Positions 1-64,000 of a stretch of DNA of 64,000 nt are shown here, piece by piece; the stretch's first letter is position 1; each line of letters begins with the position of its first letter. Both the position numbers and the translations under genes were made by a program. Origin of the DNA: an uncultured Sediminibacterium sp. (GTDB lineage Bacteria > Bacteroidota > Bacteroidia > Chitinophagales > Chitinophagaceae); contig CALDSE010000029.1 of NCBI GenBank assembly GCA_937911175.1, positions 1 through 64,000 of the forward strand. Direction: 5' to 3'. Below the pieces are notes generated by a model. It did no database searches. It had not been told where the DNA came from and saw nothing but the letters and a program-made list of their open reading frames with translations.

Positions 1-2
1 TC

Positions 3-686
3 CCCGAAATGGATGCCAAACTAGATCCCGATTTTAAAAAATCTTTATATAAAAAAGAAGCGCCCGTTCGTAAAATAATATTTACCCCAAATCTAATGAG
101 GGCTTCCTTTGCTATTGCAGCCATGCTTATTTTATTCATAGGCCTGCAGTTGTTTAAATCAGAGCCAAACATATTAGAGTCAAATATAGTAGAGTCAGCT
201 TTAAAAGATAAAACAGCATTAGCGATTACCAATAATGCTTCTACTAATTTAAAGCAGATAGAGAATACAATATTGCCAAATGTGGTGAATGAGGCTGCTA
301 TCAGTAAGAAAATAAATAATATCAATATTGCCATAGCTAAATCTGCTACTAATCAGGCAAACTTTGAAGATCAAACCATAGCAACTAATAATATGAATAC
401 AAATATTGTTAGTAGATCTGAGGGGTTTAGCGAAGCTAATAGTGAAAATGATAGTCAAAATATAGTAGTAGCCAAATTCAATGAAGCTCAGATAAGTTCA
501 AGCTCTGTGGAAACAATGGCTATTGAAGAAGAAAAAACAATCCTTACTACTAATTATAAAGAAATTGATACAGAGGAAGAAGATAGAACCATTAATATTG
601 GCATGCTCGAAATTGACGCTGCTGCTTTCAGGGGTATTACCAGAAAATTTTCAGCTTTACTCAAAAGAAATAAAATAGAAAAATAA
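3..686 (+). CDS. Anti-sigma-factor-like single-pass membrane protein, 5' end probably outside window
   Basis: The frame is open to the left edge, so the ATG at 9 need not be the true start and the first residues may be missing. Counted from that ATG, the protein has a short basic cytoplasmic part (1-31), one hydrophobic segment (about 32-49) and a long, low-complexity Asn/Ser/Thr-rich outer part rich in N, I and E. The layout of cytoplasmic head, one membrane span and extracytoplasmic tail, with an outer-membrane protein gene 2 bases downstream, fits the anti-sigma position of Bacteroidota sigma/anti-sigma/OMP operons. That role is inferred from layout. I see no diagnostic domain. The C-terminal stretch (IDAAAFRGITRKFSALLKR) looks like a small amphipathic helix. 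Confidence 0.5.
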   Translation, partial: PEMDAKLDPDFKKSLYKKEAPVRKIIFTPNLMRASFAIAAMLILFIGLQLFKSEPNILESNIVESALKDKTALAITNNASTNLKQIENTILPNVVNEAAISKKINNINIAIAKSATNQANFEDQTIATNNMNTNIVSRSEGFSEANSENDSQNIVVAKFNEAQISSSSVETMAIEEEKTILTTNYKEIDTEEEDRTINIGMLEIDAAAFRGITRKFSALLKRNKIEK

Positions 687-688
687 AT

Positions 689-1801
689 ATGAAAAAAATA
701 ATCGCCCTACTAACACTAAGTTTATCAATCTTATTAAGCCTTCAAAGTTTTGCACAAAACGATAGTTCAAAAACCAGCCCTAGTATTCAATTACTAGCTG
801 ATAGTAGCTTCAGTGCAAATGATACTATTAAAATTGGCAATATGCTTATTATCAAAAAGCAAGGCGGCCGCAATAATGACTATGATAATAATAGTTACTA
901 TAGTGGAAGAAGAAATTGGAATAGTTATAATAATAAAAAAAGAAATAGGCTGTATGGTACCAGTTTAAATATCACCAATGGGAAAATAAGAAAAGATACT
1001 TTCTTGTCGGTGAATGATGACACTGTAAGACTAGGTAGATTAAATATTATTAAATCACAAGACAGTAACCATAAGAAAGACTGGGAATCAATGATAGAGG
1101 ATGGCGATTTTGATAATACCCGCATTAGCATTGAGCGTGCGCCTAAAAAATTAAAAAATGTAACTACTAATTGGTTCTCTTTTGATTTAGGCTATGCGAA
1201 TTATACAGACGAGTCGCCGCAAATGGCTTATTTAGCGATATACCCTCCTAGTAAGTACTGGGTGAATTCAGGTAGTTTAAAATTAGATAACAGAAAAGCT
1301 AGTAATTTTAATATTTGGATTGTACAACAAAAGTTAAATGTATACCAACATAAAATAAATTTAAAATATGGAGTGGGTTTTGAAATGTTCAATTTCAGAT
1401 TTGAACAACCGGTAAGTTTTAGAAATGAACCGGGCAAAACTCTGTACATGGACGATGTGAATTTTACAAAAAATAAATTATTCGTCAAATACTTAACAGT
1501 ACCCGTTCAATTAAACTTTCAACCCAGCCCCTATAGCCGTAAAGGTTTTTATGCAAGTATAGGTTTAAGTGCGGGTTATTTAGTTGATGCCAGAAACAAA
1601 CAAATAAGTCCTGAAAGAGGCAAGCAAAAATATGATGGCACTTTTGAATTAAATAATTTACGATTTGCGACCATTGGTGAATTAGGTATTGGTGGTATAA
1701 GATTATATGGCTCTTATGGTTCCATTAATTTATTTGATAAAAATCAAAGTCATTTTTCTTTCTTCCCTTATGCCCTTGGTTTAAGATTTAGCAATTTTTA
1801 A
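689..1801 (+). CDS. Outer-membrane beta-barrel protein with signal peptide
   Basis: The ATG lies 2 bases after the preceding stop, so the two genes are very probably co-transcribed. Residues 1-23 are a clear Sec signal ending SFAQ. After it comes a low-complexity region rich in N, Y, S and R (about 60-90). From about residue 155 alternating polar/aromatic strands appear (WFSFDLGYANY, KHKINLKYGVGFEMFNF, GFYASIGLSAGYLVDA), and the chain ends in a short strand closing with Phe (LGLRFSNF), the usual barrel-insertion end. In Bacteroidota, barrels of this PorT/OMP_b-brl type often follow an anti-sigma gene. No substrate can be named. A repeated motif, DTIKIGNMLIIKK and DTVRLGRLNIIKS, occurs near residues 45 and 110. 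Confidence 0.75.
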   Translation: MKKIIALLTLSLSILLSLQSFAQNDSSKTSPSIQLLADSSFSANDTIKIGNMLIIKKQGGRNNDYDNNSYYSGRRNWNSYNNKKRNRLYGTSLNITNGKIRKDTFLSVNDDTVRLGRLNIIKSQDSNHKKDWESMIEDGDFDNTRISIERAPKKLKNVTTNWFSFDLGYANYTDESPQMAYLAIYPPSKYWVNSGSLKLDNRKASNFNIWIVQQKLNVYQHKINLKYGVGFEMFNFRFEQPVSFRNEPGKTLYMDDVNFTKNKLFVKYLTVPVQLNFQPSPYSRKGFYASIGLSAGYLVDARNKQISPERGKQKYDGTFELNNLRFATIGELGIGGIRLYGSYGSINLFDKNQSHFSFFPYALGLRFSNF

Positions 1802-1854
1802 AATAGATCCTTACTAAAAAGTTTTTGATTTGGTTTTGTTGATTTTTGGTGAAA

Positions 1855-1886
1855 AAAAAGCCCCTCGATACATCGGGGGGCTTTTT
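1855..1886. terminator. Bidirectional intrinsic terminator
   Basis: A 14-bp stem (AAAAAGCCCCTCGA pairing with TCGGGGGGCTTTTT, one G-U pair) with a 4-base loop has A-runs on the left and T-runs on the right. It lies between the convergent outer-membrane gene and serS and can serve both. Confidence 0.9.
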
Positions 1887-1921
1887 AATTATATAAGTTA
1901 ATTATCTAGGTCTAATAAAGT

Positions 1922-3193
1922 TTATACTAAATTTTCTGCACCAAAATAAGGCTGTAATACCTTTGGAAGCGCAATACCCACTTCGGTTTGGTAGTTTTCT
2001 ACAATGGCTGCAAAAATTCTTGGAAGGGCCAATGAACTACCATTTAATGAATGCGCAAACTGAATTTTACCAGCTGCATCCTTGAAACGACATTTCATTC
2101 TATAGGTTTGGTAAGATTGGAAATTTGAAACACTACTTACTTCTAGCCATCTATCTTGAGCTGCACTATACACTTCAAAATCATAAGTAATGGCAGAAGC
2201 AAATCCCATATCACCTCCGCATAATCTTAAAATACGGTATTGTAAACCCAGGCTTACTAATAATTTTTCAACGTGCGCTACCATTTCATTTAATACTTCA
2301 TCGCTTTTATCAGGATGTACAATTTGTATAATTTCTACTTTCTCAAATTGATGTACTCTATTTAATCCACGCACGTCTTTTCCAAAACTTCCTGCCTCTC
2401 TCCTAAAGCAAGGAGAATAAGCGGTCATTTGTAATGGCAACTCTGTCTCTTTCAATACCACATCTCTATAAATATTAGTAACAGGTACTTCCGCTGTAGG
2501 AATTAAATAAAAATTATCTGCAGTGGCATGATACATCTGTCCTTCTTTGTCGGGTAGTTGCCCAGTCGCAAATGCAGAAGCTTCATTTACCATAAAAGGT
2601 GGCAAGTATTCTGTATAGCCCGCAGCAATATTAAAATCTAAAAAATATTGTACCAAGGCCCTTTGAAATTTTGCACCCTTACCAATATATAAAGGAAAAC
2701 CACTGCCTGTGATTTTAGAGCCCGTTTCAAAATCAACTAAATTGTATTTGCTAATTAAATCCCAATGCGCCTGAGCCCCTGCATATAGTGTAGGTGTTTC
2801 ACCGCCTTGCTTCACGAGTTCATTCTCTTCAGGTGTTTTTCCTTTGGGTACTAAGTCATGCGGTAGGTTAGGAAATTGAACAATGGTGTTTTGCAATTGT
2901 AATTCTACCTCGGCCATCTTTATTTTAAGTGGATCTAATTGTGTTTTTAAACCCGCTACTTCATTTTTTAAGTTTTCTGCCTGCTCTTTTTCACCCTTGG
3001 CCATTAGCCCCCCAATTTCTTTGGAAGCCGCATTCACCTTGGCCTGCATTTCATCAAAAGAAGCTTGTAATTGCTTTCTTTCATCATCCATGGCTATAAC
3101 GGTATCCACCAAATCCAAATTAGCGAAATGCTTAATAGCCAATTTCTGCTTAGCTATTTCTTTGTTTTGGCGTAAAAAACTCACTTGTAACAT
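1922..3193 (-). CDS. serS: Seryl-tRNA synthetase
   Basis: Charges tRNA-Ser with serine in the cytoplasm. The N-terminal third (about residues 20-100) is heptad-rich and forms the long antiparallel coiled-coil arm that contacts the tRNA. The class II catalytic core follows, with TAEVP at 233-237, motif 2 (CFRREAGSFGKDVRGLNR) and motif 3 (LNGSSLALPRIFAAIVENYQ) near the C-terminus. I start it at the ATG at 3193 (MLQVSFLR), because the family normally begins there. An upstream in-frame start at 3211 would add six unusual residues. At 423 residues it has the normal length. It has a strong terminator behind it and its own promoter region. Confidence 0.97.
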   Translation of the reverse strand: MLQVSFLRQNKEIAKQKLAIKHFANLDLVDTVIAMDDERKQLQASFDEMQAKVNAASKEIGGLMAKGEKEQAENLKNEVAGLKTQLDPLKIKMAEVELQLQNTIVQFPNLPHDLVPKGKTPEENELVKQGGETPTLYAGAQAHWDLISKYNLVDFETGSKITGSGFPLYIGKGAKFQRALVQYFLDFNIAAGYTEYLPPFMVNEASAFATGQLPDKEGQMYHATADNFYLIPTAEVPVTNIYRDVVLKETELPLQMTAYSPCFRREAGSFGKDVRGLNRVHQFEKVEIIQIVHPDKSDEVLNEMVAHVEKLLVSLGLQYRILRLCGGDMGFASAITYDFEVYSAAQDRWLEVSSVSNFQSYQTYRMKCRFKDAAGKIQFAHSLNGSSLALPRIFAAIVENYQTEVGIALPKVLQPYFGAENLV

Positions 3194-3225
3194 CGGGTCA
3201 AATTTTAGCAAAGATAATCAAAGCA

Positions 3226-3256
3226 TTGTACTACGCCTAGATATCCCCTACCTTTG
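3226..3256 (+). promoter_or_regulatory. Bacteroidota-type promoter for the 3279 gene
   Basis: TTG at 3226-3228 is followed after 20 bases by TACCTTTG (3249-3256), matching the Bacteroidota vegetative consensus TTTG / TAnnTTTG. It sits 22 bases before the next ATG, in the divergent gap with serS. Confidence 0.6.
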
Positions 3257-3278
3257 CCTCATAAATTGAAAATGAGCT

Positions 3279-3626
3279 ATGGCCTCCATAAATGACGACT
3301 TTCAGACCAGGTGGTGGGATTTAGAGAAAAGACTGATGGACCGCTTCGGTAAAAAACCCGATGTTGAATCTATATTATTCCTCATTGGGCTTCAAGAAAC
3401 GGGCTTTTTAGTAGAAAAGATAAGTAAGGAACAGAAGCAGGACCTCATGCATGTGGCTATCTGCAAGATCCTTTCTAGCAGTGGTTATTATATACTAGAA
3501 GGCCTAGACGAAGAGGGCTGGCCGCATTTTAAGCAATTAAAGGGCCTGCCTACAATGGACCTAATAGAACAGGAAGGATTTTTAAAAGACCATATTTTAC
3601 TCTATTTTGATAACAATAGCTTCTAG
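3279..3626 (+). CDS. Conserved hypothetical protein, 115 aa
   Basis: A small soluble protein with no signal or membrane segment. It begins with an acidic/aromatic helix (DDFQTRWWDLEKRLMDRFGKKPDVESILFLIGLQE) and has a second helical part and an acidic C-terminus. I recognise this type as a conserved Bacteroidota protein of unknown role, found near serS and gcvH, but I cannot name a family. It has its own promoter-like element just upstream and is followed after about 55 bases by gcvH. Composition matches its neighbours. Confidence 0.7.
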   Translation: MASINDDFQTRWWDLEKRLMDRFGKKPDVESILFLIGLQETGFLVEKISKEQKQDLMHVAICKILSSSGYYILEGLDEEGWPHFKQLKGLPTMDLIEQEGFLKDHILLYFDNNSF

Positions 3627-3680
3627 CTCATTGGTTTTTTAGTGTTTTTTATGAATCTTTGCAACAATAAAAAATAAACT

Positions 3681-4058
3681 ATGCAATTCCCAGCCGACTT
3701 ACGTTACACAAAGGACCACGAATGGATTAAATTAGAAGGCAATACTGCCACTATTGGTATTACCGATTTCGCTCAAGGCGAACTAGGGGATATTGTATAC
3801 ATTGATATTAATACTGTAGGAAAAATGCTTTCCGCTGAAGCCGTATTCGGAACAGTAGAAGCCGTAAAAACAGTAAGTGATTTATTTTTACCAGTGTCGG
3901 GTACTATCTTAGAAGTAAACCCTGCTTTAACTGCACAACCTGAATTAGTGAATACCGATCCTTATGGTGCAGGTTGGATGGTGAAAGTAACTGTTGTTAA
4001 TGTAGCTGATGTAGAAGCTTTATTAACCAGCGAGGCCTATAGTCAGTTGGTTCATTAA
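3681..4058 (+). CDS. gcvH: Glycine cleavage system H protein
   Basis: The lipoyl-carrying shuttle of the glycine cleavage complex, moving the aminomethyl group between the P, T and L proteins in the cytoplasm. The signature around the lipoylated lysine is intact: [18 protein letters not shown] with Lys63. The N-terminal YTKDHEWIK and the GDIVYIDI strand are typical. At 125 residues it is full length. No gcvP or gcvT is nearby, so the system is dispersed, as is usual in this phylum. The VanZ-like gene follows after 6 bases, suggesting co-transcription. Confidence 0.97.
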
Positions 4059-4064
4059 TCCATT

Positions 4065-4481
4065 ATGACAAATTCATTTAAAACTTTCGTTTGGGTCATT
4101 TTTGAATTTGTACTCATATTTATTTTATTAAGTATGCCTGGAAGTGATATTCAAGGTACAAGTTGGATATCAATAATATTGCATTTGCCTTTTGCCGATA
4201 AAATAATTCATATGGGGCTTTTTGGAAGTTTAGCCTTATCACTATTTTCACATTTAGAACAGTATTCAAATATTTCTTTTAGGTCAACAAGAACAAAGGC
4301 ATTGTCATTAATACTTTGTATTGTATTTGGAATCGGCATGGAATTTTACCAAAAATATTTTGTGCCCTCTAGAGGTTTTGAAGTAGGAGATATGTTAGCA
4401 GATGCCATGGGAGCCTTACTAGCACTACCTTTTTTTAATATGGTGAAACATTATATACAACCAAAACTGAAGTCAATATAA
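4065..4481 (+). CDS. VanZ-like integral membrane protein
   Basis: A 138-residue protein with four hydrophobic segments (about 7-26, 45-63, 82-101, 114-128). It shows the VanZ-family pattern: an N-terminal SMPGSD, the KIIHMGLFG helix (Lys-x-x-His) and the late RGFEVGDMLADAMGALLA. Members include the teicoplanin-resistance protein VanZ, but most have no known function and resistance should not be inferred. It follows gcvH by 6 bases and abuts the MarR gene, forming a compact operon. The gcvH-VanZ pairing is familiar in Bacteroidota. Confidence 0.85.
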   Translation: MTNSFKTFVWVIFEFVLIFILLSMPGSDIQGTSWISIILHLPFADKIIHMGLFGSLALSLFSHLEQYSNISFRSTRTKALSLILCIVFGIGMEFYQKYFVPSRGFEVGDMLADAMGALLALPFFNMVKHYIQPKLKSI

Positions 4482-4943
4482 ATGGGTATTGAAAAAGACA
4501 TACAACAAACGAATTTCAGAAATGAATTTCAAAAAATGAGTATCAATATCATTTATACCGCGAATTGGTTAAATGAAAAGATGGGCCAAATTTTGTCTAC
4601 AGAAGATATTACCCAACAACAATATAATATTTTAAGAATTTTGCGTGGTAGCGAATGTCCATTGAGTACTTTAAAAATTAGAGAGCGCATGTTAGATAAA
4701 ATGAGCGATACCAGTAGAATTGTAGACCGCTTAATTGTAAAGGGCCTAGTAGAAAAAACGGCCTGCATAAAAGATAAAAGACTGGTAGATATTACTGTTA
4801 CTAAAAAAGGACTCCAATTATTAGAAAAATTAGATGCTCTAAATGAGCAAATCGACTCCATCTTAAATGGCGTGAGTGAAAAAGAGGCTCATACAATAAA
4901 TCAAATTTTAGATAAGCTTAGAGAAGATAGCAATACTATATAA
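4482..4943 (+). CDS. MarR-family transcriptional regulator
   Basis: A winged-helix DNA-binding protein of 153 residues, the usual length. The core pattern is LTTEDITQQQYNILRILRG-like, then SDTSRIVDRLIVKGLVEK (recognition helix and wing entry) and KDKRLVDITVTKKGLQLLEKLD (wing and dimer helix). Its ATG immediately follows the VanZ stop (0-base gap), so translation may be coupled. MarR proteins usually repress in the absence of a ligand. Neither target nor ligand can be read here. The following GHL10 gene starts 15 bases later and could belong to the same transcript. Confidence 0.9.
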   Translation: MGIEKDIQQTNFRNEFQKMSINIIYTANWLNEKMGQILSTEDITQQQYNILRILRGSECPLSTLKIRERMLDKMSDTSRIVDRLIVKGLVEKTACIKDKRLVDITVTKKGLQLLEKLDALNEQIDSILNGVSEKEAHTINQILDKLREDSNTI

Positions 4944-4958
4944 ATTAAATTTTTACCG

Positions 4959-6425
4959 ATGCGTTTATTCATGAGTATCCTATTTATAGGATTTTTTCTT
5001 TTTACAAAAGCACAACCCGCTTTTAACGATAAAAATGTTTTTGAATTTAGAGGCGTATGGATAGCTACTGTTGAAAATATAGACTGGCCTAGTAAAAGAG
5101 GTTTATCCAATCAAACACAGAAAGAAGAATTTATTACACTACTAGATAGGCATCAAAAAAATGGCATGAACGCTATTATTATGCAAGTGCGTCCTGCTGG
5201 TGATGCGTTTTATCCCTCTACCTTAGAGCCTTGGAGCGAATACCTGATGGGCACGCAGGGCTTGCCTCCTAGCCCCTTTTATGATCCCTTAGCATTCATG
5301 ATTAACGAAACGCATAAAAGAGGAATGGAATTTCATGCCTGGATTAATCCTTACCGCGCCGTATTCAATGTAAAAAAATCAAGCGTAGCGCCCAGTCATA
5401 TTTCTAAACTACATCCTGAATGGTTTTTAACCTATGGAGATAAAAAATATTTTAACCCTGGTCTTCCACAAGTATGGCAACACACCAACCGAATTGTAAG
5501 AGACTTAGTAAGCAGGTATGATATTGACGCCATTCATATGGATGATTATTTTTATCCCTACCGTATTGCAGGTAAAGAATTTCCGGATGAAAAAACCTAT
5601 CAACAAAATAAAAGAGGCTTGTCCAAAGAGGATTGGAGAAGAAGTAATTGCGATACCATTGTCAAACAATTATATGCAAGTATTCACCAAACAAAACCAG
5701 GCGTACAGTTTGGTATTAGCCCCTTTGGAATTTGGCGTAATAAATCAAAAGATCCAAGAGGCAGTAACACCAAGGGAGGTCAAACCAATTACGACGACTT
5801 ATACGCCGATATATTATTATGGTTAGAAAAAGGTTGGGTAGATTATATAGCCCCACAAATTTATTGGGAGCATGGGCACCCACTTGCCAATTACGATACT
5901 ATTATTGATTGGTGGGACCAAAACAGTTATGGAAAAAATTTATACATAGGTCATGGTATCTATAAAGCAGGTAGCAATACTGCTTGGAAAGATAAAAATG
6001 AACTGCCTTATCAAATTAAAAGAGTGCGCGGTTTAAAAAACACAAGCGGTAGTGCTTATTATAGTAGTACTAGTTTTAAAAATAATATAAATAATTGGAA
6101 CGATAGCTTACAACAAAACTATTATCAAAAACCCGCCTTAGTGCCTTCTATGCCTTGGCTCGTGCAATATAAAGTAGAAGCGCCTATTGTAAATAAGCAA
6201 ACTACGAGCAGTTATCAAATTCAAGTGAAATTAGTGAGCAGTATAAAACAATACGCAGTGTTAGAAAGTACAAATAATCAATTTTCGGTAGCTGCAATTC
6301 TAATGCCCAATACTAAAATAATTAATTTAAACAATTTAGGCATTCAGAAAAAAACCAACACGCAGTACTGGCTAGTAGCGATAGGAAAGCAAAATCAATT
6401 AAGTAGTTTAGTGGCGCTTAACTAA
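4959..6425 (+). CDS. Secreted glycoside hydrolase-like protein (GHL10/DUF187, YngK-like)
   Basis: A signal peptide (1-19, ending TKAQ) leads into a TIM-barrel domain with the GHL10 hallmarks: FRGVWIATVENIDWPS at the first strand, MQVRPAGDAFYPS, the EFHAWINPYRA strand and AIHMDDYFYPY (Asp195/Asp196) at the catalytic end, then QIYWEHGHP. The last ~100 residues form a separate beta-rich domain (Ig/fibronectin-like). Family members act on cell-wall or extracellular glycans, but few have been tested and the substrate is unknown. The stop overlaps the convergent kup stop by 4 bases. The protein is probably periplasmic. Confidence 0.85.
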   Translation: MRLFMSILFIGFFLFTKAQPAFNDKNVFEFRGVWIATVENIDWPSKRGLSNQTQKEEFITLLDRHQKNGMNAIIMQVRPAGDAFYPSTLEPWSEYLMGTQGLPPSPFYDPLAFMINETHKRGMEFHAWINPYRAVFNVKKSSVAPSHISKLHPEWFLTYGDKKYFNPGLPQVWQHTNRIVRDLVSRYDIDAIHMDDYFYPYRIAGKEFPDEKTYQQNKRGLSKEDWRRSNCDTIVKQLYASIHQTKPGVQFGISPFGIWRNKSKDPRGSNTKGGQTNYDDLYADILLWLEKGWVDYIAPQIYWEHGHPLANYDTIIDWWDQNSYGKNLYIGHGIYKAGSNTAWKDKNELPYQIKRVRGLKNTSGSAYYSSTSFKNNINNWNDSLQQNYYQKPALVPSMPWLVQYKVEAPIVNKQTTSSYQIQVKLVSSIKQYAVLESTNNQFSVAAILMPNTKIINLNNLGIQKKTNTQYWLVAIGKQNQLSSLVALN

Positions 6426-8395
6426 TCGTAAACTCGCTTTAATAAAGACTGCTCATTGGCTTTAATGATTAATGGAACATGTTCCACTACCGTCATATCA
6501 TTGTCTAGTCCAAAGGCTTTTTGATCGCTTTGTGATAATTGCTTGATATTGAAGTATACATCCATGATAAAGTCTTCTCTAATAGACAATTCATTTTCAA
6601 TAGAGAAGAAACTTTCTATAATAACATAAGTAATATCGGTGTGGAAGTCCTTTCTTTTTAAAGATTCATATTTGCTATACACACCTAACTCTTGAGATTC
6701 ATTTAATTCTTGCATTACTTTTTTAAAGCACAAATTCACGCGGGGTTGAATTCTGAAGCCTAATTTAAAATCGACACGCATTACTTTGTCATCCACTAAC
6801 TCACGAATTGAATATTCCATTCCGTAAGGAGAATCGGTTCTGTCAATATGTAAGAACCAGTAAATATCGGCACGTTTTGGTTTTCTATTTAAAATAGAAT
6901 CAATGATGCGGTGTTCAATTTCACGGTAGTTATTGGCCTTGGTCAAATACACTAAGTGGGTAGCATATTTAGGCATATCCTTATCAGCACTCAATTCAGA
7001 AAGGGGTTCTAAGTAATCTTTCAACTTTACAAAGTCCAAATAACGATTGGTAATTTTTCTAGCTCTATGCCAAATTAACATTATAAAAATGATACTGAAT
7101 GAAAAGCCTAAAGTGATATAAGCATGTTTAATTTTAATAACATTCGCTAAAAAAAAGGAAATCTCTACTGTACTAAAAATTAATATAACTATAGCCACCA
7201 GCGTTTGATTCCACCTTCTAACATTCAATAAGTAAAAATTTATTAAAACCGTGGTCATCATCATAGTTAAAATAACCGAAAAGCCATAAGCGTTTAGCAT
7301 ACTTTCACTATCTCTAAAAAAGAATAGCATCGAAATACATCCAAACCATAATAATAAATTAAAACTTGGAATATAAATTTGTCCTTTTTGATCCGTTGGA
7401 AATTTTACAGTCACCCTTGGCCAAAAGTTCATACTAATGGCTTCATTAATTAAAGCAAACGAGCCACTAATTAAAGCCTGGCTCGCAATAATGGTTGCAA
7501 AAGTGGCAATACCAATACCAATTAATAAAAACCAATGCGGCATTAATTCATAAAAAGGATTCATTTCACCAATGGTCTGACCCATATGCTGCATTAGCCA
7601 TACACCCTGCCCCATATAACTAAATACCAAGGCAATCTTTACAAAAATCCAACTGACTTGAATATTAATACGCCCACAATGTCCTAGATCGCTATATAAA
7701 GCCTCGGCTCCAGTAGTACATAAGAACACAGCGCCTAATAACCAAAAGCCTTGCGGATAATTCGCAAGTAAGTCATAAGCATAATAAGGATTCAGTGATT
7801 TTAAAATTTCTATATTACCTAAAACAGGAATAAGGCCAAGAATTAAAATCATCGAAAACCAAATTAACATGATAGGTCCAAAAGCAAAACCAACAATCTT
7901 GGTGCCAAATCTTTGAAAGAAAAATAAAAGTGAGATAATACCAAAAACAATACCTACCGTCAAATTATTACCAGGTACAAAAATGGTTTCGAGCCCTTTT
8001 ACATCTTTTAAAGCTTCAATAGCAGATGAAACAGAAAGAGGGGGTGTGATCATACCCTCTGCTAATAATAACGCAGCGCCAAATATGGCAGGAATATAAA
8101 TCCATTTTACATAACGACGAATTAAAGCAAACAAAGAAAAAATTCCACCCTCACCACGGTTGTCTGCGCGAAGCGTTAATAATACATATTTAAAAGTAGT
8201 TTGCAAAGTGAGTGTCCAAAAAACACAAGAAATAGCACCATACACTAACTGCTCAGTAATGATTTTATTGTGGACGATGGTTTTAAATACATACAATGGG
8301 GAGGTTCCAATATCACCATAAATAATGCCGAGTGTTACGATTAAACCTGCAACAGAAAGTTTGTGTGCATGTTGCCCGCCAGATGATTGTACCAT
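6422..8395 (-). CDS. kup: Kup-family potassium uptake permease
   Basis: Low-affinity K+/H+ symporter of the inner membrane, 657 residues, about the normal length. The first membrane span carries the family signature GDIGTSPLYV (27-36), followed by about eleven further hydrophobic segments up to roughly residue 440. The remainder is the soluble C-terminal cytoplasmic domain (from about DYLEPLSELSADKDMPKYATHLVYLTKA onward). Conserved ADNRGEGGIFSL and GSGFALINEA-like segments (here GSFALINEA) are present. It is a single-gene unit convergent with the GHL10 gene. Confidence 0.96.
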   Translation of the reverse strand: MVQSSGGQHAHKLSVAGLIVTLGIIYGDIGTSPLYVFKTIVHNKIITEQLVYGAISCVFWTLTLQTTFKYVLLTLRADNRGEGGIFSLFALIRRYVKWIYIPAIFGAALLLAEGMITPPLSVSSAIEALKDVKGLETIFVPGNNLTVGIVFGIISLLFFFQRFGTKIVGFAFGPIMLIWFSMILILGLIPVLGNIEILKSLNPYYAYDLLANYPQGFWLLGAVFLCTTGAEALYSDLGHCGRINIQVSWIFVKIALVFSYMGQGVWLMQHMGQTIGEMNPFYELMPHWFLLIGIGIATFATIIASQALISGSFALINEAISMNFWPRVTVKFPTDQKGQIYIPSFNLLLWFGCISMLFFFRDSESMLNAYGFSVILTMMMTTVLINFYLLNVRRWNQTLVAIVILIFSTVEISFFLANVIKIKHAYITLGFSFSIIFIMLIWHRARKITNRYLDFVKLKDYLEPLSELSADKDMPKYATHLVYLTKANNYREIEHRIIDSILNRKPKRADIYWFLHIDRTDSPYGMEYSIRELVDDKVMRVDFKLGFRIQPRVNLCFKKVMQELNESQELGVYSKYESLKRKDFHTDITYVIIESFFSIENELSIREDFIMDVYFNIKQLSQSDQKAFGLDNDMTVVEHVPLIIKANEQSLLKRVYD

Positions 8396-8489
8396 GGATT
8401 GGAGTAAATTGAGGACAAAGTTTATAAAAATAATATTTAGAAACAGCCAATTAGGCTAAGTATTTTAGAAATACCCCCAACTATTTTTA

Positions 8490-8963
8490 CTAAGGCTTGT
8501 AAGTACCCCATTTTGCTTCCACTGCTTTGAAGCGAAAATCAAAAATTCCTTCTAGCTGCTTTTTAACCAAAATGACCTGGGCGATATCCCCTAAAAAGCC
8601 CAAAGGAATTTTATAATGCACAATATCTTCCATTTTCACACCCCCTTTTACCTCGGTAAAATGGTGCTGATGGTGCCACATCGTATAAGGACCAAAGCGC
8701 TGTTCGTCTACAAAATAGGCGCCTTCCTTTACATGGGTAATTTCTGTCATCCAATAAAGGGGTATACCTAATAGAGGCTTGACCGTGTATTCTATAATTT
8801 GACCAGGGTACATTTTAGCACCATGGTGCTTACTAATAATATTAAAGCCCATTTTTTCAGGGGTAATCTTAGCAAGATTGGCTGGGCTACTAAAAAAATC
8901 CCAGGCTTCTTGAAGGGAAATAGGAATAAACTGCTCGGTATGGAGGCTATATACTTTTGACAT
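8490..8963 (-). CDS. SRPBCC-superfamily ligand-binding protein
   Basis: A 157-residue START/Bet-v1-like fold. The N-terminal strand is SLHTEQFIPISLQEAWDFFSSPANLAKITP, the standard opening of the polyketide-cyclase/CoQ-binding branch. Later come WMTEITHVKEGAYFVDEQ, GPYTMWHHQHHF and a C-terminal helix. No signal or membrane segment. Family members bind hydrophobic ligands or act as cyclases. Here no catalytic role can be assigned. It stands alone, divergent from the helicase gene, with a gap of 66 bases. Confidence 0.8.
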   Translation of the reverse strand: MSKVYSLHTEQFIPISLQEAWDFFSSPANLAKITPEKMGFNIISKHHGAKMYPGQIIEYTVKPLLGIPLYWMTEITHVKEGAYFVDEQRFGPYTMWHHQHHFTEVKGGVKMEDIVHYKIPLGFLGDIAQVILVKKQLEGIFDFRFKAVEAKWGTYKP

Positions 8964-9029
8964 ACTATAAGAACAACTAAGTCTTGTTTTTGTTGTAATA
9001 ATTCACCCTAAAGCCATTAATTTTATCCT

Positions 9030-12000
9030 ATGATAACTAAGGCCGCCCAATTAAAGGCATTTGAAACCATTTACGAGAACTTAAATGCCCAACAAAAACT
9101 GGCCGTGGATACCATTGATGGTCCCGTGATGGTCATTGCAGGACCTGGTACGGGCAAGACGCAAATACTCGGCGCCCGCATTGGTAAAATACTTTTAGAA
9201 ACCGATACTGCTCCTGAAAATATATTATGCCTTACCTATACCGATGCCGGTGCTATTGCCATGCGCAAAAGATTAGTCGGTTTTATTGGGGCCAGCGCTT
9301 ATAAAGTGAATATTGCTACTTTCCATTCTTTTTGTAACGATATCATTCAAGATAATTTATACTTATTTGAAAAGCCCAGCCTGGATCCCATTTCAGAATT
9401 AGAAAAAATTGAGCTCTTAAAAAAACTTATCGATCAATTTGATAAAAACAATCCTTTAAAAAGATACCGAGGCGATGTATACTATGAAATGAATAACCTG
9501 AGCAGGTTATTTAGTGCCATGAAAAAAGAAGGATGGACCAGTACTTATTTAGTGGAACAAATTGAATGCTACATTACCGAAATTCCTACTAGAGATGAAT
9601 TTGTTTACAAGAAAAAATACAAACAGTTTGAAGCTGGTGCTTTAAAACAAGGACTAGTAGATGCTGCCATGGAAAAAATGGAAAAATTAAAAGCGGCCGT
9701 AATTGCTTTTGATGCTTACCAAGCATTGATGAAGTCCCATAGCAGGTATGATTTTGACGATATGATTAATTGGGTGATTACCGCTTTCAAAGAAAATAAA
9801 AACTTACTCGCGCAGTACCAGGAAAAATATTTATATATATTAGTAGATGAATACCAAGATACCAGCGGAACGCAAAATGAACTGGTACAATTATTAGTGA
9901 ACTATTGGGACCAGCCCAATTTATTTGTAGTGGGCGATGACGATCAAAGTATATTCAGGTTCCAAGGAGCCAATGTGGAGAATATGCTGCACTATCAAAA
10001 GCAGTACCATGCAGCCATAACTACCATTGTACTTGAAAATAATTATAGGTCTACGCAGCCTATTTTAAATGCTTCTACTTTATTAATTAATAATAATCAA
10101 GAAAGACTAATTAATAAAATGAAGGGGCTCTCTAAAAATTTAATTGCTGCCTTACCTGAAAATAAAAATATTGACATTGTTCCCTCTATTTATGCCTATA
10201 ACGACCCGCAAGAAGAAATGATAGGCATTGCAGAAAAAATTAATCAACTCATACAAGCAGGGACTCCACCAAAAGATATTGCGGTATTGTATAAAGAAAA
10301 TAAATACGGAGAAGAGATTGCGCATTTTTTACAACAAAAAAATATTCCTTTATTTAGTAAAAGAACGGCTAATTTATTTGACCAGGTACTCATTCAACAA
10401 ATCATAAGAATATTAGACTATCTCGCCTGCGAATGGGACCAACCCAATGAAGGGGCTAATTTATTATTTGAAATTTTACATTTCTCTTGGTGGAAAATTT
10501 CACCTATTACTATTGCGACATTAACTGTAGAAGCCAATCAACTAAAATATGCGCATCCGGAAAATACTTTTAGAAAAGTATTAATTGATAAAACAAAGGA
10601 GGTACAAACTGCTTTGTTTAGCGAAGGAGGCATGAGTGAAGTGGCCAAGGCCATGCAGGTATTAGAGGACCTTATGAGCCAGGTGGCCAATGTTACCTTG
10701 GTGAACTTAATAGAACAGGTCTTACAAAAAACAGGTATTATTCAAAATGTTTTAACGGGTCCGAATAAAAATCATGAGTTAAACTTAGTCAGTAGCTTTT
10801 TCGATTTTATTAAAGAGGAAACACATCGTCATCCAACACTGCATTTAAATAGTTTGGTAGATATGTTAAAACTGATGCGAAGAGAAGACATTCGTTTGCC
10901 TCTTCCTATTACCACAGGCTCTGATGCTGGCGTAAACTTATTAACTACCCATGGCAGTAAGGGTTTAGAATTTCAATATGTATTTTTAGCAGGCACCAAT
11001 GCGCAGTATTGGGAAAAGAAAAGAAGAACGGCCAGTGCAGGTTATACCCTACCCGATACGGTATTAAGTAGCTTAGAACATGCTGATGATAAAGAAGAGT
11101 TAAGAAGATTATTTTATGTAGCCATTACCAGGGCGAAACAATTTTTAACCATTTCTTATAGTCAATATAAGGCCGATGGCAAAGAGGCCGAGCCTAGTCA
11201 ATTTATTATTGAAGTCTTAGAAGGTAAAGAAGCGAATATTCAAAAAATAGAATTAGCGCAGGATATTAAAACGTCATATAAGTTGCTTCGTTTGCAAACT
11301 GCACCCATGCCGGAAATTCAACAACTAGAAGATGATTTTATCAATCCTAAACTAGAAAAGTTTTCGATGAATGTAACGGCATTGAATAATTATTTAAAAT
11401 GTCCTTTACATTTTTACTACAATAGTTTAATAAGAGTGCCTGCAGGTAAATCGGAGGCCACTACTTTTGGTTCAGCCATACACGATGCTTTGAATAAGTT
11501 ATTTAAGAAAATGCAAGAAGCGGGTAATAATAAATTCCCCGACACACAAACCCTTATTCAAGATTTTAACTATTACATGAATAGGCATCGAGAAGCCTTC
11601 ACGCAACAAGAGTTTAAGGATAAAACAGAATTAGGGGAAACGGTGCTTATCAAATATTATGATAGGTATATAAACGAATGGAATAAAGTAGTGTCTACAG
11701 AATTTAGAATTAATAATGTGGTGGTGAAAGAGATTCCTTTAAAAGGAACTATTGATAAAATTGAATTTAATGGAAAGCAGGTAGTAGTGGTAGATTACAA
11801 AACAGGTAATATTGAAAATGCAAGAGAAAAACTAAAAGGGCCAAATGAAAAAAATCCTTTAGGAGGAGATTATTGGAGACAGGCCGTATTTTATAAAATA
11901 CTACTGAACCACCATCCTAAAAATTGGGAAGTGACCACGGCCGAATTTGATTTCATAGAACCTAATAAGAAAAAGGAGTTTGAAAAAATTGCAGTGCCTA

Positions 12001-12185
12001 TTACAGATGCCGATATCACTACCGTGAGTCAACAAGTACAAATGGTCTGGAGTAAAATTCAAGCCAAAGATTTTTACACCGGTTGTGGTAAGGAAGATTG
12101 CCATTGGTGTAATTTTGTTAAAACAAACGAATTAGCAGTGGCCCTACATGAAATAAAAGCGGCCGCTGAATCAGACGAAGAATAA
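9030..12185 (+). CDS. UvrD/Rep-type helicase fused to a RecB-like Fe-S nuclease domain
   Basis: A 1051-residue superfamily-1A helicase: Q-motif LNAQQKLAV (18-26), Walker A GPGTGKT (38-44), Walker B VDEYQDT (Asp273/Glu274), motif III GDDDQSIFRFQGA, and the C-terminal motif RRLFYVAITRAKQF. The last ~270 residues are a PD-(D/E)XK nuclease (VVVDYKTG, Asp922 and Lys924) whose cysteines Cys791 (LKCPLHFYYN) and Cys1019/1024/1027 (GCGKEDCHWC) match the 4Fe-4S staple of AddB/RecB-type nucleases. This suggests end resection or repair in the cytoplasm. No AddA/AddB partner gene is adjacent. Downstream lies the Ig-like lipoprotein gene. Confidence 0.93.
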   Translation: MITKAAQLKAFETIYENLNAQQKLAVDTIDGPVMVIAGPGTGKTQILGARIGKILLETDTAPENILCLTYTDAGAIAMRKRLVGFIGASAYKVNIATFHSFCNDIIQDNLYLFEKPSLDPISELEKIELLKKLIDQFDKNNPLKRYRGDVYYEMNNLSRLFSAMKKEGWTSTYLVEQIECYITEIPTRDEFVYKKKYKQFEAGALKQGLVDAAMEKMEKLKAAVIAFDAYQALMKSHSRYDFDDMINWVITAFKENKNLLAQYQEKYLYILVDEYQDTSGTQNELVQLLVNYWDQPNLFVVGDDDQSIFRFQGANVENMLHYQKQYHAAITTIVLENNYRSTQPILNASTLLINNNQERLINKMKGLSKNLIAALPENKNIDIVPSIYAYNDPQEEMIGIAEKINQLIQAGTPPKDIAVLYKENKYGEEIAHFLQQKNIPLFSKRTANLFDQVLIQQIIRILDYLACEWDQPNEGANLLFEILHFSWWKISPITIATLTVEANQLKYAHPENTFRKVLIDKTKEVQTALFSEGGMSEVAKAMQVLEDLMSQVANVTLVNLIEQVLQKTGIIQNVLTGPNKNHELNLVSSFFDFIKEETHRHPTLHLNSLVDMLKLMRREDIRLPLPITTGSDAGVNLLTTHGSKGLEFQYVFLAGTNAQYWEKKRRTASAGYTLPDTVLSSLEHADDKEELRRLFYVAITRAKQFLTISYSQYKADGKEAEPSQFIIEVLEGKEANIQKIELAQDIKTSYKLLRLQTAPMPEIQQLEDDFINPKLEKFSMNVTALNNYLKCPLHFYYNSLIRVPAGKSEATTFGSAIHDALNKLFKKMQEAGNNKFPDTQTLIQDFNYYMNRHREAFTQQEFKDKTELGETVLIKYYDRYINEWNKVVSTEFRINNVVVKEIPLKGTIDKIEFNGKQVVVVDYKTGNIENAREKLKGPNEKNPLGGDYWRQAVFYKILLNHHPKNWEVTTAEFDFIEPNKKKEFEKIAVPITDADITTVSQQVQMVWSKIQAKDFYTGCGKEDCHWCNFVKTNELAVALHEIKAAAESDEE

Positions 12186-12205
12186 ATCAATTAAGTTTGC
12201 ATTCT

Positions 12206-13621
12206 ATGAGGAAGTTTTCAATACTGAAATTAGGGGTCCTGGCTATTTGGGCGCTTTCAAGCATCATGCAATTAGAAGGTTGCGCCAATATCGTACCTCC
12301 TAGTGGCGGACCTAAAGATAGTTTACCTCCCTACTTAATTACAGCAAGGCCCATTGATTCTGCACTAGGTGTGTTCCCTAAAGAAATTTTAGTAGGCTTT
12401 AACGAATTTATTACCACTACTTCTATTCAAGAAAATTTAATTGTCTCTCCTACTTTAAAAAATACCCCCCTCATTGATGCGCGTTTAAATAGTATAAAAA
12501 TAAGAATTGCCGATACTTTATTAAATAATACCACTTATAGTATACAATTTGGCGATGCCATTAAAGATGTGAATGAAGGTAATATCTTAAAAAACTTTAC
12601 TTATGTGTTTAGTACCGGTACTCGTTTAGATACCGGAAAAATAAAGGGTAAGGTAATGCTTGCCGAAAGCGGCAGAGTGGATAGTACTTTTGTGGTGATA
12701 TTGCAACCTGCGGGCAAAGACTCTGCTATTTTTAAAGAGCGTCCTAATTATTATACCAAGCTGAATGGCAAAGGACAGTTTAGTTTTAATTTTTTACCAA
12801 AAGGCGCCTATAATATTTTTGTACTCCCTAACGATTACACTAAAAAGTACGACGATAGCACTAAGTTTTTTGCTTTTCTAGATAGCGCTATTAGTATTGA
12901 AACGACAAAGGACTCCCTTCAACTATATGCATTTCAAGGAGCTAAAAAGCAAGTTAAAATAAAGTCGAGCAGTACTTTAAAAGTCACAAAAAAAACGGGC
13001 GCCATTTTAAAATACAATAAAGATTTTGACGGAAGCGAACAAGATATTTTACATCCCTTACACTTAACCTTTGAAACGCCCATACATTTCAATGATAGCT
13101 TCCCTATTGCTTTGTGTGATACATTTAATAAAAAACTAGCGGGTTCTAGTATAAGCATTGATACAGCACATCCTGAAACCATTATTGTTTCTTATCCATG
13201 GAAATTTGCCACCAAGTATCGACTCATTATTCCGCAGGCCTCCATTAAAGATTCACTTAATAATATTCTAGTAAAAACAGATACCCTGGCCTTTATTACA
13301 AAAAATGAAGAGGCTTATAATAGTGCTACTATTCGAATTAAGGATTTTGAAAATTTAAAAAATCCAATACTGCAATTAAGCAAGGAGGATAAAGTAAAAT
13401 TTAGCTACCCTATTGTTTCAGCCCTTCTTACTATTAAACAATTACCTCTTGGAGAATATACCCTTAGTCTATTATTAGATAATAATAATAATGGCAAATG
13501 GGATACAGGCGCTTATTATGGTAAGCAAAAGCTACAGCCTGAAATAGTGCAATGGTTTTCTACTCCTCTAAATATTAGGGCCAATTGGGAGAATGAAATA
13601 AATTTAATTTTAAATAAGTAA
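12206..13621 (+). CDS. Ig-like-domain lipoprotein (Bacteroidota conserved)
   Basis: The chosen ATG gives an N-terminal signal with lipobox LEGC, Cys at residue 26 (with an upstream TTG start at 12197 the Cys would be residue 29). The mature protein opens with IVPPSGGPKDSLPPYLITARPID, the hallmark of a Bacteroidota lipoprotein family with an Ig-like (SbsA-type) domain (about 35-130: ILVGFNEFITTTSIQENLIVSPTLKN, DTLLNNTTYSIQFGDAIKDVNEGN). Further beta-rich segments fill the rest. It is probably anchored to the outer membrane. It follows the helicase by 20 bases and precedes recR by about 20, so all three may share one transcript. Function unknown. Confidence 0.8.
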   Translation: MRKFSILKLGVLAIWALSSIMQLEGCANIVPPSGGPKDSLPPYLITARPIDSALGVFPKEILVGFNEFITTTSIQENLIVSPTLKNTPLIDARLNSIKIRIADTLLNNTTYSIQFGDAIKDVNEGNILKNFTYVFSTGTRLDTGKIKGKVMLAESGRVDSTFVVILQPAGKDSAIFKERPNYYTKLNGKGQFSFNFLPKGAYNIFVLPNDYTKKYDDSTKFFAFLDSAISIETTKDSLQLYAFQGAKKQVKIKSSSTLKVTKKTGAILKYNKDFDGSEQDILHPLHLTFETPIHFNDSFPIALCDTFNKKLAGSSISIDTAHPETIIVSYPWKFATKYRLIIPQASIKDSLNNILVKTDTLAFITKNEEAYNSATIRIKDFENLKNPILQLSKEDKVKFSYPIVSALLTIKQLPLGEYTLSLLLDNNNNGKWDTGAYYGKQKLQPEIVQWFSTPLNIRANWENEINLILNK

Positions 13622-13642
13622 TTTTACAGCTAGTATAACAAT

Positions 13643-14257
13643 ATGCAATTACCTTCTACTTTATTAGAAAACGCAGTGGCCGAATTTGCCAAGCTACCAG
13701 GCATTGGTAAAAAAACCGCACTACGATTGGTATTGCATTTATTAAAACAAGAGCAGGACGTCACCAATAATTTTAGTGAGGTATTAAAAAAAATGCGCAA
13801 GGAAATTCAATTCTGTCAAAAATGTTATAATATCAGCGATGGTACTATTTGTTCTATTTGTGCGAATTCAGGCAGACAAAAAAATACGATTTGCGTGGTG
13901 GAAAATATTAGAGACGTAATAGCGATAGAAAATACACAGCAATTTAATGGAACCTATCATGTACTAGGGGGTATCATTTCTCCTTTAGATGGAATTGGCC
14001 CTGAGCAATTGACCATTGACCCACTTATTGAAAGAGTTAAAAAAGATAAAGTAACAGAATTGGTTTTTGCATTGAATCCCAATATTCAAGGCGATACCAC
14101 CATTTATTATATTCAAAAAAAGCTTGGACCCAGCACTTGTATGATTACCACTATTGCAAGAGGCATTGCCTTTGGGGGAGAACTAGAATATGCCGACGAA
14201 ATGACCCTAGGCAAGAGCATATCCAACCGCCAACCTATACACCAGTATATAAAATAG
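13643..14257 (+). CDS. recR: Recombination mediator RecR
   Basis: Acts with RecF/RecO at gapped DNA to load RecA. A helix-hairpin-helix (FAKLPGIGKKTALRLVLHLL, 15-34) is followed by the C4 zinc finger Cys58/Cys61/Cys70/Cys73, the Toprim domain (ICVVENIRDVIAIENT and the segment YHVLGGIISPLDGIGPEQL), and the C-terminal TTIARGIAFGGELEYADE. At 204 residues it is full length and all motifs are intact. It lies downstream of the repair helicase, so it belongs to a DNA-repair neighbourhood, though RecF and RecO are not in view. Confidence 0.97.
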   Translation: MQLPSTLLENAVAEFAKLPGIGKKTALRLVLHLLKQEQDVTNNFSEVLKKMRKEIQFCQKCYNISDGTICSICANSGRQKNTICVVENIRDVIAIENTQQFNGTYHVLGGIISPLDGIGPEQLTIDPLIERVKKDKVTELVFALNPNIQGDTTIYYIQKKLGPSTCMITTIARGIAFGGELEYADEMTLGKSISNRQPIHQYIK

Positions 14258-14302
14258 GCAAATTCAACTGAATTATATAATTTTGATGTTCAAACATTAA
14301 GT

Positions 14303-14833
14303 ATGAGAATAATATTCGTTTTTTTATGCAGCATTATTGTAAGTAGTTCTTTAGTGGCTCAAAAAAATTATAGTACCACCAAGGCAGAAGTACATTTTAT
14401 AGCTGTCGACGATAGCGATATTGATGCCGTGAATAAAAATGCAGTATGTCGTCTACAATCCAATGGGGATTTGAGTTTCATCATGCTTATCAAAGACTTT
14501 ACATTTGAAATGGAAGGCATGCAAAAACATTTTAATGAAGAATATTTAGAAAGCGATCAATTTCCTCGTGCTTTTTTTAATGGCAAGATCACAAATTTTT
14601 CTACTGTTAATTTTGCCAAGGATGGCAAGTACCCTATCACGGTAACAGGTACTATGCAAGTACATGGAGTGAATAAAGCCATGCAAACCAGTGGGATGAT
14701 AGAAATTAAAAACGGCCTACCCATTGCCACTGCAAAGTTTACTGTCACTCTAAAAGACTTTAAAATTGGAGGCATTTTAATTAAAATGGTAGCCGATAAA
14801 ATCAATATCGATATTAATGCTGCCTTACTCTAA
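14303..14833 (+). CDS. YceI-family secreted lipid-binding-like protein
   Basis: A Sec signal (1-19, SSSLVAQ) leads into a small beta-barrel of about 155 residues with the YceI-like pattern: YSTTKAEVHFIAVDDSDIDAVNK, MQKHFNEEYLESDQFPRAFF, and VTGTMQVHGVNKAMQTSGMIEI. The E. coli YceI fold binds polyisoprenoid-type lipids. Ligand and role here are unknown. The region before it contains TAATTTTG at 14278-14285, a plausible -7 element. It stands alone between recR and the metH leader. Confidence 0.88.
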   Translation: MRIIFVFLCSIIVSSSLVAQKNYSTTKAEVHFIAVDDSDIDAVNKNAVCRLQSNGDLSFIMLIKDFTFEMEGMQKHFNEEYLESDQFPRAFFNGKITNFSTVNFAKDGKYPITVTGTMQVHGVNKAMQTSGMIEIKNGLPIATAKFTVTLKDFKIGGILIKMVADKINIDINAALL

Positions 14834-14862
14834 GCAAGCATTTTAGCATAAATAGGGCTTTA

Positions 14863-14894
14863 TTTGGCTGTAAAGCAATAGTGTATTAACTTTG
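14863..14894 (+). promoter_or_regulatory. Bacteroidota-type promoter for metH
   Basis: TTTG at 14863-14866 is separated by 20 bases from TAACTTTG (14887-14894). This fits the TTTG / TAnnTTTG consensus very well and predicts transcription starting near 14898-14902, leaving an untranslated leader of about 145 bases before the metH start. Confidence 0.65.
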
Positions 14895-14903
14895 CTCCGC
14901 ATT

Positions 14904-14964
14904 GCAGGCGGATTTGTTTATTGTTCAACCTGCTTTCCGAAAGGAAAAAAAAGAACTAATAAAC
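14904..14964 (+). promoter_or_regulatory. Structured metH leader, candidate H-type pseudoknot riboswitch
   Basis: Stem 1: GCAGG (14904-14908) pairs with CCTGC (14929-14933). Its loop holds GTTTATTGTTC (14916-14926), which can pair with GAACTAATAAAC (14953-14964; one bulge), giving a crossed, pseudoknot topology. Between them lies a perfect TTTCC-GAAA-GGAAA hairpin (14934-14947). The topology resembles SAM-II riboswitches, which also precede methionine genes, but I cannot match its conserved core base by base. An alternative hairpin TCCGC/GCGGA (14896-14912) overlaps stem 1 and could be a competing state. Confidence 0.4.
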
Positions 14965-15045
14965 GATACTATTTACACCCCCCACTATTTAATAGTATTA
15001 TTAGTTGTTCTATTTTCTTTTGGATACATGCATAAAAATTTATTT

Positions 15046-16059
15046 ATGTCAATTCAAGAGACACTCAAAAAAAGAATTTTGGTTATTGATGGTGCCATGG
15101 GCACTATGATTCAGCGCCATAAATTAACGGAAGCCGATTACCGCGGCACAAGGTTTGCCGACTGGCCTTCAGACCTTAAAGGCAATAACGATTTATTATG
15201 CATTACACAACCCGCCATTGTTACGGGTATTCATTTGCAATATTTAGAAGCAGGTGCCGATATTGTTGAAACCAATACTTTCAGTAGCACTTCTATTGCT
15301 ATGGCCGATTATGATATGCAATCATTGGCTTATGAATTAAATGTAGCAGCGGCTAAATGTGCGCAGGAAGCTATTAAACAATACAAATCAAAACATCCTA
15401 ACGCAACAGAGAAATATATTGCAGGTGCTATTGGACCTTTAAATAAAACTTTAAGTTTATCGCCGGATGTAAATAATCCAGGTTTTCGCGCGGTTACTTT
15501 TGATGAAGTAGTACTAGCCTATACCGAACAAATACGTGGGCTGGTGGATGGTGGCGTAGATATCATTTTAATTGAAACTATTTTTGATACCTTAAATGCA
15601 AAGGCCGCGATATTCGCAGTGAAAGAATATTTTAGAAAAGAAGGCAAGCCTGAATTACCCATGATGATAAGTGGTACCATCACCGATGCATCAGGTAGAA
15701 CTTTAAGTGGTCAAACCTTATCCGCATTCTATACTTCTATTGAACATGCTAAGCCTTTAAGTGTTGGCTTAAACTGCGCTTTAGGGGCACAAGAAATGAG
15801 AAGCCATATTGAAGAACTTGCACAAATAGCCACCTGTTATACATCGGCCTATCCCAATGCTGGCCTACCCAATGCCATGGGTGAGTACGATGAGCAGCCA
15901 CATGAAACAGCTCATTTTATTGAGGACTGGGCTAAAAATAAATTTGTCAATATTGTAGGAGGCTGTTGTGGCACCACCCCAGATCATATTAAACATATAG
16001 CGGATAATGTAAAAAATATTACACCCCGCACGCTACCTATTCAAGACCCAACTATTTAA
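15046..16059 (+). CDS. metH: Homocysteine S-methyltransferase module (N-terminal MetH, split)
   Basis: Binds homocysteine and zinc and transfers a methyl group onto it; the B12 partner module is the next gene. I start at the ATG at 15046 ([23 protein letters not shown]), since the family begins there. The upstream in-frame extension to 14902 is hydrophobic and family-atypical. The zinc thiols are Cys244 ([10 protein letters not shown]), Cys307 and Cys308 ([10 protein letters not shown]). At 337 residues it equals the first domain of full-length MetH. The second half begins 3 bases after its stop, so the two subunits are almost certainly made together. Confidence 0.93.
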
Positions 16060-16062
16060 ATT

Positions 16063-18774
16063 ATGAGTGAAGAAATAATACATATTAAACCTTATTTAAG
16101 ATTAGCAGGATTAGAACCTTTGATTATTCGTCCTGAAACTAATTTTGTAAACGTAGGTGAAAGAACCAATGTAACAGGTTCTAAGAAATTTGCAAGACTT
16201 ATTAAAGACAATAAATACGAAGAAGCTTTATCAGTAGCTAGAAGTCAGGTAGAAAGTGGTGCACAAATTATTGATGTAAATATGGACGACGCCTTATTAG
16301 AAGGGGTTGCTGCCATGACTACTTTTTTAAACTTAATACAAAGCGAACCAGATATTGCCAAGATACCTATCATGATTGATAGTTCTAAATTTGAAATTAT
16401 TGAAGCGGGTTTAAAATGTGTGCAAGGAAAATGTATAGTGAACTCTATTTCCATGAAGGAAGGAGAAGCTAAGTTTATTGAGCAAGCATATATTTGTAAA
16501 GCCTTTGGTGCAGCCGTAATTGTAATGGCTTTTGATGAAAAAGGACAGGCCGATACCAAGGACCGTAAAATTGAAATTTGTTCTCGCGCTTATAAAATTT
16601 TAGTAGAACAAGTAGGATTTGATCCTCAAGATATTATTTTCGATCCCAATATTTTTGCAGTAGCCACAGGTATTGAAGAACATAATAATTATGCAGTAGA
16701 TTTTATTGAAGCTACGCGCGTTATTAAAGAAAGAATGCCACTTGCTAAAGTAAGTGGGGGTGTATCGAATGTATCTTTCTCTTTTAGAGGAAATGATGCA
16801 GTGCGCGAATCCATTCATGCTGTATTCTTATTCCACGCCGTTAAAGCGGGTATGGATATGGGTATTGTGAATGCAGGTCAATTAGAAGTCTATGATGAAA
16901 TTGAACCTACTTTAAGAAACTTATGCGAAGATGTAATACTCAATAGAAATAACGATAACAACGAAGCGACTGAAGCCTTGATTCAATATGCAGATACTGT
17001 ACAAGCAAAAGGCAAGGTGGAAGTAAAGAGTGCTGCATGGAGAGAAGGCACCGTAGAAGAAAGATTAGCGCATTCATTAATTAATGGTATTACCGATTTT
17101 ATTGACGCCGATACAGAAGAAGCAAGATTACAATACAGCGAACCCTTAGAAGTCATTGAAGGACCACTGATGGCGGGCATGAACCAAGTGGGTGATTTAT
17201 TTGGTGCAGGAAAAATGTTTTTACCGCAGGTGGTAAAAAGTGCAAGGGTAATGAAAAAAAGTGTGGCTGTGTTAACACCCTTTATTGAAGCAGAAAAAGA
17301 AAGAAAAAAATTAGCCTCTATAAACCCGAATGGGGCAAGCAAGGGACCTGCTAAAATATTATTAGCCACTGTGAAAGGCGATGTGCATGATATTGGAAAA
17401 AATATTGTGGGTGTGGTACTCGGTTGTAATGGTTATGAAATTATTGATTTAGGAGTGATGGTCGCTGCCGATAAAATTTTAACAGAAGCGCAAAAGCAGG
17501 AGGTAGATATTATTGGACTCAGTGGACTTATTACGCCTTCTTTAGATGAGATGGTGTATATCGCTAAAGAAATGAAACGTAGAGGAATGACTATTCCACT
17601 TATGATTGGAGGTGCTACTACTTCTCGTATGCATACTGCCGTAAAAATTGCACCTGAATATGGTGATGGTGTAATACATGTATTAGACGCCTCCAGAAGT
17701 GTAACGGTGGCTGGTTCATTATTAAACAAAGACCAGAAAGCCCCTTTCTTATTAGAATTAGAAAAAGCCTATGCAGGACTGAAATCCGATTTTGACAATA
17801 AAAAAACAACCAAGCAGTCACTTAGCTATGCGGACGCTTTACAAAACAAAGCCATCATTGATTGGGAAAATTTTAAAGTGGTAGCGCCTAGTTTTACGGG
17901 TAATAAAGCCATAGAGATAAACGACTTATCGGAACTTGTAGACTATATCGATTGGAAACCCTTCTTCATTGCCTGGGAATTACATGGTAATTTCCCTGCT
18001 ATTTTAACAGACAAGGTAGTAGGAGAAGTAGCTACCAAATTATATGCCGATGCGCAAAAATTATTAAAGCAAATTGTTGAAGAGAAATGGCTAACCGCCA
18101 AAGGAGCCATAGGCTTCTGGCCAGCCAGTTCCCATAACGATGATGTAGTTGTAGAAAATGGTAAAGAAAAACTATCCTTACATTTTTTAAGACAGCAAGC
18201 TAAAAAAACAGTGGGTCAACCCAATTATTCATTGGCCGATTTTATTTGCCCAGCTGCTGAAAATAAAAAAGACTTTATAGGTGCCTTTGCAGTTACCATT
18301 CATGGTATTGAAAAACATATCAAGCATTTTGAAGAAAACTTAGACGACTACAATAAAATTATTTTGCAAGCCTTGGCCGATAGACTAGCAGAAGCCTTTG
18401 CAGAATACTTACACGCTAAAACTAGAAAAGAATATTGGGGCTATGCGGCGGATGAAACTTTAAACAATGAATCTTTAATTAGTGAGCAGTATGTAGGCAT
18501 TCGTCCTGCACCAGGTTATCCTGCTTGCCCAGACCATACCGAAAAATATACTTTGTTTAATTTATTAGACGCCGAAAAAAATACGGGCATTAGTTTAACA
18601 GAAAGTTTAGCCATGTATCCAGCCTCTAGTGTTTGTGGTTGGTATTTTGCGAATCCACAAAGTCAATATTTTGGATTAGGTAAAATTAATCAGGACCAAG
18701 TATTAGATTATACGAAAAGAAAAGATAAGCCATTAGAATATATCACAAGGTGGTTACAGCCTGTAATAGACTAA
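16063..18774 (+). CDS. metH: Methionine synthase, folate/B12/reactivation modules
   Basis: Takes the methyl group from methyltetrahydrofolate via cobalamin and passes it to the partner module. Pterin-binding TIM barrel about 20-270 ([14 protein letters not shown]), then the cap and B12 domain with the DVHDIG motif (Asp440-x-His442) for the axial cobalamin ligand. The C-terminal activation domain (about 580-903) carries [15 protein letters not shown], the S-adenosylmethionine-binding stretch used in reductive reactivation. At 903 residues it matches MetH minus its first domain. A separate gene for the homocysteine module occurs in many bacteria and is not a frameshift here, because the two frames are clean and separated by 3 bases. 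Confidence 0.95.
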
Positions 18775-18788
18775 CAATAGTCTTATAA

Positions 18789-19526
18789 TTATATTTTTTC
18801 AAACAACCACCATAAACGTTTGCGTGGTTTCACTTTGTAATTCTTGTTTACATATTTACTTATATGTTCCATGGCCTCGTCTACGCTATCGGTGAATAAC
18901 ATAAATTTTCTATCATCTGCTGCAATAGTGCCTTCTGTAATCATATGATCTAACCAATGATGAAAGGGTTCGTAATATTCTTTACCCATAACAACAATGG
19001 GAAAATCATTGATGACCTTGGTTTGCGCTAGGGTTAAGGTTTCAAAAAATTCATCCTGTGTACCAAAGCCTCCTGGCATAATGATAAAAGCATAGGAATA
19101 TTTTACGAGTAGTACTTTTCTAATAAAAAAATAACTAAACGTAATGGAGGTTTGCGTATAAGGGTTCGGCGCTTGTTCAAAAGGCAATTTAATATTACAA
19201 CCAACAGACGCTCCTCCGTTTTCAAAAGCCCCTCTATTGGCGGCTTCCATAATACCCGGCCCGCCTCCGGTCATAGTGGTAAAACCTAATTCGGCAATTT
19301 TTTTCCCAATCTCTCTAGCCATTTTATAGTACAGATGGTTCTCATCAAATCTTGCCGAACCAAAAACAGTAATACTGGGCCCCAAAAAATGTAAAGTTCT
19401 AAAACCTTTAATAAATTGAATAAAAATTTGAAGGGCAAATAAAAATTCATTGACCCTAGGCTTAGGTCCTTCTAAGTCATACTGCTTAAAGGCTGGAATA
19501 ATTCTTTGCTTTTCTATTGGTTTCAT
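18789..19526 (-). CDS. LOG-family (TIGR00730) Rossmann-fold nucleotide phosphoribohydrolase
   Basis: LOG-family enzymes release free bases from nucleoside 5'-monophosphates (cytokinin activation in plants). Bacterial substrates are often unknown. The two core motifs are intact: GGGPGIMEAANRGAFENGG and PGGFGTQDEFFETLTLAQT. The N-terminal ~60 residues are a helical extension rather than the minimal LOG length, placing it with the longer bacterial type (245 residues). The gene is convergent with metH (stop-to-stop gap 14 bases) and is divergent from the secreted-protein gene at 19631. Confidence 0.88.
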   Translation of the reverse strand: MKPIEKQRIIPAFKQYDLEGPKPRVNEFLFALQIFIQFIKGFRTLHFLGPSITVFGSARFDENHLYYKMAREIGKKIAELGFTTMTGGGPGIMEAANRGAFENGGASVGCNIKLPFEQAPNPYTQTSITFSYFFIRKVLLVKYSYAFIIMPGGFGTQDEFFETLTLAQTKVINDFPIVVMGKEYYEPFHHWLDHMITEGTIAADDRKFMLFTDSVDEAMEHISKYVNKNYKVKPRKRLWWLFEKI

Positions 19527-19576
19527 GGCCGCTTTGAATATTTTAACAAATTTGCTGATTGAAGTTAGAATAAATA

Positions 19577-19609
19577 TTGAAGCACAGTACTATAAATGAA
19601 CTAAATTTG
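19577..19609 (+). promoter_or_regulatory. Promoter-like element for the 19631 gene
   Basis: TTG (19577-19579), a 22-base spacer and TAAATTTG (19602-19609) match the Bacteroidota consensus. The spacing is within the usual range, and the ATG lies 21 bases downstream. Confidence 0.5.
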
Positions 19610-19630
19610 AACTATCATTTTATATGACTT

Positions 19631-21016
19631 ATGAAACCCTTGATCCTTACTAAATTTCTACTATTTACATTACTCTTCTCCTTTCAAGGATGGTCTCAAA
19701 ACGCATCCACCCCAAAAGTGGTAGTGGAACAAATTCAAGCCTATTCTTACTTAAACCCAACGGCTAGTTACTGGAAAATTCCAGCGAATATCAGTCCTAT
19801 TTTAGAAACCTTAGACTCTAGTCTTTTTGTTACTTTAAAAATGCAAAGAGATAAAGACTATACCACTACTACTAATGCACTTACTAAACTAAATCAAACT
19901 GGTAAAATAAAAATTGATTGGTCTAATAGCCTTACTATTCCTTATCACGCATATATAGAAATATATGAGATGGATCCCGAATTTGCTTACAAAAATGATT
20001 TAGTCAATTTATCAGAAACTGCGAAAGACAGTATCCATTCAGTATGGTTTATCGCTTGTTCTATATTTAATTTAAAAAAAGAGCGTGTTTTTCAAAAAAC
20101 AATTATGTTGGGCTTTACCCCCGTTGAATCTCTTGGGCTAGGTTATACTATTAAGTCCACACCTAGTATGCCCAATTTATTATACAATGCAATTGCCAAG
20201 TCCATGAACTATTTGGATGCGGAGGGAGACGAAATAGATTTTATCAATGTCAAAGTTCCTGCAGCCTATGCCACAGATAATTACTGGATGCCCTTTGTGC
20301 ACAATATGCCCCGAATACTATTTGATACTACAAAGAAGTTCATTTCTTTTGAAGACAATGCTGGAGTGCACGCTTTAAGAATGCCACCAGCTGTTTTGAA
20401 AAAAATAAATAACAAAGATAAATCTGAAACCAATCCCTATAAAAACTTAGTGGAGCTCCTTAGAAAAACAAGACCTCAGTTCAATAGAAATGAATACTAT
20501 CAAGTCATGCAGCCTCTCAGAGATATTAAAAATAATATCGATTATACTTTAGAATCCTATATTGAATTTAATAGCGAGCCGGTCTTCAATGATAATACCC
20601 CTAGGTTGGCTATTCAATTTTTACCTGAAGTCATACATCGTATTTTTCAAGACAAGGATAGCATTGGCTATTTTACAGTGAAAGACTTTGTTAAAGAAGA
20701 AAATAAATTTTATTACCCTGATCTTGTTTACAACGGGTATGACTCTAGCCATTCAGCTAACCTCGGTACCTTTTTTGCAAAACAACCCATCACACATTCA
20801 AGAGTCATTAGTGGTAAATCAATGAATCATGATTTTGTAATTCAACTAAATTATGAAAATAATATTACTACAATACTTATAGATAAACAAATGGTAATGG
20901 CCATTAGTGGAAATAAAAAACCCCTTCAAATGGTAGAAAAAAGAAATAACCTTCCTACAATAGAAAATTTATTACTGCTAATAGCTTATGCAGAAATATT
21001 TCAACAACCTGGATAA
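19631..21016 (+). CDS. Unrecognised secreted protein, 461 aa
   Basis: I cannot assign a family. A Sec signal (1-22, ending GWSQ) is followed by about 435 residues without membrane segments, so the protein is probably periplasmic or surface-exposed. Visible parts: an aromatic, Thr-rich N-terminal half (about 30-200), a short basic linker (KKINNKDKSETNPYKN) and a C-terminal part with several beta-prone stretches. No catalytic signature is visible. It has a likely own promoter and its stop is 12 bases before the exonuclease gene. Confidence 0.65.
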   Translation: MKPLILTKFLLFTLLFSFQGWSQNASTPKVVVEQIQAYSYLNPTASYWKIPANISPILETLDSSLFVTLKMQRDKDYTTTTNALTKLNQTGKIKIDWSNSLTIPYHAYIEIYEMDPEFAYKNDLVNLSETAKDSIHSVWFIACSIFNLKKERVFQKTIMLGFTPVESLGLGYTIKSTPSMPNLLYNAIAKSMNYLDAEGDEIDFINVKVPAAYATDNYWMPFVHNMPRILFDTTKKFISFEDNAGVHALRMPPAVLKKINNKDKSETNPYKNLVELLRKTRPQFNRNEYYQVMQPLRDIKNNIDYTLESYIEFNSEPVFNDNTPRLAIQFLPEVIHRIFQDKDSIGYFTVKDFVKEENKFYYPDLVYNGYDSSHSANLGTFFAKQPITHSRVISGKSMNHDFVIQLNYENNITTILIDKQMVMAISGNKKPLQMVEKRNNLPTIENLLLLIAYAEIFQQPG

Positions 21017-21028
21017 ACAAACTATTGC

Positions 21029-21796
21029 ATGCGAATTGTAAGTTATAATGTCAATGGAATTAGAGCCGCTGTTAAAAAAGGGCTTATAGAATGGCTAACA
21101 GCATATCCCATTGATATATTCTGTGTTCAAGAAACCAAGGCTAGCGAAAATGATATCGACCTTTCTTTATTTACAGACCTTGGCTACCATGTATCCTGGT
21201 TCTCTGCGCAAAAAAAAGGCTATAGCGGTGTAGCTGTTTTTAGTAAAATCAAGCCCGACCTAGTGCAAACAGGTAATGGGTTTGAAATGAGTGATTTTGA
21301 GGGCAGGGTCATTAGAGTAGATATAGGGGATCTCACCATTGTAAATGCCTATTTCCCCTCGGGAAGCAGTGGCGATGAAAGACAAACCTATAAATACCAA
21401 TGGTTAAAAGAGTTTGAAACCTATTTAAAAAAATTGGCGAAGAAACGTCCCAAAATTGTACTTGCTGGCGACTATAATATTGCCCATCAAGAAATTGATA
21501 TTCATGATCCCAAAGGCAATAAAAAATCTTCTGGTTTTTTACCCGAAGAAAGAGCCTGGATGGATAGCTTTTTAAAAAATGGATGGATAGATAGTTATAG
21601 AAAAATAAATCCTAGTGCCACAGGTGGTTATTCTTGGTGGACCCAAAGATTCCCGAGTGTAAGGCTACAAAATAAAGGATGGCGTATTGATTATTTATGC
21701 ACCACAGAAGCCCTAGCAAGCTCTATTAAAGCCGCCACCATCCTACCTATGGTAAAACATAGCGACCACTGCCCAATTGTTTTAGAATTAAAATAA
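21029..21796 (+). CDS. xth: Exodeoxyribonuclease III / AP endonuclease
   Basis: Repairs abasic sites and 3'-blocked ends. The whole exo/endo/phosphatase fold is present: YNVNGIRAA at the start, VQETKA (the metal-binding Glu), the GDYNIAHQEIDIHDPKGN core, WWTQRFPSVRLQNKGWRIDY and the final KHSDHCPIVLEL with the catalytic Asp-His. At 255 residues it has the normal length. Its start is 12 bases after the previous stop. DUF4286 follows after about 17 bases. Confidence 0.96.
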   Translation: MRIVSYNVNGIRAAVKKGLIEWLTAYPIDIFCVQETKASENDIDLSLFTDLGYHVSWFSAQKKGYSGVAVFSKIKPDLVQTGNGFEMSDFEGRVIRVDIGDLTIVNAYFPSGSSGDERQTYKYQWLKEFETYLKKLAKKRPKIVLAGDYNIAHQEIDIHDPKGNKKSSGFLPEERAWMDSFLKNGWIDSYRKINPSATGGYSWWTQRFPSVRLQNKGWRIDYLCTTEALASSIKAATILPMVKHSDHCPIVLELK

Positions 21797-21813
21797 AATA
21801 TAAAATTATTTTC

Positions 21814-22116
21814 ATGAAAGTGTATAATATTAGTTTTCAAATTGATCCGGTTGTAGAATTTCAATGGTTGGAATGGATGAAAAATAATTTTATTCCTAGC
21901 TTAATGTCAAGTCAAAGTTTTACAGAAAATAAATTTTACCAAATTAAGGTGAACGCCGATCAATCGCCTACTTATACCTTGCAACTTTATTGTGACAACA
22001 TTGAGCTATGGCAGGCCTATCAAGAATTACAGGCAAATGACCATTTAAAGGAAGTACAGCATGCCTGGGGTGAAAAATGCTACTATTTTTGCACCGAAAT
22101 GCAAATTGTGAATTGA
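21814..22116 (+). CDS. DUF4286-family small protein
   Basis: A 100-residue soluble protein with the DUF4286 pattern: MKVYNISFQIDPVVEFQWLEWMK at the start, SPTYTLQLYCDNIELWQAYQ in the middle, and a final CYYFCTEMQIVN. The fold is predicted to be ferredoxin-like. Function is unknown. It is the last gene of a probable xth transcript and is followed by a 259-base gap upstream of the HU gene. Confidence 0.8.
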   Translation: MKVYNISFQIDPVVEFQWLEWMKNNFIPSLMSSQSFTENKFYQIKVNADQSPTYTLQLYCDNIELWQAYQELQANDHLKEVQHAWGEKCYYFCTEMQIVN

Positions 22117-22174
22117 ATGTGGATAGATTAAATGGCGGAAACGCAAGGCAGGCCTATATTTCAGCCGATTATCA

Positions 22175-22342
22175 ATGAAACTCAATGCCAGTATGGGTTT
22201 CATATGTTTTTCATTGAATACATAATACTAACGAATTAGATGATTTTGCTCGAAAACCTTACTATTTAAGGGTTTCAAGCGATATATAAAAATGCATTTT
22301 TAAAAAAAATATTTTTTCAATTGATAAAACCCGATAAATTTG
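22175..22342 (+). promoter_or_regulatory. Leader of the HU gene, with two stem-loops and a -7 element
   Basis: The 259-base gap 22117-22375 has no gene. It holds inverted repeats ATGAAAC (22175-22181) / GTTTCAT (22197-22203) and a 13-bp imperfect stem with 7-base loop (22248-22260 pairing with 22268-22280). A promoter-like TAAATTTG lies at 22335-22342, with no clear -33 element. Whether either stem-loop is transcribed is unknown. Confidence 0.35.
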
Positions 22343-22375
22343 TTACATCGTTTTAACCTTATAAAAAACACATCT

Positions 22376-22645
22376 ATGAACAAAGCAGAATTGATCGCTC
22401 ACATTGCTGACAATGCAGAGATCGCAAAAACACAAGCTAACGCAGCTTTAGACGCATTTATCGAAGCAGTTACAAAAGCCTTGAAAAAAGGTGATAAAGT
22501 AACTTTAGTAGGATTTGGTACATTCTCAGTTTCTAAGCGTGCTGCTCGTATGGGCCGCAATCCACAAACTGGAGCTGCTATCAAAATCAAAGCTAAGAAA
22601 GTTGCAAAATTCAAAGCAGGTAAAGAATTGAGCGGTAAATTATAG
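22376..22645 (+). CDS. hup: HU-family DNA-binding protein
   Basis: Nucleoid-associated DNA-bending protein, 89 residues. Signature strands are intact: [20 protein letters not shown] for the dimer helices, then [17 protein letters not shown] and the flexible beta arm [16 protein letters not shown], with a C-terminal helix. I start at the ATG at 22376, because an earlier in-frame start would only add leader-type sequence. A strong terminator follows, so it is probably monocistronic and highly expressed. Confidence 0.96.
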
Positions 22646-22685
22646 TTTTAGTGACTAAAATCGCTTAATTACAAGATTTTGAAAA

Positions 22686-22714
22686 AAAACCCTCGTATGT
22701 GCGAGGGTTTTTTT
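22686..22714 (+). terminator. Intrinsic terminator of the HU gene
   Basis: Stem AAAACCCTCG / CGAGGGTTTT with a six-base loop, followed by a T-run to 22714. The next gene's -7-like TATTTTTG (22714-22721) begins where it ends. Confidence 0.9.
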
Positions 22715-22754
22715 ATTTTTGCTGTCCAATCAACAATTAACAAAAAACAAGAAT

Positions 22755-23003
22755 ATGGGAAGAGGAGATAAAAAAACAGCTAAAGGAAAAAGATTTAAAG
22801 GTTCTTTTGGCGTAAGCAGACCACATAAAGTGGCTAGCAAAGGCGCTAAAGCGGCGGCTGCAAAAGTAGCTGCACCTAAAGCAACTGCTACAAAAACTGA
22901 AAAAGCAACTGCCCCTAAAGCAGCGGCTGTAAAAACTGAAAAAGCAACTGCCCCTAAAGCAGCGGCTGTAAAAACTGAAAAAGCAACTAAAGCGAAAGCT
23001 TAA
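22755..23003 (+). CDS. Ribosomal protein THX with Ala/Lys repeat tail
   Basis: The first ~26 residues (MGRGDKKTAKGKRFKGSFGV, then SRPHKV) match the small 30S protein THX, a basic peptide found in Thermus and Bacteroidota ribosomes. Normal THX is about 26-45 residues; this one is 82. The rest (27-82) is a Lys/Ala tail with a 13-residue tandem repeat (KTEKATAPKAAAV), resembling linker-histone-type tails. I start at ATG 22755. The tail might bind RNA or DNA, but that is inference. A terminator follows. Confidence 0.85.
   Translation: MGRGDKKTAKGKRFKGSFGVSRPHKVASKGAKAAAAKVAAPKATATKTEKATAPKAAAVKTEKATAPKAAAVKTEKATKAKA
22893..22988 (+). repeat. 39-bp tandem repeat, about 2.5 copies, within THX gene
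   Basis: Two identical 39-base units (22893-22931 and 22932-22970) and a partial third (to 22988) encode KTEKATAPKAAAV twice plus KTEKAT. The perfect DNA identity indicates recent duplication and possible length variation. Confidence 0.95.
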
Positions 23004-23017
23004 CACTTTGTAATAAG

Positions 23018-23038
23018 ACCCCCGAAAGGGGTTTTTTA
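23018..23038 (+). terminator. Intrinsic terminator after THX
   Basis: CCCC-GAAA-GGGG (23020-23031) with a T6 tail, 15-20 bases after the THX stop. Confidence 0.85.
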
Positions 23039-23055
23039 TTTAACTTAAAGTATTT

Positions 23056-23259
23056 ATGAAACGTATTTCGTTATTAATACTCTCTCATTTATTAGTAGCA
23101 AGTGCTATGGCACAATGCTCTATCTGTACCAAAACTGCCGGTCAAATTGGGCAGGAAGCGGGAAAGGGGTTCAATGCGGGTATACTATATCTGGCAGCTA
23201 TGCCATTTGCCATTGCAGGCTATATCGCCTTTAAATGGTGGAAGCAGGATAAACCATAA
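23056..23259 (+). CDS. Small signal-peptide protein with Cys-x-x-Cys, 67 aa
   Basis: Residues 1-19 are a signal (LLVASAMAQ). The mature part begins CSICTKTAGQIGQEAGKGFNAG, then a hydrophobic segment (about 43-60) and a basic end (WWKQDKP). The CxxC right after the cleavage site could bind metal or form a disulphide. I recall similar small proteins in other Bacteroidota but know of no function. It sits between THX and the FkbM gene with a 9-base gap to the latter. Confidence 0.7.
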   Translation: MKRISLLILSHLLVASAMAQCSICTKTAGQIGQEAGKGFNAGILYLAAMPFAIAGYIAFKWWKQDKP

Positions 23260-23268
23260 CCCCCCTTA

Positions 23269-23997
23269 ATGAAAATATTTGAATCCATTAAGCTTTTACA
23301 CAGAGTTTATAAATACAGTAAAAGCGATAAGGGTGAGTTTGCCTATATCAAAAAATCTATTCAAAAAGGAGACCTCGTTTTTGATATTGGCGCCCACAAA
23401 GCAGGCTACTTATATCAACTCTTACAAGAAACGGGTAAAGCAGGAAGCCTAATTGGTTTTGAACCTCAACAAATTCTTTTTACTTATTTAGAAAAAATAA
23501 AAAATCTATTTCATTGGGACAATGTGGTTATTGAACATATTGCACTATCCAATGTATCTGGCCAAAGTAATTTATACCTACCTGCCCTATTACATGGCAA
23601 GCTAAGCTCTCCTAGCGCCACTATTGTGGAACATGAAAACGATATTAATTTTCAAACCACTGAAAAAGTAATTATCACTACCCTGGATGAATACTGCGAG
23701 AAACATCAACTCATTCCTCAATTTTTAAAAGTAGATGTAGAGGGTAATGAATTAAAAGTTTTTAAGGGGGCAGAAGCTATACTTAAAAAACACAGGCCTA
23801 AAATTTTAGTAGAAATTGAAGCGAGGCATATTGGTAAAGAACAAGTGATGGAAACAATTCATTATTTAGAATCGCTGGGCTATCAAGGAAAAATTATTCA
23901 AGGAACTCATTTCATTCCAAGTGCCGAATTTACTTTTGAAAAATTTCAAGACTTTAATAATAAAGCCACTTACGCTAATAATTTTATTTTCGAATAA
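23269..23997 (+). CDS. FkbM-family SAM-dependent methyltransferase
   Basis: A 242-residue Rossmann methyltransferase. The SAM-binding glycine-rich motif is FDIGAHKAGYLYQLLQETG (about 38-56), then SLIGFEPQQILF, and the FkbM signature KVDVEGNELKVFKGAEAILKK (about 160-180). FkbM enzymes methylate sugar or polyketide hydroxyls. The target here is not evident. No glycan operon surrounds it. It lies in the plus-strand run following the small CxxC protein. Confidence 0.85.
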   Translation: MKIFESIKLLHRVYKYSKSDKGEFAYIKKSIQKGDLVFDIGAHKAGYLYQLLQETGKAGSLIGFEPQQILFTYLEKIKNLFHWDNVVIEHIALSNVSGQSNLYLPALLHGKLSSPSATIVEHENDINFQTTEKVIITTLDEYCEKHQLIPQFLKVDVEGNELKVFKGAEAILKKHRPKILVEIEARHIGKEQVMETIHYLESLGYQGKIIQGTHFIPSAEFTFEKFQDFNNKATYANNFIFE

Positions 23998-24047
23998 ATC
24001 TTTTTAAGACAACTCTATCTAAAAAGTTATTTGATAAAAATTAGTAT

Positions 24048-24950
24048 TTAATAAAATGTTTGTGCAAATTTAAAAACATTAAAATTTGGTCTAGTACACT
24101 CCGAGGCTAAACTTATTTTCACTTTTTCTATATCTACCTGATTCATTTTACTGGCCATAATTAATTGCACCACTTTATTAAAGAACATTTCTTTTTTCTG
24201 TAAACCATCCTGCATGGCTAATTGATGTGCTTCCATCGCTTTTAATAAATCCGAAGTACCTTCTCTCTCAGTAGCAATGGTACTTACTACGGCTGGCGCC
24301 AATTGACTAGATGTATTTTCTGCAATCATTTGTTTTAAATGATTGACAAATATTTGCGCATTGGGTCTGTCGCTTTTATTCACTACAAATACATTGGCAA
24401 TTTCCATTAATCCCGATTTCATCATCTGCACTTCGTCGCCCGCTTCTGGCACTAAGACAACCACGGTGGTATCGGCCAAGGAGGCTATCTCTACCTCTGA
24501 TTGCCCCACACCCACTGTTTCCACTACGATATAATCAAAGCCAGCCGACTGCATTAAAGTAGTCATGGAAAGCATGGCCATATTAAGGCCCCCTAAATGC
24601 CCTCTTGAAGCAAGAGATCTTATGTACACCTGAGGATGCAAATACCAATCCTTCATGCGAATACGATCACCTAAAATTGCTCCTTGATGAAAAGGAGATG
24701 AAGGGTCCACGGATAGCACCGCTACTTTCTTCCCTTCCTCCACCCATGTACTAATAAGCGCATTAATTAAAGTGCTTTTACCTGCACCAGGAGGACCCGT
24801 AATACCCATGATAGGAACCTGAGCAGGCACTAATGCTTCTAAAAAAGTATTGGCAGCTACTACATTATTTTCAATAAAGGATATAGCCTTGGCTAATAAA
24901 AGAAAATCTCCTTTAGCCACCCCTTGTTTAATATCGGAAATTGAATGCAT
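24048..24950 (-). CDS. meaB: MeaB-type GTPase (methylmalonyl-CoA mutase chaperone)
   Basis: G3E P-loop GTPase that loads and protects B12 in methylmalonyl-CoA mutase. Walker A is GPPGAGKST (52-60). VLSVDPSSPFHQGAILGDRIRM (switch I area), VETVGVGQSEV (switch II) and NKSD are all intact. At 300 residues it is of ordinary length. The mutase subunits are not in this window. It shares a transcript with the upstream glycosyltransferase gene (2-base gap). Confidence 0.95.
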   Translation of the reverse strand: MHSISDIKQGVAKGDFLLLAKAISFIENNVVAANTFLEALVPAQVPIMGITGPPGAGKSTLINALISTWVEEGKKVAVLSVDPSSPFHQGAILGDRIRMKDWYLHPQVYIRSLASRGHLGGLNMAMLSMTTLMQSAGFDYIVVETVGVGQSEVEIASLADTTVVVLVPEAGDEVQMMKSGLMEIANVFVVNKSDRPNAQIFVNHLKQMIAENTSSQLAPAVVSTIATEREGTSDLLKAMEAHQLAMQDGLQKKEMFFNKVVQLIMASKMNQVDIEKVKISLASECTRPNFNVFKFAQTFY

Positions 24951-24952
24951 AT

Positions 24953-25828
24953 TTATTTTCTGATAATTTTATAATTTTTAAAATCAAAAGGTCGAATGCC
25001 TGTTAATTTTTCAAAAAGGTACAAGCATTTATTTTTAAAAGAAAACTTTTTTTGAGAAAGGTCTAAATCAATTACCCAATTTTGTCTTTGTATTCTATCC
25101 AGCATGACTTTTGGATGCGTGCCCGTAAATTTTTCTAAAGAATCAAAACCCGTGAAATCATAATCGGCGGGACTTGATTTTATTTTTTCCATTTGGGTAT
25201 CATCGTTCCAATAAACACTACTCTCTTTAATTTTTTGGCGCATCTGTGTGGGACTCTTTACCCAGCCATAATGATAAATGCTTGCCTCAACACAGGCCAC
25301 AGGTAATTTCGCTTTGCCTATTCTAAAACCCTGCGCATCTCGATAAGCGGAAATGGCTTTATTATTTCTAATAATTCTAATTTCATGTGCATACCATTTT
25401 CTACTATCGCCCACATAATCATAAGTACCATAAAAATGTTTGTACTTAAATAAAAGGCCTTGCACTTCTGTATCAGAAGCATATTTTTCACAAGCTGTTC
25501 TTATCGAAGGATGATACTTTTCATGCACTACCTCATCCCCCTGAATATAAAATGCCCAAGTATATTCATCGCCAATTAAATGAAAGGCCTTATTGGTTTC
25601 GTCTGCTAAAACAGCACCTCCTTTTCTTAAGTTTTTATTCCAAACAGAGTGGTGTATTTTAATTTTAGGATCTCCAATAGCTTCCATTAAAGCAACTGTT
25701 GCATCGCTAGAATCTCCAATTAAAACAATCATTTCATCCACCACGGGTAATATAGAACGGATGGCTTCCACAATGGGAAAGTCATTGGTAACTGCATTTT
25801 TAATAATTGTAAACCCCGCTATTTTCAT
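24953..25828 (-). CDS. Glycosyltransferase-like protein (GT2-type nucleotide-sugar fold)
   Basis: MKIAGFTIIKNAVTNDFPIVEAI with VDEMIVLIGDSSDATVALMEAI is the opening of a GT-A fold. The acidic-rich part YIQGDEVVHEKYHPSI could be a DxD-like metal site, though the exact motif is not canonical. No membrane spans. Acceptor and donor sugars are unknown. 291 residues. It precedes meaB by 2 bases, and its promoter region is shared (divergently) with coaX. Confidence 0.7.
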   Translation of the reverse strand: MKIAGFTIIKNAVTNDFPIVEAIRSILPVVDEMIVLIGDSSDATVALMEAIGDPKIKIHHSVWNKNLRKGGAVLADETNKAFHLIGDEYTWAFYIQGDEVVHEKYHPSIRTACEKYASDTEVQGLLFKYKHFYGTYDYVGDSRKWYAHEIRIIRNNKAISAYRDAQGFRIGKAKLPVACVEASIYHYGWVKSPTQMRQKIKESSVYWNDDTQMEKIKSSPADYDFTGFDSLEKFTGTHPKVMLDRIQRQNWVIDLDLSQKKFSFKNKCLYLFEKLTGIRPFDFKNYKIIRK

Positions 25829-25933
25829 ACCCGCTTAATTTGTACTTCAAATAACCGAAAACTTTTGCAACTTGCCTATTGTTTTATCTAAACTTTGAGG
25901 CAAAGAGATTATTTTTGAAGTATAAGCAATTTT

Positions 25934-26659
25934 ATGTCTACCACCATTTGTTTTGATTTTGGCAACACACGTTTAAAAGCAGCCATTTTTACCAATGCCT
26001 CCTTGATTGAATTGCGTGTTTTAGAAACCGGCTCTATTCAAGAAATTGAAAAATTAGTTGCTGAATTTGCTCCGGAAAAAACCATTTTATCTTCCGTTAT
26101 TCATCACGATAAAGCGCTAGAAACCCTGCTTTCAAAAAGTACTCAATTTCATTTATTGGGACCTAGTACTCAAATTAACTTTACCACTCCCGTCGGCAAG
26201 CCAGAAACCATTGGCGCGGACCGCTTAGCCTTAATAGCTGCTGCCGTGGATCAATTCCCTAATGAGCATAATTTAGTTATATCCTTGGGCACTTGTATCA
26301 CTTATAATTTTATCAATAATACCCATGCTTTTTTAGGGGGAAGTATTTCCCCAGGTATGCAAATGCGCTTTAAAGCAATGCATGAACAAACTGCCCTTTT
26401 GCCCCTTATTAGCCCCTCCAACGAGTTTCCCTTGGTCGGTTATGATACTAAAACCAATATCCTTAGCGGCGTCATTTTAGGCATGGCAGCTGAAATAGAT
26501 GGCATTATTACAGCATATGAACAGAAATATGGCAAATTTAACGTGCTATTAACCGGTGGAGACATTTCTTATTTTGTGCCTCATTTAAAAAAGAGGATAT
26601 TTGCCGACCAAAATTTAATATATAAAGGACTGTATGCTATTTGCGAAAAAAATAATTAG
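25934..26659 (+). CDS. coaX: Type III pantothenate kinase
   Basis: First step of coenzyme A biosynthesis, ATP-dependent phosphorylation of pantothenate, in the cytoplasm. The ASKHA fold is clear: DFGNTRLKAAIF (phosphate 1), IGADRLALIAAA, SLGTCITYNF, and the long SPGMQMRFKAMHEQTALLP, followed by the GGDISYF adenosine motif. At 241 residues it is complete. The next gene overlaps its 3' end by 26 bases. Confidence 0.95.
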   Translation: MSTTICFDFGNTRLKAAIFTNASLIELRVLETGSIQEIEKLVAEFAPEKTILSSVIHHDKALETLLSKSTQFHLLGPSTQINFTTPVGKPETIGADRLALIAAAVDQFPNEHNLVISLGTCITYNFINNTHAFLGGSISPGMQMRFKAMHEQTALLPLISPSNEFPLVGYDTKTNILSGVILGMAAEIDGIITAYEQKYGKFNVLLTGGDISYFVPHLKKRIFADQNLIYKGLYAICEKNN

Positions 26660-28019
26660 GTTAACCCCCTTTCTAGGTTTAGTTTGTTTTATCACCCCAA
26701 CTAAGGCTCAAATTAACTCCCCTTTTTCTAGGTATGGATTAGGCACTGAAATAGTGAATAATCAAAATGTAACTAGTCAGGCAATGGGCGGTTTTTCTGC
26801 GGCTTACACTGCTTCTATGAATGGCAGCTTTGGACAAAGCGTTAATTTCAATAACCCTGCTTCCTATGGTACTATTTATATGACCACTTTTGACTTAGGG
26901 TTGAACTTTAATAATAATAATTTAAGTAAGTTATCAAGCCCCACTGGCAAAGAAAAATCTACTTATTTAATTCCTAATTATATCTTAGTGGGTTTACCCA
27001 TGGACAAAAATAAAAAAACAGGAATGGCCTTTGGCCTAAGGCCTGTCACTCAAATTAATTACGCAGTTAACGAAACAAAAAAGATTTCTTCTGGCGATAC
27101 CATTTTCAATAATTATATTGGACAAGGTGGATTAAACCAGGTCTTTGTTGGTGTTGGTAAGTCTTGGAAATACTTTAGTATTGGAGCCAATACAGGCTTT
27201 AATTTAGGACGCAGGAAAATTGAAAATATAAAATCATTTAAAAACAGTACCGATTCTAATTATTTTTTCCAATCTACTTCTAATACCAATACTGTATTTA
27301 GTGGCGCTTTTTTTCAATGGGGTCTGTTAGGAGAATTTCCTATTTATAAAATTCAAAAAGGAAAAGGTGTTCAAAAAACAGAATACTCATTAAGTTATGG
27401 TGCTACAGGTACCTTGGACCAGACCATGAAAGGCAAACAAGATATGGTACGCTCTACTGGTAATTTTACAGCTTCCGCTTCTACTCCTTTAGATACTGCT
27501 ATTTCTCTTAAAAATATCAGAGGCAATGTGAAAATACCTGCCATGTATACCTTAGGCTTAGCCTTGCATAAAAAAGAATTTGATACAAGAGGAAGTTACG
27601 ATCAATGGGTATTGGGTGTAGAATACAATAGCGCCGCTTGGCAGGACAAGTATAGCTTCTATGGACAAAAAGATGTACTCTCTAATTCTTGGATGCTTCG
27701 TTTAGGGGCACAGTTTTGTCCTAATGCTTTTAACTATGAAAGTTATTGGTCTACAGTTACTTATAGAGCAGGCTATTACACCGGAAAAGATTATATAAAC
27801 ATAGACAATAAGGGCTTGAAAATCTCTGCCTTGACTATGGGATTGGGGCTACCTATTAGAAAATATCGTTCATACGATTTACAATATACTTTACTAAATT
27901 TAGCATTGCAAGTAGGCCAAAGAGGTTCTGGTGTTAACGATTACAAAGAAAGCTTTGTACAATTTTCATTAGGTTATAGCTTGAGTGATGTTTGGTTTAA
28001 TAAACGCAAATATGATTAA
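26634..28019 (+). CDS. Outer-membrane protein linked to coaX-lptC operon
   Basis: A signal peptide (1-25, ITPTKAQ) is followed by INSPFSRYGLGTEI and many short amphipathic strands, typical of a large outer-membrane beta-barrel (FadL/OMP-like; 461 residues). The end is aromatic, with FSLGYSLSDVWFNKRKYD. It overlaps coaX by 26 bases and lptC by 8, so the three genes are translated from one transcript. The operon suggests envelope biogenesis, but the ligand is unknown. Confidence 0.75.
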   Translation: MLFAKKIIRLTPFLGLVCFITPTKAQINSPFSRYGLGTEIVNNQNVTSQAMGGFSAAYTASMNGSFGQSVNFNNPASYGTIYMTTFDLGLNFNNNNLSKLSSPTGKEKSTYLIPNYILVGLPMDKNKKTGMAFGLRPVTQINYAVNETKKISSGDTIFNNYIGQGGLNQVFVGVGKSWKYFSIGANTGFNLGRRKIENIKSFKNSTDSNYFFQSTSNTNTVFSGAFFQWGLLGEFPIYKIQKGKGVQKTEYSLSYGATGTLDQTMKGKQDMVRSTGNFTASASTPLDTAISLKNIRGNVKIPAMYTLGLALHKKEFDTRGSYDQWVLGVEYNSAAWQDKYSFYGQKDVLSNSWMLRLGAQFCPNAFNYESYWSTVTYRAGYYTGKDYINIDNKGLKISALTMGLGLPIRKYRSYDLQYTLLNLALQVGQRGSGVNDYKESFVQFSLGYSLSDVWFNKRKYD

Positions 28020-28605
28020 TAACTTATTATATAAAAATACTAAACTAGCAGTTGCTTTACTAAGTAGCTGCTTTTTTATGCTGGCCTGCGAAAATAATGT
28101 CAATGAAGTACAGGCATTAAGTGCACGTATTGGAGGTATTGATGTGGGCAAAGACGTTTCTATTTTTATTAGTACCGATGGAAAAATGACAGCCAAATTA
28201 ACGGCCCCATTAATGAAAAAGTATTTATTGGATAGTGGTAGGATGGTAGAATTTCCAAACACTATTAAAGTAGATTTTTATAAAGACAGCCTTCATATTG
28301 AAAGTAAGCTTAGCGCCGATTATGCCAATTATAAAGAGGAAGAGAATAAAGTATTTTTAAAAGACAATGTAATTGTATACAATGTGCTAGGCGATACTTT
28401 ATGGTGCAAGGAAATGATTTGGGATCAAGTGACCAATAAGTTCACCACTGATAAAGAAGTGATTGTAAAACAACATAACCCCATTGCTAAAATTTATGGT
28501 AAGGGTTTTGAAGCCAATCAAGATTTAAGTGATATTCATATTTTTAAACCGCAATCAAATAGTTTTGCCATACTATCCGATAGTACTGGCAACAATCCTA
28601 AATAA
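28012..28605 (+). CDS. lptC: LptC-like lipopolysaccharide export periplasmic protein
   Basis: Bridge protein that moves LPS from the LptBFG extractor to LptA. I start at ATG 28012, which gives a lipoprotein signal with FMLAC and Cys26, a Bacteroidota feature (E. coli LptC keeps a membrane anchor instead). The body shows the repeated LptC strands: ISTDGKMTAKLTAPLMKKY, DYANYKEEENKVFLKDNVIVYN, and YGKGFEANQDLSDIHIFKP. At 197 residues it is of ordinary length. Confidence 0.85.
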   Translation: MINNLLYKNTKLAVALLSSCFFMLACENNVNEVQALSARIGGIDVGKDVSIFISTDGKMTAKLTAPLMKKYLLDSGRMVEFPNTIKVDFYKDSLHIESKLSADYANYKEEENKVFLKDNVIVYNVLGDTLWCKEMIWDQVTNKFTTDKEVIVKQHNPIAKIYGKGFEANQDLSDIHIFKPQSNSFAILSDSTGNNPK

Positions 28606-28614
28606 ATTCATTGT

Positions 28615-29604
28615 ATGGAATACAGAAAAATGGGAAAGACTGGCTTACAACTAAGTACACTTAGTTTTGGAAGCTGGGTTACTTTTCACAAACAAATTAA
28701 CGACAGTATTGCCGATGAACTAATGGGCATTGCCTATGATGCAGGCGTTAATTTTTTTGACAATGCAGAAGTGTATGCAGCAGGAGAAAGTGAGAAAATG
28801 ATGGGGCGCGTGTTAAGCAATAAAAAATGGGATAGAACTTCAATTGTTTTATCTTCTAAGGCTTATTTTGGATGGAGAGGCAAAGCAAATAAACCCAATC
28901 AAACAGGACTTAGCAGAAAGCATTTAACCGAGGCCTGTCATGAAGCTTTAAAAAGATTAGAAACCGATTATCTAGACCTTTACTATTGTCATAGACCTGA
29001 CAAAACCACCCCTATTGAAGAAGTGGTGCAAACAATGAACACACTTATTCAACAAGGAAAAATTTTATACTGGGGTACTAGCGAGTGGAGCGGCGTTGAA
29101 ATTATGGAAGCCCACAGAGTAGCAGCTGCACAACATTTAATAGGACCCTCTGTTGAACAACCTCAATACAATTTATTTGAGCGTGCAAAAATGGAGAATG
29201 AATACCTTGAAATTTTTAAGAACGTAGGAATGGGTACAACCATCTGGAGCCCTTTAGCAGCAGGCCTTTTAACAGGAAAATACAACGATGGTATACCAGA
29301 GGGTTCTCGTTTTCAATTAGAAGGTTTTGAATGGTTAAGAGACCGTTGGTTAATGCAAGACAGGATTAAAAAAGTACAATTACTAGGGGCCATGGCAAAG
29401 GCCTTAAAAGTAAGTACCGCTTCTTTAAGCATTGCTTGGTGTATCAAAAACCCAAATGTAAGTACTGCTATTTTAGGCGCTACGAACAAAGCACAATTAG
29501 TAGATAATTTAACAGCCATTGATACGGCCGCCTTATTAACGGCAGAGATGATGGAACAAATTGAAAATATTGTTGAAACAAAACCAAAATTACCTGAGTG
29601 GTAA
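28615..29604 (+). CDS. Aldo/keto reductase (Kv-beta-like)
   Basis: NADPH-dependent carbonyl reductase, 329 residues, TIM barrel. The N-terminal YRKMGKTGLQLSTLSFGSWVTF and the catalytic Asp49 and Tyr54 (FFDNAEVYAAGE) are intact, followed by the active-site Lys in LSSKAYFGW and His in YYCHRPD. The C-terminal part contains SIAWCIKNPNVSTAILGATNKAQL for cofactor phosphate binding. It belongs to the voltage-gated-channel beta-subunit-like branch. Substrate unknown. It follows lptC by 9 bases. Confidence 0.92.
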   Translation: MEYRKMGKTGLQLSTLSFGSWVTFHKQINDSIADELMGIAYDAGVNFFDNAEVYAAGESEKMMGRVLSNKKWDRTSIVLSSKAYFGWRGKANKPNQTGLSRKHLTEACHEALKRLETDYLDLYYCHRPDKTTPIEEVVQTMNTLIQQGKILYWGTSEWSGVEIMEAHRVAAAQHLIGPSVEQPQYNLFERAKMENEYLEIFKNVGMGTTIWSPLAAGLLTGKYNDGIPEGSRFQLEGFEWLRDRWLMQDRIKKVQLLGAMAKALKVSTASLSIAWCIKNPNVSTAILGATNKAQLVDNLTAIDTAALLTAEMMEQIENIVETKPKLPEW

Positions 29605-29636
29605 TGACTAATTTTGAAATTGAATAAACCATTTAT

Positions 29637-30872
29637 ATGCTTTTCGCAATAGTTGCTTCTATTATTTTGATTGGCTTTTTCTCAGGCTACGAAATTGGCT
29701 TTGTGAGTGCCAACAGGTTAAGCCTAGAGCTTAAAAAAAAGCAGGGCCATAGGTCAGGAAAAATTATTGCGAATTTCTTAGAAACACCTACCCAATTTAT
29801 TGGTACTTGTTTAATTGGTTTAAATATTTCCTTGGTGGTCTTTGGCATTCAATTCGAAGGCTTATTAGATAAATATATTTGGGAGAGATGGGAACTAGGC
29901 CCCTACTCCATTTTACTAGGCAATACTATTTTATCTACTTTAGTGATATTACTTATAGGTGAGCTTGTACCCAAGGCTATATTTAAAGCCAGGGCGGCGA
30001 GCATGATTACGCTGTTCGCCCCTTTGGCACAATTTTTTCATTTATTGTTTAGGCCCATCACTATATTACTGGTGAACCTAGCGCAGTTTGTATTGAAATA
30101 TTTATTTCAAATGCGCATCATTCATAAAAAGGAAGGCTTCACTAAAGTGGATCTAGCACATTTTGTACAACAAACAAAGCAATCAAAAGAACAACAAGAT
30201 TTAAATACCGATTTATTTGAAAATGCATTAAGCTTACCCGATATAAAAATTAGAGAGTGCTTAGTGCCTAGAACAGAAATTGTGGGTGTGGATCTTAGTA
30301 CTTCTATTCAAAGCCTAAGTGAGGTCTTTATTGAAACTAAATTAAGTAAGCTCATTGTTTATGATGAAACCCTCGATGTAATTGTGGGTTATGTGCATCA
30401 ATTAGATTTATTTAAAAAGCCTACTCATATTGCTTCCATTTTGCACTCTATTCCACTTGTTACAGAGAGTATGAATGCAGCAGACCTTATCAGTTTGTTT
30501 TCTAAAAAAAGAAAAAGCATTGCTTGGGTGGTAGATGAATTTGGAGGCACTGCTGGTATTGTTACCATGGAAGATGTACTTGAAGAAATTTTTGGAGAAA
30601 TTGAGGATGAATATGATGAGCAGGATTTGATTGAAAAAAAGCTTTCAGATACGGAGTATATATTTAGTGGGCGCCTAGAGCTTGACTACTTATATGAAAA
30701 ATATGGAATAGATTTTTCTGCAGACAGCTCTGAAACCCTCAGTGGCTATTTAATTCAATACCACGAGTCCATTCCTAAAATGCGCGCAATTATCCATTTG
30801 CCTCATTTTGACGCTGAAATATTGGCCGTAAGTGATACCCGAATTGAAAAGGCAAAAATTAAAATCCGCTAG
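29637..30872 (+). CDS. CNNM/CBS-domain transporter-like protein (hemolysin-C/CorC family)
   Basis: 411 residues. The N-terminal CNNM domain (about 1-150, four hydrophobic segments with FFSGYEIGFVSANRLSLEL) is followed by tandem CBS domains (about 200-320; RECLVPRTEIVGVD and VVDEFGGTAGIVTMEDVLEEIFGEIEDEYD) and a C-terminal CorC/HlyC domain. Such proteins transport or regulate Mg2+ and related ions. The gliding protein GldE is a related Bacteroidota member, but I see no reason to call this one GldE. It follows the reductase gene after 32 bases. Confidence 0.85.
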   Translation: MLFAIVASIILIGFFSGYEIGFVSANRLSLELKKKQGHRSGKIIANFLETPTQFIGTCLIGLNISLVVFGIQFEGLLDKYIWERWELGPYSILLGNTILSTLVILLIGELVPKAIFKARAASMITLFAPLAQFFHLLFRPITILLVNLAQFVLKYLFQMRIIHKKEGFTKVDLAHFVQQTKQSKEQQDLNTDLFENALSLPDIKIRECLVPRTEIVGVDLSTSIQSLSEVFIETKLSKLIVYDETLDVIVGYVHQLDLFKKPTHIASILHSIPLVTESMNAADLISLFSKKRKSIAWVVDEFGGTAGIVTMEDVLEEIFGEIEDEYDEQDLIEKKLSDTEYIFSGRLELDYLYEKYGIDFSADSSETLSGYLIQYHESIPKMRAIIHLPHFDAEILAVSDTRIEKAKIKIR

Positions 30873-30943
30873 TCCTTTTTTTGATTTTTGGACCCCCTTT
30901 TTCCACCAGAACCCTTAACTTTAGCCCTCATTGAAAATGTATT

Positions 30944-31798
30944 ATGGCACTATTTGACCGATTTAAAAAAACAGATGAATCAGAGATGTCTTTCATCGAT
31001 CATTTGGAAGTATTAAGGGGTACGATTGTGCGTTCATTAAGCGCTGTATTAATTACTTCTCTTGTCATATTCCTTTATCGTGATTGGGTTATGGACAATG
31101 TAATCACGGGTCCACTGAATTCAGATTTCATTACTTATAAAGTATTCTGTGATTTAAGTCATTGGTTACATTTAGGAGATGCACTTTGTATGCCTCCTGT
31201 GAAAGTATCTTTACAAAGCACCACTTTCGGTGGCCAATTTTTAAGCAGTATTAGTATGGCCTTTGTGGGTGGTTTAATTATAGCCTTCCCTTTTATATTT
31301 TATCAAATATGGTCATTCATAAAACCTGCATTAAAAGAAAAAGAAGTTAAGAATACAAGATTCATGATTTTTTGGGTTTCTTTATTTTTCTTCATGGGTT
31401 CCGCTTTTGGATTCTTTGTACTAGGTCCCTTTACTTTTAATTTTTTAGCAGGCTTTCAGTTGGGTTCAAAAGGAGCCATCACCACTATTCCAACCTTTGC
31501 CGATTACTTAGATAATTTAACCAACTTAATATTAGGTTGTGGTATTGCCTTTGAATTACCTGTCATCGTATTTTTATTAACCAAAATTGGTTTAATCACG
31601 CCTAAGTTTTTAAGTACTACGCGTAAATATGCAGCGGTTATTATTTTATTGGTGGCTGCCTTTATTACACCAAGCCCAGACTGGTATAGTCAATTAATTG
31701 TTTTTATTCCTTTATATACTTTGTTTGAATTCAGCATCTTCGTTTCAAGATGGGCACATAAGTCTGTTAAAAAAGCAGAAGACGAGGAGTGGGATTAA
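30944..31798 (+). CDS. tatC: Sec-independent protein translocase TatC
   Basis: The core signal-peptide receptor of the twin-arginine translocase in the inner membrane. The N-terminal SFIDHLEVLRGTIVRSL carries the conserved cytosolic motif, then the QIWSFIKPALKEKEVK loop and the FELPVIVFLL region lead to six membrane spans. 284 residues. tatA is not nearby. Several proteins elsewhere in the window (45686, 52351, 53023, 55671) carry twin-arginine signals that could use it. Confidence 0.95.
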   Translation: MALFDRFKKTDESEMSFIDHLEVLRGTIVRSLSAVLITSLVIFLYRDWVMDNVITGPLNSDFITYKVFCDLSHWLHLGDALCMPPVKVSLQSTTFGGQFLSSISMAFVGGLIIAFPFIFYQIWSFIKPALKEKEVKNTRFMIFWVSLFFFMGSAFGFFVLGPFTFNFLAGFQLGSKGAITTIPTFADYLDNLTNLILGCGIAFELPVIVFLLTKIGLITPKFLSTTRKYAAVIILLVAAFITPSPDWYSQLIVFIPLYTLFEFSIFVSRWAHKSVKKAEDEEWD

Positions 31799-31869
31799 GA
31801 TAAAGGCTGTTTAAAAAATAGATAAGACTAAAATATTTATAATAAATTTTTATCCATAAAATTAAAAAT

Positions 31870-32322
31870 ATGAATTTCGTATTTGATGCTACCAAACCTA
31901 TTGCATTAGGCGCCGACCACGCTGGTGTCGATTTTAAAAATACCATCAATGCTTGGTTGCAAGAAAAAGGATATACCACCAAGGACTTTGGTACTTATAC
32001 TACCGATTCTGTCGACTACCCCGACTTCGCTCATCCCACAGCTACTAGTGTTGAAACAGGAGAAGCTGCTTTTGGTATTCTATTTTGTGGTAGCGCCAAT
32101 GGTGTAGCCATGACAGCCAATAAGCATGCAGGTATTAGAGCGGGTTTATGTTGGCAAACCGATGTTGCCGAATTAACCCGTTTACACAATGATGCGAATA
32201 TGATTTGTATTCCTGCACGTTATGTAAGTATTGAGCTTGCTAAAGAAATGATAGAAAAATTTATGAGTACTGCCTTCGAAGGGGGAAGACATCAAAATAG
32301 AGTTCAAAAAATTTCATGTTAA
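31870..32322 (+). CDS. rpiB: Ribose 5-phosphate isomerase B
   Basis: Interconverts ribose 5-phosphate and ribulose 5-phosphate. IALGADHAGVDFKNTIN and the active-site LFCGSANGVAMTANKHAGIRAG with the catalytic Cys are intact (the usual GTGxG motif reads GSANG here). 150 residues. It starts about 70 bases after tatC, and its 3' end is 18 bases before the M28 peptidase gene. Confidence 0.95.
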   Translation: MNFVFDATKPIALGADHAGVDFKNTINAWLQEKGYTTKDFGTYTTDSVDYPDFAHPTATSVETGEAAFGILFCGSANGVAMTANKHAGIRAGLCWQTDVAELTRLHNDANMICIPARYVSIELAKEMIEKFMSTAFEGGRHQNRVQKISC

Positions 32323-32340
32323 TAATTTAAAAATTAAAAA

Positions 32341-33795
32341 ATGCGTAAACTACTCGTTCTATTTTTAAGCTTTGTCACAGTTTTGGCTGTAGCACAAGGC
32401 ATTGATGCCAACACTGCAGCAAAAGCAATTACTGCAGCAGGATTAAAAGAGCACTTAAGTATTATTGCTAGTGCAGAAATGCAAGGAAGAGAAACAGGCA
32501 CGGAAGGTGAAAGAAAGGCAGCTGCTTATTTAACAAGCCAGTACAAAAAATTCAAATTAAAGCCAGGAAATAATGGCTCTTATTCATTGCCCTTCACTTT
32601 ATACCAAGACAAAGTGCTTAGCTCTACTTTAAAAGTAAATGGTGAACCCTATACTTTAGATAAAGACTATTGGGTGAACGCTTCTTCTGTACCTCAAAAA
32701 GCTTTGAATACCAATGCTATTATTTTTGTAGGCAATGATTTCAATGATAAATCAACAGCCGATGTAAAAGGAAAATTATTGGTCGCTACAGAAAGCAAGG
32801 AAAGAAGCATGTATAAAATAATGGCTGCTCAAAAATTAGGCGCCTTAGGAATCATTATCATTGCAAACAATAATCCAAGCTATCCAAGTAATTTAACAGG
32901 TAGATTAAGTTTAAAACCAAGTACTGCTAGCAAATTTGTAAGCATGACTGTTTCTAAAAGTTTAGGTAGTCGTTTATTAGGAGGTAGCAAAGATTTTTCA
33001 GACCAAGAATTAGCCGATGTACCTAAAGGTGTCTATACCACTACTATCGATTGGACTGCTGAACGCGGTAATGGCGAAGTACTTAGTGCCGATATATTGG
33101 CTGTATTACCTAGTAAAGAAAAGACAGACGAATACATGTTTATAACCAGCCACTACGATCATGAAGGCATCAAGAACGGAGTCATTTATTACGGTGCAGA
33201 TGATGATGGTTCTGGTACAGCAAGCGTAGTAGCTATTGCACAAGCATTTGCTGAAGCAAGTAAAAAAGGTTTTAGCCCTAAGCGTAATATTGTATTTATG
33301 AATGTATCTGGTGAAGAGAAAGGTTTATTAGGGTCTCAATATTATAGTGAGCACCCAGTGTATCCTTTAGAAAAAACATCTGTTGATTTAAATATTGATA
33401 TGGTGGGTAGAATTGATCCTACTTATAAGGGTGATTCTATGAACTATGTTTATGTAATCGGAGAAGATAAATTAAGCAGCGATTTGCAACCTATCACAGA
33501 TAAGGTGAATAAAAACTACAATATGGAATTGGATAGAAGATTCAACGATCCTAAAGATCCTAATCGTTTTTATTACAGAAGCGACCATTATAATTTTGCC
33601 GCAAAAGGTGTTCCCGTTATTTTCTATTTCAACGGAACACACGCAGACTACCATAAACCAACAGACACAGTGGAAAAAATTAATTTCGACTTAATGGAAA
33701 AAAGAGTTCGAATTATTTTTGAAACAGCTTGGGAAATGGCGATGAAAGAAGAAATGTTAAAAAGAGATTTGCCTTTGAATATGCCCGGTCGTTAG
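32341..33795 (+). CDS. Secreted M28-family metallopeptidase
   Basis: A zinc aminopeptidase-type enzyme. A signal peptide (1-19, LAVAQG) and a PA-like inserted segment (about 100-220) precede the M28 core with zinc ligands in ITSHYDHEG, GADDDGSGTASV, SGEEKGLLGS, IDMVGR and YRSDHYNF. 484 residues. It is probably periplasmic or outer-membrane associated, and its peptide or lipid-linked substrate is unknown. It ends in front of three successive terminators. Confidence 0.92.
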   Translation: MRKLLVLFLSFVTVLAVAQGIDANTAAKAITAAGLKEHLSIIASAEMQGRETGTEGERKAAAYLTSQYKKFKLKPGNNGSYSLPFTLYQDKVLSSTLKVNGEPYTLDKDYWVNASSVPQKALNTNAIIFVGNDFNDKSTADVKGKLLVATESKERSMYKIMAAQKLGALGIIIIANNNPSYPSNLTGRLSLKPSTASKFVSMTVSKSLGSRLLGGSKDFSDQELADVPKGVYTTTIDWTAERGNGEVLSADILAVLPSKEKTDEYMFITSHYDHEGIKNGVIYYGADDDGSGTASVVAIAQAFAEASKKGFSPKRNIVFMNVSGEEKGLLGSQYYSEHPVYPLEKTSVDLNIDMVGRIDPTYKGDSMNYVYVIGEDKLSSDLQPITDKVNKNYNMELDRRFNDPKDPNRFYYRSDHYNFAAKGVPVIFYFNGTHADYHKPTDTVEKINFDLMEKRVRIIFETAWEMAMKEEMLKRDLPLNMPGR

Positions 33796-33819
33796 ATTAA
33801 ATAATCATTCAAAATACTA

Positions 33820-33865
33820 ATTAAAATGGGTCTAATGAAAATCTAAGACCCATTTTAATTTTTTC
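33820..33865. terminator. Intrinsic terminator after the M28 peptidase gene
   Basis: A 14-bp perfect stem (33820-33833 pairing with 33846-33859) with a 12-base loop, then a T-run. Confidence 0.85.
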
Positions 33866-33879
33866 TCTAATGACTTTTT

Positions 33880-33915
33880 CAGCGCCCCCCATAAACGAGG
33901 GCGCTGATTTTTTTT
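33880..33915. terminator. Second GC-rich intrinsic terminator
   Basis: CAGCGCCC / GGGCGCTG (33880-33887 with 33899-33906), followed by a T8 run. No gene lies between it and the previous terminator, so it acts as a tandem backup or belongs to an unseen transcript. Confidence 0.8.
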
Positions 33916-33932
33916 ATAATACTAGTTGATTT

Positions 33933-34023
33933 ATTTAAATAGAAATGAGGAAATATAATTTTGAGTGAACTTTGAGCTATGCGATAGAGAACGAAAAATT
34001 ATATTTCGAATGAATATTTAAAT
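33933..34023. repeat. Long imperfect palindrome
   Basis: ATTTAAATA (33933-33941) mirrors TATTTAAAT (34015-34023), and GAAATATAATTTT (33950-33962) mirrors AAAATTATATTTC (33995-34007), with CTAT/ATAG at the centre. The arms span about 91 bases. No transposase or reading frame is within it. Confidence 0.75.
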
Positions 34024-34028
34024 AAAAT

Positions 34029-34060
34029 AAAAAAGCCCTTAGAAATCTAAGGGCTTTTTT
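34029..34060. terminator. Intrinsic terminator of the deoxyhypusine-synthase-like gene
   Basis: Stem AAAAAAGCCCTTAGA / TCTAAGGGCTTTTTT, bidirectional, directly downstream of the minus-strand gene ending at 34077. Confidence 0.9.
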
Positions 34061-34076
34061 ATTGGAAAAATCATTA

Positions 34077-35051
34077 CTACTGCCCTAAAATGTAGGCAAA
34101 AATCAACGGCACTACAATGGTAGCATCGCTTTCTACAATAAACTTAGGTGTATGAATATCTAATTTACCCCAGGTAATTTTTTCATTTGGAACCGCACCA
34201 GAGTATGATCCGTAAGAAGTGGTGCTATCGCTAATTTGACAGAAGTAACTCCAGAAAGGCACATCATGCCATTCTAAGTCTTGGTACATCATGGGTACTA
34301 CGCAAATAGGGAAATCACCGGCGATACCCCCACCCACTTGGAAAAATCCAACACCCTTTCCACCACTATTGGCACGGTACCATTCTGTTAGTTGTACCAT
34401 ATATTCAATACCGTTTTTAACTGTACTTGCTTTTAGTTCATTTTTGATCACATAGCTAGCAAATATATTTCCAGTGGTGCTGTCCTCCCAACCTGGAACG
34501 ACAATAGGAATGTTCTTTTTAGCCGCAGCAACTACCCAACTATCTTTAGGATCAATCTCATAATATTGTTCTAACTCACCACTTAAAATAACTTGATACA
34601 TAAATTCATGTGGGAAATAACGCTCCCCTTTTGCTTCTGCTTCTTTCCAGAACTTAACAATATGTTTTTGTAATCTTCTAAAGGCTTCCTCTTCTGGAAT
34701 ACAAGTATCTGTTACACGATTATAATGGTTCTCTAATAAATCCCACTCGTCCTGTGGTGTTAAGTCGCGGTAATTAGGAACACGCTTATAATGACTATGT
34801 GCAACCAAGTTCATTACATCTTCTTCAAGGTTGGCTCCGGTACAACTAATAATAGCAATTTTATCTTGACGGATCATTTCAGCCAAGCTAATACCTAATT
34901 CAGCGGTACTCATGGCACCTGCTAAACTTACCAGCATTTTACCCCCTTCTAAAAGGTGGGTTTCATAGCCTTTAGCAGCGTCTACCAAGGCAGCAGCATT
35001 AAAATGTCTATAATGGTGTTCTACAAACTTTGAAATTGGACCTTTGCTCAT
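34077..35051 (-). CDS. Deoxyhypusine-synthase-family protein (bacterial)
   Basis: Eukaryotic DHS makes deoxyhypusine on eIF5A from spermidine; bacterial homologues include homospermidine synthases and proteins of unknown function. The conserved NAD/active-site features are present: VSLAGAMSTAELGISLAEMI, ISCTGANLEEDVMNL, FQVGGGIAGDFPI and the catalytic Lys296 in PNEKITWGKL. 324 residues. Which polyamine-type reaction it performs is not clear from sequence. A terminator follows. The gene is divergent from SdpI. Confidence 0.85.
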   Translation of the reverse strand: MSKGPISKFVEHHYRHFNAAALVDAAKGYETHLLEGGKMLVSLAGAMSTAELGISLAEMIRQDKIAIISCTGANLEEDVMNLVAHSHYKRVPNYRDLTPQDEWDLLENHYNRVTDTCIPEEEAFRRLQKHIVKFWKEAEAKGERYFPHEFMYQVILSGELEQYYEIDPKDSWVVAAAKKNIPIVVPGWEDSTTGNIFASYVIKNELKASTVKNGIEYMVQLTEWYRANSGGKGVGFFQVGGGIAGDFPICVVPMMYQDLEWHDVPFWSYFCQISDSTTSYGSYSGAVPNEKITWGKLDIHTPKFIVESDATIVVPLIFAYILGQ

Positions 35052-35101
35052 TTTTTTCGATTTGAAGCAAAAGTAAATTTTTTTGTGGACATAGCGTATT
35101 A

Positions 35102-35131
35102 TTGATTAAAAGCGAATAAATAGTAACTTTA
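35102..35131 (+). promoter_or_regulatory. Promoter-like element for SdpI
   Basis: TTG (35102-35104), a 19-base spacer and TAACTTTA (35124-35131), one base from TAnnTTTG. The ATG is 17 bases on. Confidence 0.35.
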
Positions 35132-35148
35132 AGCCTAAACTGGGCTTT

Positions 35149-35811
35149 ATGAATAATAAAAAAATGGTACTCTTTTATGTACTCCTTTTAATAGGGATCC
35201 CATTTATATATGCCGCCTATTTATACCCTAGTTTACCTGAAATTATCCCTACCCATTTTAATATTAAGGGCGAGGCGGATGGTTTTGGCGGTAAGGATAG
35301 TATTTATTTAGGGCCTAGTATCATGGGGATGGCTAGTTTATTTACGTATTTATTTTTGACCTATATAAAAAAAATTGATCCCAAAAGAAGTGAGCAAATG
35401 GAAGATGGCTTATTTCAAAAGTTTGGATTTTTCACCGTTTTATTTTTAACTGCATTAAGCATGGTTATTTTATACGCTACCACTCACCAAGGTATTTCTA
35501 TAGAAAAATTATTGTTCCCCCTGATGGGATTGGCTTTTGCTGGTATGGGTTTATATATCGCCAAATTAAAACAAAACTATTTTGCAGGCTTTAAACTACC
35601 CTGGACTTTAGACAATGTAGATAATTGGAATGCCACGCATAAAATAGCAGGTAAGGTATGGTTATACGGAGGTATAATTCAATTTTTTGCAGGTTTGGCC
35701 TTTAGTTCAGTCGCTTCTTTTGTTATATTTTTTATAGCTATGGTTGTAATGGTATTAGTACCTACAATCTATTCTTATAGAATGTTTAAAAATGGAAATA
35801 AGGTTTCCTAA
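35149..35811 (+). CDS. SdpI/DUF1648-family membrane protein
   Basis: A 220-residue inner-membrane protein with about six hydrophobic segments. The DUF1648 opening is plain: YLYPSLPEIIPTHFNIKGEADGFGGKD. The later LPWTLDNVDNWNATHKIAGKVWLYGG is the SdpI signature. The B. subtilis homologue gives immunity to the SdpC toxin, but no toxin gene is adjacent here, so that role is not supported. It is a single gene between two AT-rich gaps. Confidence 0.82.
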   Translation: MNNKKMVLFYVLLLIGIPFIYAAYLYPSLPEIIPTHFNIKGEADGFGGKDSIYLGPSIMGMASLFTYLFLTYIKKIDPKRSEQMEDGLFQKFGFFTVLFLTALSMVILYATTHQGISIEKLLFPLMGLAFAGMGLYIAKLKQNYFAGFKLPWTLDNVDNWNATHKIAGKVWLYGGIIQFFAGLAFSSVASFVIFFIAMVVMVLVPTIYSYRMFKNGNKVS

Positions 35812-35907
35812 TAAATAATACTATTGAAATATATAGAATAGAATTAAATGAAATTGAAAATTATAAAATAATAAAATACTTTTAAAAAAACTTCTTAAAA
35901 ATTACAA

Positions 35908-37047
35908 ATGAAACTAGCTACAAAATATATTCACGCAGGTGCGCATCCCGATCCAAGTACAGGTGCCATCATGACACCTATTTATCAAACCTCTACCTAT
36001 GTGCAATCCGCTCCTGGCGTGCATCAGGGCTATGAGTATGCAAGAAGTCAGAACCCTACAAGATTTGCTTTGGAAGAAGCTTTTGCAGTGATAGAAAATG
36101 GAAAATTTGGATTGGCCTTTGCCAGTGGTGTGGCTGCAACAGATGCAGTCATGCGCTTACTAGTGCCAGGCGATGAAGTGGTGGCAGCCCATGATATGTA
36201 TGGAGGCTCTTTCAGGTTATTTTCAAAAGTGCATGAGAAAATGGGTATCAAATTTATTTATGTCGACACCTCCGATGCTACGAATGTAGAAAAGGCCATG
36301 ACCCCTGCTACTAAATTAATTTGGTTAGAAACACCTACTAATCCACTGATGAATATTACAGATATTGAAGCAGTATCAGCGATAGGTAAAAAACATAATT
36401 GCATGGTTTGTGTAGACAATACTTTTGCCTCTCCCTATTTACAAAACCCATTAGACTTTGGCGCCACTATTGTAATGCATTCTGCTACTAAATATTTAGG
36501 AGGGCATAGTGATGTCATTCAAGGTTGTTTAGTGATGAATGATCAAGCCTTAAGAGATCAATTATATTTTATTCAAAAAAGTACAGGTGCAGTTCCAGGC
36601 CCTCAAGATTGCTTTTTAGTATTGAGAGGCATTAAAACTTTACATGTGCGTATGCAAAGACATTGTGAAAATGGTATTCAAGTAGCTGCCTATTTAAGAC
36701 AACATCCTAAAGTAGGAAAAGTATACTGGTGTGGCTTCGAGGATCATCCTAATCATGCTATTGCTAAAAAACAAATGCGTGGATTCGGAGGTATGATGAG
36801 CTTTGTATTAAAAGACGATAGTGTTGCAGCTGCCACTAAAGTACTCTCTAGCACCAAGGTCTTTTCTTTAGCGGAGAGCTTGGGCGGTGTGGAGTCTTTA
36901 ATTAATCATCCAGCAAGTATGACACATGCCTCTATACCGCGTGAACAAAGAATAGCCAATGGTTTATCTGACGGGCTTATACGCTTAAGTGTGGGCATTG
37001 AAGATGCAGACGACTTAATAGCAGATTTAGCACAAGCCATTGGGTAA
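35908..37047 (+). CDS. PLP-dependent transsulfuration enzyme (cystathionine gamma-synthase/lyase type)
   Basis: A 379-residue Cys/Met metabolism enzyme. The PLP lysine is Lys195 (HSATKYLGGHSDV). The substrate-phosphate loop and FASGVAATDAVM, plus EYARSQNPTRFALEE at the N-terminus, are typical, as is the C-terminal SLGGVESLINHPASMTH. The synthase and lyase forms are hard to separate by eye, so the direction of the reaction is left open. The next gene's ATG overlaps its stop by one base. It is not adjacent to metH. Confidence 0.9.
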   Translation: MKLATKYIHAGAHPDPSTGAIMTPIYQTSTYVQSAPGVHQGYEYARSQNPTRFALEEAFAVIENGKFGLAFASGVAATDAVMRLLVPGDEVVAAHDMYGGSFRLFSKVHEKMGIKFIYVDTSDATNVEKAMTPATKLIWLETPTNPLMNITDIEAVSAIGKKHNCMVCVDNTFASPYLQNPLDFGATIVMHSATKYLGGHSDVIQGCLVMNDQALRDQLYFIQKSTGAVPGPQDCFLVLRGIKTLHVRMQRHCENGIQVAAYLRQHPKVGKVYWCGFEDHPNHAIAKKQMRGFGGMMSFVLKDDSVAAATKVLSSTKVFSLAESLGGVESLINHPASMTHASIPREQRIANGLSDGLIRLSVGIEDADDLIADLAQAIG

Positions 37048-37832
37048 TGAAGGATGAGATTCATAAACTATTAGACCAAAAAGTAAAGCAGTACAACCAT
37101 ATTGAATTTATTGGGAAGGACCCTATTTGTATTCCTCATTTATTTACAAAGCAGCAAGACATTGAAATTGCTGGTTTTTTCGCAGCCATTTTTGCCTGGG
37201 GCAATAGAACCACCATTATTAATAAAAGTAAAGAACTACTGGAAAGAATGGACAATGCACCCTATGCTTTTTGTATCGGGCATCAAGATAAAGATTTAAA
37301 GAAATTATTGGGATTCGCGCACCGAACATTTAACGATACCGACTTACTCTATTGCATTGAATTTTTTAAAAAGCATTATTGTAAAAATGAAAGTTTAGAA
37401 ACAGCCTTTTTTAAAACTGGAAGCATTGATTTAAAAAATGAGCTCTTCGCTGTAGAAAAAGCACTCATACATTTTCAAGATTATTTTTTCTCTTTAGAAG
37501 AAGCACCTGCAAGAACTAAAAAACATATTGCTAGCCCTATGACGGGATCAACTTGTAAAAGATTAAATATGTTTTTACGCTGGATGGTGCGAACTGATAA
37601 ACAAGGGGTAGATTTTGGTGTATGGAAAAGCATAAGCCCAGCAGCACTTATTATGCCTATTGATGTACATGTAGCAAGGGTTTCAAGAGCTTTAGGTATT
37701 GTAAAAAGACCCCAAACAGATTGGCAAACTGCTATTGAATTAACCCATTATTGTCGAACTTTGGATGCAAAGGACCCTGTTAAATACGACTTCGCTTTAT
37801 TTAGTCTAGGCGTCATAGAAAAATTTAATTAA
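37047..37832 (+). CDS. TIGR02757 / DUF2400 family protein
   Basis: A 261-residue soluble Bacteroidota protein. Recognisable stretches are DIEIAGFFAAIFAWGNRTTII, FLRWMVRTDKQGVDFGVW and PIDVHVARVSRALGI. The second half resembles a helix-hairpin-helix DNA-repair fold, but function is unproven. It overlaps the previous stop by one base (taATGa), indicating coupled translation, and is followed after 5 bases by a small gene. Confidence 0.88.
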   Translation: MKDEIHKLLDQKVKQYNHIEFIGKDPICIPHLFTKQQDIEIAGFFAAIFAWGNRTTIINKSKELLERMDNAPYAFCIGHQDKDLKKLLGFAHRTFNDTDLLYCIEFFKKHYCKNESLETAFFKTGSIDLKNELFAVEKALIHFQDYFFSLEEAPARTKKHIASPMTGSTCKRLNMFLRWMVRTDKQGVDFGVWKSISPAALIMPIDVHVARVSRALGIVKRPQTDWQTAIELTHYCRTLDAKDPVKYDFALFSLGVIEKFN

Positions 37833-37837
37833 AGCGC

Positions 37838-38119
37838 ATGGAAATAAATTTATTGGCACTAGAGAAATTAAGTACCCCAGATTTAGAAACGATGATTAAT
37901 GAATTGATTAAAGAAGACTTTTCTAAATTAGTACAACTGCTTTATCGAATTGATGTTTCAGAAGCGAAGCTAAAAAATATATTACAAGCCAACCCGAATG
38001 AAAATGCGGGAAAATTAATTGCACAAGTAGTAATAGAAAGACTAGCTGCTACTAAAAAAGCTAGAGAAAGTTTTTCAACCAAGCCACCTACCATAGATGA
38101 CGACGCAGAAAGGTTGTAG
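37838..38119 (+). CDS. Conserved small hypothetical protein, 93 aa
   Basis: Mostly helical, acidic, with no signal: STPDLETMINELIKEDFSKLVQLLYRIDVSEAKLK and ENAGKLIAQVVIERLAATKKARESF. This arrangement recurs in Bacteroidota next to TIGR02757-like genes, but I cannot name a family or function. It is the third gene of the run starting at 35908, with a 5-base gap to the previous gene. Confidence 0.7.
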   Translation: MEINLLALEKLSTPDLETMINELIKEDFSKLVQLLYRIDVSEAKLKNILQANPNENAGKLIAQVVIERLAATKKARESFSTKPPTIDDDAERL

Positions 38120-38164
38120 TGCTAATAATATAGATAGAAAAATAGATAAGATTTTATAGTTAAA

Positions 38165-38863
38165 CTATAAATCTCCTAAAAGCGGTCTCATTACAATATC
38201 TTCCACCACTGCTTGTGGGCTTAATTGAGTCGCTGCAAAAATCATCTTCGCAATATCCTCGGCTTCCATAATACGAGAAGGCGCTACCCCACTGCCCGCC
38301 CAGCTATTGGTATAAGTAGCCCCAGGATAAACACCTGTTACTTTAATGCCTTTATCTTTTAATTCTTCTCTTAAGTTTTTTGAAAACCCCTCTAAAGCAT
38401 ACTTACTAATACTATAAGAGCCTCCTTGCGGATAAGCATGTAAAGAAGCAATAGAACAAATATTAAAAATATGTCCAGCCCCTGCTTTTATCATGGCAGG
38501 AACAATGGCACGTGAAGTATGATAAGCAGAATACAAATTCGCTGCTATTTGTGATTCCAAAACATCCTGTTCTTCCTCCATTAAATTACCTGGTAAGAAA
38601 AAACCTGCGTTATTAATTAAAATATGAGGGGTGCCCAAACTCAAACACCAATTTCCAAAGGCATTGCAGTCGGCTTGCTTAGATAAATCGGCCTGCTTGC
38701 TATGTATAATTGCATTAGGATATTTTTTCTGCAAACTTTCAGTGGCCTCTTTTAAACGAGAAGCCGTTTTGCTGCAAATACATAATGTATGGCCTGCAAC
38801 TGCAAAGGCTTCTGCCACTGCATATCCAATTCCTTGTGAAGCACCTGTAATAAGAACCAGCAT
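38165..38863 (-). CDS. Short-chain dehydrogenase/reductase
   Basis: A 232-residue Rossmann SDR. TGASQGIGYAVAEAF is the NAD(P)-binding motif near the start, then NNAGFF, the catalytic Ser in ICSIASLHAYPQGG and the YSISKYALEGF Tyr/Lys pair. The C-terminal part (PSRIMEAEDIAKMIFAATQ) is common in the 3-ketoacyl/YciK-like SDR group. Substrate unknown. It is convergent with the gene at 37838 and divergent from yjjG. Confidence 0.93.
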   Translation of the reverse strand: MLVLITGASQGIGYAVAEAFAVAGHTLCICSKTASRLKEATESLQKKYPNAIIHSKQADLSKQADCNAFGNWCLSLGTPHILINNAGFFLPGNLMEEEQDVLESQIAANLYSAYHTSRAIVPAMIKAGAGHIFNICSIASLHAYPQGGSYSISKYALEGFSKNLREELKDKGIKVTGVYPGATYTNSWAGSGVAPSRIMEAEDIAKMIFAATQLSPQAVVEDIVMRPLLGDL

Positions 38864-38944
38864 ATAATTAATTTATAGATAATCTAAATAAAGAATAAAG
38901 ATAAGGCGCAAAATTGTAAATTCGTTCAATACAATTCAATATCG

Positions 38945-39640
38945 ATGCCCTATAAAGACCTGTTTTTTGATCTCGACCATACTATTTGGGACTTTGAATT
39001 AAATTCCAAAGAAACCTTATGGGATCTACATCTTAAATATGAATTAGAGGCAAAGGGCATCAACAATTTTGATGAATTTTACAGTATATACAGTGTGCAC
39101 AATCACAAGTTATGGGACAGGTATTCCAAGGGTTTTATTAAACAAGAAGAATTAAGGTGGAAGCGTATTTACTTAAGTTTACTAGATTATAAAATTGCCG
39201 ACGAAGCCCTGTCTAAAGAAATGTCCGTTGACTACTTAACTATTCTTCCTGATAAAAAGAATTTATTTCCTTACACTATTGAAATTTTAGAGTATTTAAA
39301 AAGCAAGGACTATTCAATGCATTTAATTACCAACGGATTTGAATCGGTGCAGTTTAAAAAAATTAAGAACTCAAATTTAGCGGACTATTTTACCGAAGTC
39401 ATTACTTCAGAAGCTAGCAATAGCTTAAAGCCCAATAAAGAAATTTTTGAGTACGCTTTAAAAGTTTCGAATGCAAATGTAGAGACTAGTATTATGATTG
39501 GAGATAATGAGGATGCTGATATTCAAGGGGCCATTAATGCAGGTATGGATTCTATTTTTGTAAATCACTTACAAATACAACCTACTGTACCTGCCACACA
39601 TACCATTACACATTTAAAGGAATTGGAAAATATATTCTAA
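38945..39640 (+). CDS. yjjG: YjjG-type HAD phosphatase
   Basis: Non-canonical pyrimidine nucleotidase of the HAD superfamily. Motif I FFDLDHTIWDF (Asp9/Asp11), motif II ITNGFE, the lysine of SLKPNKEIF and motif IV GDNEDADIQGA are intact. Residues about 15-95 form the helical cap. 231 residues. E. coli YjjG removes modified pyrimidine nucleotides. The substrate here is inferred from that family. It has a short gap after the SDR gene. Confidence 0.9.
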   Translation: MPYKDLFFDLDHTIWDFELNSKETLWDLHLKYELEAKGINNFDEFYSIYSVHNHKLWDRYSKGFIKQEELRWKRIYLSLLDYKIADEALSKEMSVDYLTILPDKKNLFPYTIEILEYLKSKDYSMHLITNGFESVQFKKIKNSNLADYFTEVITSEASNSLKPNKEIFEYALKVSNANVETSIMIGDNEDADIQGAINAGMDSIFVNHLQIQPTVPATHTITHLKELENIF

Positions 39641-39687
39641 AGACTTAGAATAACAAAGCTTTTATTTATAAAAACTAGTAGCCCGCA

Positions 39688-40344
39688 TTACCAACTAGCA
39701 AGAACAGTAACACCGCCTTTTACTACATCGCCAATTTTTGCATGAATTTTTGTACCCACTGGTAAGAGTAAATCTACCCTGCTACCAAATTTTATAAAAC
39801 CATATTCATCGCATTGTTTGAAGGATTGTCCCACTGTTGTATAGTTACATATTCTTCTGGCTAAAGCGCCTGCAATTTGTTTGCATAAAATACTTCCTTT
39901 ACTATTCTCCACTACCACCGACCATCTTTCATTATCGGTAGAAGATTTTGGATGCCAGGCTACTAAAAATTTACCAGGATGGTATTTATTATATACAATA
40001 TTCCCTGCAATCGGTAAACGGTTCACATGCACATTGGCAGGACTCATAAATACACTTAATTGTATTCTTTTTTCTTTATAAAATTCATCGGGCTCGACTT
40101 CTTCAATCACCACCACTTTACCATCGGCAGGGGAAACAATAGCATCATCGCTAATGGTTAATGCACGAACAGGCATTCTAAAAAAAGATACAATGAACAA
40201 GAAAAAAGCAACTGTTATAATAAATACCCCCCATGCACCAATGGCAGAGATAGGAAATAGGTAAGAAAAATTTAGCATATTCAAAACGCCTACGAATATA
40301 GCAATCAATGAAATGGTAGCCGTCCCTTCTTTATGTATAGTCAT
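39688..40344 (-). CDS. psd: Phosphatidylserine decarboxylase-family protein
   Basis: Makes phosphatidylethanolamine in the inner membrane. The short type (218 residues) with two N-terminal hydrophobic segments (about 10-52). The self-cleavage Gly187-Ser188 pair in KFGSRVDLLLP generates the pyruvoyl cofactor, and SPADGKVV and MSPANVHVNRLP belong to the substrate cradle. It precedes cdsA on the same strand by 30 bases in reverse order (psd downstream of cdsA), so both lipid genes share a transcript. Confidence 0.93.
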   Translation of the reverse strand: MTIHKEGTATISLIAIFVGVLNMLNFSYLFPISAIGAWGVFIITVAFFLFIVSFFRMPVRALTISDDAIVSPADGKVVVIEEVEPDEFYKEKRIQLSVFMSPANVHVNRLPIAGNIVYNKYHPGKFLVAWHPKSSTDNERWSVVVENSKGSILCKQIAGALARRICNYTTVGQSFKQCDEYGFIKFGSRVDLLLPVGTKIHAKIGDVVKGGVTVLASW

Positions 40345-40374
40345 TGTGTAAATTTAGTGGCAAATGTAAAACAT

Positions 40375-41235
40375 CTAAAACAGAATCTGAAGAATTAACC
40401 ATACAAATGGAGTGGCAAATAAGATAGAATCAAACCTGTCTAAGAAACCACCATGGCCTGGCATCATGCTACCACTGTCTTTCACGCCGGCCAGCCTTTT
40501 TAATCTGCTTTCTAGTAAATCTCCAAAATTACCTGCAATAGAGGCAATTAAACTAATATAGAAAATGTATTTCTCTTGAATTGGCACCACCAAGGCCATT
40601 CCCTTAGAGACAATTAATACTGATAAAATAATGCCGGCAATAGTACCCTCCCATGTTTTATTAGGTGATATAGGAGACAAAGGCGTTTTACCAATAACAG
40701 AACCCACTAAATAAGCCATCGTATCATTCACCCAAATTGAAACAATTAATAATAAGGGGATAGAAAAAGTCCAACTACCAAAATAGGTATTGGTCATAAA
40801 ACTTTTTAATTGAAAAAACAAAGACAAACACATAGGTATATATACCAAGCCCGCAATAGAAATAGCAAGGTTTTGTAGACTAAACTTTTTAGAAAAAATA
40901 TCGACAATAATCATTAAGGCAACCACAAAGGGAAGTACTCTACTACCTAAAAATTTAATACTTATTCCACTAATGGTTAAATCTACGGGGCCCAATGTCA
41001 TCATCATTAAACAACCTACTACTAATAAGCCCCACTTATGCACAGCACTTATGTTTTGATAACTTGGATAAATAAGTGCTAATAATTTTTGATACTCATA
41101 CAAGCAACCTAATTGTATGATTAAAAATAAAGTAAAAAAAGACCAGTTATTCCAAATCAAACCTGTTAACATGATAATGACAAAAACAATTGCAGACAGG
41201 GTTCTTTGTTTTAAAACAGATGCGTTAGAAGCCAT
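40375..41235 (-). CDS. cdsA: Phosphatidate cytidylyltransferase
   Basis: Makes CDP-diacylglycerol, the precursor of phospholipids including phosphatidylserine, in the inner membrane. About seven hydrophobic segments, the PNKTWEGTIAG loop and the family signature SRLKRLAGVKDSGSMMPGHG, ending GFLDRFDS. 286 residues, all motifs intact. It is followed by psd, so the operon joins two consecutive parts of phosphatidylethanolamine synthesis (the phosphatidylserine synthase step is not seen here). Confidence 0.95.
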   Translation of the reverse strand: MASNASVLKQRTLSAIVFVIIMLTGLIWNNWSFFTLFLIIQLGCLYEYQKLLALIYPSYQNISAVHKWGLLVVGCLMMMTLGPVDLTISGISIKFLGSRVLPFVVALMIIVDIFSKKFSLQNLAISIAGLVYIPMCLSLFFQLKSFMTNTYFGSWTFSIPLLLIVSIWVNDTMAYLVGSVIGKTPLSPISPNKTWEGTIAGIILSVLIVSKGMALVVPIQEKYIFYISLIASIAGNFGDLLESRLKRLAGVKDSGSMMPGHGGFLDRFDSILFATPFVWLILQILF

Positions 41236-41265
41236 AGAAAAAATTATAAATTTGTAAAGAATATT

Positions 41266-41484
41266 TTAAGATTCAACTGAATTAATTTGAATAGTAGAAA
41301 TTAGCGCCTGGGCTTTTTCAAACATATCCGAAGGTACATATACTTCTACTTCTCCTAAAAAAACATAGGAGGAATCTTGCTTATTGAGTGTTTTTGCGGG
41401 TATTTCATTTTCGTTTAAAATACCCATCACCATTGAAGAGGCAGCTAATTGACTGCTACTAAATACTTTTTTCCAATCCTGCAT
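41266..41484 (-). CDS. DUF2007-family small protein
   Basis: A 72-residue soluble protein: MQDWKKVFSSSQLAASSMVMGIL, then NEIPAKTLNKQDSSYVFLGEVEVYVPSDMFEKAQALI. DUF2007 proteins are signal-transduction-like small domains of unknown role. Its start overlaps the CPBP gene's end by 26 bases, so the two are translationally coupled. It precedes cdsA by 30 bases, which links it to the phospholipid operon. Confidence 0.82.
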   Translation of the reverse strand: MQDWKKVFSSSQLAASSMVMGILNENEIPAKTLNKQDSSYVFLGEVEVYVPSDMFEKAQALISTIQINSVES

Positions 41485-42364
41485 CTGAATGAACGTTTTT
41501 TAATTTTTTTAATAAATAGTAAACCCCTGCCAAGGCCAGCAGTCCCCAATAGATAGGTAAATTATCATCCATCAACTGATCTACCTTCGCTGGATTATTT
41601 CTAATCGAATATAAAGCGACTACGGCAATTCCATTGTTTAAAAAATGTAAAAGTATGGGTAGCCAAATGGTTTTTGAATAATAATAAATATAGCCAAGTA
41701 TTATGCCCAAGGCCATTCTAGACAAAAAACCAAAAAAAGAAAAGTGAATGGCACTGAAAAAAATAGCCGTTAAAATAATGGCGGCATAAGGTTTCCCCGT
41801 TAAATCCATTAATATTTTTTGAAGCGTACCTCTGAAATAAACTTCTTCAATGACGGAAGGTATGATAGCCACTGCAACTAGTGCGTAGGCTAAATCCATT
41901 AATGAATTCATATGGGTCATGGACAACATCGCTTTTTTATACTGGGCTTCTAAATCTTCGGCCCAATTTTTAAAATTAGTGGGTATAGGAATTTTTTCTG
42001 TCAAACTTCCTAATGCACCACTCAGTACTAAACCAGTGAGCGCTAATAATATAACAATACCTATTTGTTGGTACGATTTTACAGCAGTAAAACCTAAATG
42101 ATTGTACCAATTTTCTTTTGCCATTAGGGCTAATACAATACTCGGTAATCCAAAGGCAATAATGGAAGCCAAGGCATTGGCCAACTGTGCCATGGAAGCA
42201 TATTCGGGCTGCAGGAGTACTTTTTGCATATCTGCAAACGGAATATGCAATAAGGCAGCCACTAAAGAAAAACTAATGAGTGCCCCTGCAATCATGCCAA
42301 TACCAGTAAGCCCTAAAAAAAGGGCTATTCTCATTGGAGGTCTCATATCAAATAATTGGTACAT
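41459..42364 (-). CDS. CPBP-family intramembrane protease
   Basis: Integral membrane glutamic-type protease related to Rce1/AbiG proteins, with about eight hydrophobic segments. The motif pair IPSVIEEVYFRGTLQ (Glu-Glu and Arg), FSAIHFSFFGF (His) and ILLHFLNNGIAVV (His) is intact. I start at ATG 42364 (MYQLFDMRPP); the longer frame would begin with TTG at 42370. The physiological substrate is unknown. 301 residues. Confidence 0.9.
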   Translation of the reverse strand: MYQLFDMRPPMRIALFLGLTGIGMIAGALISFSLVAALLHIPFADMQKVLLQPEYASMAQLANALASIIAFGLPSIVLALMAKENWYNHLGFTAVKSYQQIGIVILLALTGLVLSGALGSLTEKIPIPTNFKNWAEDLEAQYKKAMLSMTHMNSLMDLAYALVAVAIIPSVIEEVYFRGTLQKILMDLTGKPYAAIILTAIFFSAIHFSFFGFLSRMALGIILGYIYYYSKTIWLPILLHFLNNGIAVVALYSIRNNPAKVDQLMDDNLPIYWGLLALAGVYYLLKKLKNVHSDAGLEKSI

Positions 42365-42403
42365 TTGCAATCGTATCAGTTAGATGCAAGATAATGAATT
42401 CAT

Positions 42404-43441
42404 ATGGTTTCTATAGGTCCTATACAATTACCCGATTTTCCTCTATTACTCGCTCCTATGGAGGATGTAAGCGACCCGCCATTTAGAGCGGTCTGTAAGG
42501 AAAATGGGGCCGATTTAATGTACACCGAATTTATAAGCAGTGAGGGATTAATTCGTGATGCCATCAAGAGCAGACAAAAATTAGACATCTTTGATTATGA
42601 GCGTCCTGTTGGTATTCAAATATTTGGAGGAGATGAGGAAGCCATGGCCCTTTGTACCAAAATTGTAGACACAGTGAATCCCGATTTAATTGATATTAAT
42701 TTTGGATGCCCCGTTAAAAAAGTAGTGACCAAGGGAGCAGGTGCCGGTGTTTTAAAAGATTTAGATTTAATGGTAAGATTAACAGAGGCCGTGGTAAAAA
42801 GTACCAACCTTCCTGTAACAGTCAAAACAAGATTAGGCTGGGATGAAAGTTCTAAGAATATTCATGAAGTAGCTTTAAGATTACAAGATGTGGGCGTCAA
42901 GGCTTTAGCCATTCATGGTCGCACCAGAGTGCAAATGTATAAAGGTGAAGCCGATTGGACTTTAATTGGTGAAATAAAAAATGACCCACGTATTCATATG
43001 CCTATTTTTGGAAATGGTGATATTAATTCGCCAGAAAAAGCATTAGAATATAAAAATAGATATGGCGTAGATGGTATTATGATTGGCCGCGCTGCCATTG
43101 GTTATCCTTGGATTTTTAGAGAGATGAAACATTTTCTAGCCACAGGAGAAAGAAGAGCCGACCCCACCATTGAAGAGCGTGTAGAAGTAGCAAGACAACA
43201 CTTAATAAAATCGATGCAGTGGAAAGGACCTATTGCAGGCATCAACGAAATGAGAAGACATTATGCCAATTATTTAAGAGGGCTTCCGAATATTAAAGAA
43301 TATAGAAATAAATTAGTGCGCATTACCACTCAAAAAGAGATTGAAGAAGTCTTAGATGAGATTAAAGAAAAGTACAAAGACATTGTGATTGAATCGGGTA
43401 AAATTGTTTTAGAAAACTACCACGAGCACTGCCCTATTTAG
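42404..43441 (+). CDS. dusB: tRNA-dihydrouridine synthase (DusB type)
   Basis: FMN-dependent enzyme that reduces uridines in tRNA. APMEDVSDPPFRAVCKENGADLMY is the start, Cys102 (INFGCPVKKVVTKGAGAG) is the catalytic acid, and the GRTRVQMYKGEADW and IGRAAIGYPWIF segments bind tRNA and FMN. 345 residues, normal length. It is divergent from the CPBP gene (gap 39 bases) and ends 34 bases before the convergent glutathione-peroxidase gene. Confidence 0.95.
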   Translation: MVSIGPIQLPDFPLLLAPMEDVSDPPFRAVCKENGADLMYTEFISSEGLIRDAIKSRQKLDIFDYERPVGIQIFGGDEEAMALCTKIVDTVNPDLIDINFGCPVKKVVTKGAGAGVLKDLDLMVRLTEAVVKSTNLPVTVKTRLGWDESSKNIHEVALRLQDVGVKALAIHGRTRVQMYKGEADWTLIGEIKNDPRIHMPIFGNGDINSPEKALEYKNRYGVDGIMIGRAAIGYPWIFREMKHFLATGERRADPTIEERVEVARQHLIKSMQWKGPIAGINEMRRHYANYLRGLPNIKEYRNKLVRITTQKEIEEVLDEIKEKYKDIVIESGKIVLENYHEHCPI

Positions 43442-43475
43442 CTAGTCTAATTTTTAAATACCTAATAAACGAGCT

Positions 43476-44132
43476 TTATTTTTTTTCAATGGCTTCAATC
43501 ACTGAAGTATCTAGTGGGTCCACTGTCATAGGAAAATAATTAGTAAGCGTCCCTTCTTCATTCACTAAATATTTACAAAAATTCCAAGCAGGCTCTTGAT
43601 TATTCCAACCATTAATAGCCGTGCTAGACAACCACTTAAATACTTCGTTTTGTTCATTCTTTTTTATAACAATTGACTTTGCCATTAAGGGAAAACTTAC
43701 TCCATAATTTTTTTTACAAAAAGCAGCAATAGTTTCATTGTCCTTGGTTTCTTGCCCTTTAAAGTCATTGGCAGGAAAGCCAATCACTACAAGGCTTTCA
43801 GCATATTTTTCTTGTAATTTTTCTAGGGCTTCATACTGTCCTGTGAAACCGCAATCGCTAGCGGTATTTACTATTAATACTTTCTTTCCTATTAAAGAAG
43901 AAAAATTAAAATCCTTGCCATTGATATCTTTCGTCGTTAAACTATAAAAAGAAAAAATTGGCGTTTTATTTTCTTTATTAAACTGAATTTGTTTTTTACC
44001 CGCTCCCTTACCTGACCACATGATGGCCGGGTAAATTGTTTTCAAAACAGATTGACGATAAGACATACCTTGTTTTTTCATAAGCAGTGTAGCAGTCACT
44101 AAAACACCTAAAGCGATGGCAATTTTTATCAT
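43476..44132 (-). CDS. Glutathione-peroxidase-like thiol peroxidase with N-terminal membrane anchor
   Basis: Reduces peroxides with thioredoxin-type donors. I start at ATG 44132 (MIKIAIALGVLVTATLLMKK). The upstream in-frame start would be TTG. Residues 1-18 form a hydrophobic anchor, and the peroxidase domain follows with catalytic Cys94 (TASDCGFTGQYE), the Gln/Trp partners (FPANDFKGQE, NFCKYLV) and no selenocysteine. Anchored versions are exposed to the periplasm. The gene follows the aldehyde dehydrogenase by 16 bases. Confidence 0.9.
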   Translation of the reverse strand: MIKIAIALGVLVTATLLMKKQGMSYRQSVLKTIYPAIMWSGKGAGKKQIQFNKENKTPIFSFYSLTTKDINGKDFNFSSLIGKKVLIVNTASDCGFTGQYEALEKLQEKYAESLVVIGFPANDFKGQETKDNETIAAFCKKNYGVSFPLMAKSIVIKKNEQNEVFKWLSSTAINGWNNQEPAWNFCKYLVNEEGTLTNYFPMTVDPLDTSVIEAIEKK

Positions 44133-44169
44133 AACATTTTTTTTATTTTTCAATCTATTTTATTTGAAA

Positions 44170-45537
44170 TTAACCAATTAATCTTTTTAATAACCAAGCC
44201 TTGCCTTTATAAGGCGGATATTTAAAACTAGGATCTATCCAAGTGGGTGTTTTTAATACCGACTTTGTATGCGTAAAAGTGTCAAAACTTAATTTGCCAT
44301 GATAGCCTCCAGTGCCGCTGAAACCCCTTCCACCAAAGGGTAATTCGTGATTGGTAATATGCATAGTGGCATTATTAACACAAGCCCCACCTGAAGGCAC
44401 ATTGGTTAACCAATAGGCTTCATCATTTTTATTTTCAGTGAATACATAGAATGCCAAAGGGTTTGGATTTTTTTGAATAATGGCCAAGGCCTCTTCTTTA
44501 TTTGCATAAGTAAGGATAGGAAGAATAGGTCCAAAAATTTCATCCTGCATAATTTTTGCATCTGGTTGAACACCTACCATAATAGTTGGTTCAATAAATA
44601 ATTTTTCTCTATTTGATTTTCCTCCATACACAATTTCACCATCCGATAAATAAGAACTAAGACGCAACCATTGTTTATCATTAATTATTTTACCATAATG
44701 TGCTGAATTTTCTGCATCTGCACCATAGAATTTTTGAATGGCAATAATTAATTCTTTAATAAGTTCATCTTTTAAATGACTAGGCACTAATATATAGTCA
44801 GGCGCAATACACATTTGACCGCAATTAGAAAATTTTGGATTTGCTAAACGGCGCGCAGCTACTCTTAAATTGGCATCATCACAAATTACTGCAGGGCTTT
44901 TACCACCTAACTCTAAAGTCACAGGCACTAACTGTTCAGCTGCTAATTTGTAAATTATTTTTCCCACCATGGTACTTCCCGTGTAAAAAATATGGTCGAA
45001 CCTATTTTCTGAAAGTAGTGGTGGCAGCACAGTTGCGCCATCTCCTTCTAAATACATCATATAATTATCAGGAAATAAAGAATGAATTATTTTTTGCATC
45101 ACCGCCGCCGTCGCTGGGGCAAACTCACTAGGTTTTAAGACTGCACAATTTCCTCCTGCGATGGCTCCAATTAACGGAGTAAACAATAATTGAAATGGAT
45201 AGTTCCAAGGAGCAATAATACAAACCACGCCCAAGGGCTCTTGAATGGTAAAACTTGAGGAGGGCATATTGACCAAATTGGTGGCAACCGATTTAGGCTC
45301 CATCCAGTCTTTTAAATGCTTAATGGTATAGTTTAATTCACTTAAGAAAAACCCTACCTCGGTGGCCCAGGCATCTTCGTCGGTTTTTTTCAAATCGGTA
45401 TAAAGTGCTTGATATAATTGTTTTTCGGCATCTAAAACGGCTTTTTTTAAGCGTTCAAGCTGTTGTATTCTAAAGACATAGGACTGGGTTGCGCCAGTGG
45501 CAAAATACGAACGTAGGTTATGAATAGTAGTAGACAT
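44170..45537 (-). CDS. Aldehyde dehydrogenase (class 3/fatty-aldehyde type)
   Basis: NAD(P)-dependent oxidation of aldehydes. I start at ATG 45537; the frame extends to a TTG two codons earlier. Cofactor and catalytic motifs are present: PWNYPFQLLFTPLIGAIAGGNCAVLKPSEF, the Glu in TLELGGKSPAV and the Cys in SNCGQMCIAPDY. The C-terminal part (LPFGGRGFSGTGGYHGK) is characteristic of the short 450-residue class 3 enzymes. Substrate unknown. It is co-transcribed with the peroxidase gene. Confidence 0.93.
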   Translation of the reverse strand: MSTTIHNLRSYFATGATQSYVFRIQQLERLKKAVLDAEKQLYQALYTDLKKTDEDAWATEVGFFLSELNYTIKHLKDWMEPKSVATNLVNMPSSSFTIQEPLGVVCIIAPWNYPFQLLFTPLIGAIAGGNCAVLKPSEFAPATAAVMQKIIHSLFPDNYMMYLEGDGATVLPPLLSENRFDHIFYTGSTMVGKIIYKLAAEQLVPVTLELGGKSPAVICDDANLRVAARRLANPKFSNCGQMCIAPDYILVPSHLKDELIKELIIAIQKFYGADAENSAHYGKIINDKQWLRLSSYLSDGEIVYGGKSNREKLFIEPTIMVGVQPDAKIMQDEIFGPILPILTYANKEEALAIIQKNPNPLAFYVFTENKNDEAYWLTNVPSGGACVNNATMHITNHELPFGGRGFSGTGGYHGKLSFDTFTHTKSVLKTPTWIDPSFKYPPYKGKAWLLKRLIG

Positions 45538-45674
45538 AAGCAATGATTATTAGGCAATTTAAGCCTTATTCCCGAAAGCAAAGCTCCATTTATTCGCTTA
45601 TCAAAATAATTGTGAAAATTCAGAAATTTTTGATAATTTAACGTACTCATTTTAATAATTATTATAAACCAAAT

Positions 45675-45682
45675 AACGATTT
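45675..45682 (+). promoter_or_regulatory. AACGATTT motif before Gfo/Idh oxidoreductase
   Basis: AACGATTT ends 3 bases before the ATG at 45686. It is one of four copies located just upstream of sugar-metabolism genes in this window. Confidence 0.35.
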
Positions 45683-45685
45683 GCT

Positions 45686-47146
45686 ATGTCCAAGAGAAAA
45701 TCAGATAACACAAGAAGGGATTTTATTAAAAATTCTGCGCTTGCATTAGGAGGCTTTTACATTCTACCTAGACACGTATTAGGTGGCAAAGGATTTACCG
45801 CACCAAGTGATAAATTACAAGTAGCTGGTATCGGTGCCGGCGGAAAAGGAGAAAGTGATTTATTTGCTTTCTATAATAGTGGTAAAGCAGATATTGCTTT
45901 TTTATGTGATGTCGATGATAGACAAGCTGTAAAAAGTCGTGAAAGATATCCAAAAGCAAAATACTATAAAGACTACAGAGAAATGTTAGATAAAGAACAT
46001 ATGCATATTGATGCTTGTTCTGTTTCTACACCCGATCATATGCACGGTGTGCAAGCTATGGCCGCAATGCAATTAGGCAAGCATGTCTATGTTCAAAAGC
46101 CAATGGCACATGATATTTATGAAGCGCGTATTATGACCAAGGCAGCAAACGATTATAAAGTAGTTACTCAAATGGGTAATCAAGGTGCTTCTGGAGATGG
46201 CGTGCGCATGTTACAAGACTGGCATACTGCTGGATTAATTGGTGATGTGCATACTATTTATTGTTACACGGATAGACCGGTTTGGCCTCAAGGCGTGAAC
46301 CGTCCTGTATTAACTACTCCAAGCACCATTCCTACTGAATTAGATTTTGATTTATGGTTAGGCACGGCTCCTCAAAAAGATTATTTCGAAGGTTTACTTC
46401 CATTTAACTGGAGAGGCTGGTGGGATTACGGAACCGGCGCTTTAGGTGATATGGCTTGTCATATCATGGCTCCTGCATTTGCAGTCTGTGGTTTAGGTTA
46501 TCCTATTGCTGCAGAATGTAGTGTTGGAACTCGTTATACTGCACCTTGGCAAAAATTATATGCACCAGATTCTGGTCCAATGAGTTCTCATATTACTTTA
46601 ACTTTCCAAGGACAGAACGGAAAGCCAAATATAAAATTACATTGGATGGATGGTGGTATTCAACCAGAACGTCCAGCTGAATTAGGCCCTAATGAAATGA
46701 TGGGTGACGGTGGTAACGGCGTTATTTTTGAAGGAACAAAAGGGAAGATGATGGCAGGTACTTATGGAGTTAATCCACAATTATTACCTACCAACTTAAC
46801 TAAAACTACTTCAGTACCAAAAACTATAGATAGAGTGAAAGGTGGAGAAGGCGGACACTACGCAGTATGGGTAGAAGCTTGTCTTGCTGGTTTTGGTAGT
46901 AAAGAAGCGAAGGCTTTAAGTTCTAATTTTGATATTGCAGGTCCTTTAACAGAGTCTGTATTAATGGGTAATTTAGCCATCAGAAGTTATGATATCAAAT
47001 CCACTAATAAGGCTGGAAGGGCTACTTATCCAGGTAGAAACATTCAATTAATATGGGATGGTCCAAATATGAAGATCACCAATTTCGAGGAAGCGAATCA
47101 ATATGTAAAAAGAACATATCGCGATGGTTGGAGTTTGGGTGTTTAA
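45686..47146 (+). CDS. Gfo/Idh/MocA-family oxidoreductase with Tat signal
   Basis: NAD(P)-dependent sugar/inositol-type dehydrogenase. A twin-arginine signal (Arg10-Arg11, TRRDFIKNSALALGG) implies export of the folded protein, an unusual place for a Gfo/Idh enzyme but common in Bacteroidota. The Rossmann domain runs from about 45 to 170 (LQVAGIGAGGKG, ADIAFLCDVDDRQ, STPDHMHGVQAMAAM, GKHVYVQKPMAHDIYEAR). 486 residues. A terminator follows. Confidence 0.88.
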   Translation: MSKRKSDNTRRDFIKNSALALGGFYILPRHVLGGKGFTAPSDKLQVAGIGAGGKGESDLFAFYNSGKADIAFLCDVDDRQAVKSRERYPKAKYYKDYREMLDKEHMHIDACSVSTPDHMHGVQAMAAMQLGKHVYVQKPMAHDIYEARIMTKAANDYKVVTQMGNQGASGDGVRMLQDWHTAGLIGDVHTIYCYTDRPVWPQGVNRPVLTTPSTIPTELDFDLWLGTAPQKDYFEGLLPFNWRGWWDYGTGALGDMACHIMAPAFAVCGLGYPIAAECSVGTRYTAPWQKLYAPDSGPMSSHITLTFQGQNGKPNIKLHWMDGGIQPERPAELGPNEMMGDGGNGVIFEGTKGKMMAGTYGVNPQLLPTNLTKTTSVPKTIDRVKGGEGGHYAVWVEACLAGFGSKEAKALSSNFDIAGPLTESVLMGNLAIRSYDIKSTNKAGRATYPGRNIQLIWDGPNMKITNFEEANQYVKRTYRDGWSLGV

Positions 47147-47171
47147 TATTGAATTACACTACTCATTATAT

Positions 47172-47206
47172 ATCTCGGTTGCCTTTGGTAACCGAGATTT
47201 TTTTTA
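47172..47206 (+). terminator. Intrinsic terminator after Gfo/Idh oxidoreductase
   Basis: ATCTCGGTT (47172-47180) pairs with AACCGAGAT (47190-47198), followed by T-run. Confidence 0.9.
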
Positions 47207-47276
47207 CCATCAAGGTTTTATATAAATATATTTAGATAGTTAAAGTGCTACCTTTATAAGATAATAATACTATATC

Positions 47277-48443
47277 ATGGAAAATTTACAAGAGCAGTTT
47301 TTATTAAATCCAGACATTACTTTTTTAAACTTTGGATCCTTTGGCGCCACACCCAAACCTATTTTTGATGCTTATCAAAAATGGCAAAGAGTTTTAGAAG
47401 CAGAACCTGTTCAATTCATTGTATTTGATGGTGTAAATTATTTAGCCAATTCAAGAGCTGCACTAGCTAAGTTTATAGGATGCCCCGATAAAGATGATTT
47501 AGTGATGGTAACCAACCCCTCATTTGCTATTAATTTAATTGCCAAGAATTTTCCTTTAAACGAAGGCGATGAAATTTTAGCTACCGATATAGAATACGGT
47601 GCCTGTGATCGTACCTGGGATTTTTATTGCAAAAAAAATAAAGCTACTTATAGAAGACAAAAAATAAATTTACCTATTACAAGCAAAGAAAAATTTATTG
47701 AAGATTTTTTTGAAGGACTAAGACCTAGCACCAAGGCCATATTTATAAGTCATATAACCAGTGCGACTGCCTTAATATTCCCTGTGAAAGAAATTTGCGA
47801 AATAGCAAAATCTAAAGGACTCATCACCATCGTTGATGGCGCCCATGTACCTGCACATATTCCTTTTAACTTAAGTGAAATTAAAGCCGATTTTTATACA
47901 GGGGCTTGTCATAAATGGATGATGGCAGCTAAGGGTTGTAGCTTTTTATATGCGCACAAATCGGTTCAGCCTTTATGTGATCCGCTTATTGTTAGTTGGG
48001 GTTATAAAGCCTTAAAACCATCTCATTCTAATTTTTTAGACTACCATCAAATGATTGGCACACGCGACTTTTCAGCTTTTTTAACAGTGGAAGCGAGTCT
48101 TGAATTTATGGAGAAAAATAATTGGAAGGAAGTTTCTACAAAATGTCATGCTATCGTGCTTGCCAATGCTGAACGTTTTTATAGTTTACTAGGCACAAAA
48201 CCAATTAGCCCCTTAACCAGCGAATGGATTGGCCAAATGATAAGTATTCCAATAAATACAAAAGAGCCGGAAGTATTACAAAGAAAATTATTCATCGACT
48301 ACAAAATTGAAATACCTATCATGCGTCAAGAAAATGATGTATATATGCGTTATTCCATTAATGGATTTAATTCAGTTGCCGATTTAGATACATTGTATAA
48401 TGCACTAGAAGCTATTAAAAAAGAAGGGGTGCTTATAAACTAA
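47277..48443 (+). CDS. Class-V aminotransferase-fold PLP enzyme
   Basis: A 388-residue fold-type-I PLP enzyme (isopenicillin-N-epimerase/cysteine-desulfurase-like). It starts FLLNPDITFLNFGSFGATPKPIF, with the GDEILATDIEYGACDRTW and VDGAHVPAHIPF (Asp) strands and the cofactor lysine in GACHKWMMAAKG. Members are desulfurases, epimerases or kynureninase-like enzymes. No single activity can be chosen. It is in its own unit between the Gfo/Idh gene's terminator and the convergent FAD/Fe-S gene. Confidence 0.85.
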   Translation: MENLQEQFLLNPDITFLNFGSFGATPKPIFDAYQKWQRVLEAEPVQFIVFDGVNYLANSRAALAKFIGCPDKDDLVMVTNPSFAINLIAKNFPLNEGDEILATDIEYGACDRTWDFYCKKNKATYRRQKINLPITSKEKFIEDFFEGLRPSTKAIFISHITSATALIFPVKEICEIAKSKGLITIVDGAHVPAHIPFNLSEIKADFYTGACHKWMMAAKGCSFLYAHKSVQPLCDPLIVSWGYKALKPSHSNFLDYHQMIGTRDFSAFLTVEASLEFMEKNNWKEVSTKCHAIVLANAERFYSLLGTKPISPLTSEWIGQMISIPINTKEPEVLQRKLFIDYKIEIPIMRQENDVYMRYSINGFNSVADLDTLYNALEAIKKEGVLIN

Positions 48444-48504
48444 GCTAATTCAGCAGCGTCTTAAATAGTAAAAATAGGTTTAGTGTAAACTCAATTAACT
48501 AAAA

Positions 48505-51417
48505 TTATACTAAAGCAGCGTGTAGAATTTCTACTGTGTGTAATGCTTTTTCGCCCGTGCCATCTTTAATTTGATGGCGACAGCTAGTACCAGGTGCTGC
48601 AATGCTACAATTATTTTTATTCGCTCGTATTTTAGGAAACAAGACCAACTCTCCAATATTCATAGAAACTTCATAATGTTCTTTTTCATAACCAAAAGAG
48701 CCGGCCATGCCGCAACAACCTGAAGCAATGGTTTCTACTTTATAGTTAGCAGGAAATGAAAGCACTTTTACAGAATCTGCTAATGAACTCACTGCTTTTT
48801 GTTGACAATGTCCATGTAGTAAAATAGATTTTTCATTATTAGTGAAACTATCTTTGGTAATATTACCTGCTTGCATTTCAGCAGCTAAAAATTCATCAAT
48901 AAAAAAACTATGTTTGGCTAAATGTTTTGATGCTGCTTCATTTTCATCTGTGGCTAAGTCGGGATACTCATCTCTGAAAGTGAGTATGGCAGAGGGTTCT
49001 AGGCCAATAAGAGGGCTAGCCTCGTTTACCAAATGACTTAATAGCTTAATATTTTTATTTGCAATAATTTTAGCCTTTCTTACTAAACCCTTCGATAACC
49101 AAGTTCTACCACTTTCTTCGTGAGTAGGAATAATAAGTTCATAGCCCAAGGCGCTTAATAATTGAATGGCTTTAATACCAATAGGCGCATCATTGTAATT
49201 CGTGAATTCATCGCAAAATAAATACACTGTTTTTATAGGATTAGGAGGGGCTAGATAATTTTTCTTATACCAATCTTCTAAAGTTTGCGTTGATATACTT
49301 GGCATAGAACGCTTCAAAGCAAAACCTGATAATAATTTAACCAAACTACCTGTGAAAATATTACCTACAAAGGCATTGTATAAACGCGGCGCCATGGACC
49401 CTAGTTTTGCAGCGGCCGTAAAATTGGCAATTAATCTAGCTCTGAAAGGAACACCGTTGGCATCATAATAATGCTGTAAGAATTCTGCTTTTAATTTTGC
49501 CATATCCACATTCGAAGGACATTCGCTTTTACAGGCCTTGCAACTTAAACACAGACTCATTACTTCATAAATTTCTTTATGGTCATATCTATTTTGTTTA
49601 TCGGAATGTGTTAAAAACTCGCGCAGTATATTGGCACGGGCGCGCGTGGTATCTTTTTCATCTCTAGTGGCCATAAAAGATGGACACATAGTGCCTCCTG
49701 ACAAATGCGTTTTTCTACAATCTCCCGAACCATTGCACTGTTCGGCATGTTGTAAAATATCTTGTTTATGAAAACGAAATATAGTTTTAAACTCCGGTGT
49801 TAACTGGCCTGGCTCATACCTCAGCATTGTATTCATCGAAGGCGTATCTACAATTTTATTGGGATTAAATATATTTTGAGGGTCCCAAGTATTTTTTACT
49901 TGTTTTAATAAAGCATAATTTTTCTCCCCTACCATTTGCTTAATAAATTCACCGCGCAAACGTCCATCTCCATGCTCCCCACTTAAAGAACCATCGTATT
50001 TTTTTACAAGCGTAGCTACTTCTTCTGCAATAGTTCTAAATAGCTGGTTCCCTTCTTTAGTTTTTAAATTAATAATAGGGCGCAAATGAATTTCTCCTGA
50101 ACCCGCATGGGCATAGTGCACTGAATAGAGTCCATGCTTTTTTAATATCTCATTAAAGTCGCGTATATAATTTGGTAAGTCTTCTACATCCACAGCAGTG
50201 TCTTCAATAACAGGCACTGCTTTTTCATCACCAGGTAAATTACTCAATAAGCCTAGGCCTGCTTTTCTTAAAGCCCATATTTTTTTAGCATCAGCACCAT
50301 ATAAAACAGGAAAATGATAACCCAAGCCTGCAGCGCGCATATCGGCCTCCACTTTACTAGTGAGCTCTAAAATTTCTTCCCTAGTTTCTTTTGCAAATTC
50401 TATTACTAAAATAGCGCCAGGGTCGCCTTGTACAAAAAATCTATTCTTAGCTTGCTCTGTATTTTCTTTAGTACACTCTAATATATAATGGTCAATCAAT
50501 TCACTCGCACTAGGCTTGTATTTTAATCCAATTAAATTCGCATGCAGCGATTCATCAATACTATTAAAATGTACACATAATAAACCTACTTCTTTCGGCG
50601 GTGCTGGAACGACATTTAATTTTATCTCTGTCATAAAAGCCAAAGTACCTTCCGAGCCTGCTATTAAATTACAAAAATTAAAATCAGGACCTCCTGCATT
50701 AAAGGGGTCTGCGTCTACCAAAATATCAATGGCATAACCCGTATTTCTTCTTAGCACCGATTTTTTGGGAAACTCTTTTTTAATTTCTAACTGATTATCG
50801 TAGTTGCTAAGTATACTTCGAACCGATTTATAGATACTGCCTTCCAATGTATTTAATTCACATTTTGAGTGAAATTCATCGGTAGATAAATTAGAAAAAA
50901 TGGCTTCAGATCCATCGCTTAAAAAAGCTTTCACTTCTATTAAATGTTCTCTGGTACTTCTATATACAACTGAATTGGATCCACAAGAATTATTACCTAC
51001 CATTCCGCCTATCATGGCTCTATTCGCAGTAGAGGTTTCTGGACCAAAAAATAAACCATGGGGTTGTAAAAATAAATTCAATTCATCACGAATCACACCG
51101 GGCTGCACGCGCACCCAGCCCTCTTCTTTATTGAGTTCAATAATTTGATTGAAATGTTTAGAGACATCTACAATAATACCGTTTCCTACCACCTGCCCTG
51201 CCAACGAAGTGCCGGCCGTTCTAGGAATTAAAGAAGTTTGATGCGTGGATGCAAAACGAATAAGCTTAGAAATATCCTCCTTAGTTTTAGGAATGGCCAC
51301 CGCAAGAGGAAGCTCTCTATAACTAGAGGCGTCCGTTGCATACAAAGTCCTGATCATTTTATCGAAAAAAAGATCCCCTTCCAATTGTTTTGCAAGTTGC
51401 TTCAACTGTTCCTTCAT
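48505..51417 (-). CDS. FAD-linked oxidase fused to 4Fe-4S/CCG domains (glycolate/D-lactate dehydrogenase type)
   Basis: A 970-residue oxidoreductase. N-terminal FAD-binding type-4 domain (about 15-230: LIPRTAGTSLAGQVVGNGIIVD, GPETSTANRAMIGGMVGNN), FAD-linked oxidase C-domain (to about 540, with HAHAGSGEIHLRPI-like HYAHAGSGEIHLRP), a first cysteine cluster (CNGSGDCRKTHLSGGTMCPS), then CLSCKACKSECPSNVDM and two CCG domains (HGHCQQKAV, ASGCCGMAGSFGYEKEHYE). I start at ATG 51417; an upstream GTG at 51432 is less likely. Donor unknown (2-hydroxyacid inferred); electrons probably go to quinone. It is a single gene. Confidence 0.9.
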   Translation of the reverse strand: MKEQLKQLAKQLEGDLFFDKMIRTLYATDASSYRELPLAVAIPKTKEDISKLIRFASTHQTSLIPRTAGTSLAGQVVGNGIIVDVSKHFNQIIELNKEEGWVRVQPGVIRDELNLFLQPHGLFFGPETSTANRAMIGGMVGNNSCGSNSVVYRSTREHLIEVKAFLSDGSEAIFSNLSTDEFHSKCELNTLEGSIYKSVRSILSNYDNQLEIKKEFPKKSVLRRNTGYAIDILVDADPFNAGGPDFNFCNLIAGSEGTLAFMTEIKLNVVPAPPKEVGLLCVHFNSIDESLHANLIGLKYKPSASELIDHYILECTKENTEQAKNRFFVQGDPGAILVIEFAKETREEILELTSKVEADMRAAGLGYHFPVLYGADAKKIWALRKAGLGLLSNLPGDEKAVPVIEDTAVDVEDLPNYIRDFNEILKKHGLYSVHYAHAGSGEIHLRPIINLKTKEGNQLFRTIAEEVATLVKKYDGSLSGEHGDGRLRGEFIKQMVGEKNYALLKQVKNTWDPQNIFNPNKIVDTPSMNTMLRYEPGQLTPEFKTIFRFHKQDILQHAEQCNGSGDCRKTHLSGGTMCPSFMATRDEKDTTRARANILREFLTHSDKQNRYDHKEIYEVMSLCLSCKACKSECPSNVDMAKLKAEFLQHYYDANGVPFRARLIANFTAAAKLGSMAPRLYNAFVGNIFTGSLVKLLSGFALKRSMPSISTQTLEDWYKKNYLAPPNPIKTVYLFCDEFTNYNDAPIGIKAIQLLSALGYELIIPTHEESGRTWLSKGLVRKAKIIANKNIKLLSHLVNEASPLIGLEPSAILTFRDEYPDLATDENEAASKHLAKHSFFIDEFLAAEMQAGNITKDSFTNNEKSILLHGHCQQKAVSSLADSVKVLSFPANYKVETIASGCCGMAGSFGYEKEHYEVSMNIGELVLFPKIRANKNNCSIAAPGTSCRHQIKDGTGEKALHTVEILHAALV

Positions 51418-51496
51418 AATACTTAATTCCACTTCGCAAAAATACTAAAATAAATACTAAAGCTTAGATTAGAAACTCAATTAAACTAGCCGCCTA

Positions 51497-52351
51497 CTAC
51501 CATTCTAAGGTCTTCAAATAAGCAGCGTCGTCTTTAGCGCAATCTAATTCGGTAGTACCTGTGTAGGCCTCTTGTTCTACGATATAATATTTTATGCCTT
51601 GAGCAGCTGCCTGAGGTAATAAAGATTTATAATCAATACTGCCTTTACCAATAATGCAAGACTCAATGCCCGTTGCTGTTTTAGCTAAATCTTTTACATG
51701 CACTAATTTGAAACGGTTAGGGAATTTTTTCATATAAGCGATAGGATCTACGCCTGCAGCTACTGTCCAATACATGTCCATTTCAAAATCAACGGTATCA
51801 GGGTTGGTCGATTTCATCATTAAGTCTTGTGGTACAATGCCATCCATGGGTACAAAAGAATAATCGTGGTTATGATAAGCGAAGCGTAACCCATTTTTCT
51901 TTGTAATCTCTCCGCAAGCATTAAACTCATCAGAGAATTGTTTGTAATTATCAAGTGATTTTTGCGCTCCTTTATAGGGACATATTAAATATTTCATTCC
52001 AATCTCAGCTGCCCCTGCCGCCTTGCGTTCAAAGTCTTTAGTAACCTCACAATGAGAAGAAACCATATTCATTCCTAAATCATCTAATACTTTTTTCAAC
52101 TCCGTATTTTTCATTCCCCAAAAAATACCTTTGTCTCCTTCAAAACCTTCTAATTGCTTGTAACCAGATTTAGATAAATGTTTTAAAACACCCATCGTGT
52201 CTTTATATAAAGCTTCTTTCACTGTCCATAGTTGAATACCAAATGGATTAGATTTTCCAGCCATTGCCATTAATTTGTTACCAAAGGGCATGCTTAAAGC
52301 CGCACCTACTAATGCCGTTTGACGCAGGAAGTTTCTTCTTGAATTGTTCAT
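51497..52351 (-). CDS. Tat-exported sugar isomerase/epimerase-like TIM barrel
   Basis: Xylose-isomerase-like AP-endonuclease-2 fold, 284 residues. A twin-arginine signal (Arg5-Arg6, SRRNFLRQTALVGAAL) directs export. The barrel begins SNPFGIQLWTVKEALYKDTMGV, with metal-binding-type stretches AYHNHDYSF and DFEMDMYWTVAAGVDP, and HVKDLAKT near the end. In such families these form a divalent-metal site for a keto-sugar. An AACGATTT motif sits right before its start. It probably follows the GMC/small-subunit genes. Confidence 0.85.
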   Translation of the reverse strand: MNNSRRNFLRQTALVGAALSMPFGNKLMAMAGKSNPFGIQLWTVKEALYKDTMGVLKHLSKSGYKQLEGFEGDKGIFWGMKNTELKKVLDDLGMNMVSSHCEVTKDFERKAAGAAEIGMKYLICPYKGAQKSLDNYKQFSDEFNACGEITKKNGLRFAYHNHDYSFVPMDGIVPQDLMMKSTNPDTVDFEMDMYWTVAAGVDPIAYMKKFPNRFKLVHVKDLAKTATGIESCIIGKGSIDYKSLLPQAAAQGIKYYIVEQEAYTGTTELDCAKDDAAYLKTLEW

Positions 52352-52352
52352 A

Positions 52353-52360
52353 AAATCGTT
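52353..52360 (-). promoter_or_regulatory. AACGATTT motif before the 52351 TIM-barrel gene
   Basis: On the minus strand AACGATTT is separated by a single T from the ATG at 52351. It is the second of four shared copies. Confidence 0.35.
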
Positions 52361-52456
52361 TTAAAGTTCAGTCGTTAATAATACGAATGCAATTTTTCTA
52401 CTGCACCGTTTGAGATCCAATTTGAAAGTTCAATATAATAGATGACCTACTGCTTA

Positions 52457-53023
52457 CTAAGTAGCCCAAGCCTTATCTCCTTTCTTATAAGGTACCGTTC
52501 CTTCATATTTACCGGGTACTGCGATATAACGTAAAGCCTTGGTAGCGCCCACTTCAGAACTGAAGAATCCCCATAGGGTTAATTCTTTTAACATAGTAAA
52601 GTAATGCTTCGTCTCGTCTGGCTTTTTTGTTTTTTGAAATTCAGCCGCTTGTTTATCTAATTCAGTTAAAAAAGCAGTGCGCTCTGCTGGGCTAGCTTCC
52701 ATGAATGCTTTTCCCATCTTCGCTTTTGAGTCTTTAAATTGTAATGCTTTGATACCTTCCATAAAAGCAGTTTGGTCTTTGGCTTCATAACAGTCATTTA
52801 CAATCACTGTCATAAACTCACCTACTTTTGCTTCTTTGGCGCCAGGCGTACCTGTTGCAGGTAAAATAGTTTCAGCCACTTCATTTAAAAACGAAATATC
52901 GTCTTGTGAAAATTTTAATCCAGTCGTACCAGTTGTACAACCTGATAAAAAAGCTTCTGCACCCAAAACAGTGCCGCCCATGATAAGGGCTACTCTTGAT
53001 AAGGCTTCTCTTCTATTCATCAT
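52457..53023 (-). CDS. Gluconate-2-dehydrogenase subunit-3-like Tat protein
   Basis: Small partner of GMC flavoproteins (188 residues), known to escort the large subunit through the Tat pathway. A twin-arginine signal (MNRREALSRVALIMGG) and a following Cys (LSGC) are visible. The body matches the family: DISFLNEVAETILPATGTPGAKEAKVGEF, and LTLWGFFSSEVGATKALRYIAVPGKYEG at the end. It starts 25 bases after the GMC stop on the minus strand, so both are produced together. Confidence 0.9.
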   Translation of the reverse strand: MMNRREALSRVALIMGGTVLGAEAFLSGCTTGTTGLKFSQDDISFLNEVAETILPATGTPGAKEAKVGEFMTVIVNDCYEAKDQTAFMEGIKALQFKDSKAKMGKAFMEASPAERTAFLTELDKQAAEFQKTKKPDETKHYFTMLKELTLWGFFSSEVGATKALRYIAVPGKYEGTVPYKKGDKAWAT

Positions 53024-53048
53024 AAAATTATTTTTAAAATATTATAAA

Positions 53049-54728
53049 TTATAAGTTTCCTTTTTTCAATTCATTCACTGCAAATTCAGCTGCACGTGCT
53101 GTAAATGCCATATAAGTTAAAGAAGGGTTCACGCAAGAAGCACTTGTCATAAATGCCCCATCTGTTACAAATACATTCGGTGCATCCCAAACTTGGTTAT
53201 TGCCATTTAAAACAGATGTTTTAGGATCTCTTCCCATACGCGCAGTACCCATTTCGTGAATACCTCTTCCTGGGGTGCCGTCTCCTTCGCGTGATTTAAC
53301 ATTTTTCACCCCTGCTTTTTCTAGCATCTCTTGCGCATCTACTAAAATATCTTTGCGCATTTTTTTCTCATTGTCTTTTAATTCGCAATCAATATTCAAA
53401 ACATTTAAGCCCCACTTATCTTTTACTGTTTTGTCAAGTGTTACTTTGTTAGTGGGGTCTGGCAACATTTCACCAAAGCCGCCCATACCGATGGTCCAGC
53501 TACCTGGTTCTGTTAAGGCGTCTTTATAATCACCCCCAATGGAAAATTCTGCAACTTCTCTTTTCCAGTTTTCACGCGTACCACTTCCTTGATAACCAAA
53601 GCCACGCAGATAATCGCGTTTGTCATCACCCACATTTCTAAAACGTGGAATATAAAAACCATTGGCACGACGACCAAAAGTGTATTTGTCTTCATAACCC
53701 TCCACGGTACCGCTTGCACCAATACCTAAATGGTGATCCATTAGGTTTTTACCCAGGGCATCACTGCTACTTCCTAAACCACCTTCCCAAACATCAGTAG
53801 CAGAATTCATCAATAACCAAGTGCTATTTAAAGTAGAAGCATTCACAAAAATAATTTTTGCACTGTACTCAATTGTTTTATTTGTTTCTGCATCTAACAC
53901 CATCACACCTGTAGCGCGTTTTTTATCTTTATCGTATTTAATTTCTGTTACAATACTCCAAGGTCTTAAAGTTAAATTACCCGTTGCCATAGCTGCTGGT
54001 AAAGTAGAAGACTGTGTACTAAAGTAGCCACCGAAAGGACAACCCAACCAGCATTTATTTCTATACTGACAACCAGGTCGGCCTTCATGCGGTACTGTAA
54101 TAATGGCTGTACGTCCAATAATTAAATGACGAGACCCTTTATACACTTCTTTTAATCTTGCAGCCACATCTTTCTCTACGCAGGTTAAATCCATGGCAGG
54201 TAAAAATTGTCCGTCAGGTAAAACGGCTAAGCCATCGCGATTACCGCTAATGCCTGCAAATTTTTCTACATAATCATACCAAGGTTCAATTTCTTTATAA
54301 CGCACAGGCCAGTCAACACCATGACCATCTTTTGCATTGGCTTCAAAATCTAAATCAGACCAACGGTAAGATTGACGACCCCACATTAAAGAACGTCCAC
54401 CCACATGGTATCCTCTAAACCAATCGAAACGTTTTGTTTCAACATAAGGACTGTCTTTATCAGAACACCAATAATCTAAATTAATTTCGTTTAAAGGATA
54501 GTCTCTTTTTAAAACTGGATAGTCTTTAATCATTTCCTGCGTGCGTGTGCCACGATGCGGAAAATCCCAAGCTTCTTTATCTGCGTTTACATAATCTTTA
54601 ATGTGTTCAATGTTTCTGCCACGCTCTAAGAGTAAAACTTTTAAACCTTTTTGCGTAAGTTCTTTAGCCGCCCATCCGCCGCTAATACCCGACCCTACTA
54701 CTATTGCATCGTATTGTTGTGCTGCCAT
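53049..54728 (-). CDS. GMC oxidoreductase (FAD), glucoside-3-dehydrogenase-like
   Basis: Oxidises sugar hydroxyls, probably C3 of glycosides by analogy. The Rossmann motif is near the N-terminus (VVGSGISGGWAAKEL), the GMC C-terminus is intact (HEMGTARMGRDP, CVNPSLTYMAF), and a cysteine cluster C-x5-C-x3-C-P (Cys220/226/230, GCQYRNKCWLGCPFG) resembles the 3Fe-4S site of FAD glucose dehydrogenase alpha-subunit. No own signal peptide: the small Tat subunit downstream would carry it out. 559 residues. Confidence 0.9.
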   Translation of the reverse strand: MAAQQYDAIVVGSGISGGWAAKELTQKGLKVLLLERGRNIEHIKDYVNADKEAWDFPHRGTRTQEMIKDYPVLKRDYPLNEINLDYWCSDKDSPYVETKRFDWFRGYHVGGRSLMWGRQSYRWSDLDFEANAKDGHGVDWPVRYKEIEPWYDYVEKFAGISGNRDGLAVLPDGQFLPAMDLTCVEKDVAARLKEVYKGSRHLIIGRTAIITVPHEGRPGCQYRNKCWLGCPFGGYFSTQSSTLPAAMATGNLTLRPWSIVTEIKYDKDKKRATGVMVLDAETNKTIEYSAKIIFVNASTLNSTWLLMNSATDVWEGGLGSSSDALGKNLMDHHLGIGASGTVEGYEDKYTFGRRANGFYIPRFRNVGDDKRDYLRGFGYQGSGTRENWKREVAEFSIGGDYKDALTEPGSWTIGMGGFGEMLPDPTNKVTLDKTVKDKWGLNVLNIDCELKDNEKKMRKDILVDAQEMLEKAGVKNVKSREGDGTPGRGIHEMGTARMGRDPKTSVLNGNNQVWDAPNVFVTDGAFMTSASCVNPSLTYMAFTARAAEFAVNELKKGNL

Positions 54729-54777
54729 ATTTTAGGTTTTATTTTATTATAATTATTTTAAGTCTTATTTTATATGA

Positions 54778-55671
54778 TTAAACATCGCAAATTTTAATAG
54801 CGGCTGCTAATGAAGCCATCGGATCTTTGTCTGCAGGAATAAATTCTTGTGCTACATAACCCTTGAATCCAGTTTGTAAAATGGCGCGCATAATAGCAGG
54901 ATAATATAACTCTTGTCTTTCATCAATTTCATTTCTACCTGGCACACCCCCTGTATGGTAGTGGCCATAGTATTGATGATTGGTTTGTATAGAATGAATA
55001 ATATCTCCTTCATCAATTTGCATATGATAAATATCGAATAGCAATTTAAAATTAGCAGAACCTAAACGCTTACACAATTCAACGCCCCAAGAAGAACGAT
55101 CACACATGTAGTCCTTGTGGTCTACTCTTGAGTTTAATAATTCCATTTGAATCATGACCCCTCTTTTTTCTGCAATAGCCATAATTTTTTTCAAACCAGT
55201 AACACAGTTATTCAATCCTGTTTCATCATCCATGCCTTTTCTATTTCCAGAAAAACAAATCAAGTTTGTATAACCTGCATCTGCTACATAATGAATATGT
55301 TCTATATAATTTTTTACTAATTTATCGTGGTATTGTACAGTATTAAAACCTTCTGTTAAACTAATTTCTGCGCCATTACACATGGTAGAAATTAAATTAT
55401 TTTCTTTTAAAATTTTCCATTCAGAAGGGCCTACTAAGTCCATGCCCACCATACCTAATTGCTTAAAATTTTTTGCTAGTGTGGTTGTTGGAATGCTGTC
55501 ATAACACCACCTGCAGGCGGAATGTTGAATGTTGCCTTTCAGTGGCTCTGTTATTGTATTATTTTTCACGGCTGCTAAAATAGTAGAGGGTACCACAGCA
55601 CCTGTAGCGATTGCTGCAGACCCTGTTAAAACTTGTTTGATAAGATTGCGTCTATTGACATTGGTTGACAT
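54778..55671 (-). CDS. Tat-exported hydroxypyruvate-isomerase-like TIM barrel
   Basis: A 297-residue xylose-isomerase-like barrel with twin-arginine signal (Arg7-Arg8, NRRNLIKQVLTGSAAIATG). Features of the Hyi-like branch: IQHSACRWCYDSIPTTTL, IQMELLNSRVDHKDYM, LLFDIYHMQIDEGDIIHSI, HYHTGGVPGRNEI and YVAQEFIPADKDP. Metal-binding and Glu residues appear in place. The true substrate is probably a keto-sugar rather than hydroxypyruvate, which is inference. It is divergent from the 55846 gene and precedes the GMC gene by 49 bases. Confidence 0.87.
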   Translation of the reverse strand: MSTNVNRRNLIKQVLTGSAAIATGAVVPSTILAAVKNNTITEPLKGNIQHSACRWCYDSIPTTTLAKNFKQLGMVGMDLVGPSEWKILKENNLISTMCNGAEISLTEGFNTVQYHDKLVKNYIEHIHYVADAGYTNLICFSGNRKGMDDETGLNNCVTGLKKIMAIAEKRGVMIQMELLNSRVDHKDYMCDRSSWGVELCKRLGSANFKLLFDIYHMQIDEGDIIHSIQTNHQYYGHYHTGGVPGRNEIDERQELYYPAIMRAILQTGFKGYVAQEFIPADKDPMASLAAAIKICDV

Positions 55672-55815
55672 AGCAAGTAAATGTTAATTGGTTCGATAAA
55701 TATAATTTTTATTTCCTATTTTTTAGAAAGTTTTTAGTTAAAAAAGGGGGTTATTTGCAAAATAATAAGGAAATTGCTACTAGATTACTGTGCAAGTTTT
55801 GCAATGACTTAATTA

Positions 55816-55823
55816 AACGATTT
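55816..55823 (+). promoter_or_regulatory. AACGATTT motif in divergent sugar-cluster intergenic region
   Basis: AACGATTT occurs 22 bases before the ATG at 55846 in a 174-base divergent gap shared with the GMC operon. Third of four copies. The flanks are TTAAACGATTTTTAC. Confidence 0.35.
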
Positions 55824-55845
55824 TTACGCTTAAAAACAATCAACA

Positions 55846-57012
55846 ATGAATAGAAAATTACGCATGGGCATGGTAGGTGGAGGTAAGGATGCTTTCATAG
55901 GAGCCATCCACAGATTAGCTGCCAATATGGATGGACTGATTGAAGTGAGTTGTGGTGCCTTAAGTATTAATCCTGAAATAGCAGTGGCTTCAGGAGAAGC
56001 TTTATTTCTTCCAAAAGAAAGAACTTATTTGACTTTTGATGAGATGATTAAAAAAGAAGCAGCACTACCTGCTGACGAGCGCATCGATTTTGTAACCATT
56101 GTAACACCCAACTTTGCACACTTTGCACCTGCTATGATGGCCTTGGATCATGGCTTTCACGTGGTGATTGAAAAGCCAATTACTTTTTCAATGGATGAAG
56201 CAAAGCAATTAAAACAAAAATTAGACGAAACAGGATTAACACTTTGTTTAACACATACTTATTCTGGTTACCCAATGGTGAAACATGCAAAGGCTATGGT
56301 GAAAGAAGGTAAGCTAGGAAAGATTAGAAAGGTTTGGGTAGAATATGCACAAGGCTGGTTAAGTAAATTATCTGAAAGAGAAGGCAATGCACAAGCAGCT
56401 TGGAGAACCGACCCCAAAAAATCTGGAAAAAGTTCTGTGATGGGAGATATTGGAACCCATGCCGCACATTTAGCAGAATATATTACAGGTGCAAAAATTT
56501 CTGATGTTTGTGCTGAATTAAATACCATGGTAGAAGGCAGATTACTAGACGATGACGGGTCAGTGATGTTAAAATTTGACAACGGTGCCAAAGGTGTATT
56601 AATGGCTTCCCAAGTAGCTGCAGGCGAAGAGAATAATTTAAAAATTAGAATTTACGGTGAGAAAGGTGGGATAGAATGGATGCAACACGAGCCTAATACT
56701 TTACATGTTAAATGGTTAGATCAACCTGCACAAGTTTTAAGAGCAGGTGGCAACTACGGTGCACATTTATCTTCTACTGCAATACATAGTTGTCGAACTC
56801 CAGGTGGTCATCCAGAAGGATACTTGGAAGCCTTTGCGAATATTTATCGCAACTTTGCTTTAACCCTTGGTTGTAAAATAGATGGTACTACCCCTACTGC
56901 AGAAATGTTAGACTTCCCTGGCATCGAAGACGGATTAAGAGGCATGGCCTTTATTGATAACGTAGTAGCTTCTTCGCAGTCCGATAAAAAGTGGACGCCT
57001 TATGTTATTTAA
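55846..57012 (+). CDS. Gfo/Idh/MocA-family oxidoreductase, cytoplasmic
   Basis: 388 residues, without signal. The Rossmann start is LRMGMVGGGKDAFIGAIHRLAA, followed by the catalytic-type DHGFHVVIEKPITFSMDEAKQ (Lys in the EKP motif). A C-terminal beta-sheet domain and GDIGTHAAHLAEYITG come later. It is NAD(P)-dependent and probably acts on a keto-sugar or its reduced form in the cytoplasm. The TIM-barrel gene starts 22 bases after it; same operon. Confidence 0.92.
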   Translation: MNRKLRMGMVGGGKDAFIGAIHRLAANMDGLIEVSCGALSINPEIAVASGEALFLPKERTYLTFDEMIKKEAALPADERIDFVTIVTPNFAHFAPAMMALDHGFHVVIEKPITFSMDEAKQLKQKLDETGLTLCLTHTYSGYPMVKHAKAMVKEGKLGKIRKVWVEYAQGWLSKLSEREGNAQAAWRTDPKKSGKSSVMGDIGTHAAHLAEYITGAKISDVCAELNTMVEGRLLDDDGSVMLKFDNGAKGVLMASQVAAGEENNLKIRIYGEKGGIEWMQHEPNTLHVKWLDQPAQVLRAGGNYGAHLSSTAIHSCRTPGGHPEGYLEAFANIYRNFALTLGCKIDGTTPTAEMLDFPGIEDGLRGMAFIDNVVASSQSDKKWTPYVI

Positions 57013-57034
57013 AAATTTTATTTAAAATAGTATT

Positions 57035-58087
57035 ATGACAACAATTAAAGGACCTGCCATTTTTTTAGCTCAATTTATGGGCGATGAAGCGCCCTTCAAT
57101 ACTTTGGAGAGTATTTGCAAATGGGCGGCTGGCCTAGGTTTCAAAGGAGTACAAATTCCTAGTTGGGATGCAAGATGCATCGATTTAAAAAAAGCTGCAG
57201 AAAGTAAAACTTATGCAGATGAAATAAAAGGTATTGTGGCAAGTGCAGGAATGGAAATCACAGAATTATCTTCGCATTTACAAGGACAATTAGTAGCAGT
57301 GCACCCAGCCTATGATGCGCAGTTTGATGGATTCGCTCCCAAAGAAGTACATGGTAATTCAAAAGCAAGAACAGCTTGGGCAGTACAACAATTAATCTAT
57401 GCAGCAAAAGCTTCCCAAAATTTAGGATTAAATGCGCATGCTACTTTCAGTGGTTCATTATTATGGCATACTGTATATCCTTGGCCACAGCGCCCTGCAG
57501 GATTAGTAGAAACAGGTTTCACTGAACTTGCTAAAAGATGGATGCCTATTTTAAATGAATTTGATAAAGCAGGCGTTGATCTTTGTTATGAAATTCATCC
57601 GGGTGAAGACTTACATGATGGTGTGACTTATGAAATGTTTTTAGACAAAGTAAAGCAGCATAAGCGTGCTTGTTTATTATACGATCCCTCTCACTTTGTT
57701 TTACAGTGTATGGACTACCTTGGTTATATCGATGCTTTTCATGAGCGTATTAAAATGTTCCATGTAAAAGATGCAGAATTTAATCCAACGGCTAAACAAG
57801 GTGTATATGGTGGATACCAAAACTGGGTGGACCGTGCTGGAAGATTTAGATCACTAGGCGATGGTCAAGTAGATTTCAAAAGTATTTTTAGCAAACTAGC
57901 TGCTTATAATTTTAAAGGCTGGGCAGTGATGGAATGGGAATGTGCTATTAAACATCCAGAAGTTGGCGCAGCCGAAGGCGCCCTCTTTATTCAAAAAAAT
58001 ATTATTAAAGTAACCGAAAAGGCATTTGACGATTTTGCTAGTACCGGTTCAGATGAATCATTCAATAAGAAAATTTTAGGCATTTAA
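57035..58087 (+). CDS. Sugar isomerase/epimerase-like TIM barrel, cytoplasmic
   Basis: A 350-residue AP-endonuclease-2-like barrel without signal. Characteristic parts: ICKWAAGLGFKGVQIPSWDARC, ITELSSHLQGQLVAVHPAYDAQ, CYEIHPGEDLHDGVTYEMF, LYDPSHFVLQCMDYLGYI and KMFHVKDAEFNP (metal site). This resembles the long sugar-epimerase group seen with Gfo/Idh genes. The two genes overlap functionally: a keto-sugar would be reduced and isomerised. Followed 19 bases later by the cytochrome gene. Confidence 0.9.
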   Translation: MTTIKGPAIFLAQFMGDEAPFNTLESICKWAAGLGFKGVQIPSWDARCIDLKKAAESKTYADEIKGIVASAGMEITELSSHLQGQLVAVHPAYDAQFDGFAPKEVHGNSKARTAWAVQQLIYAAKASQNLGLNAHATFSGSLLWHTVYPWPQRPAGLVETGFTELAKRWMPILNEFDKAGVDLCYEIHPGEDLHDGVTYEMFLDKVKQHKRACLLYDPSHFVLQCMDYLGYIDAFHERIKMFHVKDAEFNPTAKQGVYGGYQNWVDRAGRFRSLGDGQVDFKSIFSKLAAYNFKGWAVMEWECAIKHPEVGAAEGALFIQKNIIKVTEKAFDDFASTGSDESFNKKILGI

Positions 58088-58106
58088 ACATTAAAAACGA
58101 AGCAAT

Positions 58107-58505
58107 ATGAAGAAGGTTTTATTTATTTTATCAACTGCTATTATTGTAATAGCATGCGGTGGTGGATCTACAGAGGCTGGAAAAGCAACTACAGAAACAA
58201 AAGAAGCAACCGCTTCAACAGGTAATGCATTATCCGATAATCCAGATTATCAAAAAGGTTTAGCCTTGATTGCTGGAAGCGATTGTTTAACTTGTCACAA
58301 AACAAGTGAAAAAAATATTGGACCTTCTTATAAAGAGGTAGCAGCAAAATATGATGATACAGAAGAGAACGTGAAAATGTTAGCTGGAAAAGTAATTAAA
58401 GGTGGTAGTGGTAACTGGGGCGCTATTCCAATGACACCACATCCGCAATTAAAACAAGAAGATGTAGAGCAGATGATTAAATATATCTTTCTTTTAAAGA
58501 AATAA
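58107..58505 (+). CDS. Lipoprotein cytochrome c (class I)
   Basis: 132 residues. A lipobox (IVIAC, Cys17) anchors it to the membrane. After a Thr/Ala-rich linker, heme attaches at Cys60-x-x-Cys63-His64 (GSDCLTCHKTS) and Met109 (AIPMTPHP) is the other axial ligand. The heme domain is cytochrome c-552/c-551-like. In this operon it is the obvious electron acceptor for the periplasmic GMC enzyme, which is inference from context. Confidence 0.92.
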   Translation: MKKVLFILSTAIIVIACGGGSTEAGKATTETKEATASTGNALSDNPDYQKGLALIAGSDCLTCHKTSEKNIGPSYKEVAAKYDDTEENVKMLAGKVIKGGSGNWGAIPMTPHPQLKQEDVEQMIKYIFLLKK

Positions 58506-58559
58506 TATATTGTAAAGAAGTAAAATACTTTAAGAAAGTATCACTTAAATTAAAAGATA

Positions 58560-58567
58560 AACGATTT
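58560..58567 (+). promoter_or_regulatory. AACGATTT motif before DUF1080 gene
   Basis: AACGATTT lies 28 bases before the ATG at 58596, within ATAAACGATTTTCAT. Fourth copy of the shared motif. Confidence 0.35.
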
Positions 58568-58595
58568 TCATATTATACACCACTAAACAATTCTC

Positions 58596-59282
58596 ATGAA
58601 AAAATTATTACTTGTTTTTTTAATCAGTTTTGTTGCTGCACAAACCAATGCACAACGATGGATTTCTTTATTCGACGGAAAAACCACTAATGGTTGGCAT
58701 AGTTATGGCAAAACCACTGTGGGCGAAGCCTGGACGGTAGAAGATGGTATGATTGTATTTGATCCAGCAGCTAAGAAAGCAGGGAAATCGGCGGGGGATA
58801 TTGTGACGAATGAAAGTTTCAATGATTTTCATTTAGAACTAGAATGGAAAATTGCTAAAAACGGCAATAGCGGTATTATCTTTTTTGTGCAAGACGAGCC
58901 TACTAAATATAAAAATACTTGGCATACAGGACCTGAGATGCAAGTACTAGACAATGACGGACATCCTGATGCTAAAATTATTAGCCATAGAGCAGGTAAT
59001 TTATATGATTTAATTGTAGGTAAAGAAGGGGCAGTGAAACCATATGACCAATGGAATAAAGTAGATATTATATTTAAGAAAGGCAAATTAGACCTTATTT
59101 TAAATGATGTTAATGTGGTAAGCACACATGTAGGAGATGATGGCTGGAAAGAGCTTGTTAGAAGATCAAAATTTGCTAAAGGAGAATCACCAGACTTTGC
59201 AAAAGTATTATCTGGGCATATTGCCTTACAAGATCATGGAGACAAAGTGAGTTACAGAAATATTCGAATTCAAAAATTGTAA
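58596..59282 (+). CDS. DUF1080 (3-keto-disaccharide hydrolase-like) secreted protein
   Basis: A 228-residue beta-jelly-roll (concanavalin-like) with Sec signal (1-20, AQTNAQ). Typical parts are RWISLFDGKTTNGWHSYG, FHLELEWKIAKNGNSGIIFFV and GPEMQVLDNDGHPDAKI, then SGHIALQDHGDKVSYRNIRIQ. DUF1080 proteins cleave 3-keto-glycosides after C3 oxidation. The GMC pair and cytochrome nearby would supply that substrate. It has a 90-base gap before it, with the AACGATTT motif, and is followed by tadA after 8 bases. Confidence 0.9.
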   Translation: MKKLLLVFLISFVAAQTNAQRWISLFDGKTTNGWHSYGKTTVGEAWTVEDGMIVFDPAAKKAGKSAGDIVTNESFNDFHLELEWKIAKNGNSGIIFFVQDEPTKYKNTWHTGPEMQVLDNDGHPDAKIISHRAGNLYDLIVGKEGAVKPYDQWNKVDIIFKKGKLDLILNDVNVVSTHVGDDGWKELVRRSKFAKGESPDFAKVLSGHIALQDHGDKVSYRNIRIQKL

Positions 59283-59290
59283 TTCAGATA

Positions 59291-59731
59291 GTGCAAACTA
59301 TACATGAAGATTTTATGCGTCAGGCCCTCGTGCAAGCACAGAGGGCCTTTGACGTTGATGAAGTACCTGTGGGTGCTGTAATTGTAATGCATGGTAAAAT
59401 AATTGCCAAGGCGCACAATCAAGTACAATTATTAAAAGATGTAACGGCGCACGCCGAAATTTTAGCCATCACTAGTGCTTGCGAAAACTTACAAGAAAAG
59501 TATTTACCAGAAGCCACTCTATATGTTACCATTGAGCCTTGTTTAATGTGCGCAGGCGCTTTGTACTGGAATAAAATTGGCCATATTGTCTTTGGTGCCT
59601 ATGATCAAAAAAATAGCTACCGCAGGGTAACAGAAAAAAATCCTTTTCATCCTTCCACCACAATTGTAGGCGGCATCTTAGAAAATGAATGCGCCGCGCT
59701 GATGCAAGCTTTCTTTAAAGCCAAAAGATAA
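59291..59731 (+). CDS. tadA: tRNA-adenosine deaminase / nucleoside deaminase
   Basis: Makes inosine at the wobble position of tRNA-Arg. The zinc site is intact: His54 with Glu56 (TAHAEILAI) and Cys84/Cys87 (EPCLMCAGALYW). At 146 residues it is full length when started at the GTG at 59291 (an internal Met at residue 9 is possible). The gene is only 8 bases after the DUF1080 stop, so it may be the last gene of the sugar operon. Its stop lies inside the palindromic repeat that follows. Confidence 0.9.
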   Translation: MQTIHEDFMRQALVQAQRAFDVDEVPVGAVIVMHGKIIAKAHNQVQLLKDVTAHAEILAITSACENLQEKYLPEATLYVTIEPCLMCAGALYWNKIGHIVFGAYDQKNSYRRVTEKNPFHPSTTIVGGILENECAALMQAFFKAKR

Positions 59732-59797
59732 TAAATATCTATTTCTCGACTCGCTCTGCGCATGCTCGAAAGCTCGTCTCGAATTAATATTTATTAT
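59728..59797. repeat. Palindromic repeat copy A
   Basis: 70 bases. Arms ATAATAAATAT and ATATTTATTAT are exact. The centre carries CTCG-rich sequence (TCGACTCGCTCTGCGCATGC, then TCGAAAGCTCGTCTCGAA), 35 of 38 bases shared with copy B. Overlaps the tadA stop codon. The whole gap 59732-60147 holds no gene. Confidence 0.85.
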
Positions 59798-59832
59798 TGC
59801 GTAATTCTTTCATTTTTTGCTTTTACGATTTG

Positions 59833-59904
59833 AATAATAAATACCTGTTTCTCGTCTCGCTCTACGCAGGCTCGAAAGCTCGTCTCGAAACAGTATTTAT
59901 TATT
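59833..59904. repeat. Palindromic repeat copy B
   Basis: 72 bases. Arms AATAATAAATACCTGTTTC and GAAACAGTATTTATTATT pair over 18 positions with one bulge. The centre is TCGTCTCGCTCTACGCAGGC plus TCGAAAGCTCGTCTC, nearly the same as copy A. Confidence 0.85.
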
Positions 59905-59930
59905 TATATTAGTATGAGCGCAGTAAATAA

Positions 59931-59981
59931 ATAGTTTCCGTAGTAATCCGTTTGTAGGATTACGGAGGAAAGCTATTTTTT
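59931..59981 (+). terminator. Terminator-like hairpin in the tadA-sod gap
   Basis: Outer ATAG/CTAT, then TTTCC (59935-59939)/GGAAA (59967-59971) and GTAATCC (59943-59949)/GGATTAC (59957-59963) with a small internal loop, followed by T6 to 59981. A terminator for the upstream operon is likely. Confidence 0.65.
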
Positions 59982-60018
59982 ACGAAGCTCTAAAGAATAA
60001 ACCATCTATCGTTTAGCA

Positions 60019-60040
60019 AGACGAGAAACAGATATTTATT
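60019..60040 (-). repeat. Inverted half-copy of the palindromic repeat
   Basis: Read on the minus strand, 60040-60019 begins AATAAATATCTGTTTCTC and then GTCT, which matches the left arm of copies A and B. No partner arm accompanies it. Confidence 0.7.
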
Positions 60041-60147
60041 GATTAGCTTAATTTTTCATTTTAGAAAAAAATATCCCGCGGCTCGTTAAAATGAGCGCAA
60101 AGCATTGTAATTTTGAGCTTCATTCACAAACACAATAAATAAAAAAT

Positions 60148-60753
60148 ATGTCATTTACACTACCTGCATTACCTTATGCACACGAAGCCTTAGAACCACA
60201 TTTCGATACTTTGACCATGCAAATACACCATGGCAAGCATCATCAAGCCTATGTAGATAATTTAAACAAGGCCGTTGCTGGTACTCCGAACGAAGGAAAA
60301 ACGATAGAAGAATTAGTAAAAGTAGCTGGTACTATTAGCCCCGCTGTTAGAAATAATGGTGGTGGTCATTGGAACCATAGTTTCTTTTGGGCAAGCTTAG
60401 CACCTAATGCAGGCGGTGCTCCATCGGGCGCTTTAGCAGATGCTATCAATGCTGCTTTTGGAAGTTTCGATGCATTCAAAGAAAAATTTGCAGCTGCTGG
60501 CATGACTCGTTTTGGAAGTGGTTGGGCATGGTTAATTGTTAAAGACGGAAAATTAGAAGTAAGCTCAACACCTAATCAAGACAACCCTTTAATGGATGTA
60601 GCTGAAGTAAAAGGTCATCCTATTTTAGGCGCCGATGTTTGGGAACATGCTTATTATTTAAAATATCAAAACAGAAGAGCCGATTATTTAGCTGCTTTTT
60701 GGAATGTAGTAAATTGGTCAGTGATTGCAGATCGTCTTGCTGCTGCCAAATAA
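60148..60753 (+). CDS. sodA: Superoxide dismutase (Fe/Mn type)
   Basis: Removes superoxide in the cytoplasm. The metal ligands are His27 ([13 protein letters not shown]), a His in NHSFFW, and Asp/His in [11 protein letters not shown]. The Gln in TPNQDNPL is the usual Mn-type position, but Fe, Mn or cambialistic use cannot be decided by eye. 201 residues. A TAATTTTG element at 60108-60115 is a possible -7 box. A bidirectional terminator shared with yidD follows. Confidence 0.96.
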
Positions 60754-60789
60754 AATCATAAGAATTATACTCGAAACAATTTTATACTG

Positions 60790-60820
60790 AAAACCTGCAC
60801 TTAAAAACTGCAGGTTTTTT
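60790..60820. terminator. Bidirectional terminator between sodA and yidD
   Basis: Stem AAAACCTGCA / TGCAGGTTTT with T-run. It abuts the yidD stop (60820-60822). Confidence 0.9.
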
Positions 60821-61053
60821 TATGGAACTGGGTCATAGCCCTGGCCACCGCCTGGTCTGCACTTACTTAATCTTTTGACCCCTAAATAAATACCTTTAAT
60901 AGGACCATATTTTTCAATGGCTTCGCTTGTATAATGAGAACAAGAGGGTGTGAACCTACATTTACTAGCTCCCATCCATGGCGAAATGACGTATTGATAA
61001 ATACGTATCAACAATATAAAAGGGAAGGCTATAATTTTTTTTAGCGTAGGCAA
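60820..61053 (-). CDS. yidD: Membrane protein insertion efficiency factor YidD
   Basis: A 77-residue membrane-associated protein linked to YidC-dependent insertion. The family core is intact: [25 protein letters not shown], then [12 protein letters not shown] and [17 protein letters not shown]. The only in-frame start with a sensible N-terminus is TTG at 61051-61053. It is the last gene of the rpmH-rnpA-yidD set, as expected. Confidence 0.95.
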
Positions 61054-61104
61054 TTTGACTTCTTTTGTAGTGTAATTATTTATAGTGTAATTATTATAGA
61101 ATAA

Positions 61105-61515
61105 TTATTTATTCAATTTTGTAACTAATATCGAAAGTGCCTCTTTTAGTTTTCCTTGAATTTCAACTTGTGTAAGGACAAGTGCATCGGTGTACAAGAA
61201 AAATAAATTAACACGTTTATTATCAAGTGCGGCCTGGCTTATGAAATTAGGTTTTTCTAAACGGTAGGCTTCTCTTAATAATCTTTTCACTCTATTGCGT
61301 TGCACGGCCTTTCTAAAAGTTCTGCTAGGCGCTCCCACCCCTGCTTGCAATACGCTAGTAAGAGATAGATTAGCTGCAGTACTTTCAATAGGTTCAATAG
61401 TATAGATAAGTCTTATGGGAAATACATTAATTGCCTGGCCAGTAGAAAATAAATGTTGAGTTTGTTTTCTACTTTTTAATTTATCTGTTTTCTGATATGT
61501 AAAAACGCTAGGCAA
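61105..61515 (-). CDS. rnpA: Ribonuclease P protein component
   Basis: The protein subunit of RNase P, which trims tRNA 5' ends. It begins at TTG (61513-61515); no ATG lies in the frame nearby. The basic RNR motif is intact: PSRTFRKAVQRNRVKRLLRE, then AYRLEKPN. 136 residues, a little longer than many. The rpmH gene precedes it on the same strand with a terminator-like hairpin in between, and yidD follows after about 50 bases. Confidence 0.95.
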   Translation of the reverse strand: MPSVFTYQKTDKLKSRKQTQHLFSTGQAINVFPIRLIYTIEPIESTAANLSLTSVLQAGVGAPSRTFRKAVQRNRVKRLLREAYRLEKPNFISQAALDNKRVNLFFLYTDALVLTQVEIQGKLKEALSILVTKLNK

Positions 61516-61534
61516 TGAAGAAAATTAAAGTGAT

Positions 61535-61569
61535 AAAAAAAGTCCCTCCCGAATAACGGGAAGGACTTT
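61535..61569 (-). terminator. Internal terminator-like hairpin between rpmH and rnpA
   Basis: AAAGTCCCTCCCG pairs with CGGGAAGGACTTT with one mismatch and a 5-base loop (61539-61569), and on the minus strand a T7 tract follows. It would stop or thin transcription after rpmH. Confidence 0.8.
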
Positions 61570-61617
61570 AAAATTATTGAATTTATTTGTAATAGTTAGA
61601 AAGGGGTACTCCTTAGA

Positions 61618-61779
61618 TTAATCTTTCTTTAATCCTTTCTCGCTAGATACAGTTAGTTTTTTGCGTCCTTTCTTTCTACGGCTTGCTAATACTTTACGAC
61701 CATTAGCAGATTCCATACGCTTACGAAAACCATGAACAGATTTACGACGACGTTTATGTGGTTGAAATGTACGTTTCAT
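61618..61779 (-). CDS. rpmH: 50S ribosomal protein L34
   Basis: A 53-residue, strongly basic protein that is too short for standard open-reading-frame lists. The translation runs [20 protein letters not shown], then [20 protein letters not shown] and [13 protein letters not shown], matching L34 almost throughout with a slightly extended C-terminus. It precedes rnpA and yidD on the same strand, the classical arrangement near the origin in many bacteria. A TATTTTTG -7 element lies at 61862-61869 (minus). Confidence 0.97.
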
Positions 61780-61861
61780 TTGATGTCTTTTACTTGCTTA
61801 GTTTCTTAAAATTGTTTCCACTTCAATAGCAGTCACCATACCACTACCTGTGAAAGGACGG

Positions 61862-61869
61862 CAAAAATA
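61862..61869 (-). promoter_or_regulatory. Probable -7 element of rpmH
   Basis: On the minus strand TATTTTTG matches TAnnTTTG. No clear -33 element. It predicts a leader of about 85 bases. Confidence 0.4.
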
Positions 61870-61886
61870 GGGTATTTTTTCATTTT

Positions 61887-62708
61887 TTAAGCTAAATCTG
61901 TATGTTTTGCCTCAATTTTTTGTCCGAAAAATAAGCTACCCTGCTTCTCAAAGGTATCGGCATTATCGGTGGTATAAAAGCTTAAATGCCCATGCTGGCT
62001 GCATTTTTGGGCTAATTCAGGATGATTTTCAAGGTATTTTGCAAGACTTTTTGCCACAATATCTCCTTGTGTCACTAGACTCACCCCAGATGGCAAGAAG
62101 GACTTTATTTTAGCCTCTAATAGCGGATAATGCGTACAGGCTAGTAAAATTGCATCGATACCCTTAGATTGGCTAAAAAGCTCGTTTAGGTAATGCTGTA
62201 CAAAATAGTCTGCCCCGGGTTTATCATGTTCACCATTTTCAATTAAGGGCGCCCACATCGGACAGGCTTGTTGGAATACTTGAAGCTCGGGAAAAAATTT
62301 AGCTATTTCTATGGGATAGCTACCACTTTGCACTGTACCCAAGGTGCCCATGATGCCAATTTGTTGGTTGGTAGAAAAATGCCCCAAAACTTCTGTAGTG
62401 GGACGAATCACACCTAAGACTCTTTTGCTAGGATCGATATGAGGTAAATCTAATTGTTGAATATTGCGAAGTGCTTTAGCGGAAGCCGTATTGCAAGCAA
62501 TAATTACCAAAGAGCAACCTTGTTTAAAAAACCAGTTCACTGCTTCTAAAGTATATTGATATACGGTTTCAAAAGACCTACTGCCATAAGGGGCACGTGC
62601 GTTATCTCCTAAATAAATATAATCGTACTGAGGTAATTGTTTTTTCAATTCCTTTAAAATGGTGAGTCCACCATAACCGCTATCAAAGACCCCAATGGGT
62701 GCTGACAT
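61887..62708 (-). CDS. murI: Glutamate racemase
   Basis: Makes D-glutamate for peptidoglycan. The two catalytic cysteines are present: Cys72 (IIACNTASAKALR) and the one in LLACTHYPLLEA. Asp9 in GVFDSGYGGLTIL is part of the active site. 273 residues, normal. It has its own unit on the minus strand between the OmpH gene terminator and the rpmH promoter region. Confidence 0.96.
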   Translation of the reverse strand: MSAPIGVFDSGYGGLTILKELKKQLPQYDYIYLGDNARAPYGSRSFETVYQYTLEAVNWFFKQGCSLVIIACNTASAKALRNIQQLDLPHIDPSKRVLGVIRPTTEVLGHFSTNQQIGIMGTLGTVQSGSYPIEIAKFFPELQVFQQACPMWAPLIENGEHDKPGADYFVQHYLNELFSQSKGIDAILLACTHYPLLEAKIKSFLPSGVSLVTQGDIVAKSLAKYLENHPELAQKCSQHGHLSFYTTDNADTFEKQGSLFFGQKIEAKHTDLA

Positions 62709-62757
62709 AATATTTATTTAATTGAATACGCTGTTAAAACTTTCTTATGTAAAACTA

Positions 62758-62786
62758 AGAACCTCGTTGCATAACAACGAGGTTCT
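62758..62786 (-). terminator. Intrinsic terminator of the OmpH pair
   Basis: AGAACCTCGTTG (62758-62769) pairs exactly with CAACGAGGTTCT (62775-62786), with a 5-base loop. The T-rich tail on the minus strand is moderate. Confidence 0.8.
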
Positions 62787-62810
62787 ATTCAAAAATATTT
62801 TAAAAAAGAA

Positions 62811-63419
62811 TTATCCTTTTTTAGCTGGAGCAGCTGCTTTTGTAGCAGTTCCACCTGTAGCCGCTTTGAAGGCATCTTCTACATCCTTAGGTAAGGCCAA
62901 CTTCAACTTAATAGCAACACGAATGGTTAAGTTGTCTGCAATAGAAGGTTGCGCATAAGGAGATAAAGCATCTGCCTTTAATACCAAAGTGTATTTATTT
63001 TCTGCAACTACTTCGCTTAAAGCAGCAGCCACTCTTTGTCTGTAGGGCAATAAAAGACCTTCCTCTTTTTGTTGCATCATACTTTGTTGGTATTGTTGCC
63101 AGTTGATTAACTTATACTTTAATTTATTTAAGTCGGTAGTAGCCATTTCATAAGCTTTCGCTTTTTTAGACAACTCAGCAGAATCTCTTCTAAAAATGCT
63201 ATCCTTAATTTGATAATCTTTTAAAGTGTAGTTGTACTCTTCTTGTAAAGTATCTTGTGCATAAGATCTAAGCACAGTATCTAATTTTTCTTGGATACCA
63301 GGGAACAAAGCAATAACGCTTTGGTCATCAAAGTAACCAATCTTTGTTTGTGCAGTGGCACTTGTTGTAAATGAAGCTGCGATAAATAAGATGACAGCTA
63401 CTAAGAAGCCTTTTTTCAT
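62811..63419 (-). CDS. OmpH/Skp-family periplasmic chaperone, second copy
   Basis: A 202-residue protein with a Sec signal (about 1-24, TSATAQ), then IGYFDDQSVIALFPGIQEKLD, and a long coiled-coil tentacle (about 50-120) followed by the C-terminal strand VAENKYTLVLKADALSP. Extra C-terminal Ala/Lys-rich tail (AATGGTATKAAAPAKKG). Skp-like proteins hold unfolded outer-membrane proteins. It follows the other OmpH gene by 11 bases. Confidence 0.87.
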   Translation of the reverse strand: MKKGFLVAVILFIAASFTTSATAQTKIGYFDDQSVIALFPGIQEKLDTVLRSYAQDTLQEEYNYTLKDYQIKDSIFRRDSAELSKKAKAYEMATTDLNKLKYKLINWQQYQQSMMQQKEEGLLLPYRQRVAAALSEVVAENKYTLVLKADALSPYAQPSIADNLTIRVAIKLKLALPKDVEDAFKAATGGTATKAAAPAKKG

Positions 63420-63430
63420 AAGATGTTGTT

Positions 63431-63955
63431 TTAGTTGTTGATGCCCAATTCTTTTAAAACGTCGTCGCTTTTGTCCAGTTTTGGGTCTGCAAATATAATG
63501 GTAATTCCTTCACTTTTATCCAAAATGAAGTCATAAGCCCTTGCCGCAGCCATTTTTTGGACTGCATTATATACCTTATCCTGAATGGGTTTAACCAGTT
63601 TTTGCCTTTCTTTAAATAAATCACCCTCGTAGCCAAAACGCTTTTTTTGCAAATCTCTCAACTCTTTTTCTTTTATAAAAAGCTCATCTTCTCTCTTTTT
63701 TCTAAGATCTTCAGAGAGCATAAATTGCTCAGCCTCATAGTTTTTATACATTTTATCCAAGGCCATTTGCTTGACATCAATTTCTTGTTGCCAGCCATCT
63801 CCTAGGACTTTCAATTTTTTGTCTGCATCCTTATATTCAGGAATCTTATCTAAAATATACTTGGTATTAATAACCGCATATTTTGTTTGTGCCTGACTTG
63901 TAAAAAAAGTGGCTAGTCCAATAAAAAGGACCAAAATCTGTTTTTTAAGTTGCAT
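63431..63955 (-). CDS. OmpH/Skp-family periplasmic chaperone, first copy
   Basis: 174 residues. Sec signal about 1-22 (FFTSQAQ), then TKYAVINTKYILDKIPEYKDADKKL, the coiled coil (about 45-115, rich in K, E and Q) and AARAYDFILDKSEGITIIFADPKLDKSDDVLK. This is the general Skp organisation. Tandem OmpH genes are common downstream of bamA in Bacteroidota; the next gene is outside the window. It is cotranscribed with the second copy. Confidence 0.88.
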   Translation of the reverse strand: MQLKKQILVLFIGLATFFTSQAQTKYAVINTKYILDKIPEYKDADKKLKVLGDGWQQEIDVKQMALDKMYKNYEAEQFMLSEDLRKKREDELFIKEKELRDLQKKRFGYEGDLFKERQKLVKPIQDKVYNAVQKMAAARAYDFILDKSEGITIIFADPKLDKSDDVLKELGINN

Positions 63956-64000
63956 GTTCGATTATTTTTGAAATGAAAATTACAATAAATATTATTCTGG

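Follow-up and report, generated by a model that had tools for sequence, protein, structure and literature searches.

A conserved pseudoknot in the metH leader of Chitinophagaceae as a probable variant of the SAM-II/SAM-V riboswitches

The window (the whole stretch of 64,000 nucleotides analysed here) carries an H-type pseudoknot in the leader of metH. We consider this leader, with a probability of roughly two in three, to be a SAM-sensing riboswitch of SAM-II/SAM-V architecture, in a variant tied to metH in Chitinophagaceae. Judged from sequence comparison, it is probably an uncatalogued SAM-II/V-type variant acting as a translational OFF switch. The pseudoknot pairing is conserved, its first stem covaries, metH lies downstream, a promoter motif stands at the edge of the element, a downstream pairing competes with it, and SAM-I takes its place in related genomes. 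We lean slightly towards a fuller account, in which a riboswitch found only at metH occurs in most of the family, has rebuilt the amino-acid part of its pocket with an A-U pair in place of an A-A mismatch, recognises either SAM by a novel route or some other MetH-linked adenosyl compound, and holds the post that SAM-I fills in neighbouring lineages. If the reading is true, an uncatalogued group of riboswitches extends across most of Chitinophagaceae, cultured strains included, and offers a natural test of a change in a riboswitch pocket, where one contact base differs and the other known contact bases stay. A search of the open PMC literature, judged from its listings, found no report of such an element.

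Organisation of the metH leader

The preliminary description had proposed a promoter, a first stem, a second stem crossing it and a tetraloop hairpin, and direct reading of the sequence agreed with it on all of them. The promoter consists of TTTG (14863-14866), a 20-nt spacer and TAACTTTG (14887-14894), and we take it to be of the Bacteroidota type. GCAGG (14904-14908) pairs with CCTGC (14929-14933) as stem 1, here called P1. GTTTATTGTTC (14916-14926) pairs with GAACTAATAAAC (14953-14964) as the crossing stem, P2, whose 11 pairs are interrupted by a single bulged U at 14957, and TTTCC-GAAA-GGAAA (14934-14947) forms the hairpin, P3. The features of the leader and gene are as follows.

14863..14894, + strand: promoter, TTTG-20-TAACTTTG (sequence; TAnnTTTG upstream of the core in relatives)
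14904..14908, + strand: P1 5' strand, GCAGG (6 of 6 aligned pairs changed on both sides, 38 leaders)
14911..14915, + strand: putative third strand in L1, GAUUU (conserved in relatives; SAM-V numbering placed by hand, from PMC6061858)
14916..14926, + strand: P2 (pseudoknot) 5' strand, GUUUAUUGUUC (conserved in relatives)
14929..14933, + strand: P1 3' strand, CCUGC (covariation)
14934..14947, + strand: P3 hairpin, UUUCC-GAAA-GGAAA, variable and optional (sequence)
14953..14964, + strand: P2 3' strand, GAACUAAUAAAC (conserved in relatives)
14998..15024, + strand: predicted competing strand, pairing with 14936-14962, that is P3 and the P2 3' strand (minimum-energy folds)
15016..15061, + strand: possible start-codon clamp, 15016-15025 with 15052-15061 (fold without the aptamer strands)
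15046..16059, + strand: metH first part, homocysteine S-methyltransferase domain (PF02574, E 2.4e-99)
16063..18774, + strand: metH second part, pterin-binding, B12-binding and activation domains (PF00809, PF02607, PF02310, PF02965)

Folding of the whole leader (14897-15046) gave a z of -4.6 and that of its first 74 nt (14897-14970) a z of -3.6, with 0 of 200 shuffles as good in either case; when the gene start was included (14899-15075), z was -3.65 and 2 of 200 shuffles were as good. A long competing hairpin, absent from the preliminary description, appeared in the folds. Its 27-nt arms, 14936-14962 and 14998-15024, are 81% complementary, and it draws on the 3' strand of the pseudoknot.

Comparisons beyond the genus were made on 195 distinct leaders with a recognised metH start, made up of 94 (L009-L112), 37 (L121-L170) and 64 (L171-L250); two of the 195 were left out wherever 193 leaders are counted. 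In 163 of the 195, TAnnTTTG occurred no more than 48 nt upstream of the conserved core; 200 shuffling rounds placed it there in 5.9 leaders on average and in 13 at most. Because the motif is enriched directly upstream of the core, the transcript probably starts just before stem 1, at a position predicted near 14899. A stem of at least 4 pairs was found in the P3 segment of 112 of 193 leaders. The alternative hairpin TCCGC/GCGGA, which had been suggested to overlap stem 1, proved not to be general, since CCGC/GCGG is found in just 14 of 193.

In the window, metH is split into two adjacent genes (15046-18774). Its first part has two in-frame ATGs, at 15028 and 15046, of which the second agrees with the start in close relatives. 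Across the order, metH is found both as a short first-part frame of about 335-400 aa and as a long frame of about 1222-1274 aa.

Conservation and covariation of the pseudoknot

A DNA search of 101 genomes of the same genus gave a match in 96; more distant DNA matches were mostly short blocks, often at query positions 56-83 (window 14905-14932). A search with the MetH protein matched 54 of 60 relatives, and loci were taken for the best 30 of these 54, all of the same genus and the window among them. The genus set comprised 105 loci (L001, L009-L112), with several genomes represented more than once. Both strands of P2 were unchanged in 104 of the 105, and P1 varied with compensation. The exception, L073 (263 bases), did not show both strands, held no second core within its length and was left out from the aptamer comparison onward. 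The 104 loci amounted to 79 distinct aptamers, all with GATTTGTTTATTGTTC and GAACTAATAAACG unchanged; 29 positions were the same across the 79, even with up to 3 and 2 mismatches allowed. All 30 loci obtained by the protein search (best 30 of 54), which made no use of leader DNA, carried the element.

Covariation was assessed on the aligned set A1, which holds 38 less similar leaders, with counts that refer to sequences and not to independent events. Changes on both sides were seen at 6 of 6 P1 pairs, the outermost of which was unpaired in 12 of the 38. Of 500 shuffles, 0 reached the P1 covariation score and 5 reached the count of further pair types. When the P1 partner was slid along the alignment, paired cells fell from 97% to at most 46%. 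P2 showed no variation in these 38 leaders; because it is invariant there, its covariation neither supports nor contradicts the pairing.

In the wider set, 26 of 195 leaders depart from the commonest form of the core; 64 of the leaders were found by an exact pattern whose positions are unchanged by construction and 37 through a model derived from the genus, so that only the loci found by MetH protein are free of such ascertainment. The rare P2 changes that keep a pair were U15-A53 to C-G (1 leader) and C24-G43 to U-A (6 leaders), and G14-C54 became A-U in 1 leader and G-U in 2. Nine of the 11 P2 pairs were complementary in 195 of 195 leaders and the two end pairs in 193 and 184, the stem being broken at the top pair in 2 and at the lowest pair in 11. 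Thus P2 shows little covariation, as a stem that scarcely varies. At least 4 of the 5 P1 pairs formed in a fixed register in 175 of 193 leaders.

The preliminary description had left room for chance pairing in AT-rich RNA, and had regarded a lack of covariance support in homologous leaders as evidence against a riboswitch. P1 covaries, whereas P2 scarcely varies. The leader is AT-rich and the pairs of P2 are mostly A-U, as functionless chance pairing would have it; the conservation, the covariation and the distribution described below contradict that reading, to which we give almost no weight.

By covariance model the element lies outside known families

A scan of the window against Rfam 15 found no family at its cut-off, and scans of the window and of the relatives' loci at relaxed thresholds gave no convincing family. 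A covariance-model search of the leader, where a match to a known riboswitch had been looked for, returned no Rfam riboswitch model at cut-off at the element, so that on this side the preliminary proposal found no backing. Weak microRNA-like matches were set aside as chance. The best SAM riboswitch model, SAM_V, scored 11.8 bits (E 8.8), where its cut-off is 41, and the alignment lost the pseudoknot register in places. Among 37 loci carrying the element, none matched SAM-II (RF00521, RF01726) or SAM-V (RF01826) at E ≤ 1. RF00521 gave no match over cut-off in 100 relatives, and of the sub-threshold SAM-II matches in relatives the best three (L113-L115) were discarded, none of them lying before metH. 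No SAM-I match (RF00162) over cut-off was found in the window, nor one at E ≤ 0.01 in the window's genome (G000). Eight classes of SAM riboswitch are listed in PMC13314739.

The family RF01726 (SAM-II with long loops), which Weinberg and others (PMC2864571) list for Bacteroidetes, was examined separately. Scanning 11 Chitinophagaceae genomes gave nothing over the cut-off; the one weak match, in G188 (25 bits), lay away from the element. Across 296 genomes of the phylum, 40 matches exceeded the cut-off, and the best 20 of these 40 were used for a model of our own, with matches taken at E ≤ 10. In 53 loci this model gave 8 matches, none covering the element, one of which (L066, 6.5 bits) overlapped its 3' end; in 26 loci one match covered it (L135, 8.5 bits, E 7.4). 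Since this RF01726-derived model fails to single out the element, we claim no homology to that family.

The putative SAM pocket

According to Huang and Lilley (PMC6061858), SAM is bound almost identically by SAM-II and SAM-V. In the SAM-V crystal structure described there, the adenine of SAM meets a bulged U47, the sulfonium lies beside U9 and U20, a third strand contains U8-U10, and the amino-acid end of SAM sits on A50, which pairs with A18 (PMC6061858). We placed this numbering on the leader by hand. U14913, U14914 and U14915 correspond to U8, U9 and U10; A14920 to A18; U14921-U14922-G14923 to U19, U20 and G21; the bulged U14957 to U47; and U14960 takes the place of A50.

The contact bases U8, U9, A18, U19, U20, G21, C46, U47, A48 and A49 were present in 195 of 195 leaders. 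The bases of U19-U20-G21 opposite C46-[U47]-A48-A49, whose roles are assigned after PMC6061858, are thus complete, and U10 of the putative third strand was present in 194 of 195. The topology agrees as well: the P2 5' strand lies inside the P1 loop, as borne out by P1 covariation and P2 complementarity. The A50 of SAM-V and SAM-II is lacking, however; position 50 was U in 195 of 195 leaders and is able to pair with A18. The preliminary description had seen a pseudoknot resembling SAM-II before metH, had been unable to match the SAM-II core, and had offered a variant as one explanation. In our hand alignment AUUUG, UUG and C-U-AA with its bulged U match that core, but the A that contacts the amino acid is U; the pseudoknot is conserved and has SAM-II core features, and the earlier failure to match the core would follow from the element being a variant.

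In the proposed complex, P1 and P2 would form the H-type pseudoknot, and the U-rich strand of L1 would add a third strand to P2 by lying along its major groove. The SAM adenine would pair with the bulged U14957, and the sulfonium would lie beside two uridine O4 atoms, those of U14914 and U14922. The A14920-U14960 pair would read the amino-acid end of SAM in place of the A50 base of SAM-II/V, and could do so through the groove edge of A18.

The element was then set against each family. RF01726 likewise forms an H-type pseudoknot, in which L1 contains AUUUG, UUG faces C-U-AA with its bulged U, and an A-rich strand precedes the 3' strand of P2; some of its copies also have an extra hairpin at the position of P3, and it occurs in the same class of bacteria, upstream of a SAM-cycle gene. 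The element differs in having U where the amino-acid-site A was unchanged in 20 of 20 RF01726 sequences (best 20 of 40), in a longer and continuous P2, and in its gene, which is metH; metK, named by eye, lay downstream of RF01726 in 20 of 20 loci (L289-L308, best 20 of 40). With SAM-V (RF01826) it has in common the topology with a P3 hairpin, the AUUUG, UAUUGU-C and G-ACUAA of the Rfam consensus, and a 3' strand at the start codon in some species; it differs by the change of A50 to U and by at most 3 bases, against six in SAM-V, between the third strand and U17. Topology and pocket plan are also those of the alpha-proteobacterial SAM-II (RF00521). SAM-I (RF00162) shares only its position before metH in related genomes, and its four-way junction, as described in PMC6061858, is an unrelated fold. 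Topology and retained contact bases suggest that the element works like SAM-II and SAM-V, yet we do not file it as a member of either family because the covariance models place it outside them.

Some of the RF01726 loci have an extra hairpin where P3 sits in the element. A SAM-I match was also present in three of the 12 RF01726 loci scanned for it (L290, L298 and L301).

We also considered a cis-regulatory RNA other than a small-molecule riboswitch, such as a protein site or an intrinsic attenuator, and hold it to be very unlikely. The downstream pairing described below could set expression alone; against this stand an invariant core on the two pseudoknot strands, the U-rich groove strand, a bulged U like that of SAM-II/V, a SAM-cycle gene downstream, and relatives that use a riboswitch at the same place.

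Distribution and gene context

A model (R1) derived from A1 and containing no stem but P1 was run on 348 genomes of the order and, at E ≤ 0.01, found matches in 107. Of these, 99 belonged to the 110 genomes of Chitinophagaceae and 8 lay outside the family; two genomes had two matches and the rest one. In six of the outside genomes (G127, G129, G143, G167, G178, G227) the core preceded a MetH-like frame. The other outside matches were regarded as doubtful or false: G142 (L151) had no core match, and G148 (L152) had a poor one without metH. The second match in G368 (L164) was poor and another match in that genome strong.

Run over the class (395 genomes), R1 gave just one strong match beyond the order, in G1061 (L334), before metH; class-wide matches at E 0.01-0.1, and G753 at 0.0099, were taken as noise without inspection. 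The L334 element has TATTTG instead of GATTTG, and its genome is assigned to another order, through either transfer or a mis-binned contig.

A scan for the exact core in genomes of named species found at least 118 stretches. Many of the 80 record titles listed name Chitinophagaceae or its genera, and others just Bacteroidetes; by record title, cultured carriers include Terrimonas ferruginea DSM 30193, several Chitinophaga, Ferruginibacter paludis and others. Among the matches listed, 113 of the 118 loci have metH no more than 600 nt downstream, and the other 5 have just 72-169 nt of sequence after the start of the first core. The gene downstream is thus a SAM-cycle gene, as expected of SAM riboswitches. 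Eight of the 110 family genomes had neither the element nor SAM-I (at cut-off) at metH, and one of these gave a weak R1 match (L314, 13.4 bits, E 0.27).

SAM-I at the same gene and the ligand

Outside the family, 19 of the 60 relatives were genomes of the order with a metH match, and 10 of these 19 have SAM-I immediately before metH (G038, G041, G043, G044, G045, G046, G049, G054, G055 and G056; positions compared). Within the family, three of the 11 genomes without an R1 match, all of one genus, carried SAM-I before metH (L326-L328), and the same arrangement was seen in other families of the order (L318, L320, L321, L322 and L325). SAM-I and the element therefore hold the same post in different lineages, as though one SAM sensor stood in for another at the same gene. 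It is mainly for this reason that we favour SAM as the ligand. In the genus of the window, SAM-I was present in 13 of 37 genomes and near metH in none; the five loci inspected lay, by eye, before a Cys/Met-metabolism PLP enzyme (4) or homoserine dehydrogenase (1).

An RNA of the same architecture could bind another ligand if the change of A50 to U altered its specificity, and would then report a metabolite tied to MetH, for instance S-adenosylhomocysteine, methylthioadenosine, 5'-deoxyadenosine or the adenosyl part of the B12 cofactor. The sole differing contact base is U in all 195 leaders, and the gene is metH in 113 of 113 loci with enough sequence among the matches listed. RF01726, by contrast, precedes metK (best 20 loci, by eye), and SAM-I in the genus precedes the other genes just named, at the five loci judged by eye. 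These points speak for another ligand, which we nevertheless regard as unlikely: U9 and U20, the bases that select the sulfonium in SAM-V, are kept, and relatives place SAM-I, a SAM sensor, at the same gene.

Downstream pairing and mode of control

If the leader is a SAM-sensing riboswitch, bound SAM would lock the P2 3' strand in the pseudoknot and leave the metH start region closed, with P2 at the AUG in some species and through freed downstream sequence in most. When SAM is absent, the P2 3' strand, joined in the window by P3, would pair with the downstream strand, and the start region would be more open. A translational OFF logic has likewise been proposed for SAM-V (PMC6061858).

We examined the competing pairing in the 179 leaders with at least 40 nt between element and AUG, the 16 of 195 with under 40 nt being dropped; all counts from these tests overstate certainty because the leaders are related. 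The duplex energy of the P2 3' strand with the downstream leader, compared with dinucleotide shuffles, gave p ≤ 0.01 in 67 of 179 and p ≤ 0.05 in 114 of 179, against 0 and 3 of 179 for the reversed-strand control. The longest helix gave a weaker signal (p ≤ 0.01 in 23, p ≤ 0.05 in 52). Among the 55 leaders with p > 0.1 in the first test, 31 reached p ≤ 0.05 when the whole aptamer 3' half was used. This second test was passed by 111 of 179 leaders overall, and either test by 151 of 179, where about 10% are expected from two tests. In the window's clade P3 is also used in the downstream pairing.

The computed openness of the start region averaged 0.507 over the 179 leaders with the natural aptamer, against 0.433 when it was removed and 0.436 when it was shuffled; the natural value exceeded the removed one in 143 leaders and the shuffled one in 141. 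A following strand able to cover the start codon reached p ≤ 0.05 in 18 of the 114 leaders tested, an effect clear in some clades and weak overall. In the window's own leader there was no real difference (0.452 with and 0.445 without the aptamer). Its fold without the aptamer has an extra clamp of 10 pairs, 15016-15025 with 15052-15061, round the AUG, which is absent from the fold of 14899-15075; with or without the aptamer, the AUG is held in a small local hairpin.

For leaders of the window's clade, an alternative is that the long hairpin (14936-15024), which ends in a U-rich stretch, terminates transcription; the pseudoknot would then prevent termination, making an ON switch. Such attenuation is combinable with either view of the ligand, so its odds overlap with those of the other readings; we judge it to be quite unlikely. 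Of the 114 leaders whose downstream pairing is significant, 24 have at least 6 T in the 8 bases after the captured strand, and 8 have at least 7; the 24 include the window and many leaders close to it. The other 90 of 114 have no U-rich tail, and a terminator scan of the leader called none at the long hairpin, its sole call being a small hairpin at 14896-14912, with 0.8 calls expected by chance. A further point against attenuation is the position of the AUG in 16 of 195 leaders, just 0-12 nt after P2 and with no gap in five. For these leaders so short a distance suggests direct occlusion of the start.
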